Notes under the pieces: model-generated
What the model was told of the DNA's origin: nothing
Database searches by the model: none
The model's input: only the letters and a program-made list of their open reading frames with translations
Assembly: GCA_030828175.1 (NCBI GenBank)
Contig: JAURDB010000006.1
Span: forward strand, 1 to 40,525
Source: Flavobacteriales bacterium
GTDB lineage: Bacteria; Bacteroidota; Bacteroidia; Flavobacteriales_D; Sanyastnellaceae
Direction: 5' to 3'
Length of the DNA: 40,525 nt
Made by a program: the position numbers and the translations under genes
Shown here: positions 1-40,525 of the stretch, in pieces
How positions within the stretch are numbered: the first letter of the stretch is position 1
Layout of the letters: each line of letters opens with the position of its first letter

Positions 1-3000
1 GTGGGAACCGGTCCCACGCAGCCTCCTGACATGGGCTCGCACTCGATGTAGGCGGTGTCGAGCTCGCAGTTGTCGGTCCAGGACGCGAAGCCAAGGCCGG
101 TCAGAACGTCCATGTCGCAAGTCCACACATCGCAGGCGACGGATACCTCAATGGAGCTGAGTTCGATGGTCGGAGCAATCTGGTCGATGACATCGATGGT
201 CTGGATTCCGGTTTCCGTGGAGGAATTTCCACAACCATCCTCCGCAGTGGCGGTCCAGCGGCGCTCGATGGTGTAGCAACCGGCGCTGATCTCTTCCGTG
301 ATGACGTCGGTGTACGTGACTTCTCCGGTGACCGAACTGCAGTCGTCCGAGAAGTTGGCTGAAGCCTCGCCCGTAAAGTCTGTGCCCGTGTTTGCGGAGC
401 AGTCTCCCATGACGGAAACCGAGAGGTCGCCGGGAAGCATGAGGTCAATCTGCGGGCCGACCGTGTCGATGACATGGATGAGCTGGGTGCAGGTGCCCAC
501 GTTTCCGAAGAGGTCTTCTGCAGACCACGTGCGTTCAATGGTGTAGCAACCTCCGTCCGTCTGGTCCACGATGACGTCGCCCAGAACGGTCACGGGAATG
601 CTGTCGAGGTCGTCGCAGTTGTCGATGGCTGTCACCGTCGCAATGGCGGGAATGTCCTCCGTGCAATAGACGATGGCCTCACCCGGGCATCCGAGGAACG
701 TCGGAGCAATCGTGTCTACGCGGCAGACTTCCTGCTCGTGGTTGTAGGCACCACAGCTGTCCACAAAGGTGTAGATGTTGGTGGTGCAGAGTTCGTCGTA
801 ATCAAAGGTCTCCGTCTCCATGACGAGGTCCACGATCACATCACCCAAGGCGCCGGAAACCAGCGTTCCCAGAACCTGGCCTTCCCATGCAAACCAACCG
901 CCGAGGCCGTAACCGCAGTTGTGGTCGTTGGCGGCTTCACCTACCTGGAAGCCGAAGTGCTCGTTGACAGGGGCATGGCTGAGTTGCAGGAAACTGCCTG
1001 CGTAAGCGTCCACACCTGTCAGGTAGCTCTGGTCGTTCTTCATCGTGTAGATCGTCCAGGGGTCGGTGTCCACGTTCGTGCAGGTATAGGCGTACTTGAA
1101 GCCTTTGCCAAGGGCACCCCATTCCACGCCGGTGAGACCATCCTCAAAGACGAGGAAGGCACGGAAGCGCTGGGTGTGATCGAGGCTGTTCTCAATCAAC
1201 CCTTCGAGAACGGCGGTACCGTTGCTGTACTGGGTGAAAGTCAAGCCGTCTCCGCTCTCCACGAAGTAGTCTGAAGCGGCAAGTCCCTGCATGTTCAATC
1301 CGTAGATGCGCAATGCACCATCGGGTCCGACCCCGAGGGCCGTCGTTGCCGTTCCTGTGCTGATGGAATCCGATGCGGACAGCGTGACACATGAAGTGGC
1401 TTCCGTCGTGACACCGGTGCAGCTGTTGTAGATGCTGGCATCTTCGACGCAAGCGACCGCGTCCAGATCGCCAAGACACTGAACGGTGTAATCCTGGAGG
1501 GATGCATCCACCACGTAGCAAAGGGGATCGCAGGGGTCGAGTTCAATGGGGTCTCCGTTGCAATCGAACCCAGGGACGGCGTATTCGCAGGAACCGTCGT
1601 CATCGGATGCACCGGCGTCGTAGTTGCACGCAAATTCATCGGTACAGCCTTCATTCTCGAGCTCATTGCAGATGCCATCTCCGTCGTCATCGTTCAGGCA
1701 GTTGCCGTCACAATCGACGTAATCGAATTCGGGATAGGTGCAGAGCGTTCCATCGAAATCGGTGGCATCGGGAGCATAGTTGCAAGCCAAGGGGTCACCA
1801 CATCCGGGCACTTCCTCCTCATCGCAAATGCCATCCTCGTCGGCATCGTTGAGGCACTCGCAATCACAGTCCACGTAGTCAGAACCGCAGAATTGATCTG
1901 CATAGACGCAAGGCACACCATCCGTGTTGGCCAGCGGGTTGTAGTTGCAAGCCGTTTCGTCCAAACAACCCTCGATGGGGTCACCGGAACCGAATGGGAA
2001 CTGCTGCGGGTCATCGAAGGAGCCGAGTTCATCGCCCTGTTCATCAGGGCTCAAAGTGAAGTCGAGCAGGTACTGGGCACAATCCGCTTCATCCCAGAGA
2101 ATGAAGGAGATCTCCTGACCTGCTTCCGCGTAGATGTTCATGTTGATCCAGCTGCCGTCTTCGTACTCGAAGGCTTCAGCGAGACCTACAGTGTTGCCGT
2201 CTACTTGGGCCAGGACGGTTCCACCCACAATGGGGGCTCCGTCGAAGAATACTTCGGCGATCACCGTGGAAGGAATCAGGGGCAGCACCTCCACGGTGGT
2301 ATCCGGCTCGAGACAGGGGTCTTCAAAGTCACAGATGCCATCGTTGTCTTGGTCCTCGAGGCAGTTGCCGTCGCAGTCGTATCCGTCGGCAGGGCCTTCG
2401 CCACCGCACACACCGCACGCATCAAGCGACTGGCAGGAACCGTCGTCAATGGTGGCCTCCGCGTCGTAGTTGCAAGCTTCGGCGTCAGTACAACCGGCAC
2501 AGCTTTCAAATTCGCAGGAACCATCTTCCTCTGTGGCGTCGGCATCGAAGTTGCAGGCATCGGCATTTGTGCAGCCGTTCACTTCAATCTCGTCACAGAC
2601 ACCGTCTCCGTCGGCGTCGTTCAGGCAGTTTCCGTCGCAATCGACGTAATCCACATCGTAGAGGTCCGATGGGTAGAGACACAGCGCATTGTCGGTGTCG
2701 GTAAAGTCACCGGCATTGCAGGCCCCGGGGTCGGTACAACCCACGGTTTCATCCGTGTCGCAAATGCCATCGCCGTCGGCGTCGTTCAGGCAGTTTCCGT
2801 CACAATCAAAAATGTCCGTTCCATAGAGGTCAATGGGGTAGATGCAAGAATCGTCATCCATGTCGGCCAGCTCATCATAGTTGCAGGCCGTTTCGTCCGT
2901 ACAACCGGGGATGGCGTTGCCGCTCATGAACGGCAGATCGGCAGGGTCATCGAAGGTGGAAAGCTCTTCACCGTCCTCGCTGACACCGAAGGACAGGTCA

Positions 3001-4730
3001 ATGTCGTACAATGCGCAGGCGGCAGGGTCGAAAAGCTGGAATTCCACATTGTCTCCGGAAGCGGCATAAATGGTCATGCTGACCCAGCTGCCGCCCTCGT
3101 ATTCAAAGGCCTCATCCACACCTACGGTTTCACCGTCCACCACGGCAAGAAGTGTCATTCCCACAACGGGCTGGCCGTCAAGTGAGACTTCAGCGATGAA
3201 GGAAACAGGAACGATGGGGGCCACGGCCGGCGTCAAGTCCGGCTCGTTGCAGGGATCCTCGTCATCGCAAAGGCCATCACCGTCTGCGTCTGCGAGGCAA
3301 TTGCCATCACAGTCGAGGTTGTCGGCAGCGGGGTAGGTGCAGGACCCGTTATCGTCGGTGGCCGCTGCATCGTAGTTGCAGGCCAGGATGTCTTGACAAC
3401 CGGGAACCTCGTCTTCATCACAAATGAGGTCGGCGTCGGCGTCGTTGAGACAGTTTCCGTCGCAATCGAGGTTGTCGGCAGCGGGGTAGGTGCAGGATCC
3501 GTCATCGTCGGTGGCTGCAGCGTCGAAGTTGCACGCCTCTGCATCATCGCAACCGGGCACTTCGTCTTCGTCGCAGATGCCGTCGACATCTGCATCGTTG
3601 AGGCAGTTTCCGCCGCAGTCGAGGTTGTCGGCAGCGGGGTAGGTGCAGGATCCGTCATCGTCGGTGGCTGCAGCATCGTAGTTGCATGCTTCTGCATCCT
3701 GACAACCTGGAACCTCATCCTCGTCGCAGATGCCATCAACGTCCGCGTCGTTGAGACAGTTTCCGGCGCAATCGAGGTTGTCGGCAGCGGGGTAAGTACA
3801 GGAGTTGTCGTCATCGGTCGCAGCGGCGTCATAATTGCACGCTTCCGCATCCTGACATCCGGGGACCTCATCCTCATCACAGATGCTGTCATCGTCGGCA
3901 TCGTTCAAGCAGGCGCAATCGCAGTCTACGTTGGCCACTCCGCACTCGTCTTCAGGATAGACACATGAACCGTCATCATCCGTGGCCGCTTCGTCATAGT
4001 TGCAGGCGGTGCTGTCGACACAACCGGGAACTGAAGATCCGGCTCCGAAATAGAAGGTGTCGCGGAATTCCGTGGTGCCATTGCCGTTGATGAAAACCTG
4101 GCAATAAACTTGACCACTGAGTTCACCGGTTGTGGTGAACTGTCCAATCAGCACGCGCAGATCAGAGCCAGCGATGCCGTTGGCGTCTCCATTCAGCGCA
4201 TACCAAGCACCGCCAATCATATCATCAATGGCAATGCTGGCTCCTGGCAGGCCCGCGCCGGGATCAAAGTTGGTGGCCCATGGGTTCGTCGCGGATTGCA
4301 CCGTAGAGATCGCTGCCTCTCCGCCGGCGGCGTTTGGAACGCCTTCCAGTCCAATGGTAATCCAACTGTCATACGCGAGGTCGGGATACACCGGGAAAAG
4401 GATGCTGTTGATGCCGTTCGGGGTTGACCCACCCAAGACAGCATGGTAGTAGTCCGTCGTGGTATTGATGTAGGTCGGGTTGGTTGCGTCTCCTGACACC
4501 GAGGACATGAAGTCGTCCTCGTTGTTCATGCTCACGTACAAACGTGTGCAGCTGTAACCAGTGAGGTCGGTCACACCCAAGGCACCGGCGAGGATACCAA
4601 TGTTCTCGGTAACCACTTCCAATTCCAGGTCGTAACCCTCAGGGGCAGGACTGGAGTTGATGGATTGGCCTTGGGTTGAGCCGAAAGAGAAGGCGAGAAG
4701 TAGCCCAATAAGCAAGCGATAAGGGTTCAT
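1..4730 (-). CDS. Giant secreted Cys/Asp-rich repeat surface protein (partial, C-terminus beyond window)
   Basis: The reading frame is open from an ATG at 4730 to the left edge, giving 1576 codons and no stop, so the C-terminus is missing. The start is followed by a signal peptide (residues 1-22, hydrophobic core LLIGLLLAFSF). A ~200-residue N-terminal domain of unknown function follows. Residues ~234-498 are cysteine-rich repeats with the core ACNYDxxATDDDGSC and TSP3-like acidic loops such as DADVDGICDEDE, which suggest calcium binding. Residues ~495-607 and ~809-919 are two copies of one ~110-residue module, with more repeats between and after them. Residues ~1066-1332 form an unrecognised domain, and from ~1332 there are HYR/Ig-like repeats (CYTIERTWSAED type). 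Proteins of this build in Flavobacteriales are normally secreted, often through type IX secretion, but the sorting domain would lie outside the window. An adhesin or structural surface role is inference. The predicted promoter lies at 4775-4805. Confidence 0.9.
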   Translation of the reverse strand, partial: MNPYRLLIGLLLAFSFGSTQGQSINSSPAPEGYDLELEVVTENIGILAGALGVTDLTGYSCTRLYVSMNNEDDFMSSVSGDATNPTYINTTTDYYHAVLGGSTPNGINSILFPVYPDLAYDSWITIGLEGVPNAAGGEAAISTVQSATNPWATNFDPGAGLPGASIAIDDMIGGAWYALNGDANGIAGSDLRVLIGQFTTTGELSGQVYCQVFINGNGTTEFRDTFYFGAGSSVPGCVDSTACNYDEAATDDDGSCVYPEDECGVANVDCDCACLNDADDDSICDEDEVPGCQDAEACNYDAAATDDDNSCTYPAADNLDCAGNCLNDADVDGICDEDEVPGCQDAEACNYDAAATDDDGSCTYPAADNLDCGGNCLNDADVDGICDEDEVPGCDDAEACNFDAAATDDDGSCTYPAADNLDCDGNCLNDADADLICDEDEVPGCQDILACNYDAAATDDNGSCTYPAADNLDCDGNCLADADGDGLCDDEDPCNEPDLTPAVAPIVPVSFIAEVSLDGQPVVGMTLLAVVDGETVGVDEAFEYEGGSWVSMTIYAASGDNVEFQLFDPAACALYDIDLSFGVSEDGEELSTFDDPADLPFMSGNAIPGCTDETACNYDELADMDDDSCIYPIDLYGTDIFDCDGNCLNDADGDGICDTDETVGCTDPGACNAGDFTDTDNALCLYPSDLYDVDYVDCDGNCLNDADGDGVCDEIEVNGCTNADACNFDADATEEDGSCEFESCAGCTDAEACNYDAEATIDDGSCQSLDACGVCGGEGPADGYDCDGNCLEDQDNDGICDFEDPCLEPDTTVEVLPLIPSTVIAEVFFDGAPIVGGTVLAQVDGNTVGLAEAFEYEDGSWINMNIYAEAGQEISFILWDEADCAQYLLDFTLSPDEQGDELGSFDDPQQFPFGSGDPIEGCLDETACNYNPLANTDGVPCVYADQFCGSDYVDCDCECLNDADEDGICDEEEVPGCGDPLACNYAPDATDFDGTLCTYPEFDYVDCDGNCLNDDDGDGICNELENEGCTDEFACNYDAGASDDDGSCEYAVPGFDCNGDPIELDPCDPLCYVVDASLQDYTVQCLGDLDAVACVEDASIYNSCTGVTTEATSCVTLSASDSISTGTATTALGVGPDGALRIYGLNMQGLAASDYFVESGDGLTFTQYSNGTAVLEGLIENSLDHTQRFRAFLVFEDGLTGVEWGALGKGFKYAYTCTNVDTDPWTIYTMKNDQSYLTGVDAYAGSFLQLSHAPVNEHFGFQVGEAANDHNCGYGLGGWFAWEGQVLGTLVSGALGDVIVDLVMETETFDYDELCTTNIYTFVDSCGAYNHEQEVCRVDTIAPTFLGCPGEAIVYCTEDIPAIATVTAIDNCDDLDSIPVTVLGDVIVDQTDGGCYTIERTWSAEDLFGNVGTCTQLIHVIDTVGPQIDLMLPGDLSVSVMGDCSANTGTDFTGEASANFSDDCSSVTGEVTYTDVITEEISAGCYTIERRWTATAEDGCGNSSTETGIQTIDVIDQIAPTIELSSIEVSVACDVWTCDMDVLTGLGFASWTDNCELDTAYIECEPMSGGCVGPVP
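1974..2306 (-). repeat. Surface-protein module, copy 2
   Basis: This segment follows DPCLEPD and ends before IEGCLDETACNYN. It contains IAEVFFDGAPIVG, EAFEYEDGSW and SFDDPQQFPF, which match copy 1 in order and spacing. The DNA has diverged much more than in the 153-bp tandem units, so this duplication appears older. Confidence 0.75.
2911..3246 (-). repeat. Surface-protein module, copy 1
   Basis: This ~110-residue segment starts after DPCNEPD and ends before IPGCTDETACNYD. It contains IAEVSLDGQPVVG, EAFEYEGGSW and TFDDPADLPF. The same layout and about half of the residues recur in copy 2 (1974-2306). The family is not recognised; alternating hydrophobic stretches suggest a beta-sandwich, which is inference. 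Confidence 0.75.
3237..4030 (-). repeat. Tandem coding repeats, 153-bp (51-residue) period
   Basis: The block beginning with bases GTCGGCAGCGGGGTA recurs at 3321, 3474, 3627 and 3780 (small changes in the last copy), exactly 153 bp apart. Each unit encodes 51 residues: VPGCxDxxACNYD, a DDDGSC loop, TYPAADNLDC and a DADxDGICDEDE loop. A more diverged 55-residue unit precedes them at the N-terminal side. Bases 3466-3521 and 3619-3674 are identical over 56 bp, which indicates recent duplication or gene conversion. Unit number could change by slippage or recombination, always in whole codons. Confidence 0.9.
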
Positions 4731-4774
4731 GGTGCCGTAGGAATAAGCGTGTAGCAGCGATGATATAAGTCCTA

Positions 4775-4805
4775 CAAATATGCGAAATAACTCGACTAAT
4801 TGCAA
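4775..4805 (-). promoter_or_regulatory. Predicted Bacteroidota promoter of the surface-protein gene
   Basis: On the minus strand, TTG (4805-4803) is followed after 20 bases by CATATTTG (4782-4775). This is one mismatch from the Bacteroidota -7 box TAnnTTTG, at the usual spacing from the -33 TTG. It lies in an AT-rich stretch about 45 bases upstream of the ATG at 4730. The TTG overlaps the 10-bp palindrome AATTGCAATT (4798-4807). Confidence 0.5.
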
Positions 4806-4872
4806 TTATTTATTGATTCGTCGAAGAAATACTCGGGTTGACCGAGAAAAATTTGTGGACGTAGCGTCCCTT

Positions 4873-4896
4873 TGCGGAGCCGATATCGGTCCCGCA
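4873..4896. terminator. 24-bp near-perfect palindrome between leuS and the surface gene (possible leuS terminator)
   Basis: Two 12-base arms meet at the centre GATATC, with one A-C mismatch and one G-T wobble pair. It lies 30 bases after the leuS stop. No run of T follows on the minus strand, so a standard intrinsic terminator is uncertain; a protein-binding site is also possible. The rest of the 195-bp gap holds only the promoter above. Confidence 0.35.
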
Positions 4897-4925
4897 ATCC
4901 CCTGTGTATGCTTCTCTTTTGGGGC

Positions 4926-7733
4926 TTACCCTACGATGTTGATGATGCGTCCTGGGACGACGATCACTTTTTTGGGTGAGCGCCCGTCCAATTGCTTGGC
5001 GGTGCGTTCATCGGCCAAAACAGCGGCCTCCACATCTGATGGGGACGCGTCCGTGGCCACACTGAATTGGAAGCGCACCTTGCCGTTGAACTGGACGGGG
5101 TATTGCACTTCCGCTTCGACCAGTTTGGAGGCATCCCACTTCGGCCAATCCGCATCCACGACGGAACCACTTCCGCCGCAAAGTTCCCAGAGTTCCTCGG
5201 CCAAGTGCGGCGCATAGGGCGCAAGGGTAGCGGCCAGTGGCTGCAAAACTGCGCGTTCATGGGCCCCCGCTTCGGTGAGTTCGTTGACCCCGATCATCAG
5301 GGCGCTCACCACGGTGTTCCAGCTCAGGCGGTCCAGGTCTTCCGTGACCTTCTTGATGGTCTTGTGCAAGGCGCGTTCCGCCTCGGGTGACGGTGTGCCG
5401 TCATGGACCAGCACCTCGCCCTCGGCGTTGCGGTAGAGCCGCGACAGCTTGCGCAGGAATCCGTGCACGCCATTGATCCCTTGCGTATCCCAGGGCTTGG
5501 CCTGCTCCAGCGGGCCCAGGAACATCTCGTAGCACCGCAAGGTGTCCGCTCCGTAGCGCTCCACGAGGTCGTCCGGATTCTCGACGTTGTACTTGGACTT
5601 GGACATCTTCTCCACCTCGCTGCCGCAGCGGTACTGTCCATGTTCGTCCAGTATGAACGCCGCATCGGCGAACTCGGGACGCCACGCCTTGAAGCCTTCA
5701 AGGTCGAGCACATCGTTCTTGACCAGGCTGATGTCCACATGCAGCCGCTGGGTGCGGTGGGCCTTCCGTTGCTCGAAAGAGACAAAGGTGTTGGTGCCCT
5801 CCACGCGATAAACGAAGCTGCTCCGACCCAGGATCATCCCCTGGTTGATCATCTTGGCAAAGGGCTCGTCGAACCCGATGAGGCCGAGGTCGTAGAGGAA
5901 CTTGGTCCAGAAACGGCTGTACAGGAGGTGCCCGGTCCCGTGCTCTGCGCCCCCCACATACAAATCGACCTGGCCCCAATAGTCGCTCTTGGAACGGTCA
6001 CACAAGGACGCAGGGTTGTGCGGGTCCATGTAGCGCAGGAAGTACCAGCTCGATCCGGCCCACCCCGGCATGGTATTGTACTCCATGCGGTCACCGCGTT
6101 GCACATTCCAATGCGCTGCACGGGCCAAGGGGGGGTCTCCGTCCTCCGTGGGCAGATAGGCGTCCACTTCGGGGAGCAGCACCTGCTGGTCCTCCAACAA
6201 CTTGGGCACGCCTCCTTCGTAATAAACGGGGAAGGGCTCACCCCAATAGCGTTGGCGGCTGAAAACGGCATCGCGCAATCGGTAATTGACCCGAGGCTCC
6301 GCGAAGCCGGCCGCAGCGGTTTCAGCGATGGCACGGGGCAAGGCTTCCTCACAACGCAGCCCGTCCCATTCCCCGCTGTTGCAGAGAACGGCTCGCTTAT
6401 CGGATTCAGCGCCTGCTTCCACATCGTGCCCTTCGAAAATGGGCGGAATGGGCAATCCGAAAGCCTTGGCAAATTCCCAGTCGCGCTGGTCTCCCGCAGG
6501 CACGGCCATGACGGCCCCTGTGCCGTAACCCGCCAAAACGTAGTCCGCAATCCAGATGGGCATGGCGTCGCCGGTGAGGGGATGAACCGCATGGGCGCCG
6601 GTGAAGCACCCGGTCATCCCCCGGTCGCCCGCCATGCGATCTCGCTCGCTGCGCGAAGCCGTCTCCGCGACATAGGCATCCACTGCTGCGCGTTGGTCTG
6701 CTGTGGCAATCAGGTCCACCAGGTCATGCTCTGGGGCGAGGACCAGAAAATTGGCCCCGTGAAGGGTGTCGGGCCGGGTAGAAAAAACCTCGATTTGGCG
6801 GCCGGCATGACCCTCGATATCGAACCGCAGTTGCGACCCTGTCGACTTGCCGATCCAATTCCGCTGAACTTCTTTGATGCTCTCGGACCAGTCGATGGCA
6901 TCCAACCCCTCCAGCAAGCGGTCGGCATAGGCGGTGATCCGCATCATCCACTGGCGCATCTTCTTGCGGACAACAGGGTGGCCGCCCCGTTCGCTCTTTC
7001 CGCCGATGACCTCGTCGTTGGCGAGCACGGTGCCCAGGGCCGGACACCAATTCACTTCGCTGTCGGCCAGGTAGGCGAGGCGGTAGGCCATGAGCACATC
7101 ACTGCGTCCAGCGTCGTCCAGTGCATTCCATTGAAGGGCCGTGAAGTGCCCATCGAACGCCGCACCCCAGAGTTCCTGACCGGCCTCATTGAGGGTGTCC
7201 TCACCGAAGGCCCAATCGAGGTTGGCATTTCCCGATTGGGAGAACAGGGATTCCAGGTCGGATATGGAAACGGCCTTGTTCGCAGCATGGTCGTAGCCAT
7301 GCTCGAAGAGCCGTGCGAAAATCCACTGTGTCCAACGGTAGTAGTCAGGGCTGCTGGTCCGAACCTCGCGGCTCCAATCGTAGCTGAAGCCCAACAAATC
7401 GAGCTGGCTGCGGTAGCGCGCGATGTTGCGCTCGGTCGTGATGGCCGGATGCTGACCGGTTTGGATGGCGTATTGCTCCGCCGGAAGGCCAAAGCTGTCA
7501 TACCCCTGCGGATGGAGCACATTGAATCCGCATTGCCGCTTGTAGCGGGCAATGACATCTGAAGCGATGTATCCCAGGGGATGGCCCACGTGCAGGCCAG
7601 CTCCACTCGGATAGGGGAACATGTCCAGCACGTAGAATTTCTTCCGGCTTGCGTCTTCCTTGACGGCATAGGTCTCTTGCTCAACCCAGCGCCCGCGCCA
7701 TTTGTCTTCGATGGCCTTGAAATCGTACTCCAT
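4926..7733 (-). CDS. leuS: Leucyl-tRNA synthetase
   Basis: This 935-residue class Ia aminoacyl-tRNA synthetase charges tRNA-Leu with leucine in the cytoplasm. The HIGH-type signature is seen as PYPSGAGLHVGH (HVGH at residues 48-51), and the KMSKS loop as EKMSKSKYNVENP near residue 709. Between them lies the CP1 editing domain (GTGAVMAVPAGDQRDWEFA region). The protein ends in the tRNA-binding anticodon and C-terminal domains (VIVVPGRIINIVG). The length is slightly above most bacterial LeuS but usual for Bacteroidota. The ATG at 7733 begins MEYDFKAIEDKWR, the normal family N-terminus. It appears monocistronic, with a TATCTTCG element 18 bases upstream. Confidence 0.98.
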   Translation of the reverse strand: MEYDFKAIEDKWRGRWVEQETYAVKEDASRKKFYVLDMFPYPSGAGLHVGHPLGYIASDVIARYKRQCGFNVLHPQGYDSFGLPAEQYAIQTGQHPAITTERNIARYRSQLDLLGFSYDWSREVRTSSPDYYRWTQWIFARLFEHGYDHAANKAVSISDLESLFSQSGNANLDWAFGEDTLNEAGQELWGAAFDGHFTALQWNALDDAGRSDVLMAYRLAYLADSEVNWCPALGTVLANDEVIGGKSERGGHPVVRKKMRQWMMRITAYADRLLEGLDAIDWSESIKEVQRNWIGKSTGSQLRFDIEGHAGRQIEVFSTRPDTLHGANFLVLAPEHDLVDLIATADQRAAVDAYVAETASRSERDRMAGDRGMTGCFTGAHAVHPLTGDAMPIWIADYVLAGYGTGAVMAVPAGDQRDWEFAKAFGLPIPPIFEGHDVEAGAESDKRAVLCNSGEWDGLRCEEALPRAIAETAAAGFAEPRVNYRLRDAVFSRQRYWGEPFPVYYEGGVPKLLEDQQVLLPEVDAYLPTEDGDPPLARAAHWNVQRGDRMEYNTMPGWAGSSWYFLRYMDPHNPASLCDRSKSDYWGQVDLYVGGAEHGTGHLLYSRFWTKFLYDLGLIGFDEPFAKMINQGMILGRSSFVYRVEGTNTFVSFEQRKAHRTQRLHVDISLVKNDVLDLEGFKAWRPEFADAAFILDEHGQYRCGSEVEKMSKSKYNVENPDDLVERYGADTLRCYEMFLGPLEQAKPWDTQGINGVHGFLRKLSRLYRNAEGEVLVHDGTPSPEAERALHKTIKKVTEDLDRLSWNTVVSALMIGVNELTEAGAHERAVLQPLAATLAPYAPHLAEELWELCGGSGSVVDADWPKWDASKLVEAEVQYPVQFNGKVRFQFSVATDASPSDVEAAVLADERTAKQLDGRSPKKVIVVPGRIINIVG

Positions 7734-7751
7734 ACCCGAGAGGTGAAGCCG

Positions 7752-7759
7752 CGAAGATA
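7752..7759 (-). promoter_or_regulatory. TATCTTCG -7-like element upstream of leuS
   Basis: TATCTTCG on the minus strand ends 18 bases before the leuS ATG. It differs from the Bacteroidota -7 consensus TAnnTTTG only by C for T at position 7. The same octamer precedes several other genes in this window. No clear TTG is seen at -33. Confidence 0.5.
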
Positions 7760-7802
7760 CCGAGGCAACCTAGGTGTGCGACTTGTGCCTGAAATTGCAA
7801 CC

Positions 7803-8432
7803 GTGTACGCCACCCGTATCCCTTCTGCTGTCCCCGCCATGTTTCCAGAATTCCGTTGGACAGGGGAGCGTGGGTTGTGCGATGTGCACTTGACTTTCGA
7901 TGATGGTCCCCATCCGGAGTGGACCCCGCGGATCCTGGATATGCTCGCAGAAAAGGGCCACAAAGCCACTTTTTTCTGCGTAGGAGAGAACATAGAAAGG
8001 CACCCTGAAGTGTTTGATCGAATCCGCAAGGAGGGACACAGCTGGGGCAACCACACCATGCACCATGAATCGGGCTGGACAACGGGGCATTTTCAATACC
8101 TCAGAAGTTTTCTCGATTGCGAGGCCTTAACCGGATCAGGGTTGTTCAGGCCGCCTTACGGAAGGATGAGAAGGTCGCAAGCAAAGGCCATTTCAACACG
8201 CAGTGAAATTGTGATGTGGGACCTGTTGACCGGAGATTTCGATGCGCGGCGCAGCGCCAGTGATTGTCTGAAGGCGACTTTGCCCCACTTCCAGCCGGGT
8301 TCCATTGCGGTTTTGCACGACAGTGCGAAGGCTGCGGAAAGAACCATGGGTTTGCTTCAGGGCATGATGGAGACGATGGAAATGAACGGGTGGTGCAGCC
8401 GGGGGCTGGCGATGAATCCAACTTCCATCTGA
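7803..8432 (+). CDS. Polysaccharide deacetylase (NodB homology) family protein
   Basis: This 209-residue protein belongs to carbohydrate esterase family 4, which removes N- or O-acetyl groups from sugars using a metal ion. The NodB motifs are in order: TFDDG (residues 31-35), GNHTMHH with the HxxxH metal pair (about 84-88), RPPYG (about 116-120), MWDLLTGDFD and VLHD. It has no signal peptide, and short forms of this kind are common in Bacteroidota. The GTG at 7803 was chosen because YATRIPSAVPAMFP then aligns with the short N-terminus usual in the family; the ATG at 7839 is an alternative. It is divergent from leuS and followed 75 bases later by the receiver gene. The substrate is unknown. 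Confidence 0.9.
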   Translation: MYATRIPSAVPAMFPEFRWTGERGLCDVHLTFDDGPHPEWTPRILDMLAEKGHKATFFCVGENIERHPEVFDRIRKEGHSWGNHTMHHESGWTTGHFQYLRSFLDCEALTGSGLFRPPYGRMRRSQAKAISTRSEIVMWDLLTGDFDARRSASDCLKATLPHFQPGSIAVLHDSAKAAERTMGLLQGMMETMEMNGWCSRGLAMNPTSI

Positions 8433-8507
8433 AGGAGGATTCCGACAGCAGAAGATCTGTATGGACTGACCAGCCAGGATGGGTCTTGTTCGGATTTTTG
8501 CGCTGAC

Positions 8508-8942
8508 ATGGATACGACCGATCAGCCTTTGAGGGTGCTTTACATAGATGACGACGAGATGGCCTTGACCATCACGCAAATTCAGCTGATGCGCGCCGGC
8601 ATTGATGTGGAAGTAACGTCCGATGCCCTCGAGGCGGTTGGCATCATGGCTTCACAAGGGTTGGACCTGATTCTCCTTGATTCGGTCATGCCCACCATAG
8701 ACGGGGTCGAGTTCCTGCAGTTGATGCGGTCACTTCATATCGAACTCCCGGTTGTATTCCTGACCGGTCATGGCGTAGAGGAACTTCGAGCAGCCGTTCG
8801 CGAGTTCACAGTATTGGACGTACTGGACAAGCAAGCCGACCGGATGGAATTGCCTCACCTTCTGCAGGGCTTGTACAAAACCCACATGGACCAAGAAATC
8901 AAGACGGGGTCTGCCCTTGGCGGGCTTCACGCAGCATCTTGA
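8508..8942 (+). CDS. Single-domain response regulator (CheY-like receiver)
   Basis: This 144-residue protein is essentially one receiver domain. The acidic pocket is YIDDDE near residue 15, the phospho-acceptor Asp is in LILLDSVMP near residue 62, the switch Thr is in FLTGH, and the conserved Lys is in VLDKQADR. There is no DNA-binding or enzymatic output domain and no histidine kinase nearby, so it probably acts by protein contact with an unlinked partner. A weak -7-like box (GATTTTTG, 8493-8500) lies just before the ATG. The last 44 bases overlap, tail to tail, the end of the DUF349 gene. Confidence 0.9.
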   Translation: MDTTDQPLRVLYIDDDEMALTITQIQLMRAGIDVEVTSDALEAVGIMASQGLDLILLDSVMPTIDGVEFLQLMRSLHIELPVVFLTGHGVEELRAAVREFTVLDVLDKQADRMELPHLLQGLYKTHMDQEIKTGSALGGLHAAS

Positions 8943-10686
8943 GTTTCTGCCGGATTTCGTCCATTTCCCGACGGTCGACTTCAATTTTCTTCTGAAGATC
9001 GGCCATGATGGAGGCCGCACCTTTCCCGGTGAAGATGCCCATGTTGTTTTCGTACTGCGTGACGCGCTTGCGGATTCGATCCATTTTGTCTCGGAGGATG
9101 CGCTCCTCCTTTCGGGCCATGTGGTCCGCACCTTCGCCGGCAACCAGACTGTTTACCCGCTGTTTGTAGGCTTCAACGGAGCGCTCGCTCCTCTTCTCCC
9201 CCAAAGCATCGAACTTGGCATCCATCGCCGTGCGGTAGCGGTCTACAATCTGCTCGAACACCCGCTTGGGCACATGCCCGCTGTCTGCCCACCGCTGCGA
9301 ATAGGCCTTGAGGGCCGAGAGGTCGTTGCTGTGGTTGCCTGAAAGCTCAAATGCCTCAATTTCTTTGATCAAGGCCTCTTTGGCCTGTTGGTTGGCTTTG
9401 AACTCCTTGTCGCGGTCCGCAAACTGAGCCTTTCGAGCAGAGAAGAACTGATCACAGGCACCACGGAATTTCTTCCAAAGGCGATTCTCATCTCTCGGAC
9501 CTGCAGAACCCAGGTCCTTCCACTCCTTTTGCAAGGACATGAGACGATCGGCGGTCTGCTTCCAATCGGTGCTCTCTGCCAGGCCGGCGGCCTCCTCGGC
9601 GATTTCATTCTTGCGCTCCCGGACCTTGGATTGGGCGGCGCGCACATCCGCGAAGGCAGCTTCCCGTTTTTGGAAGAACAGGTCGCACAATCCCCGGAAT
9701 TGGTCCCAAACCTCCTGCTCATCCTTGCGGCCGGCAAACCCGACCTCTTTCCAGCGCTTCTGCACGTCCTTCACCTTTTCGGCTTGGGCCGACCATGCGC
9801 CAGCTTCGGTGATTTCCTCTTCCAGCAGGGAGCGGACTTCCTCTACCAGCGCCTGCTTGGCTTCGAGGTTCTTCTGCATTTCCTCCCGAATGCCATCGTA
9901 ATGCGCCTTGATTTCATCAAGAGCGCCGCGCGTGTGACCGAAAAAGGTGTCGGCCATCTGCTCATAGGTCTCCCTCGGGCTGGGGCCGATGTCGAACCAA
10001 GCCTTCATGTAGCTGCGGGCGAGCAATTCCTTTTCCTTGAGGTCCGTGACGGAAACCAGTTGTTCGGCCTGGGCGATCAAGTCCTCTTTTTTCTTGAGGT
10101 TTACCTGCAGGTCGTGGTCCTGTAATTGCTTGTAGATGTTGACGTTGTAGAAGAACTCGTCGCGGAGGCGGTGCCAGGCGTCGTGCACTTCACGGTACTG
10201 GTCGCCGGGAACATTGCCCACGGCATTCCATTCTTGGGTGAGCGCATTGAAGGCATCGAACATCTTGCCGATGTGTTCTTCATTGGCCACCAACTCCTTC
10301 ATGGAGTTGAGAATGGTCTGTTTCTTGTCAAGGTTGGCCCGCTGTTCCGTTGCGACTTTTTCCCGCCAAGCCTTCTCGCGTTCGCGAAAAGACCGGTACA
10401 TCTCGTCATTCCGGGCGTCTTCTTCGTCGGGCTGATAGGTGAATCGAATGGGCTCTTCGCCCGGTTCAGGAGCGGGACGTTCTTCGGCGTCGAATGCGGC
10501 CCTTTGCGTGTTTACGTCCTTTTCCCGGGCATCCTTGTACACCTCGAATGCTGTGCGGACTTCAACCCTTACAGCTTCGATTTCCGGGTTCTCCAGCAAC
10601 GTGGCAATGCGCTGATTGATCTCGGCTTTCATCTTGTTTTTTGGCTTCGTCAGGCGTTCCCGACGGTTTGCAATTGGCTCCTCCAT
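8899..10686 (-). CDS. DUF349 repeat protein
   Basis: This 595-residue, highly charged, helical protein has no signal peptide. About five DUF349 repeats begin near residues 140, 215, 300, 375 and 445. Each has the pattern W-x3-G, a basic or polar linker, an F/W-x-x-F segment and a Phe-Phe pair (for example RWKEVGFAGRKDE ... WDQFRGLCDLFF). The C-terminal ~75 residues are predicted coiled coil. DUF349 proteins are widespread in Bacteroidota and Actinobacteria without an agreed biochemical role. The ATG at 10686 (MEEPIANRRERL) was preferred over an upstream in-frame ATG at 10797, because a TATCTTCG element at 10740-10747 lies between them and the longer form would run deep into recX. Confidence 0.85.
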   Translation of the reverse strand: MEEPIANRRERLTKPKNKMKAEINQRIATLLENPEIEAVRVEVRTAFEVYKDAREKDVNTQRAAFDAEERPAPEPGEEPIRFTYQPDEEDARNDEMYRSFREREKAWREKVATEQRANLDKKQTILNSMKELVANEEHIGKMFDAFNALTQEWNAVGNVPGDQYREVHDAWHRLRDEFFYNVNIYKQLQDHDLQVNLKKKEDLIAQAEQLVSVTDLKEKELLARSYMKAWFDIGPSPRETYEQMADTFFGHTRGALDEIKAHYDGIREEMQKNLEAKQALVEEVRSLLEEEITEAGAWSAQAEKVKDVQKRWKEVGFAGRKDEQEVWDQFRGLCDLFFQKREAAFADVRAAQSKVRERKNEIAEEAAGLAESTDWKQTADRLMSLQKEWKDLGSAGPRDENRLWKKFRGACDQFFSARKAQFADRDKEFKANQQAKEALIKEIEAFELSGNHSNDLSALKAYSQRWADSGHVPKRVFEQIVDRYRTAMDAKFDALGEKRSERSVEAYKQRVNSLVAGEGADHMARKEERILRDKMDRIRKRVTQYENNMGIFTGKGAASIMADLQKKIEVDRREMDEIRQKLKMLREARQGQTPS

Positions 10687-10714
10687 CCGGGCGGTGGTCC
10701 GTAGATTCCGCTCT

Positions 10715-11182
10715 GTGGGAGTTAAAAAGGACGTTTCATCGAAGATACGACATTGGTGCGCGCGCACCGAGCGTTCTCCTGAACAGGTGCGCCGCAAACT
10801 GTATTCATGGGACGCTGCGGACCAATTCGACGCACTGATTGCAAACCTGAAGAAGGAGGGCTATGTAAATGAGCAGCGCTTTGCCGAGGCCTTTGCGATG
10901 GACCAGATCAGAATCAAAGGCTGGGGGCCGAACAAGGTCGCGGCTGCCTTGCGTCAGGTGCACCGTTTGGACGATCAAACGGTGGACCAGGCCATGGCGT
11001 GCGTTTCCGATGAGGAAGTCCTCGATGCTGCCAGAAAGGCCGTGCGCCGTCGCCGACTCGGGCGGGAGGACGAGGACAGGTCCAAGACGGTGGGCGCATT
11101 GTTGACTTGGGGCTTTGGATTGGAGTTGGCCCGGAGGGCAGTGGAGGAGGCCGTCGGCACTAAATTTGACCCTACATGGTGA
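10715..11182 (+). CDS. recX: Regulatory protein RecX
   Basis: This 155-residue RecX family protein modulates RecA filaments. The family features are the helical-repeat phrases [35 protein letters not shown] and [14 protein letters not shown]. The start was set at GTG 10715 ([20 protein letters not shown]), which gives the usual short N-terminus; in-frame upstream starts would overlap the DUF349 gene. A TAGATTCC box at 10702-10709 ends five bases before this GTG. The gene end overlaps prfB by 7 bases. No recA is present in the window. Confidence 0.85.
10740..10747 (-). promoter_or_regulatory. TATCTTCG -7-like element upstream of the DUF349 gene
   Basis: The octamer on the minus strand ends 53 bases before the ATG at 10686. 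It lies inside the first codons of the divergent recX gene, so the two promoters would overlap or face each other. Confidence 0.45.
11161..11168 (+). promoter_or_regulatory. TAAATTTG -7 box upstream of prfB
   Basis: This is a perfect match to the Bacteroidota -7 consensus TAnnTTTG inside the last codons of recX, ending 7 bases before the prfB ATG at 11176. Transcription from it would give an almost leaderless prfB mRNA. No TTG is evident at -33, and read-through from recX is also likely. Confidence 0.4.
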
Positions 11183-12282
11183 ACGCCGACCAAATCCAAT
11201 CTGCACGGGACCGCGTGCTTGCTCTCAAAGGGTATCTCGCCATCGACCAGAAGCGGATCGATATTCAGGAAGACGAGAAACTTTCCCAAGACCCTGAGTT
11301 CTGGAATGACGCGAAAGAGGCGGAGAAGGTCATGCGGCGCATGCGGGGAAGAAAGGCATGGGTCGACGAGTACGAAAGGGCTGAAACCGCCATCGAAGAC
11401 CTGCAGGTCTTGTACGAGTTCTTCAAGGAGGGAGAAAGCACAGAGGACGAGGTGATGGGCCAATTCAACAGCCTGATTCAGTGTATTGAGGAGCTGGAAT
11501 TCAAGCAAATGCTTTCCGATGAGGCCGATGGCTTGAACGCCGTCATCCAAATCACTGCGGGTGCCGGTGGCACGGAATCTTGCGATTGGGCGGGAATGCT
11601 GCTTCGCATGTACGCCATGTATGCCGACAAAGCCGGTTTCAAGGTGAAGGAAATCGACCGCCAGGATGGCGATGTGGCCGGCATCAAGCAAATCACCATG
11701 GAGGTCGACGGTGATTATGCCTTTGGCATGTTGAAGGGAGAAAACGGGGTGCACCGCCTCGTGCGCATCAGCCCCTATGATTCGCAGGCGCGGCGGCACA
11801 CGTCGTTTGTTTCGGTCTACGTCTACCCCTTGGTCGATGACAGCATCGAGATCGAGGTCAATCCATCTGATATCACCTGGGACACCTTCCGTTCAGGAGG
11901 TGCAGGCGGTCAGAACGTAAACAAGGTGGAAACCGGGGTGCGCCTGAGGCACAAACCCACCGGCATCATCATCGACAACACCGAGACGCGCTCTCAGCTG
12001 GGCAACAAGGAAAAGGCCATCCAGCTCTTGAAATCTCAGCTTTACGAGATGGAGATGGCCAAGCGCAATGAGGCCCGCGCGGAAATTGAGGCCGGCAAGA
12101 AAAAGATTGAGTGGGGATCACAGATTCGTTCATACGTGCTGCAGCCCTACAAGATGGTCAAGGACCTGCGTTCCAATTTTGAAACCTCAAATACCGACGC
12201 TGTTTTGAACGGCGAAATCGAAGCCATGCTCAAGGCCAATCTCATGCACGCTGCTTCTGAAAGGTCCGCCCAGGAGCTTTAA
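11176..12282 (+). CDS. prfB: Peptide chain release factor 2 (no programmed frameshift)
   Basis: This 368-residue class I release factor hydrolyses peptidyl-tRNA at UGA and UAA codons. The catalytic GGQ is at residues 244-246 in [11 protein letters not shown]. The stop-codon-recognition tripeptide is SPY (199-201), the form I recall for Bacteroidota, where E. coli has SPF. The gene is one uninterrupted frame from ATG 11176. At the position of the classical autoregulatory frameshift, the sequence GGG TAT CTC GCC (from 11230) replaces GGG TAT CTT TGA C, so this regulation is absent. It overlaps the recX stop and is followed 11 bases later by fumC. Confidence 0.97.
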
Positions 12283-12293
12283 AAAATACCGCC

Positions 12294-13688
12294 ATGAATA
12301 CCCGCATTGAAAAGGACACCCTCGGAGAAGTGGCGGTCCCTGCCGACCAGTATTGGGGCGCCCAAACAGAGCGCAGCCGTCACAATTTCCCCATCGGACC
12401 CGCTGGCAGCATGCCCATCGAGGTGGTTCACGCGTTTGGCCATCTCAAAATGGCCGCTGCCCGGGCCAACGCGGACCTCGGCGTGCTGGCTCCTGAAAAG
12501 CGCGACCTCATCGTTTCCGTCTGTCGCGAAATCATCGCGGGCGATCTCGATGACTGCTTCCCTTTGGTTGTATGGCAGACCGGTTCAGGCACGCAGTCCA
12601 ACATGAACGTCAACGAGGTCATCGCGAACCGTGCCCACGTGTTGGCTGGCGGCAGACTCGGGGAGGGAGAGCGCCCCGTGCACCCCAATGACGACGCCAA
12701 CAAATCGCAGAGCTCGAACGACACCTTCCCGACCGCAATGCACCTCGCGGCCTATGACCGCATCGTGCGCACCACCTTGCCCGGCGTGCAGCGTCTGCGC
12801 GATGCCCTTGCCAGCAAGGCCGAAGAAATGAAGGACATTGTCAAGATTGGCCGCACCCACATGATGGACGCCACACCGCTTACGTTCGGTCAGGAGTTCG
12901 GGGGCTATGTAGCCCAACTCGACCACGGAATGCGGGCGGTGCGGAACACATTGGGCCACCTCGCTGAACTGGCTTTGGGAGGAACCGCTGTGGGCACCGG
13001 ACTCAACGCGCCAGAAGGTTATGCCGAAAAGGTGGCAGCCTACATGGCCGATTCCACAGGCCACCCCTTCATCACCGCACCCAACAAATTTGAGGCGCTC
13101 GCTTCCCACGACGCGGTGGTCGAGGCACACGGCGCACTGAAGCAGTTGGCTGTCAGTTGCAACAAGATCGCCCATGACATCCGCACCATGGGGTCGGGGC
13201 CACGCAGCGGCATCGGCGAACTCGCACTGCCCGCCAACGAACCTGGTTCGAGCATCATGCCCGGAAAGGTGAACCCGACCCAAGCGGAAGCGTTGACCAT
13301 GGTGTGCGCACAGGTGATGGGCAACGACGTGGCCATTACGGTGGGGGGCGCTCAAGGCCATTTCGAGCTCAATGTCTTCAAGCCCATGATGGCCCGAAAC
13401 ATTCTCGAGTCAGCGCGTCTTTTGGGGGAGGCCTGCGCCTCTTTCGCGGAGCGCTGCGTAGAGGGCATCCGCCCGAACCGTGCACGGATTGACCAGTTGG
13501 TAAATGACAGCCTCATGCTGGTCACTGCGCTCAACCCGCACATTGGTTACTACAAGGCGGCCGCCATAGCGCAGAAGGCCCATGAAGAGGGCACAACCTT
13601 GAAGACTGCAGCACTTTCCTTGGGCCACCTCACGGCGGAGGAATACGACCGTTGGGTGGTCCCCGCTCACATGACCGGATCGAGATGA
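12294..13688 (+). CDS. fumC: Class II fumarate hydratase
   Basis: This 464-residue enzyme interconverts fumarate and L-malate in the TCA cycle and needs no iron-sulfur cluster. The superfamily signature [16 protein letters not shown] lies near residues 317-332 and contains the mobile active-site Ser loop. Other landmarks are [12 protein letters not shown], the [11 protein letters not shown] segment, and [16 protein letters not shown]. The length matches FumC (about 460-470). The signature could also suit aspartase, but [10 protein letters not shown] and the overall sequence favour fumarase. The stop overlaps the next small ORF in an ATGA junction. Confidence 0.96.
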
Positions 13689-13966
13689 GTGCGCGTGCAT
13701 TTTCTCGAAGCCACTGTCAGACCCTGTTCATTGCAGTGTTGGCAATGATGATGGTGGATTGCACTCCCCACCGCAATGTTCAACGCACCAAACGGAAGCG
13801 CAAGCCCAAATGCAAGACCTGCCCTTCGTTTTCCGCCCTGCCCACACGCACAGACAAGGCATTACCTTTGCCGCCTGAACAGCAAGGCACTGCGCTATGG
13901 CCCTACATGACCACACCTACGCCGTCATCATGGCAGGCGGAGTCGGATCCCGCTTTTGGCCGATGA
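13685..13966 (+). CDS. Possible small lipoprotein, uncharacterised
   Basis: This 93-codon frame starts at an ATGA overlap with the fumC stop and extends 70 bases into manC. It encodes a basic N-terminus, a hydrophobic segment ([12 protein letters not shown]), then Cys26, which could be lipidated, although the preceding Asp is unusual for a lipobox. A lysine/arginine-rich stretch with a CKTC pair follows. The overlap junction resembles other gene starts in this window, which favours a real gene. The long overlap with manC and the lack of a recognised family argue against it. Confidence 0.45.
13863..13870 (+). promoter_or_regulatory. TACCTTTG -7 box upstream of manC
   Basis: This is a perfect TAnnTTTG match ending 26 bases before the manC ATG, inside the end of the preceding small ORF. 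No clear TTG is seen at the expected spacing. Confidence 0.4.
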
Positions 13967-14991
13967 GCCGTTCAGGCCGGCCCAAACAGTTTCTCGACAT
14001 TTTGAACCGCGGCCGGACCCTCATTCAGATGACCGCAGACCGCTTGGAGCCCATGCTCCCATATGAGCGCATGTTCGTGGTCACCAACGTCCGCTATAAG
14101 GACGAGGTCATGGCCCAGCTCCCCAACCTTCCGGAAGACCAGATCCTGTGCGAGCCGTTCATGCGCAACACAGCGCCATGCTTGGCTTACGCACATCACA
14201 GCATCGCAAGGAAGGACCCCAATGCGACCATCGTGGTGGCTTCCGCGGATCACTTGATTGAAGACGAGGATGGATTTCGGGATGTGCTCGATGTAGCCGT
14301 GCAGCAGGCTTCAGAAACAAACCAGCTGCTTACCCTCGGCATTACCCCTACCCGGCCCGATACCGGTTATGGGTACATTCAATACGAGGAGCTTCCACGG
14401 GCCATCGACGAGCGGCTTCAGCAGGTTCGCACTTTTACTGAGAAGCCGAACCGTGAACTGGCCGAGGAGTTCATCGCCTCGGGCGACTTCTGCTGGAATT
14501 CAGGGATTTTCGTGTGGTCCCTTGCGACCATCCAGGACCAGTTCGAAGCCCAGCTTCCGGATTTGCACAGCGCGTTCATCGAACGATTGGATGATTTGGG
14601 GACGGAAAGAGAGGCCGAAGCCATCCGTGCCATTTTCGGAGCCGCCGAAAACATCTCAATCGACTATGGCATCATGGAGGGAGCACCCAATGTCGGGGTG
14701 GTTCTCGGTGACTTTGGATGGAGCGACCTCGGAACCTGGGGCTCGTTATATGACAAGCTGCCGAAGGATGCCGAAGGCAATGCGCTGAGTGGCGCGGCGC
14801 TGATTGGTGAAGATGCGAAGGGCCTGATGGTGGCCTGCGAGAACGGTAAGCTAGTGGTAGCCAAAGGGTTGAAGGACTTCATCATCGCAGATACGCCCGA
14901 CGCCCTCCTGCTCTGCCCGAGAAACGAGGAACAGTGGGTGAAGCAATTGGTTTCGCAGCTGAAGGCAGACAAGGGGGAACCGTTGGTGTAA
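13897..14991 (+). CDS. manC: Mannose-1-phosphate guanylyltransferase
   Basis: This 364-residue cytoplasmic nucleotidyltransferase makes GDP-mannose from GTP and mannose-1-phosphate, the precursor for surface polysaccharides. The N-terminal nucleotide-binding signature is [14 protein letters not shown] followed by the Lys in RPKQFLDIL. Later markers are EPFMRNTAPCLAYA, VASADHLIED, the TGYGYIQYE motif, VRTFTEKP, WNSGIFVW and FGWSDLGTWGSLY. It lacks the C-terminal isomerase (cupin) domain of bifunctional ManC/AlgA, so it is the short single-function type. It follows fumC and the small ORF, and mlaE begins 58 bases later. Confidence 0.95.
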   Translation: MALHDHTYAVIMAGGVGSRFWPMSRSGRPKQFLDILNRGRTLIQMTADRLEPMLPYERMFVVTNVRYKDEVMAQLPNLPEDQILCEPFMRNTAPCLAYAHHSIARKDPNATIVVASADHLIEDEDGFRDVLDVAVQQASETNQLLTLGITPTRPDTGYGYIQYEELPRAIDERLQQVRTFTEKPNRELAEEFIASGDFCWNSGIFVWSLATIQDQFEAQLPDLHSAFIERLDDLGTEREAEAIRAIFGAAENISIDYGIMEGAPNVGVVLGDFGWSDLGTWGSLYDKLPKDAEGNALSGAALIGEDAKGLMVACENGKLVVAKGLKDFIIADTPDALLLCPRNEEQWVKQLVSQLKADKGEPLV

Positions 14992-15032
14992 AGCCTTTAT
15001 CCAATGCGCGGCATCCGCCGCAACGGAGAATG

Positions 15033-15040
15033 TACCTTCG
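15033..15040 (+). promoter_or_regulatory. TACCTTCG -7-like element upstream of mlaE
   Basis: This TAnnTTCG element ends 9 bases before the mlaE ATG. It shares the C-for-T change at position 7 with the TATCTTCG elements upstream of leuS, ileS, holB, ricT and others. Confidence 0.4.
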
Positions 15041-15049
15041 TCAACAGCG

Positions 15050-15787
15050 ATGGGACTCTTATTCCATATCGGGCGATACTTTGCATTCATGGGGTCGGCC
15101 TTGCGCAGGCCTCAGCGGGCGAGGGTTTTCTTCCAGTCCACGCTGGTTGAGCTTGAAGCCATCGGGGTGCAAAGTGTGGGCATCGTAGCCCTGCTCAGCC
15201 TTTTCATGGGAGCCGTAATCGCCATTCAAACGGCTCACCAGGTGAGTGGTTGGATTCCGGCATATACCGTAGGGTTTACTGTGCGGCAGACGATGATCCT
15301 CGAGTTTGCCCCGACCATCATTCCGGTCATCCTATCGGGAAAGGTGGGATCGAACATTGCTTCTCAGATTGGCACGATGCAAGTGACCGAGCAAATCGAT
15401 GCACTCGAAGTGATGGGGGTTCGCAGCATTTCCTATCTCGTGTTGCCGAAGTTGTTTGCGGCTTTGCTGATTTTCCCCTTTCTCGTTGTGATTTCCATGG
15501 TATTGGGAATCGGCGCGGGTGCTTGGGTGTGCAATACAGCCGATTTGAGCAGTTTCGCCGACTACAAGTATGGAATCCAAATGGATTTCAGTGCGTTTGA
15601 TGTGACCTATGCGCTGATCAAGACGTGCGTCTTCTCTCTCATCATTACCAGTGTCAGCGCCTATCACGGTTTCTACACCGCGGGAGGTGCACGAGAGGTG
15701 GGCAGATCCAGTACCAAGGCGGTGGTGTACAGCGTGGTGATCGTGATGGTGGCCAACCTGGTCATTACTCAATTGCTGCTGACATGA
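15050..15787 (+). CDS. mlaE: MlaE-family ABC transporter permease
   Basis: This 245-residue inner-membrane protein has about five or six hydrophobic segments. It belongs to the MlaE/TrnB permease family, which moves phospholipids between the inner and outer membranes. Family phrases include ALLSLFMGAVIAIQTA, FAPTIIPVILSGKVGSNIASQIGTM, EQIDALEVMGV and the ending STKAVVYSVVIVMVANLVITQLL. The stop overlaps the mlaF start (ATGA), so the two are translationally coupled. No MCE-domain substrate-binding protein (MlaD) is encoded nearby. Confidence 0.93.
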   Translation: MGLLFHIGRYFAFMGSALRRPQRARVFFQSTLVELEAIGVQSVGIVALLSLFMGAVIAIQTAHQVSGWIPAYTVGFTVRQTMILEFAPTIIPVILSGKVGSNIASQIGTMQVTEQIDALEVMGVRSISYLVLPKLFAALLIFPFLVVISMVLGIGAGAWVCNTADLSSFADYKYGIQMDFSAFDVTYALIKTCVFSLIITSVSAYHGFYTAGGAREVGRSSTKAVVYSVVIVMVANLVITQLLLT

Positions 15788-16545
15788 TCCGGGTTCAGGG
15801 AGTCGGAAAGTCGTTTGGTGAAAAGAAGGTGCTTCACGGCATTGACGCTGCCTTTGATGCAGGCGCTGTGAACTTCATCATTGGCCGCAGCGGTTCCGGG
15901 AAATCGGTATTGACCAAGTGCATGGTGGGGTTGCTCGAGGTAGACGGAGGGACGGTTCACTTCGGTTCAGATGATTTCACGGCGATGCGCTTCAAAGAGC
16001 GCGAAGTGGTGCGCCGCCGCATTGGAATGCTCTTCCAAGGGGGGGCCTTGTTTGATTCCATGACCGTGCTGGAAAACGTGGAATTTCCGCTGCGCATGTT
16101 CTCTGAAATGGGCGCAGATGAACGGATGGAGAGGGCCATGGAGTGCTTGCGTCGCGTTGAGTTGGAGGGGGCAGAGCACCGGTTTCCAGCGGAGATTTCA
16201 GGCGGAATGCAAAAGCGCGTGGCGCTGGCCCGTGCCATTGTAGGCCGACCGAAGTACCTGTTTTGTGACGAACCCAACTCGGGGCTGGACCCCCAGACAG
16301 CCATCGTCATCGACAATCTCATCCGGGACTTGACCCAGGAGTACGGCACCACAACCGTCGTGATTTCCCATGACATGAACAGCGTCATTGAGATTGGCGA
16401 TAACATCCACTTCCTCCACAATGGAAGGGTGGCCTGGTGCGGAGACCGCTCAGAGATACTCAACAGCGGAGTCGAAGTGCTGGACAGTTTTGTCTACGCC
16501 TCGGATTTGATGCGGGACATTCGGAGCAAACTGCAGGGGAAGTGA
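15784..16545 (+). CDS. mlaF: MlaF-type ABC transporter ATP-binding protein
   Basis: This 253-residue cytoplasmic ATPase partners MlaE. Walker A is GRSGSGKS (residues 34-41), followed by a Q-loop in GMLFQGGALFDSMTV. The signature is ISGGMQKR, Walker B is YLFCDEPNSGLDP and the switch His is in VISHDM. The LFQGGALFDSMTVLENV stretch is typical of the Mla/Ttg2A branch. The start at ATG 15784 overlaps the mlaE stop. Two bases separate it from the next gene, so mlaE, mlaF and the flavoprotein gene probably form one operon. Confidence 0.94.
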   Translation: MIRVQGVGKSFGEKKVLHGIDAAFDAGAVNFIIGRSGSGKSVLTKCMVGLLEVDGGTVHFGSDDFTAMRFKEREVVRRRIGMLFQGGALFDSMTVLENVEFPLRMFSEMGADERMERAMECLRRVELEGAEHRFPAEISGGMQKRVALARAIVGRPKYLFCDEPNSGLDPQTAIVIDNLIRDLTQEYGTTTVVISHDMNSVIEIGDNIHFLHNGRVAWCGDRSEILNSGVEVLDSFVYASDLMRDIRSKLQGK

Positions 16546-16547
16546 AC

Positions 16548-17234
16548 ATGGAGGAGGGCCCGCATATTCCCTATGGATTGCCCCGTTTGACGGTCGAGGA
16601 AATGCGCGCCAGGCTGGGCGCCATGCACGACCACCTTGCTGGGCGAAGAAGCGTCCGGTCCTTTCGTCCAGACCCCGTTCCGCTGGACATTCTCGATGAG
16701 GTCATCCGCATCGCAGGAACCGCTCCCAGTGGCGCACACAAGCAGCCTTGGACCTTTTGCGTCGTCACGGACCCTGTGCTTCGAAAGAAGATCCGAGCCG
16801 CTGTAGAGGAGGAAGAATACAAGAGCTATTCAGGAAGGATGTCGGACCGTTGGCTGCAGGATTTGGAGCCGTTGGCCACCAACCACATCAAGCCTTTCAT
16901 TGAAGAGGCACCGGCACTGATCATCGTATTCCGCAGGGTGCACGAGGTGCACGCCGAAACTGGGGAAAAGCATCCGAATTATTACGTGCAGGAAAGCTGT
17001 GGCATTGCCGTGGGTCTTCTGCTGGCTGCTTTGCACGAAGTCGGCCTTGCAGCCCTGACCCACACGCCATCACCCATGAACTTCTTGGCAGAGATTCTCC
17101 AAAGGCCGTCCAATGAGCGCGCATTTCTCAATATTCCCGTCGGATGGCCTTCAAATGACGCTACGGTGCCTAACCTTTCTCGCAAAAGGTTGGACGAAAT
17201 CCGGGTGAAGTATACCGACAACACAGAAATTTGA
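16548..17234 (+). CDS. Iodotyrosine deiodinase-like flavoprotein (nitroreductase superfamily)
   Basis: This 228-residue FMN enzyme closely follows the iodotyrosine deiodinase (IYD) branch of the nitroreductase fold. Shared phrases are RRSVRSF near residue 33, AGTAPSGAHKQPWTF (56-70), the lid EEEEYKSYSGRM, NHIKPFIEEAPALI, GLLLAALHEVGL, PVGWPSNDATVP and RKRLDEI. The three residues that clamp the amino-acid end of iodotyrosine in IYD are present as Glu90, Tyr94 and Lys115, with the spacing (4 and 21) of mammalian Glu157-Tyr161-Lys182. Bacterial IYD homologues that reductively dehalogenate halotyrosines are known, including one from the Bacteroidota member Haliscomenobacter. It has no membrane anchor. 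The likely reaction is reductive dehalogenation of a halotyrosine; the natural substrate is unknown. It lies 2 bases after mlaF. Confidence 0.85.
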   Translation: MEEGPHIPYGLPRLTVEEMRARLGAMHDHLAGRRSVRSFRPDPVPLDILDEVIRIAGTAPSGAHKQPWTFCVVTDPVLRKKIRAAVEEEEYKSYSGRMSDRWLQDLEPLATNHIKPFIEEAPALIIVFRRVHEVHAETGEKHPNYYVQESCGIAVGLLLAALHEVGLAALTHTPSPMNFLAEILQRPSNERAFLNIPVGWPSNDATVPNLSRKRLDEIRVKYTDNTEI

Positions 17235-17257
17235 TAATATAATCAACTGATTAACAA

Positions 17258-17281
17258 GGGGTTGAGATAAAAAACAACCCC
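17258..17281. terminator. Hairpin after the deiodinase-like gene
   Basis: GGGGTTG (17258-17264) and CAACCCC (17275-17281) can pair across a 10-base A-rich loop, 24 bases after the stop. No T run follows, so it is a weak terminator candidate. It separates the mla operon from acpP. Confidence 0.4.
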
Positions 17282-17325
17282 ATAGTGGGCAAGTTTCAGG
17301 AAAGGTCGAATCAGGGCTCCCGCGC

Positions 17326-17333
17326 TAATTTTG
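17326..17333 (+). promoter_or_regulatory. TAATTTTG -7 box upstream of acpP
   Basis: This is a perfect TAnnTTTG match ending 40 bases before the acpP ATG in an intergenic stretch. A second weaker box, TACTTTG, lies near 17343. No clear -33 TTG is seen. The position suits the start of the acpP-fabF-rnc transcript. Confidence 0.5.
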
Positions 17334-17373
17334 CAGGACTTTACTTTGCACCGCATTCGCAACAATTGAAATC

Positions 17374-17607
17374 ATGTCTGATATCCGCGAAAAAGTGACC
17401 GCTATCATCGTCGACAAGCTCGGCGTAGATGCATCTGAAGTGAACGACGAGGCAGGCTTCACCAACGACCTCGGTGCGGACTCGCTTGACACCGTCGAGC
17501 TGATCATGGAATTCGAAAAGGAATTCAACATCGCCATCCCGGACGACCAAGCCGAGAAAATCGGTACCGTCGGCCAAGCCATCGAGTACATCGAGAACGC
17601 GAAGTAA
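17374..17607 (+). CDS. acpP: Acyl carrier protein
   Basis: This 77-residue acidic protein carries growing acyl chains on 4'-phosphopantetheine during fatty-acid synthesis. The attachment Ser37 lies in the signature [10 protein letters not shown]. It is followed 7 bases later by fabF, the usual arrangement, and probably heads an acpP-fabF-rnc operon. Confidence 0.98.
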
Positions 17608-17614
17608 GCCCCAC

Positions 17615-18862
17615 ATGGAGCTGAACCGTGTTGTCGTCACGGGGATGGGTTGCCTGACACCGTTGGGCAATGACGTGCCTTCCTTTTTCGCAGCCCTCAA
17701 GAAGGGGGTCAGCGGGGCCGGTCCTATTACCCGATTCGATGCTTCCAAATTCAAGACGCAGTTCGCCTGCGAGTTGAAGGATTGGGACGTCAGTGAGCAC
17801 TTCGATCGAAAAGAAGCGCGCAAACTGGACCCCTATGCCCAATATGGAATTGTGGCCGCCCGCCAGGCGGTCGCGCATTCTGGCTTGGCGGATTCCCAGC
17901 CTGATCTCGATCGGGTGGGCGTCATTTTCGGCAGTGGCATAGGTGGCATCCTGACCTTTCAGCAGGAGATCATGTCCTTCGTAGAGGGAGATGGTACGCC
18001 CCGGTTCAACCCCTTCTTCATACCGAAGATGATCGGCGATATCTGCGCCGGCCACATCAGCATGGAGTTCGGGTTCCGCGGTCCCAATTATGCCTGCGTT
18101 TCTGCCTGTGCCAGTGCCACCAATGCCATCATAGACGCATTCAATGCCATCCGATACGGAAAGGCAGATGCCATGATCAGCGGCGGTGCAGAGGCGGCAG
18201 TCGTAGAGGCAGGCATCGGTGGATTCAGTGCCATGAAGGCGCTCTCAACCCGCAATGAAGACCCCAGTATCGCGTCCCGACCTTTTGACGAGCACCGCGA
18301 TGGCTTCGTTCTCGGAGAAGGGGCCGGTGCGCTCGTGCTGGAATCCCTCCAACACGCCCAAGCACGCGGGGCCAACATTATTTGCGAGGTCATGGGAGGA
18401 GGTGCATCTGCAGATGCACACCATCTGACGGCTCCTCACCCGGAGGGACTCGGTGCCCGAAATGTGATGCGGGCGGCATTGAAGGATGCAGGCATGGCAC
18501 CGGATGAGGTGGATTACGTCAATGTTCACGGGACGTCCACCCCGCTGGGAGACTTGGCGGAAGTCAAGGCCATCGAAGAGGTTTTTGGACCCCACGCGGA
18601 GGCACTCAGCATCTCCAGTACGAAATCGATGACCGGTCACCTTTTGGGTGCAGCCGGTGCGGTTGAGACGCTGGCCTGCATCATGGCGGTGACCGAGGAT
18701 GTGATCCCGCCTACCATCAACTCCACACATCCTGACCCGGCCTTGAATCAGAACTTGGACTTCACGTTCAACATCAAGAAGGAGCGCCAGGTGCGTGCTG
18801 CCCTTTCCAACACTTTTGGATTTGGCGGACACAACGCTTCGGTCATCGTCCGCAAGTTCTGA
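17615..18862 (+). CDS. fabF: 3-oxoacyl-ACP synthase II
   Basis: This 415-residue condensing enzyme elongates acyl-ACP with malonyl-ACP. The catalytic triad is Cys165 (CVSACASATNAI), His305 (VNVHGTSTPLGD) and His342 (KSMTGHLLGAAGA). The glycine-rich C-terminal motif FGFGGHNAS is present. The start MELNRVVVTGMGCLTPLG is the family N-terminus. Its stop overlaps the rnc start by one base. Confidence 0.98.
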   Translation: MELNRVVVTGMGCLTPLGNDVPSFFAALKKGVSGAGPITRFDASKFKTQFACELKDWDVSEHFDRKEARKLDPYAQYGIVAARQAVAHSGLADSQPDLDRVGVIFGSGIGGILTFQQEIMSFVEGDGTPRFNPFFIPKMIGDICAGHISMEFGFRGPNYACVSACASATNAIIDAFNAIRYGKADAMISGGAEAAVVEAGIGGFSAMKALSTRNEDPSIASRPFDEHRDGFVLGEGAGALVLESLQHAQARGANIICEVMGGGASADAHHLTAPHPEGLGARNVMRAALKDAGMAPDEVDYVNVHGTSTPLGDLAEVKAIEEVFGPHAEALSISSTKSMTGHLLGAAGAVETLACIMAVTEDVIPPTINSTHPDPALNQNLDFTFNIKKERQVRAALSNTFGFGGHNASVIVRKF

Positions 18863-19566
18863 TGCGCCTCGGGCGCAGGGACCATAGGGAGTCGCGGGTC
18901 AGAAGATTCATTCGCCGACATTTCGGTGTCAGGCCAAGGAACGTGGCCCTCTACATGGAAGCCTTTCGGCATTCCAGTTCATTGTCATGTCAACAAGATG
19001 GACTGCCCAGCAATGAGCGGTTGGAGTTTCTGGGAGATTCGGTCTTGGATATGATCGTGGTGGACTTGCTCTACGGCAAGTTTCCCGAAGGAAATGAGGG
19101 TGATTTGACCCGCATGAAGGCCCGCATCGTCAGCAGGGAATCCCTGAACATGTTGGGGGAAGAAATCGGTGTAGAGCACCTCATAGATGCCCAGACAGGC
19201 AAAGGGGCCGTTCACGCTTCGATTCGAGGCAATGCCATGGAAGCCATCGTGGGCGCTGTTTATCTGGACCGAGGTTTCGAAAAGACCCGCCGGGGGGTGC
19301 TCAAACTCTTGAAGAGATTCGACCTGGAGCAAAAGATCCAGTCCACGGTGGATTTCAAGAGCAAACTCCATGAGTGGGGCCAAAAGCGCAAGAAAAAGGT
19401 GCAGTTCAAGGTTGTCCGCGAATTCAAGCGCGACGGTCAGCAATTGTATCGGATGCAAGTCATGGTGGGGGGCAAGGTGATGGGCACTTCTGATGGTCCC
19501 TCCAAGAAGTCGGCGGAACAAGCTGCGGCTCACGAGGCGTGTCGTCATATCTTCGGCGACGATTAG
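18862..19566 (+). CDS. rnc: Ribonuclease III
   Basis: This 234-residue enzyme cleaves double-stranded RNA in rRNA and mRNA processing. The RNase III signature NERLEFLGDSVLD is at residues 51-63, with the second acidic site in GNAMEAIVGAVYLDRG. A C-terminal dsRNA-binding domain runs from about residue 163 to the end (FKSKLHEWGQKRKKK ... KKSAEQAAAHEAC). The acpP-fabF-rnc order is conserved in many bacteria. The start overlaps the fabF stop (TGATG). Confidence 0.97.
   Translation: MRLGRRDHRESRVRRFIRRHFGVRPRNVALYMEAFRHSSSLSCQQDGLPSNERLEFLGDSVLDMIVVDLLYGKFPEGNEGDLTRMKARIVSRESLNMLGEEIGVEHLIDAQTGKGAVHASIRGNAMEAIVGAVYLDRGFEKTRRGVLKLLKRFDLEQKIQSTVDFKSKLHEWGQKRKKKVQFKVVREFKRDGQQLYRMQVMVGGKVMGTSDGPSKKSAEQAAAHEACRHIFGDD
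19548..19555 (+). promoter_or_regulatory. TATCTTCG -7-like element upstream of the IPExxxVDY gene
   Basis: This octamer sits in the final codons of rnc and ends 39 bases before the next ATG. It could drive the IPExxxVDY-pyk pair, but because it is coding sequence it may be chance. Confidence 0.35.
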
Positions 19567-19594
19567 GCCCAATCAGGGTGCTGGTCCGCAAGCG

Positions 19595-20014
19595 ATGCGA
19601 ACCCTTCAACTCGACATCGGGGACGATTCGGTTCCCTTTGCCTTTCTTGGGGTGAGTTGCCCGGATGCGGGACACCGGTTCTGTTGGAACCTCAATCGAA
19701 GTTTGGGGAGCCACCTCGCGTTCCATATGGAGCTTGAAGTGACCCACAAGAAGCGAGCTGCGACACGACATTGCATTTGGCGACACGAGGAGGAGGAAGA
19801 GGGATGGACTTTTGATGTCATCTGGAATCGCGTGCCGGAAGGGGCAATGATCCCCACCTTGGTCCATTTTGACTACCTGCTGCGCGTCGAATCGATGTTT
19901 GGCGAGCGTACGGAAGGATTGATGGAAGCATTGCGGTCCATGAGAAGGGTAGCTGCGTGCTTTCCATTGGACGCAACCGCCATTACCCAGCAAGAGGTGC
20001 TCTACTACGAATGA
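19595..20014 (+). CDS. IPExxxVDY family protein
   Basis: This 139-residue protein of unknown function belongs to a small Bacteroidota family named after the motif IPExxxVDY, seen here as IPTLVHFDY. The typical start (MRTLQLDIGDD), the internal FCWNLNRSLG and the length agree. There is no signal peptide or membrane segment. The family is usually found, as here, between rnc and pyk, which suggests a housekeeping role without revealing it. The ATG at 19595 was chosen because upstream in-frame starts lie within rnc. Its stop overlaps an ATG of pyk. Confidence 0.85.
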   Translation: MRTLQLDIGDDSVPFAFLGVSCPDAGHRFCWNLNRSLGSHLAFHMELEVTHKKRAATRHCIWRHEEEEEGWTFDVIWNRVPEGAMIPTLVHFDYLLRVESMFGERTEGLMEALRSMRRVAACFPLDATAITQQEVLYYE

Positions 20015-21468
20015 ACCCGCGGAAAAACACGAATTCGATCATGACACGGAAATTCACCAAAATCATTGCCACAGTCGGACCGGCGAGCGCTTCGCCCGAG
20101 GTTCTGGAGGCCATGATCAAAGAAGGGGTGAACGTCATCCGCTTGAACTTCTCACACGGAGATCATGCAACGCACGAGACCACAGTTCAACGCGTTCGGG
20201 CCGTGGATGCCAAACTCGGCACCCATACGGCGTTCTTGGCCGATATGCAGGGCCCCAAGCTGCGGGTCGGTCCGATGGCGGAAGGTTCCCTGCTGAAAGC
20301 GGGCGAGCCATTTACCATCAGGGTCGGTCAGGGAGAAGGCAATGCGAACGAAGCCTGGACCCGTTACGCCCATTTTGCTGAAGATGTCAAGCCCGGAGAA
20401 CCCGTGCTCCTTGACGACGGAAAACTCCGTTTGGAAGTAACGGACACAAATGGCAAAGACACTGTCCAGTGCAAAGTGGTGCACGGGGGCATTCTTTCCT
20501 CGCGGAAGGGGCTGAACCTGCCCTCCACCGACATCAGTTTGCCCAGCCTCACGGACAAGGACCGAGAAGACCTGGCCTTTGCGCTTACGTTGGGTGTGGA
20601 TTGGGTTGGGTTGAGTTTTGTGCGCTCCGCTGCCGATGTGGTGGATTTGCGTGAACGCATCGAAGCGGCGGACAGCCATGCGAGGATCGTTGCCAAGGTG
20701 GAGAAGCCCGAGGCGGTGGCGGACCTGGAGGGCATCGTGGATGCCACCGACGCGGTGATGATCGCACGGGGAGACCTTGGGGTTGAGGTTCCCATGCAGC
20801 AGGTCCCGATGATACAGAAGCGCATCATCGGTTTGTGCCAGCGCCACGGAAAGCCCGTCATCGTGGCCACACAGATGATGGAGTCCATGATCGAGAGCAT
20901 TGCGCCGACCCGCGCGGAGGTCACGGATGTGGCCAACGCGGTATTGGATGGAGCCGATGCCGTGATGCTCAGCGGTGAGACTTCCGTGGGCGCGCATCCG
21001 GTGGAGGTCATCAAGGCGATGCGCGACATCGTCATGGAGATCGAAAAGGAGCCGCACATCTTCCACCGCAGTGCCGACGGACGGTTCGAGGGGGAACAGC
21101 CCGACCGGTTCGTGACCGATGCCATTTGCTACAACGCTTGTGACCTCGCCGAGCGGGTCAAGGCATCTGCCATTGTCACCATGACGTTTTCAGGGTACAC
21201 AGCATACAAGGTGGCCAGTCAGCGTCCCCGCGCATTCATCTATGTCTTCACAGGAAACAAGGCCATCCTGGGCCAACTTGCCCTGTGCTGGGGCGTGGAA
21301 GCCTTCCATTACGACCGGATGATCTCGACGGACCACACCATTTCCGATGTCAAGTCGCTGCTCAGGCGCGAGGAGAAGGTCGGCGATGGAGACTACATCA
21401 TCCACGTCGCGAGCATGCCCATTGCCGAGGCGGGCATGTCCAACATGCTGAAAATCAGCCGGGTTTAA
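20011..21468 (+). CDS. pyk: Pyruvate kinase
   Basis: This 485-residue enzyme converts phosphoenolpyruvate and ADP to pyruvate and ATP. Landmarks are KIIATVGPASASPE, NVIRLNFSHGDH, the active-site region VAKVEKPEAVADLEGIV, MIARGDLGVEVPMQQVP, the VATQMMESMI and PTRAEVTDVANAVLDGADAVMLSGETS signatures, and a C-terminal domain from about residue 360. The ATG at 20011 gives an ATGA overlap with the preceding stop, a junction common in this window. The ATG at 20041 (MTRKFTKIIATVG) would give a 475-residue form closer to the usual N-terminus. Confidence 0.96.
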   Translation: MNPRKNTNSIMTRKFTKIIATVGPASASPEVLEAMIKEGVNVIRLNFSHGDHATHETTVQRVRAVDAKLGTHTAFLADMQGPKLRVGPMAEGSLLKAGEPFTIRVGQGEGNANEAWTRYAHFAEDVKPGEPVLLDDGKLRLEVTDTNGKDTVQCKVVHGGILSSRKGLNLPSTDISLPSLTDKDREDLAFALTLGVDWVGLSFVRSAADVVDLRERIEAADSHARIVAKVEKPEAVADLEGIVDATDAVMIARGDLGVEVPMQQVPMIQKRIIGLCQRHGKPVIVATQMMESMIESIAPTRAEVTDVANAVLDGADAVMLSGETSVGAHPVEVIKAMRDIVMEIEKEPHIFHRSADGRFEGEQPDRFVTDAICYNACDLAERVKASAIVTMTFSGYTAYKVASQRPRAFIYVFTGNKAILGQLALCWGVEAFHYDRMISTDHTISDVKSLLRREEKVGDGDYIIHVASMPIAEAGMSNMLKISRV

Positions 21469-21494
21469 GGCTTCCAAAGCCCCTACCTCCGGGT

Positions 21495-21502
21495 TATCTT
21501 CG
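21495..21502 (+). promoter_or_regulatory. TATCTTCG -7-like element upstream of ileS
   Basis: This octamer lies in the 83-bp gap between pyk and ileS, ending 49 bases before the ATG. A TTC triplet 20 bases upstream (21472-21474) is a poor -33 candidate. The site is intergenic, which makes a promoter role more credible. Confidence 0.5.
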
Positions 21503-21551
21503 CGCGACCGGTGTGGCTTGGTCTTCAAGCTGCATACGTTGAGCCGCCAAA

Positions 21552-24500
21552 ATGACCCGACGATTCCCCGAAAGAGGCCCCCTCGACCTGCCCGGATTGG
21601 CGCAGGAAGTGATGCAGCAGTGGGAGGACGGCGATGTGTTCCGCCGCAGTGTGGAGTCGCGCCCCTCCGATGACCGTTTCGTCTTCTTTGAGGGCCCACC
21701 CTCCGCCAACGGAAAACCGGGCATCCACCACGTCATGGCCCGGGCGCTCAAGGACATTTTTTGCCGTTACCAGACCCTCAAGGGCAAACGCGTTGAGCGC
21801 AAGGCGGGATGGGACACCCATGGATTGCCCGTTGAACTGGGTGTCGAAAAGGCGTTGGGCATCACCAAGGAGGACATCGGAAAGAAGATTTCCATCGAGG
21901 AGTACAATGACGCCTGCCGCGCGTCGGTCATGCGCTACACCGAGGAGTGGAACGACCTCACGCGGCGCATGGGCTACTGGGTCGACATGGATGCGCCCTA
22001 CGTCACATACGAGCCCAAATACATGGAGAGCGTCTGGTGGCTGCTCTCGCAATTGCATGGGAAGGGGCTGATCTACAAGGGCTATACCATTCAGCCTTAC
22101 AGCCCGAAGGCGGGCACGGGCTTGAGCAGCCATGAGCTCAACCAACCGGGCGCTTACCGTGACGTGACCGACACAACGGTTGTGGCCCAGTTTCGCTTGC
22201 TGCCGGAGGATGCGGACCAGGTGCGCGGATGGACCCATGGCGCTGCTGGCGCCTTGCCGGTGGACCTGTTGGCCTGGACGACCACGCCTTGGACGCTGCC
22301 GTCTAACACAGCCCTTACCATTGGCGAAGGCATTGAGTACAACGTGGTCCGGACGGCGAATCGTTACACGGGAGAAGAGGGCGTTGTGGTCCTCGCGGCG
22401 GCTTTGTTTGGAAAGCACTTTGGAGGCAAGAATGCCCCTGAGGCGGAGGTCCTCGCTACCGTCAAGGGCAGCGACCTCGTCGGGCTCCGCTACGAGCAGT
22501 TGATTCCTTGGGCCCAGCCCATGGAGCGGCCTGAAGCCGCCTTTCAGGTCATACCGGGTGATTTCGTGACGACCGAGGATGGTACCGGCATCGTGCACAC
22601 GGCGCCCACCTTTGGCGCAGATGACGCTCGGGTGGCGGCCGCCGCAGGCGTTCCACCCATGCTTGTGGATGACGGCACGGGCCAAGGCGTGCCCCTCGTC
22701 GACCTGCAGGGTCGATTCCGTCCGGAGTGCGGGCCGCTGGCCGGCCGCTTCGTCAAGAACGAATACCATGACGGCGATGCGCCCGAGAAGTCCGTGGACG
22801 TCGAGATCGCCATCGACCTCAAGACCCGCGGCCGTGCCTTCCTCGTAGAGAAGTACAAGCACAGCTACCCGCATTGCTGGCGGACCGACCGTCCGGTACT
22901 GTACTACCCGCTCGACAGTTGGTTCATCCGCGCCACGGCTGCAAAGGAGCGGATGCAGGAGCTCAATGCGACCATTCAGTGGAAGCCAGCCGCCACGGGC
23001 ACGGGTCGCTTTGGAAAGTGGCTGGAGAACCTCAACGACTGGAACCTCAGCCGCTCCCGCTATTGGGGCATTCCCATCCCCATCTGGCGCACCGAGGATG
23101 GCAGTGAGGAGCGCTGCATCGGTTCGGTGGAGGAGCTTCACGCTGCCTGCACCGCTGCCGTTGAAGCAGGGTTGATGGAGGCACACCCATTCCCCGAATT
23201 CGTCCCGGGCGACATGTCCGATGCGAACTACGCCCACATCGACCTGCACAAGCACGTCGTGGATGGCATCGTGCTGGCCGCATCGGACGGTCGGCCCATG
23301 CACCGGGAGTCCGACCTCATCGATGTATGGTTCGATTCCGGCAGCATGCCTTACGCCCAGTGGCACTACCCCTTTGAGAACCGCGAACGCGTGGATGGGC
23401 CCGATGGCTCGCCCGGGGGCACAGCTTATCCGGCGGACTTCATCGCAGAGGGTGTGGACCAGACCCGCGGCTGGTTCTACACGCTGCACGCCATCTCCAC
23501 CATGGTCTTCGACAGGGTGGCCTACCGCAACGTCGTTTCAAACGGCCTTGTGCTGGACAAGGATGGACAGAAGATGTCCAAGCGCCTCGGCAATGCGGTG
23601 GATCCTTTCGAGACGCTGGAACGGTTTGGCCCGGATGCCACGCGTTGGTACATGATCACCAACGCCCAGCCCTGGGACAACCTTCGCTTCGATACCGAGG
23701 GCATCGGTGAGGTGCAGCGCAAGTTCTTCGGAACCCTGCACAACACGTATGCCTTCTTTGCGCTGTACGCCGGAATCGACGGTTTCGATCCCGGTTCGGC
23801 AACCCCTTCGGTGGCGGACCGCCCCGAGTTGGACCGTTGGATCCTGAGCCGGTTGAACACCTGTATTTCGGAGGTGCAGGCCGCATTTGATTCCTTTGAG
23901 CCCACCCGCGCAGGACGGCTTGTGCAATCCTTCGTGGTGGACGACCTCAGCAACTGGTATGTGCGCCTCGGCCGCCGTCGGTTCTGGAAGAGCGACTCGG
24001 ACGCAGACAAGGCTGCGGCCTACGCGACCCTGCACAGCTGCCTCCAATCGGTCTCCGTCTTGATGTCGCCCATCGCCCCTTTCCACGCCGACCGGCTGTG
24101 GCAGGACCTCGGCGGCGCGGAATCCGTGCACCTGGCGGATTGGCCGGTGGTGGAGGAGCACCTGCGGGACGCCGAACTCGAGGAGCGGATGGCCCTGGCC
24201 CAACGACTCAGTTCGCTCACCCTGAGCTTGCGCAAGCGCGAGAAGATCCGGGTGCGCCAGCCGCTCAAGCGCATTCTGGTTCCGGTATTGGATGCCGGTT
24301 TTGGAAAGCGATTGGAAGCCGTGACTGAACTCGTGAAGGGTGAGGTGAACGTCAAAGCGGTGGAGCCGTTGGCGGAGGACAGCGACATTTTGACCAAGCG
24401 GCTCAAGGCGGACTTCAAGAAGTTGGGCCCTCGATTCGGCAAGCAGATGAAAGAAGTCGCTGCCGGCATCGCCTCCTTGGGCCAAGATGACATTCGTGCG

Positions 24501-24920
24501 CTGGAGCAACGCGGGACCTTCACCTTGGCTGTGTCTGATGGAACGGTGGAGGTGACCCTCGACGACGTGGAGGTCATGACCGAGGACATTCCCGGTTGGC
24601 TGGTCGCGGGTGAGGGGGGACTGACGGTGGCATTGGACATCGAAATCACCCCTGAATTGCGGGCGGAAGGACTGGCCAGGGAGTTGGTCAACCGCATCCA
24701 GCAGCGGCGCAAGGACGCGGGCCTGGAAGTCACGGACCGGATAGCGTTGACCTTGGATGGGCCGGCGGAATTACAGGACTCCGTGGCATCCAATTTGGAC
24801 TATATTCGAACCGAAACCCTTGCAGAGCAGTTGGAGTGGGCATCCGTGGATGCCGGTGTAGAACGCGAGGAATTGGAACCCCAACTGACCGTGGCCATTG
24901 CCATGGTCCCCATTCAATGA
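21552..24920 (+). CDS. ileS: Isoleucyl-tRNA synthetase
   Basis: This 1122-residue class Ia synthetase charges tRNA-Ile. The HIGH-type signature is seen as PPSANGKPGIHH (GIHH at residues 57-60), and the KMSKS loop as KMSKR (674-678). Between them is the CP1 editing domain, with LAWTTTPWTLPSNTAL and DGTGIVHTAPTFGADD. The anticodon-binding and C-terminal region follows (LRKREKIRVRQPLKRILVPV). The length is of the longer IleS type with a C-terminal extension (about 1050-1150). It is followed 3 bases later by the TraR/DksA-like gene. Confidence 0.98.
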   Translation: MTRRFPERGPLDLPGLAQEVMQQWEDGDVFRRSVESRPSDDRFVFFEGPPSANGKPGIHHVMARALKDIFCRYQTLKGKRVERKAGWDTHGLPVELGVEKALGITKEDIGKKISIEEYNDACRASVMRYTEEWNDLTRRMGYWVDMDAPYVTYEPKYMESVWWLLSQLHGKGLIYKGYTIQPYSPKAGTGLSSHELNQPGAYRDVTDTTVVAQFRLLPEDADQVRGWTHGAAGALPVDLLAWTTTPWTLPSNTALTIGEGIEYNVVRTANRYTGEEGVVVLAAALFGKHFGGKNAPEAEVLATVKGSDLVGLRYEQLIPWAQPMERPEAAFQVIPGDFVTTEDGTGIVHTAPTFGADDARVAAAAGVPPMLVDDGTGQGVPLVDLQGRFRPECGPLAGRFVKNEYHDGDAPEKSVDVEIAIDLKTRGRAFLVEKYKHSYPHCWRTDRPVLYYPLDSWFIRATAAKERMQELNATIQWKPAATGTGRFGKWLENLNDWNLSRSRYWGIPIPIWRTEDGSEERCIGSVEELHAACTAAVEAGLMEAHPFPEFVPGDMSDANYAHIDLHKHVVDGIVLAASDGRPMHRESDLIDVWFDSGSMPYAQWHYPFENRERVDGPDGSPGGTAYPADFIAEGVDQTRGWFYTLHAISTMVFDRVAYRNVVSNGLVLDKDGQKMSKRLGNAVDPFETLERFGPDATRWYMITNAQPWDNLRFDTEGIGEVQRKFFGTLHNTYAFFALYAGIDGFDPGSATPSVADRPELDRWILSRLNTCISEVQAAFDSFEPTRAGRLVQSFVVDDLSNWYVRLGRRRFWKSDSDADKAAAYATLHSCLQSVSVLMSPIAPFHADRLWQDLGGAESVHLADWPVVEEHLRDAELEERMALAQRLSSLTLSLRKREKIRVRQPLKRILVPVLDAGFGKRLEAVTELVKGEVNVKAVEPLAEDSDILTKRLKADFKKLGPRFGKQMKEVAAGIASLGQDDIRALEQRGTFTLAVSDGTVEVTLDDVEVMTEDIPGWLVAGEGGLTVALDIEITPELRAEGLARELVNRIQQRRKDAGLEVTDRIALTLDGPAELQDSVASNLDYIRTETLAEQLEWASVDAGVEREELEPQLTVAIAMVPIQ

Positions 24921-24923
24921 AAC

Positions 24924-25304
24924 ATGGCTGAAACGCGATTTTCGGATGCCGAACTCAAGGAGTTCGAAGACCTGATCAACCAAAAGCTGGAGCAAGCCCG
25001 CTCGGACTACGATCAGTTGCAGCGCTCGCTTTCCTACGAAGACGACAACCGCACGGAGGATACCGCACCGACCTTCAAGATGATGGAGGATGGAAGCGAC
25101 ACCATGAGCCGGGAGGAGACCGCCCAGCTCGCGGCGCGCCAACAGAAGTTCATCATGAACCTCGAGAACGCGCTCCTGCGCATCAAGAACAAGACGTATG
25201 GGGTCTGTCGGGTGACGGGCAAGCTGATTGCCAAGGAACGCCTGCGCCTCGTGCCGCACGCCACGATGTCCATCGAGGCCAAGAACCAGCAGGACAAGCG
25301 TTGA
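24924..25304 (+). CDS. TraR/DksA-family protein with reduced zinc finger
   Basis: This 126-residue protein has an acidic coiled-coil N-terminal half followed by a DksA/TraR-type C-terminal motif, TYGVCRVTGKLIAKERL. Only one cysteine (Cys95) remains of the four that bind zinc in classical DksA, and VPHAT replaces the second pair, a form I recall from Bacteroidota. DksA-type proteins bind the RNA polymerase secondary channel; that role here is inference. The gene sits between ileS and lspA and its stop overlaps the lspA TTG start (TTGA). Confidence 0.85.
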   Translation: MAETRFSDAELKEFEDLINQKLEQARSDYDQLQRSLSYEDDNRTEDTAPTFKMMEDGSDTMSREETAQLAARQQKFIMNLENALLRIKNKTYGVCRVTGKLIAKERLRLVPHATMSIEAKNQQDKR

Positions 25305-25975
25305 GTTCCGATCGTCGCCCAGCCCACGTCGCTTGGATTGTGGCGGCTTTGTTGCTGTTCGATCAGGCTGTCAAGGTGGGCATCAAGCTCAGTTTCACCT
25401 TGGCCGAGAAGGTGACCTGGATTCCGGGTGCATTCGATATCCAGTTCATTGAGAACGACGGCATGGCTTTTGGGTGGGCACTGCCGGGTGCAACGGGCAA
25501 ATACATCCTCACCGCCTTCCGCATCGTGGCGGTCATATTGCTGTCGGTTCAGATCCAGCGCATGGCCGCCCAAGGAGCACCCCGCGGATTCCGCCGGGCA
25601 CTGGCGTTGATTCTCGCCGGCGCAGCGGGCAACATCTTGGATAGCATTGGCTATGGTAGGCTCTTCAGTCGGAGCTCTTTCGGTCAGGAGGCCACGTGGT
25701 CCTGGAACAGCGAATGGGGAGGGTATGCCCCGTGGTTCCGCGGCAATGTGGTGGACATGCTGCACATTTCGGTGCGCTGGCCCCAGTGGTGGCCGGTCGA
25801 TGCATGGGTGGGCCAGGAGATTTTCCCTCCCATCTTCAACATTGCCGACATGGCCATCACCTTCGGCGTGGCCTGGATCATCCTTCAGCAAAAGAGTTGG
25901 CTGGGCAAGGGGGCGGCATGGATGCAGCCCGTTTCCGATGAGCCCGGAATGGGGGATGCTGCCGAATCAGGCTGA
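25301..25975 (+). CDS. lspA: Lipoprotein signal peptidase (signal peptidase II)
   Basis: This 224-residue inner-membrane aspartic protease removes signal peptides from prolipoproteins. The catalytic aspartates are Asp114 in GNILDS and Asp183 in FNIADMAI. Hydrophobic helices lie near residues 9-21, 68-84 and 100-112, and at 185-195. It is longer than E. coli LspA (164) because of a periplasmic insertion, as is usual in Bacteroidota. The TTG start at 25301 overlaps the previous stop, so translation is probably coupled. Clients in this window include GldH and the rhodanese lipoprotein. The 3' end overlaps ispG by 9 bases, tail to tail. Confidence 0.94.
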   Translation: MSSDRRPAHVAWIVAALLLFDQAVKVGIKLSFTLAEKVTWIPGAFDIQFIENDGMAFGWALPGATGKYILTAFRIVAVILLSVQIQRMAAQGAPRGFRRALALILAGAAGNILDSIGYGRLFSRSSFGQEATWSWNSEWGGYAPWFRGNVVDMLHISVRWPQWWPVDAWVGQEIFPPIFNIADMAITFGVAWIILQQKSWLGKGAAWMQPVSDEPGMGDAAESG

Positions 25976-27934
25976 GCGGCGCGGTGCCTCCACCCAGTCC
26001 CCGTGTTCGCGGATGAGGTCAATGAGGGCTTCCACCGCTTCGTCCTCGGGAATGTTGCGGCGCACCACTTCTTTTTCCTTGTAGAGCGTGATTTTGCCCG
26101 GTCCGGTTCCCACGTAGCCATAGTCGGCGTCCGCCATCTCGCCCGGTCCATTTACGATGCAGCCCATGATGCCGATTTTGACGCCTTTGAGGTGGTCGGT
26201 GACCGATCGGATCTTGGCGGTGGTCTCCTGCAGGTCGAACAGGGTCCGGCCGCAAGAAGGACAGCTGATGTATTCGGTGCGGCTGATGCGTGTGCGCGTG
26301 GCCTGTAGGATGCCGAAAGCAGTCCGGTTGAGGAAGCGCAAACCGCCCTCCACACCGACGTCTCCTCCAATCCAAAGCCCATCTCCGAACCCGTCGAGCA
26401 GCAATCCCCCCATCTCGGTAGACGCGCGCAACTGAACCGCATCGGCGGATGCGCCATGCAGGTCCCGTCGCACGATGACCGGCAGGTCACAGCCGGCATG
26501 GACGAGCCGGAAGAAAGCGGCCCTCAAAGAAGCCAAGGCATTGGCCCGTGACGTGGTCAAACCCAGCACCACAGGCCCGGTCTCCTCTGCCAGGCGTGCG
26601 GCGCATTCGGACGTCAGTTCATCGGCATCCATTTGCAGCAGGTTCAGCTGAGGGTCAATGCCATGGGCGCTTTGTCGGGCCGCTGTGAACCCTGCCCAAT
26701 CCCAAATGGGATGGTGCCGCTCCACGCTGCCGCCGTGTTGGCTCCAGGTCGCCCCGTCTTGCATGGCGCGAAGCCAACCGGGCAGAGCAAAATCGCAGGT
26801 GCGGTCTCCGATGAAGATGAGGTCGCAGGCGGCATCATCGGCCTCCCACTTGTCCAAGTCGACTTGATAGCGATGGCCCATCCCATGCAGTCCAGCAGGC
26901 GTCAGCGGCCTCCCCGTCAGGTCGTGGCAGACCACCGGAACCTGCTGACCTCCGACCATGGCAACAGGACGCGTCACGCGCCGGCTGTAGACATAGCGAT
27001 CGAAGCCGTCGGGCTCCCGCGTAGCAGCAGCGACATCGTCTTCTGCAGACAGGGCCGCGACGGCTTGTTCAGCCAACATTCGCGCCACGGGGATTTCCGC
27101 TTCAGGGGCTTCCGTCAAAGAAACACGGATGGTGTCGCCGAGTCCTTCCGCGAGCAGGGTGCCGATGCCAACAGCGCTTTTGATTCGGCCATCTTCCCCT
27201 TCTCCGGCCTCGGTGACGCCGAGGTGCAGCGGATAGGCCATGCCCTCCTTGTGCATTCGGTCGGCCAACATGCGGTAGGCCTGAACCATGACCTGCGGAT
27301 TGCTCGCCTTCATGGAGAGCACGATGTCGTGGTAGTCCTCGTCCCGACAGATGTTCAGGAACTCCATCGCGCTCTCGACCATGCCCAAGGGCGTATCGCC
27401 GTAGTGGCTGAGGATGCGGTCGGACAGGGAACCGTGGTTGGTGCCGATGCGCATGGCGCGGCCGAGGGCCTTGCACTTCAGCACAAGCGGAGTGAAACGT
27501 TCTCGAATGCGGTCGAGCTCGGCCGCGTAGGTCTCCGGTGTGTATTCGTGCGTCTCGAACTTCTTCTTGTCCGCATAATTGCCCGGGTTCACGCGGATCT
27601 TCTCCACGTGATCGGCCGCCACTTCCGCCGCGTTGGGGGTGAAGTGGATGTCGGCAACCAAGGGAACCTGGCTGTGACCGGCGGCATCGAGCCTGGATCG
27701 GATCTCGCCAAGGGCTTCGGCCTCCCGCTTGCTGGGCGCAGTGATGCGGACGATTTGGCAACCCGCCTCAATCATGCGGAGCGACTCCGCAACCGTTGCC
27801 TCGATGTCCATGGTATCCGCCGTCGTCATGGACTGCAGAACGATGGGCGCATTGCCCCCGACGGTGACCCCACCAATTTTCACAGGTCTGGTGGCTTTCC
27901 GGGCCGAGGGGTGCGTTTCGGTCGAGATCGTCAT
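25967..27934 (-). CDS. ispG: 4-hydroxy-3-methylbut-2-en-1-yl diphosphate synthase (large form)
   Basis: This 655-residue iron-sulfur enzyme converts MEcPP to HMBPP in the MEP isoprenoid pathway. The TIM-barrel half begins with VKIGGVTVGGNAPIVLQSMTT. The 4Fe-4S half has SCPSCGRTLFDLQE and IMGCIVNGPGEMADADYGYVG. An extra central domain of about 250 residues gives the three-domain form of Bacteroidota, Chlamydiae and plants; E. coli IspG is about 370. The ATG at 27934 was preferred over a GTG at 27976. The 198-bp divergent gap to the VWA gene (27935-28132) holds a weak TACCTTTC box at 28003-28010 (minus) and otherwise nothing I recognise. Confidence 0.96.
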   Translation of the reverse strand: MTISTETHPSARKATRPVKIGGVTVGGNAPIVLQSMTTADTMDIEATVAESLRMIEAGCQIVRITAPSKREAEALGEIRSRLDAAGHSQVPLVADIHFTPNAAEVAADHVEKIRVNPGNYADKKKFETHEYTPETYAAELDRIRERFTPLVLKCKALGRAMRIGTNHGSLSDRILSHYGDTPLGMVESAMEFLNICRDEDYHDIVLSMKASNPQVMVQAYRMLADRMHKEGMAYPLHLGVTEAGEGEDGRIKSAVGIGTLLAEGLGDTIRVSLTEAPEAEIPVARMLAEQAVAALSAEDDVAAATREPDGFDRYVYSRRVTRPVAMVGGQQVPVVCHDLTGRPLTPAGLHGMGHRYQVDLDKWEADDAACDLIFIGDRTCDFALPGWLRAMQDGATWSQHGGSVERHHPIWDWAGFTAARQSAHGIDPQLNLLQMDADELTSECAARLAEETGPVVLGLTTSRANALASLRAAFFRLVHAGCDLPVIVRRDLHGASADAVQLRASTEMGGLLLDGFGDGLWIGGDVGVEGGLRFLNRTAFGILQATRTRISRTEYISCPSCGRTLFDLQETTAKIRSVTDHLKGVKIGIMGCIVNGPGEMADADYGYVGTGPGKITLYKEKEVVRRNIPEDEAVEALIDLIREHGDWVEAPRRSA

Positions 27935-28132
27935 GGGGTGAGTTTGTGCGGGAATGGACCGTTCAATGAAGGGCACCGGATGATGGTTCCAGCACCCAAC
28001 CCGAAAGGTAACACCGTGGAGCCGAGGGGGTTCAGCGGCTTTGGCAGTTTTTGTGTAGCCGCAAGGGGAGAACCTGAGCGGCTTCCGACGGTTCCAACAG
28101 TAGTTTGGTCATGCCCGAAAAGGCAGCTCTTC

Positions 28133-29254
28133 ATGCTCGGTTTTCAATTTCATGCCACGCGTCCCGAACAGGACAAGCGCAGCCCCTTCGAGCGGCTGCT
28201 GGAGTTGTTTACCGAGGTCATCACCCACACCAGCGGAGACGTAGAGGAGGCGATGGACTGGATGCGGGCGCTGGATGGGCAGCACGGCTTGACCGACGAG
28301 GACTACACGCTGGATGACTTCTACGAGGAGCTCAAGGCAAAAGGCTACCTCCGGGAAGCCACGGGCCCTGCAGGTGGGGGGCTCCAACTCGGATCCCGCG
28401 GAGAGCAACACATGCGCCGCCGCGCACTCGACCAGATTTTCGGCAATCTGAAGAAAGGCACGCAAGGAAAGCACCGCACCCGTGAGCGGGGCCAAGGGGA
28501 TGAGCCCACAGCGGACCGTCGGCCTTATCGCTTTGGCGACAAGCTCGACCAGGTGGATTTCGGGGCGTCCCTCCGGAACGCACAGATCCACCACGGACCC
28601 GGCGCAAAGAGCGGTCGCGGCGGATTCCGCATGACCGAGGACGACCTCGTGGTGGAGGACCGAGAGCACCGGAGTACGACTTCCACGGTGCTCATGATCG
28701 ACATCAGCCACAGCATGATCCTCTATGGTGAGGACCGCATCACGCCGGCCAAAAAAGTAGCCATGGCCCTGGCGGAGCTGGTCATGGTCAAGTACCCGAA
28801 GGACACCTTGGACATCGTGGTCTTCGGCGACGATGCTTGGGAGGTTTCCATCGCTGACCTGCCCTATTTGCAAGTCGGCCCCTTCCATACCAATACCGTA
28901 GCGGGGCTCGAGCGCGCCATGGACATCCTGCGCCGCCGCAAGACCCCCAACCGTCAGATTTTCATGATCACCGACGGCAAACCCAGCTGCCTCAAGGAGC
29001 CCGATGGCTACTACAAGAACAGCTGGGGCCTCGATCCTTACATCACCGGGAAATGCCACAACCTGGCACGCCAATGCCGCAAGCTGGGCATCCCCATCAC
29101 GACTTTCATGATCGCCACGGACCCGGCTCTTCAAGAGTTCGTTTCGGACTTCACCGAAGCCAATAACGGCCGGGCCTTCTTCACGGGCCTCAAGGGCCTG
29201 GGCGACACCATTTTTTCGGACTTCGAGCGCAACCGCCGCGGTCGACCCCGTTGA
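28133..29254 (+). CDS. VWA-domain protein paired with an AAA+ ATPase
   Basis: This 373-residue protein has no signal peptide or membrane segment. The C-terminal half is a von Willebrand A domain with an intact metal site: DISHS (residues 190-194), a Thr in FHTNTVAGL and an Asp in MITDGKPS. The N-terminal ~170 residues are helical and charged, with a basic segment (KKGTQGKHRTRERG) and a DKLDQVDFG motif before the VWA domain. Pairs of AAA+ ATPases and VWA proteins (MoxR-type, CobN/ChlID-like) often remodel or load metals into enzymes. The target here is unknown. The start ATG 28133 is the first in frame that does not enter ispG. The ATPase gene starts 11 bases downstream. Confidence 0.88.
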   Translation: MLGFQFHATRPEQDKRSPFERLLELFTEVITHTSGDVEEAMDWMRALDGQHGLTDEDYTLDDFYEELKAKGYLREATGPAGGGLQLGSRGEQHMRRRALDQIFGNLKKGTQGKHRTRERGQGDEPTADRRPYRFGDKLDQVDFGASLRNAQIHHGPGAKSGRGGFRMTEDDLVVEDREHRSTTSTVLMIDISHSMILYGEDRITPAKKVAMALAELVMVKYPKDTLDIVVFGDDAWEVSIADLPYLQVGPFHTNTVAGLERAMDILRRRKTPNRQIFMITDGKPSCLKEPDGYYKNSWGLDPYITGKCHNLARQCRKLGIPITTFMIATDPALQEFVSDFTEANNGRAFFTGLKGLGDTIFSDFERNRRGRPR

Positions 29255-29265
29255 CAAAGCATCCC

Positions 29266-30741
29266 ATGAGCACCGACTCTCCCTCCATCGATACGCTGGG
29301 CGCCCTGCGCGCATCCGGCTACACCCCCCGCTCCATCGCTTCGGAACTGCGGGCCAATCTGATTGCCGCGATGGCGGCCGGCACCCCTTTGTTCGAGGGC
29401 ATCATCGGCTACGATGACACCGTGATCCCAGAAGTGCAACGCGCCATCCTGGCCGGCCACAGCATGAACCTGCTGGGGCTTCGGGGACAGGCCAAGACGC
29501 GCATCGCCCGGGGCATGACGGCCCTGTTGGACGAATGGGTGCCCGTGCTGTTGGGCGCCCCCTTGCCGGAAGACCCGCTCAACCCGATCACCCCACAAGG
29601 CCGCGCCATCGTGGAGGAACAGGGAGACAAGGCACCCATTGCATGGCTGCACCGCGACGACCGATACGTTGAGAAGCTGGCGACTCCGGATGTGAGTGTG
29701 GCCGACCTCATCGGGGACATCGACCCCATCAAGGCCGCCAACGAAGGGCTGGACTACAGTGACCCGCGCGCCCTGCATTTCGGGCTGATTCCGCGCAGCC
29801 ACCGCTGCATTTTCGCCATCAACGAATTGCCCGACCTCCAGCCGCGCATCCAAGTGGCGCTCTTCAACATCCTTCAGGAAGGCGACATCCAGATCCGCGG
29901 CTTCCAGATGCGGCTCGCCCTCGACATCCAATTCGTCTTCACCGCCAACCCGGAGGACTACACCAACCGCGGCGCCATCATCACGCCGCTCAAGGACCGC
30001 ATCCAAAGCCAGATCCTGACGCACTACCCGAGCTCCATGGAGGATTCGATGGCCATCACCGACCAGGAGGCCCACCTCGATGCGGCCCAACGCGAGCGCG
30101 TGGCCATCCCCAGCATGGTGCGCCGTGTGTTGGAGCGCATCGCCTTTGAGGCACGAGAAAGCGAGCACATTGATGAGCGCAGCGGTGTTTCGGCCCGCTT
30201 GACGATCAGCGCGCTGGAGCACCTTGTCGCGGCGGGAGAGCTTCGCACCCTGCGCAACGGCAGCGACCACACCCATGCCCGCTTCACGGATTTGCTGGCC
30301 GTGGTGCCCGCTGTGAATGGCAAGGTGGAGTTGGTCTATGAAGGCGAACAGGAAGGAGCAGCCGGCGTGGCACTTTCCCTCGTGCGCAGGGCCATCCGCC
30401 GCGAGTTTCCCGCGGTGTTCCCCGACCCCGAGTCCATCAAGAAGGGCAAGGTCGAGGACCCCTACCAGCCCATCGTGGCCTGGTTCAATCGGAACGAAGT
30501 GTCGCTTTTGAAGGACCAGACCGAGGAGGAATACCGCACTGCACTTGCAGGGGTGAGCGGGCTCGAATCCGTGGTCGACAAATACTGCCCGAACCTTCCG
30601 AAAGGGGAACGACCGGCGGCCATGGAATTTGTGCTGCACGGTTTGGCGGGTTTCAACGAGATTGGTCAATCCATCGTGGGTTCCGAAGTGACTTTCGGTG
30701 ACCTGATCGGAAACCTGTTCGACCCGACCGAAGACGATTGA
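29266..30741 (+). CDS. Magnesium-chelatase-like AAA+ ATPase
   Basis: This 491-residue protein carries one AAA+ module. Walker A is GLRGQAKT (residues 71-78). The Walker B strand is IFAINELPDL, with Asn186-Glu187 where most relatives have Asp-Glu. A sensor-like stretch follows (VFTANPEDYTNRGAIITPLKDRI). It resembles the ChlI/BchI and MoxR clades, but no tetrapyrrole genes are nearby, so chelatase activity should not be assumed. The ATG at 29266 is preceded by an in-frame TTG at 29251. It is co-transcribed with the VWA gene, and its stop overlaps the recO TTG start. Confidence 0.88.
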   Translation: MSTDSPSIDTLGALRASGYTPRSIASELRANLIAAMAAGTPLFEGIIGYDDTVIPEVQRAILAGHSMNLLGLRGQAKTRIARGMTALLDEWVPVLLGAPLPEDPLNPITPQGRAIVEEQGDKAPIAWLHRDDRYVEKLATPDVSVADLIGDIDPIKAANEGLDYSDPRALHFGLIPRSHRCIFAINELPDLQPRIQVALFNILQEGDIQIRGFQMRLALDIQFVFTANPEDYTNRGAIITPLKDRIQSQILTHYPSSMEDSMAITDQEAHLDAAQRERVAIPSMVRRVLERIAFEARESEHIDERSGVSARLTISALEHLVAAGELRTLRNGSDHTHARFTDLLAVVPAVNGKVELVYEGEQEGAAGVALSLVRRAIRREFPAVFPDPESIKKGKVEDPYQPIVAWFNRNEVSLLKDQTEEEYRTALAGVSGLESVVDKYCPNLPKGERPAAMEFVLHGLAGFNEIGQSIVGSEVTFGDLIGNLFDPTEDD

Positions 30742-31478
30742 CAGACCGGACCGCCTTCCATCACCCCGCCATCGCGCTGTCCACAGTGCGGCACAAGGAT
30801 GGCGTGTCCATTCTCCGCGTATTCTCCCGCGAACACGGCGTCGTGGGGTGCCTGGTCCGAGAAGGAGTCAAGGGCGCCAGGCGTGGCCGTAACCTGTATG
30901 CACCACTGGCCTTGCTCGACCTGGTTGGGATGCGCGCGCTGAAGGAGGACCTCTATCGATTCGATCGCGCAGACCGCGTGATGGCCCAGGACAGGACCAG
31001 CGCAGAAGTCCCGCGAGGTGCCATTGCCATGTTTCTGGCCGAATGTGCACTGCGCACCTTTGATTCGGGGAGCGCGCATGGAGAAGTCTTCGACGCACTC
31101 TGGCGGGCGGCAGAACGCATCGAAAAGTCAACGGCCATTGGGCGCATCCATTTGGCGTTCCTGGTGGAGTCGGTTTCCGTTTGCGGCCTGTGTCCCGACG
31201 CTCCAATTTCAGCATCCTCAGGGATGGAGCGATTCAATCTCGCCACGGCGGAATGGGAATCAGGTCCTCCAGTGGGTGAAGATTACCTTTCGGTTGCGGA
31301 AGCAGAACCGTTCTTGCGGATTCAAGGCATGGATTTTGATAGGCTGCAGACCGAAGTCTTCTCCCATGACGCCCGAAACCGGCTTGTGCTGCAATATGTG
31401 CGATACCTCCAGCTCCATCTATCGAGCCCCAGAACCATCAAGTCTTGGGAGGTTCTCAGCTTGGTGTTGGCGCCCTGA
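30738..31478 (+). CDS. recO: DNA repair protein RecO
   Basis: This 246-residue protein belongs to the RecFOR pathway, which loads RecA onto SSB-coated single-stranded DNA. The N-terminal OB-fold reads IALSTVRHKDGVSILRVFSREHGVVGCLVRE. A helical C-terminal region contains one CGLC pair in place of a full four-cysteine zinc site. The length is normal. It begins with TTG at 30738, overlapping the ATPase stop as TTGA, which implies coupled translation. The TonB receptor follows after 16 bases. Confidence 0.88.
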   Translation: MTDRTAFHHPAIALSTVRHKDGVSILRVFSREHGVVGCLVREGVKGARRGRNLYAPLALLDLVGMRALKEDLYRFDRADRVMAQDRTSAEVPRGAIAMFLAECALRTFDSGSAHGEVFDALWRAAERIEKSTAIGRIHLAFLVESVSVCGLCPDAPISASSGMERFNLATAEWESGPPVGEDYLSVAEAEPFLRIQGMDFDRLQTEVFSHDARNRLVLQYVRYLQLHLSSPRTIKSWEVLSLVLAP

Positions 31479-31494
31479 CAACCTCGTCCCAACC

Positions 31495-33906
31495 TTGAAA
31501 GGGAACTTCATTGCGCTGACATTGTGGGCCGCGGCTTTCGGGTCAATGCAAGCCCAGGTCATCGAGATTCAGGACGAGGCGGGAAACCCGGTTCCAGCCG
31601 CTGTGATACAGAACGATGCCGGGGTGGCGCGCATGACGGATTTCGATGGGCGCATAGTCTTGGACAGCCTCATCCGGGAGGGGGACACCCTCAAGGTCCG
31701 AAGCTTGGGCTATGGCTCACGATCCGTGGCCATGCCCCAACCGAATCTCGACATGCAAATCCAGCTCTCCACGGAATCCGTGGCCTTGTCGGAAGTGGTG
31801 GTGTCCAGCGTTCAGCCCTTGCGTGAAATGGCATCGGCGACGACGGTGAATCGAATGAGCGCGTCGGAAATCACACAGGAGGTTCCGTCCAATGCCGCCA
31901 CCTTGCTGTGGCGTTCGGGTCAGGTTCACGTCCAACAAAGCCAACAAGGCGGGGGCTCTCCTGTGCTGAGGGGATTCGAGGCCAACCGCATCCTCCTCGT
32001 CGTGGACGGAGTGCGCATGAACAACGCCATCTACAGGAGTGGCCACCTTCAGAACGCCATGACCGTGGACCCCTTCGTCCTGGCGACGACGGAAGTTCTG
32101 CACGGGGCAGGGTCTGTCCAATTTGGCAGCGACGCCCTCGGGGGCGTCATCCACTACAGGACCCGTTCCCCAAGATGGGACGATGGCAGCAGGGCGCGGG
32201 GCCAGCTCGGTTGGTCCTCGGCGGGCCGCAGTCCGGTCTTCCACGCCGATGCGGAGGCCACCCGCGGAAAGTGGGGTTTCCTGACCAGTGTGACACACCG
32301 CAGGTTCGGTGACCTGCGGATGGGCCGATGGCGCCCCCACGGCGATTCCCTCTGGGGCCAGGTACCCTATCAAGTCATCACGAATGTCGCGGGCACCGAG
32401 GTTGTGGATTCGGCGGGAATCAATCCCGATCCGCATGTGCAATGGGGCACGGGATACGACCAGACCGATGTTCTGCAGAAGGTCCGGTACGGCACGAAGT
32501 GGCAACATGTGGAACTGAACCTGCAACACAGCACCAGTTCGAATGTGCCGCGGTTTGATCGATTGAACGACCTCGCCTCGGATGGCGGCCCGAAGTGGGC
32601 CCAATGGGATTACGGGCCTCAGCGCAGGACACTGCTCAGCGCCCGTTTTCGTTCGCCGGTGCGGTTTTTGGGCAATGTGTCCCTGACCACGGCGTGGCAA
32701 CAAGTGGATGAGTCCCGGCTCAAGTCCCGGTTCGGAAGCCAGGATCGGGAGGTCCAGGAAGAACGGGTTACCGTTGCCAGTGCATCATTGGACATCGATC
32801 GGGTCATCCGCCGTTGGCAAACGGCATACGGCATTCAATGGAGCTCCAACACCGTGGGTTCCAATGCGTGGATGGAGCGCCGTGCCGATGGATTGCGTTT
32901 GGACACTCCGGCATTGACCCGCTACCCGAACGGCGGTTCCAACATGGGTTCTCTGGCTGCATACGCGAGCGGATCCCGCCGATGGAACCACTGGTCCTTG
33001 AAGTGCGCAGGGCGTTACAATCGCGGTTGGCTGGGCGCTGATTTCCTGCCGCAATCCGGTTTGGAATTGCCTTTCAATCAAGTGTCCTACAACCGAGGGG
33101 CCCTGACAGGGAGCACGACGCTGCGTTGGTCCCCGATATCGCGCATGGGGCTTCATTCCTCCTTGAGCACGGCCTTCCGCAATCCCAACGTGGACGACGT
33201 GGGCAAGGTGCGTGCAAAGGATGGTTTCGCCGTACTCCCCGCCGACGACCTCAAACCTGAGCGGCTTCTCAGCGCAGAATTGGGTGGACATTGGCGCAGT
33301 GCCAACGGAAGGTGGTCCGCCATGGCCTCCGGATTTCTCACCGGCCTGCGAGACGCCATCGTGCCGGTCGACACCGCGCTGACGTCGTCGTCCGGAGCCA
33401 CCATCAGCACCATTGTCGTGGAAGGAGATACCAACCTGATACAGGTCAACGCCAACATAGGCAGGGCCACCATCAGTGGGTCGCAATGGGAAGTCCAACA
33501 TCGCTTGGAAAGCGGTTGGCGGCTGCGGGCAACGGCCAATTTCACCCGGGGACAAGCAGCCGATGACGGGACACCATTGTCCCACATTCCCCCCATGTTT
33601 GGTCGGTTTTCCGCCGAACGTTCGTGGGAGTGGTTGACCGTGGAAACACACTGCTTGTGGAGCGGTCGAAAAGCGCTGGAAGGGTATGGACCCGGATCCA
33701 CGGACAACCTGGCGGAGTCCTTGCCGGACGGAAACCCCGGATGGTGGACCGTCGGAACCGATTTCCAAGGCAGACTGACGGAACGCACCACCGTTTCTTT
33801 CGGGGTGCATAACATCCTGGACCGCCACTACAAGGTCTTTGCCTCTGGCATCAGCGCGGCAGGCCGCGATTTCCGATTCGGAATCCGCTGGGCGCCGGCC
33901 GGCTGA
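31495..33906 (+). CDS. TonB-dependent outer-membrane receptor
   Basis: This 803-residue outer-membrane transporter starts with a signal peptide (MKGNFIALTLWAAAFGSMQA). A carboxypeptidase-like beta domain spans residues 21-92 (FDGRIVLDSLIREGDTLKV). The TonB-box area is near 95-105, and the plug has VLRGFEANRILLVVDGVRMNN and GSVQFGSDALGGVIHYRT. The beta barrel continues to the end (HNILDRHYKVFASGISAAGRDF). The plug is most like the haem/haemoglobin-type receptor group, but the substrate is not established. No SusD partner is present. The TTG at 31495 is inferred from the signal peptide; longer starts would lie inside recO. Confidence 0.92.
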   Translation: MKGNFIALTLWAAAFGSMQAQVIEIQDEAGNPVPAAVIQNDAGVARMTDFDGRIVLDSLIREGDTLKVRSLGYGSRSVAMPQPNLDMQIQLSTESVALSEVVVSSVQPLREMASATTVNRMSASEITQEVPSNAATLLWRSGQVHVQQSQQGGGSPVLRGFEANRILLVVDGVRMNNAIYRSGHLQNAMTVDPFVLATTEVLHGAGSVQFGSDALGGVIHYRTRSPRWDDGSRARGQLGWSSAGRSPVFHADAEATRGKWGFLTSVTHRRFGDLRMGRWRPHGDSLWGQVPYQVITNVAGTEVVDSAGINPDPHVQWGTGYDQTDVLQKVRYGTKWQHVELNLQHSTSSNVPRFDRLNDLASDGGPKWAQWDYGPQRRTLLSARFRSPVRFLGNVSLTTAWQQVDESRLKSRFGSQDREVQEERVTVASASLDIDRVIRRWQTAYGIQWSSNTVGSNAWMERRADGLRLDTPALTRYPNGGSNMGSLAAYASGSRRWNHWSLKCAGRYNRGWLGADFLPQSGLELPFNQVSYNRGALTGSTTLRWSPISRMGLHSSLSTAFRNPNVDDVGKVRAKDGFAVLPADDLKPERLLSAELGGHWRSANGRWSAMASGFLTGLRDAIVPVDTALTSSSGATISTIVVEGDTNLIQVNANIGRATISGSQWEVQHRLESGWRLRATANFTRGQAADDGTPLSHIPPMFGRFSAERSWEWLTVETHCLWSGRKALEGYGPGSTDNLAESLPDGNPGWWTVGTDFQGRLTERTTVSFGVHNILDRHYKVFASGISAAGRDFRFGIRWAPAG

Positions 33907-33913
33907 AGCCCGC

Positions 33914-33921
33914 TATCTTCG
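33914..33921 (+). promoter_or_regulatory. TATCTTCG -7-like element immediately before holB
   Basis: Only four bases (GGTC) separate this octamer from the holB ATG. If it is a -7 box, transcription starts at or within about 5 bases of the start codon, giving a leaderless mRNA. It lies in the 19-bp gap after the TonB receptor stop. Confidence 0.5.
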
Positions 33922-33925
33922 GGTC

Positions 33926-35053
33926 ATGGAAGCGTTGCGTGAGGCCATCGGACAGGAAGCCCTCGTCGCCCGACTGGCAGAGCGGGCGGACACAGGGACA
34001 TTGGCGCATGCGATGCTGTTCACCGGCGCACCGGGCAGAGGAGGACTAGCGTTGGCGCTGGCTTTGGCCCGCAGGTTGCACTGTACCTCCAAGGCACAAC
34101 CGGAGGCCTGCGGATCCTGTCCTTCCTGCCAACAGCACGACCAGCTGCAGCACCCCGATTTGCACTTCACCTTTCCCGTGATCAAACCACCGGGCAAGGA
34201 CAAGGCCCTCAGCTCGGATCAACTCGGAACTTGGCGCAGCATGTTGCGCGAAGTGGGACCCCACTTCGACATGACGGACCTGCGCGACCGCATGGCATTG
34301 GGCAACAAGCAGCCTTTCATTTCCGTCCATGAAGCCGCCGATGTGCTGCGGCGCCTGTCCTTGACGGCCCATGCAGGAGGCTGGAAGGTGCAGGTCATCT
34401 GGGGTGCGCAATCCATGCGGACCGACACCGCAAACAAATTGCTGAAGGTCATCGAGGAACCCCCCGCCAAGACGCTGTTCATCCTCCTTGCCGATTCCAC
34501 AGAGAACATCCTGGCCACCATCTTGAGCCGCACACAGATCGTACCCATTCCCCCGGTAGCGGTTGAAGATGCAACATCCTGGTTGGAAGGCCTAGGGGTT
34601 GCCGGTGATCGGATCGAAGACGCCGTTGCCCTCGGGGAGGGTGATTTGGCCCGTTGTCGGCGGATGGCCATGGAGGATACGGCCGGAGAATTTGCGATGT
34701 TCGTCGATTGGATGAGAACCTGTTTTGCTCGAGACGGCAGAAAGGCAGCGGCCCTGGCCGATGGTTTCCACGATCTCGGACGCGAGGACCAAAAGCAATT
34801 CCTTGCCTATGCCCTCCACATGGTCAGGCAGTGCATCGTCGGCAATTACGGAGCCGCAGTTGCGGTGAGGTTGCGCGCCTCAGAACGCGGATTCGCAGAG
34901 AAATTCGCTCCTTACATCCACCACGGAAACGTGGTGGACATGCAGATGGAACTGGAGAAAGCGGCCCGCGATGTGACGGGCAACGTCTATGGCCGCACCG
35001 TCTTCCTGGATTTGAGCATGCGGATGATGGAACTTCTGCACCGGCCCCGATAG
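33926..35053 (+). CDS. holB: DNA polymerase III subunit delta'
   Basis: This 375-residue clamp-loader subunit helps load the sliding clamp during replication. The four-cysteine zinc module is Cys53, Cys62, Cys65 and Cys68. The P-loop is degenerate (TGAPGRGG, no Lys), as expected for the ATPase-inactive delta' subunit. Later markers are QVIWGAQSMRTDTANKLLKVIEEPPAKTLFIL and the SRTQ sensor motif. The ATG at 33926 (MEALREAIGQEALV) is the family start; longer in-frame starts would overlap the TonB receptor gene. Confidence 0.93.
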   Translation: MEALREAIGQEALVARLAERADTGTLAHAMLFTGAPGRGGLALALALARRLHCTSKAQPEACGSCPSCQQHDQLQHPDLHFTFPVIKPPGKDKALSSDQLGTWRSMLREVGPHFDMTDLRDRMALGNKQPFISVHEAADVLRRLSLTAHAGGWKVQVIWGAQSMRTDTANKLLKVIEEPPAKTLFILLADSTENILATILSRTQIVPIPPVAVEDATSWLEGLGVAGDRIEDAVALGEGDLARCRRMAMEDTAGEFAMFVDWMRTCFARDGRKAAALADGFHDLGREDQKQFLAYALHMVRQCIVGNYGAAVAVRLRASERGFAEKFAPYIHHGNVVDMQMELEKAARDVTGNVYGRTVFLDLSMRMMELLHRPR

Positions 35054-35071
35054 CCGGATGCCCTTGCGGCC

Positions 35072-35079
35072 TATCTTCG
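35072..35079 (+). promoter_or_regulatory. TATCTTCG -7-like element upstream of ricT
   Basis: The octamer lies in the 73-bp gap between holB and the PSP1-domain gene and ends 47 bases before its ATG. No -33 TTG is seen at the expected spacing. Confidence 0.5.
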
Positions 35080-35126
35080 GTAATAAGGTCGGGGAGTTCC
35101 CGGTCTGTTGATTTCGGACAGCGAAT

Positions 35127-36389
35127 ATGGGATGTGCCTCGTGCAAGAAAGGGGAGGATGGCAAGCCGTTGGGTTGCCGTTCCAATGGCAATTGTGGCAA
35201 TTGCGGTTGTGACACCATGACGGTGTTCGACTGGCTGGATGGGGTGCCAATCCCTGAGGGTCAACGTCCCTTTGACATTGTCGAGATCCGCTTCAAGCGC
35301 AACCGGAAAGGATACTATCGAATCGGGCAGGGCCGAAGGGTGCAAACGGGGGATGTGGCCGTAGTCGACGCCAATCCGGGGGAGGACTTGGGCATCGTTT
35401 CCCTGACCGGCGAACTGGTCCGGGCCCAGATGAAAGCCAAGGGGGTCAAGGATACCCACGAGATAAAAAGGGTCATTCGCAAGGCGGAAATGACGGACAT
35501 CACGGCCTGGCAGGCCGCCCGTAACCGGGAGCAGGATACCTTGACCAAGGCCCGAGGCATCATTGCGGAACACAAGCTCGAGATGAAACTCGGCGATGTG
35601 GAATTCCAAGGGGACGGCGGAAAATGCACTTTCTATTACACCGCGGAGCAACGGGTGGACTTCCGCGAACTGGTGAAGGCCCTGGCGGGTGCCTTCAAGG
35701 TGCGGGTGGAGATGAAGCAGATTGGCGCCCGTCAGGAGTCAGCGCGCATCGGTGGCATCGGCGTCTGTGGTCGGGAGTTGTGTTGCTCGACCTGGTTGAC
35801 CGACTTCCGGAGCGTTTCGACCGGTGCAGCCCGCTATCAGCAGCTGTCTCTGAATCCGCAAAAACTCGCTGGCCAATGCGGCAAGCTGAAGTGCTGCCTC
35901 AATTTCGAATTGGACCAATACAAGGAGGCGGTGGCTCAATTTCCTCCGCCCAGCACCAAGCTGATGACCCGAAAGGGCAAGGCGGGTCATTTCAAGACCG
36001 ACATTTTCGGGGGCCGTATGTGGTTTCAGTATTTCGATGATCCAACCGCATCGCCCATTCCCATCGATCTCGAAGACGTGCGCCTCATCATGGAGATGAA
36101 CGCCAAAGGAGAAAAGCCGGACGACTTGCAGGGCTATGCCGTTGTGGAAGAGGCGGCTCCCGAGGATGCGCTTTATGGAGACGTCGTCGGACAGGATGAT
36201 GTCAAGCGTTTTGATTCTACTGTGCGCAGTGGAAAGGGCGGCCGCAATCGCAATCGACGGAAAGGGCGGCCTGATCAACGTGAAGAAAAGGCAGTGACCG
36301 CAGGAGGCACCGGCGAAAAAGGACCTTCAGGCCAGCGTCGCAAGAAGAGAAGGAGGGGCAAGGGTCCAGACAAACCGTCCAAGGCATGA
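35127..36389 (+). CDS. ricT: PSP1-domain regulator of the RicT/YaaT family
   Basis: This 420-residue cytoplasmic protein has a PSP1 C-terminal domain. The conserved cysteines are seen as GVCGRELCC (Cys214, 219, 220) and CGKLKCC (Cys251, 256, 257). The N-terminus adds a cysteine-rich segment (Cys3, 6, 17, 23, 26, 28), and the C-terminus is a lysine/arginine-rich tail from about residue 365. In Bacillus the homologue RicT is part of an iron-sulfur Ric complex acting on RNase Y-dependent RNA processing; the role here is inferred from that. The order holB-ricT-gldH is typical of Bacteroidota. The stop overlaps the gldH start (ATGA). Confidence 0.9.
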   Translation: MGCASCKKGEDGKPLGCRSNGNCGNCGCDTMTVFDWLDGVPIPEGQRPFDIVEIRFKRNRKGYYRIGQGRRVQTGDVAVVDANPGEDLGIVSLTGELVRAQMKAKGVKDTHEIKRVIRKAEMTDITAWQAARNREQDTLTKARGIIAEHKLEMKLGDVEFQGDGGKCTFYYTAEQRVDFRELVKALAGAFKVRVEMKQIGARQESARIGGIGVCGRELCCSTWLTDFRSVSTGAARYQQLSLNPQKLAGQCGKLKCCLNFELDQYKEAVAQFPPPSTKLMTRKGKAGHFKTDIFGGRMWFQYFDDPTASPIPIDLEDVRLIMEMNAKGEKPDDLQGYAVVEEAAPEDALYGDVVGQDDVKRFDSTVRSGKGGRNRNRRKGRPDQREEKAVTAGGTGEKGPSGQRRKKRRRGKGPDKPSKA

Positions 36390-36862
36390 GAATCGCTCGG
36401 CTTTCGTTGGGCTTCTTGCCTGTTCTGATTGCGGTTCTGATGGGGTGTGGCCCAGGACCGGTTGCATCGGATTCAGCCCCTGTCGATCCCAAGGGCTGGG
36501 CTTCTCAAGACACCATCCGGTTGAGCTTCGAAGTCAACCAGCCCGAGCACAGGCACGATATGCAGTTGGGGCTTCGGCACAATGCAGAATATCCGTTCTC
36601 CAACCTTTACTTGTTTGTGCGACTCACCTATCCCAATGGCCGCACGTTGACGGACACCTTGGCCTGCCCATTGGCCGCTCCAGATGGACAGTGGTACGGG
36701 CAAGGCGACCGCTGGATCGATCACCGGATCGGCTACAAGAAGGGCGTGGCTTTTCCGCTTGCTGGACCCTATGAGTTGGAGGTTGTGCACGCCATGCGAA
36801 CCGATCCATTGCCCGGCATCAGTGACATCCGCTTTGCACTGTTCGATGTGAATCCAGGATGA
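36386..36862 (+). CDS. gldH: Gliding motility lipoprotein GldH
   Basis: This 158-residue protein has a lipoprotein signal ending in a lipobox (VLMGC, Cys21). The mature part has the GldH pattern RHNAEYPFSNLYLFVRLTYPNGRTLTDTLACPLA, DGQWYGQG and KKGVAFPLAGPYELEVVHAMR. GldH is needed for gliding in Flavobacterium but is also found in non-gliding Bacteroidota, so motility is not proven. It is coupled to ricT by an ATGA overlap and ends one base before the convergent rhodanese gene. Confidence 0.92.
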   Translation: MRIARLSLGFLPVLIAVLMGCGPGPVASDSAPVDPKGWASQDTIRLSFEVNQPEHRHDMQLGLRHNAEYPFSNLYLFVRLTYPNGRTLTDTLACPLAAPDGQWYGQGDRWIDHRIGYKKGVAFPLAGPYELEVVHAMRTDPLPGISDIRFALFDVNPG

Positions 36863-36863
36863 T

Positions 36864-37355
36864 TCACTCCTTGGAAGGCAGGTCGACCGGTGGTGCGTTT
36901 GATACATCGCGGCCTGCATCTTCCCAGCCATAGAATCCGTCGCGCAGGTTGTAGACCTCTTTGAACCCATGCTGGGTCAAAAAAGCCATGGCGTCCGCAC
37001 TCCGCCCCCCTGCTGCGCAATAGACCGCAATCGGCCTGTCCTTTGGGAGGGCCTGTGCCTTGGCCGGAAAGTCATCTTCCAGAAAGTCGAGGAAGCAAGC
37101 ACCTTCAATGTGCCCGGCATTCCACTCACGGTCCGTGCGGACATCGAGCAGGAGCAAATTGGGGCGTTCCGCGATGAGAGCGAGCAGTTCAACATCGCTG
37201 ATGTCACGGGCCACGGAGGTCTCTGGTTGGCTGGATTCGGTCACATCCTCGGACGCAGCCCCTCCTGCGCATCCGGACACCTCGATGGAAACCAAGGCCA
37301 TCACAAACACCAGCATCAGAGGGAAAATAGGGGAGTGCATGGAGGGTAACTTCAT
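36864..37355 (-). CDS. Rhodanese-domain lipoprotein
   Basis: This 163-residue protein begins with a hydrophobic segment and a lipobox (EVSGC, Cys29), so it is probably membrane-anchored outside the cytoplasm. The rhodanese domain spans about residues 52-145: LLLLDVRTDREWNAGHIEGA, and the active-site loop CAAGGRS with Cys113. Rhodaneses move sulfur or handle persulfides; the substrate is unknown. The ATG at 37355 was chosen over an upstream in-frame ATG at 37379 because the -7-like box at 37361-37368 lies between them. The ATG at 37340 is another possibility. Confidence 0.88.
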   Translation of the reverse strand: MKLPSMHSPIFPLMLVFVMALVSIEVSGCAGGAASEDVTESSQPETSVARDISDVELLALIAERPNLLLLDVRTDREWNAGHIEGACFLDFLEDDFPAKAQALPKDRPIAVYCAAGGRSADAMAFLTQHGFKEVYNLRDGFYGWEDAGRDVSNAPPVDLPSKE

Positions 37356-37360
37356 GGGAA

Positions 37361-37368
37361 TAAATGTA
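37361..37368 (-). promoter_or_regulatory. TACATTTA -7-like box upstream of the rhodanese gene
   Basis: On the minus strand this differs from TAnnTTTG only at the last base and ends 5 bases before the ATG at 37355, again pointing to a very short leader. No -33 TTG is evident. Confidence 0.35.
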
Positions 37369-37440
37369 GTCTCTTCCATCGTTCATTCCCCCGTTGAAGG
37401 GGCTTGCGACGGAGGAAGTCCCCACCCACAAGAGCGGGTG

Positions 37441-37448
37441 TATCTTTT
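37441..37448 (+). promoter_or_regulatory. TATCTTTT -7-like box upstream of the M43 protease gene
   Basis: TATCTTTTGG resembles the -7 box with one extra T. It lies 20 bases before the ATG at 37469, in the 113-bp divergent gap between the rhodanese and protease genes. Confidence 0.35.
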
Positions 37449-37468
37449 GGGCCTGCAAGTAAAAGTCG

Positions 37469-39562
37469 ATGCCCACCTCCCATAGCCTGAACGTCTTTCT
37501 AGGACTGTCCTTCGTCTTCATTGGATCGTTTTTGAACGGACAGTCTCCCTTGCCTTGCGGCCAAAACGAGGCCCAAGCCGCTTTTGATGCAGCATACCCA
37601 GACGCTGCGCAAGCCCGAATCGCTGCGGAACACGGCACCCGTGAAAAGGCCAATGAGCTCTTGCAAAGGGGAGGGGAGGACAACGAGTTGTACATCATCC
37701 CGGTGGTCTTCCATGTCATTCATGACAACGGAGAAGAGAACATTTCTGACGTTCAAATCCATGATGCCATGGACATCCTCAATGCGGATTTCAGGCAGAT
37801 GAATGCGGATACCGGACAGATCGTAGCAGGTTTCTGGGACATCGCAGCAGATGTGGATGTGGAGTTTCGACTTGCCAAGCGCGATCCGGAGGGAAACTGT
37901 CATTCAGGAATCAACCGCATTGAAGATGAGCTGACCTATGAGGGCAACAATGAAATGAAGCAGCTCATTCATTGGCCGCGCCAGAGCTACATGAACGTGT
38001 ATGTGGCGGCAAGTGCAGCAGGAGCGGCAGGCTATACCAATTACCCGTCGGACTGGGGGGCCAATACAGACGGCATCGTTTTGAGGCACGACTACGTAGG
38101 CAGCATTGGAACGAGCAACCCCTACCGAAGTCGCACCCTGACCCATGAATGTGGACACTGGCTGAATTTGCCACATACGTGGGGGAGCTCAAACAGCCCG
38201 AACGAAGAGGACAACTGTGACATCGATGACGGCGTCGATGATACCCCGATGTGCCTGGGCAGTCCCGTGGGACTGTGTGACCTGGACCGCACGACCTGTG
38301 GTTCTTTGGACAATGTCCAGAACTATATGGAGTACAGCTATTGCAGCAAGATGTACACCTTGGGCCAGCGGGCCCGGATGCGGATTGCGCTGAACAACGA
38401 CATCGCAGACCGGGACCAGCTTTGGACGGAACAGAACCTCGAAGAGACGGGGGTTTTCGAAGAAGAGCTGCTGTGCAAGGCACAGTTTGCGGTGGACCGC
38501 AGGGAGGTCTGTTTGGGAGAAGCGGTGCAGTTCACCGACGCGAGTTTCTTCGGCGTTACCACTTGGTCTTGGGATTTCGGCGATGGCACCACTTTGACGG
38601 GCTCCTCGGAGTCCCTTCATAAGAATCCCCAGCATTTCTACCAGCAGGCAGGGGAGTTCGAGGTGTATTTGACCGTATCCAATGAAACGGGGGAGGTGAC
38701 TTCTGAGGATCCGGTATTGATCCGTGTCCTCGACAATGGAATGTTGCCCTCTCCCATGCAGGACGGCTTCGAAGCGGGCGAAGGGCCGTGGAGCGCAGGC
38801 CAATGGGTGGTGAGCACCCTCGCAGGTGAGCCTTGGCAGATCAGGGAGACCACCGGCTATTCAGGAGAGCGCTCCCTGTACGTGCGGAACCGCCAGAATG
38901 AGGGAGGGGAAATTACCCGCGTGACTTCCACCACGTTCGATGCAGAGGGCATGGCAGCGGTATTCATCGGCTACAAATACGCCTATTGCCACCGCACAAC
39001 CGGCGAGACGGATGACCGACTCAAGCTTCAGGTCAGCAAGGATTGCGGCGAATCCTGGAACACCCGGCAGTTCCACCGCGGCATCATCGACCTTCCTACC
39101 GCCGAGGCCCACGGCGGAAATTTCTATCCTTCCGGAACGGATGAGTGGACGGGCCACCTGGAGGAAGTGGACAACGAAATCTACATGGTGCCCAACCTGA
39201 GGATTCGATTTGAATTCGAGTCAAAAGGGGGCAACAATGTTTTCCTCGACAACATCAACGTGTACGGAGTGGACTCGCTTGGCAATGTCCAGACACTGGT
39301 TGGAAACCCTGCAGAGGAGTTCCTGACACTGGAGCTCTATCCCAACCCAACGAATGATGTCGCTACTGTCTGGGCCACCTGGCCGGGGCAGGACGCAGTG
39401 CTTACCGTTCGCGATGCAGCGGGTCGACTCGTTCACAGCGAACGAATGGCCGGAAACGGAGGCCGCCGCATCTCCCTCCAAGGTTTGGCACCGGGCGTGC
39501 ACCTCGTCGAGTTGAATGCGGCGGACCTGAGGATGGTCAAGCGCCTGTTGGTCTGGCGCTGA
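37469..39562 (+). CDS. Secreted M43 (cytophagalysin-type) metalloprotease with PKD and T9SS sorting domain
   Basis: This 697-residue protein has a signal peptide (residues 1-24, LGLSFVFIGSFLNGQ). The M43 catalytic domain has the zinc motif HECGHWLNLPH (His226, Glu227, His230, His236) and a Met-turn (NYMEYS, Met287). A PKD domain follows (residues ~338-410, WSWDFGDG), then an unassigned beta region, and a type IX secretion sorting domain at the C-terminus (LYPNPTNDVATV to the end MVKRLLVWR). It is expected to be exported through T9SS and released or surface-attached to digest protein. No T9SS machinery is in the window. It ends 6 bases before the convergent peroxidase gene. Confidence 0.95.
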   Translation: MPTSHSLNVFLGLSFVFIGSFLNGQSPLPCGQNEAQAAFDAAYPDAAQARIAAEHGTREKANELLQRGGEDNELYIIPVVFHVIHDNGEENISDVQIHDAMDILNADFRQMNADTGQIVAGFWDIAADVDVEFRLAKRDPEGNCHSGINRIEDELTYEGNNEMKQLIHWPRQSYMNVYVAASAAGAAGYTNYPSDWGANTDGIVLRHDYVGSIGTSNPYRSRTLTHECGHWLNLPHTWGSSNSPNEEDNCDIDDGVDDTPMCLGSPVGLCDLDRTTCGSLDNVQNYMEYSYCSKMYTLGQRARMRIALNNDIADRDQLWTEQNLEETGVFEEELLCKAQFAVDRREVCLGEAVQFTDASFFGVTTWSWDFGDGTTLTGSSESLHKNPQHFYQQAGEFEVYLTVSNETGEVTSEDPVLIRVLDNGMLPSPMQDGFEAGEGPWSAGQWVVSTLAGEPWQIRETTGYSGERSLYVRNRQNEGGEITRVTSTTFDAEGMAAVFIGYKYAYCHRTTGETDDRLKLQVSKDCGESWNTRQFHRGIIDLPTAEAHGGNFYPSGTDEWTGHLEEVDNEIYMVPNLRIRFEFESKGGNNVFLDNINVYGVDSLGNVQTLVGNPAEEFLTLELYPNPTNDVATVWATWPGQDAVLTVRDAAGRLVHSERMAGNGGRRISLQGLAPGVHLVELNAADLRMVKRLLVWR

Positions 39563-39568
39563 TTGCCC

Positions 39569-40525
39569 TCATCCGGGATCACTGCAACCCAGATCCAGGC
39601 TGGACTGCGGATCGCTGTTCGGGAAACAGTTTCCACTGAGGGTCGATGACGGCACGTACCGGTCGAGAGATCCATCGTAGAGGGCATCGGCCAAGAAGTA
39701 GTACAAGGAACGTTCCTGTTGCTCTGTCAGCTCCACCGCCTGGTAATCGGCTGAGAGGAAGGACTGGGCCTCGGGCTTCCCACATTCTCCACTGACCTTG
39801 TACCGGATTACATCTTCCAAGTTGTAGAAGGTGCCGCCGTGTCCATAGAAGGGGCTGTCTTTGAGGTTGTACAGTTGGGGCGTCTTGAAGGCGTGCTTGT
39901 CTCCTTCTTGCCCGGTGAATCCACCCCTTCCAAGGGCGAGTTGACCTCCGGAAAGACCATAGGTGTCGATTCCGGCGTCCAAGTCCTCGATCCCCGGCAT
40001 ATCGGGCATTCCGAGGGCGTGGAAACCGCCGTCCGTGAGGCCTGGACCGTTGTGGCAAGTGCCACAGTTGGCAGCACCGAAGAACACCATGGCACCGTCC
40101 TTTTGCTGGTCCGTCATGGCCGTGTGTTCACCCCTCAACCACCGCTGGAAGGGAGACTCTGACGCCATGATGGTCCGTTCGTAAGCGGCGATGGCCAGCC
40201 CCGCAGTCTCCACTGTGTACCGCTCGTCTTCGGGGAAATCGGGGAAAGCAGCATCAAACAGGGCCACATAGCCGGGCATGTGATCGAAGAATTCGGCGTC
40301 GGGGGCCATCCTGTGCACGGTAAGGCCGGCGATGGCCTGGGTCTCGAGACCGGCGTAGCCGAGGTAGTTCACCGCCAATGGGGTGCCTTCGGTCCAGTTG
40401 GCCTCGGTTCCGGCATTCGGACCGTGAGCGCCGAATTGACCGTTCCACAGCACCACAGGGGTGAACGCGCCATTCATTGCGGTGGGCGTCCGCATGGGTT
40501 GACGGTCAATCGCAGCAGGGTCGTA
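39569..40525 (-). CDS. Di-haem cytochrome c peroxidase/MauG-type protein (partial, N-terminus beyond window)
   Basis: The frame is open to the right edge, giving 318 C-terminal residues. It contains the RTPTAMNGAFTPVVLWNGQFG stretch typical of bacterial di-haem peroxidases and one haem site CGTCH (bases 40052-40066), the C-terminal haem. The first haem motif must lie outside the window. A second family region reads FKTPQLYNLKDSPFYGHGG. These periplasmic enzymes reduce hydrogen peroxide or oxidise protein residues (MauG). Which one applies cannot be told from this part. Confidence 0.9.
   Translation of the reverse strand, partial: YDPAAIDRQPMRTPTAMNGAFTPVVLWNGQFGAHGPNAGTEANWTEGTPLAVNYLGYAGLETQAIAGLTVHRMAPDAEFFDHMPGYVALFDAAFPDFPEDERYTVETAGLAIAAYERTIMASESPFQRWLRGEHTAMTDQQKDGAMVFFGAANCGTCHNGPGLTDGGFHALGMPDMPGIEDLDAGIDTYGLSGGQLALGRGGFTGQEGDKHAFKTPQLYNLKDSPFYGHGGTFYNLEDVIRYKVSGECGKPEAQSFLSADYQAVELTEQQERSLYYFLADALYDGSLDRYVPSSTLSGNCFPNSDPQSSLDLGCSDPG

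Follow-up and report, generated by a model that had tools for sequence, protein, structure and literature searches.

Does the gene that directly follows mlaF in this Flavobacteriales genome encode a true iodotyrosine deiodinase (IYD), and does its place beside a lipid transporter say anything about its role? IYD removes iodine from iodotyrosine in the thyroid. The family is known from mammals to bacteria (2026 review PMC13078365, citing Phatarphekar 2014).

The window, a 40,525-nucleotide stretch, carries the IYD gene at positions 16548-17234 on the + strand, with an ATG at 16548-16550 and a stop codon ending at 17234. The 228-residue product is a predicted FMN-dependent iodotyrosine deiodinase orthologue of the nitroreductase superfamily (PF00881). 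Upstream on the same strand are a mlaE-like lipid ABC permease (15050-15787; PF02405, E 9e-63) and a mlaF-like ABC ATPase (15787-16545; PF00005), whose stop codon (16543-16545) lies 2 bp before the IYD ATG, as the first-pass annotation had stated. That annotation also spoke of an mla operon. The mlaE and mlaF genes are indeed directly upstream, but they are the only ones, with no mlaD alongside, and the window's genome, 84% complete, has its single MlaD-domain match on a different contig (C48, L210). On the 3' side, a gap of 139 bp (17235-17373, +) with a 7-bp hairpin (GGGGUUG...CAACCCC) and no T-tract separates IYD from acpP and fabF (17374-18862, +), which are common neighbours of IYD loci in other families of the order, and rnc follows. 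IYD is probably the final gene of an mlaEF-IYD unit. Upstream of mlaE, the window (13897-14991) and the three loci nearest to it (L004-L006) carry manC on the + strand; in the remaining loci of the group compared (L007-L030) manC is on the opposite strand.

Family assignment and substrate clamp

A Pfam scan of the protein returns PF00881 alone (83 bits). The RRSVR, PSGAH and PW motifs are conserved in the orthologue alignments, giving the protein the predicted FMN-binding residues of the nitroreductase-superfamily fold. The best matches in the PDB sequence search are the HhIYD entries 5ko7, 5ko8 and 5krd (E 3e-74), followed by the IYDs of mouse and human (E 1e-56 to 1e-59). Generic nitroreductases score no better than 1e-10, and BluB reaches 5e-4. 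The window protein is 53% identical to HhIYD, 48% to the mouse enzyme and 46.5% to the human enzyme. HhIYD and human IYD share 45%, and the window protein and HhIYD are therefore about equally close to the animal enzymes. Its bacterial orthologues are 53-78% identical to it.

A quick tree of 61 proteins groups the window protein with HhIYD, the bacterial orthologues and mammalian IYD (SH-aLRT 96), and a careful tree of 48 proteins recovers the same group including the animals (95/93, in 96% of bootstrap trees). BluB and the other nitroreductases fall outside this group in both trees; the IYD tree is unrooted, leaves out 6PZ0 and has several weak branches within its bacterial part. The first-pass annotation had read the protein as an IYD and not an ordinary nitroreductase, and had named a phylogeny against the IYD, BluB and nitroreductase clades as the check. 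The PDB search and the trees uphold that reading, with the window protein inside the IYD clade at 95/93. On sequence grounds the gene is an orthologue of HhIYD, and it is predicted to encode a new IYD of an already known type.

Three residues that would form the substrate clamp are present: Glu90 (codon 16815-16817, +; HhIYD E91, human E157), Tyr94 (16827-16829, +; Y95, Y161) and Lys115 (16890-16892, +; K116, K182). Alignment to HhIYD and human IYD confirms the earlier claim of a complete clamp, and the spacings of 4 and 21 are the same in all three proteins. Thr173 (codon 17064-17066, +) aligns with human Thr239, which sits beside flavin N5; a structure of a human Thr239 mutant (5yak) is among the structural-search matches. 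The three clamp residues and Thr173 are each invariant in 78/78 bacterial orthologues and match HhIYD, mouse and human, and all four are again among the invariant columns of a separate 26-sequence alignment. Neither BluB nor either of the window genome's two further nitroreductase-family proteins has the full clamp set. This absence, together with the invariance, excludes chance as the source of the clamp.

Members of the PF00881 superfamily catalyse a wide range of reactions, bacterial IYD has no established natural role, and the loci compared show no pathway genes linked to IYD. On these counts the protein could be an unspecialised nitroreductase or flavin reductase, with the IYD fold retained and no natural halotyrosine substrate. 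We consider this improbable, since a full clamp that is invariant across orthologues at 53-78% identity implies that selection has favoured a phenolic ligand of amino-acid type, and the other nitroreductase-family members in the same genome lack it.

The mlaEF neighbourhood

Loci were compared in three sets: the window's family, other families of the order, and lineages outside the order. In the window's family, mlaF is upstream and acpP-fabF downstream of IYD in all 28 IYD-bearing genomes examined, and mlaE is also upstream in all but two, where the flanks are short. Upstream mlaEF is found at none of 26 loci in the other families of the order, where acpP-fabF is downstream at 16 of 25 informative loci. 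Outside the order, neither mlaEF nor acpP-fabF is beside IYD at any of 20 loci. Further loci taken from genome contigs, which partly overlap, agree with this pattern.

Genomes of the window's family without IYD retain mlaF with an adjoining mlaE in 14 of 15 cases. Two of them (G201 and G129) have mlaF followed directly by acpP. In a third, G212 (L190), a decayed piece of IYD (46 aa, 37%, E 3e-6) remains between mlaF and acpP, together with a weak match to the C-terminal part in the correct order; here the IYD gene has been lost and mlaEF left intact. The more widely shared IYD neighbour within the order is acpP-fabF. Because much of the order has IYD adjoining acpP but no mlaEF there, acpP appears to be the older neighbour. 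In the simplest history, IYD preceded acpP in the order, mlaEF then joined it in one family, and IYD could be lost with mlaEF undisturbed, a direction to which parsimony points.

An apparent spacing of -4 between mlaF and IYD, a 4-bp stop/start overlap, occurs at 23 of 44 measurable loci, a count in which loci are not independent, the start is the nearest ATG and nine loci with nonsense distances are left out. The spacing is 2 bp in the window, and some further genomes of the family have about 50-160 bp. With about half of the measurable relatives showing the overlap, IYD is likely to be co-transcribed with mlaF in this lineage, as the first-pass annotation had proposed. The same annotation connected the gene to a lipid transporter. 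The co-transcription part of that proposal is likely, but there is no general link, since the mlaEF association is found in one family only and mlaEF survives the loss of IYD. Across lineages the association is absent at 46 other loci. Functional coupling of IYD and Mla as a general rule is ruled out by the synteny and the empty-site genomes. The mla neighbourhood was a tempting functional clue, and its restriction to one family removes it. The likely shared transcription with mlaF is lineage-specific and does not point to shared function.

A coupling confined to the window's family is a narrower proposal, in which IYD would work with MlaEF, either by acting on (for instance reducing) a phenolic or membrane-derived compound that the transporter handles or by sensing redox state for the transporter through its flavin. 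The constant mlaF-IYD order in the 28 IYD-bearing genomes and the 4-bp overlap at 23 of 44 loci speak for it. There is also a precedent for a non-enzymatic role, as the C. elegans IYD orthologue SUP-18 modulates a potassium-channel complex (PMC3930498). We nevertheless judge this coupling very unlikely. The 26 loci in the other families and the 20 outside the order carry IYD without adjoining mlaEF, much of the order has it beside acpP instead, and mlaEF persists at two empty sites and one decayed remnant.

Predicted structure and characterised relatives

The AlphaFold2 model of the protein, built with 26 orthologues, has a mean pLDDT of 91.2 and a pTM of 0.85, with pLDDT 86-95 per ten-residue block over the clamp. 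Foldseek with VIA-align gives iodotyrosine-bound 5ko8 (5ko8_B) as the top match (E 7.9e-29; Z 27.1 and rmsd 1.9 Å over 218 residues), with iodotyrosine-bound 4ttc_A also among the top matches (Z 26.9). Amino-acid-bound HhIYD, mouse and human chains rank above the shorter unliganded ones, so the model appears to have the closed-lid arrangement. Superposition of this ligand-free monomer model would place the clamp over FMN.

The closest characterised relative is HhIYD from Haliscomenobacter hydrossis (PDB 5KO7, 5KO8, 5KRD), of the same phylum and likewise 228 aa long. Its clamp residues, Thr173 equivalent, and KQPW and THTPSPMN motifs are all as in the window protein, and structures of it with FMN and iodotyrosine already exist. 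One difference is that, in the TDW/TNW stretch preceding the clamp Lys, the window protein has His113 in place of Trp; 27 of the 78 orthologues also have His at this position. Mammalian IYD/DEHAL1 (3GFD, 3TNZ, 4TTC) is 46-48% identical and has the same fold, an identical clamp and the Thr239 equivalent, with TEPW in place of KQPW and TTTPLN in place of THTPSP. Unlike the mammalian enzyme, the window protein begins at the catalytic domain and its 228 residues leave no space for a membrane anchor. A more distant match is 6PZ0 (192 aa, named iodotyrosine deiodinase; Z 23.0, 34% identity), which is without the N-terminal ~23 residues and which we take to be the single-domain IYD of Thermotoga neapolitana.

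BluB 2ISJ has the same flavin fold as the model (Z 18.1) at 19% identity. A BluB-type 5,6-dimethylbenzimidazole synthase is the top NCBIfam match of the window protein, but its probability is negligible and we rule it out, the score being 67.6 bits where the cut-off is 150 and the BluB proteins forming a separate clade (97/95 in the careful tree) in which those of Bacteroidota are without the clamp.

Proposed function, pathway clues and distribution

Taken together, the window gene very probably encodes a cytosolic, homodimeric, FMN-dependent IYD of the HhIYD/animal family that would dehalogenate a clamp-held halotyrosine, its pairing with mlaEF being one of position. The reading frame, its orthology, the fold, and the invariance of Thr173 and the clamp residues come from the present analysis; FMN use, dimerization, lid closure and dehalogenation are extended to the window protein from characterised IYDs. 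Glu90, Tyr94 and Lys115 in the lid would grip the zwitterion of a 3-halotyrosine, and the lid would shut over the flavin. Thr173 would hydrogen-bond with flavin N5 and favour one-electron steps, and reduced FMN could then reductively remove iodide, bromide or chloride to yield tyrosine. Transcription with mlaEF in the window's family would reflect position and not shared function.

The physiological role may be an accessory one, either salvage of free halotyrosine to tyrosine or its detoxification. This is about an even bet, and it is the clamp alone that makes it the most probable role; the enzymatic assignment is much firmer. Among the IYD neighbours compared there are no halotyrosine-pathway genes; the conserved neighbours serve lipid transport and the synthesis of fatty acids. 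In other lineages, inspection by eye finds no common theme (PurN, SDR, HisIE/HisF, DoxX, RsmI and others). A shared neighbour pathway elsewhere was rejected, the neighbours being unrelated between lineages.

The gene for 4-hydroxyphenylpyruvate dioxygenase (4-HPPD) is present in 61/88 genomes with IYD and in 104/208 without it (odds ratio 2.26, P 0.003, kinship ignored), and 27 IYD-bearing genomes lack it. This is a modest association, and phylogeny confounds it. In the window genome 4-HPPD is on another contig. The sole tyrosine-catabolism neighbourhood seen is in G377 (L207; G377:C128:1-12000), where 2.5 kb separates IYD from 4-HPPD and a homogentisate-dioxygenase-like gene and an Lrp/AsnC-like regulator lies in the interval. 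This arrangement is not repeated among the 114 genomes of G377's order, the nearest other case seen being at 32 kb (G489). A link of IYD to tyrosine catabolism is a weak, post hoc lead.

By profile search, IYD is present in 88 of the 296 genomes sampled across the phylum (87 of the 291 good ones), corresponding to 54 of 140 genera, and in 56 of the 150 genomes of the order. It is always single-copy, and in Bacteroidota it is a patchy accessory gene. True IYDs bearing the clamp are thus common, single-copy, patchy accessory genes in this phylum, and their natural role should therefore be approachable by comparing strains with and without the gene. The first-pass suggestion of a possibly aquatic host is consistent with the isolate names of near relatives. 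Two loci, L020 and L082, match IYD but have no intact IYD reading frame according to the ORF caller, and L082 has an in-frame stop inside the matched stretch; these are possible pseudogenes or sequencing errors. Contigs PBNL01000015.1 (L008, labelled Euryarchaeota) and NVWA01000018.1 (L062, labelled Planctomycetota) carry IYD in a Bacteroidota-type gene order, and both labels look wrong.
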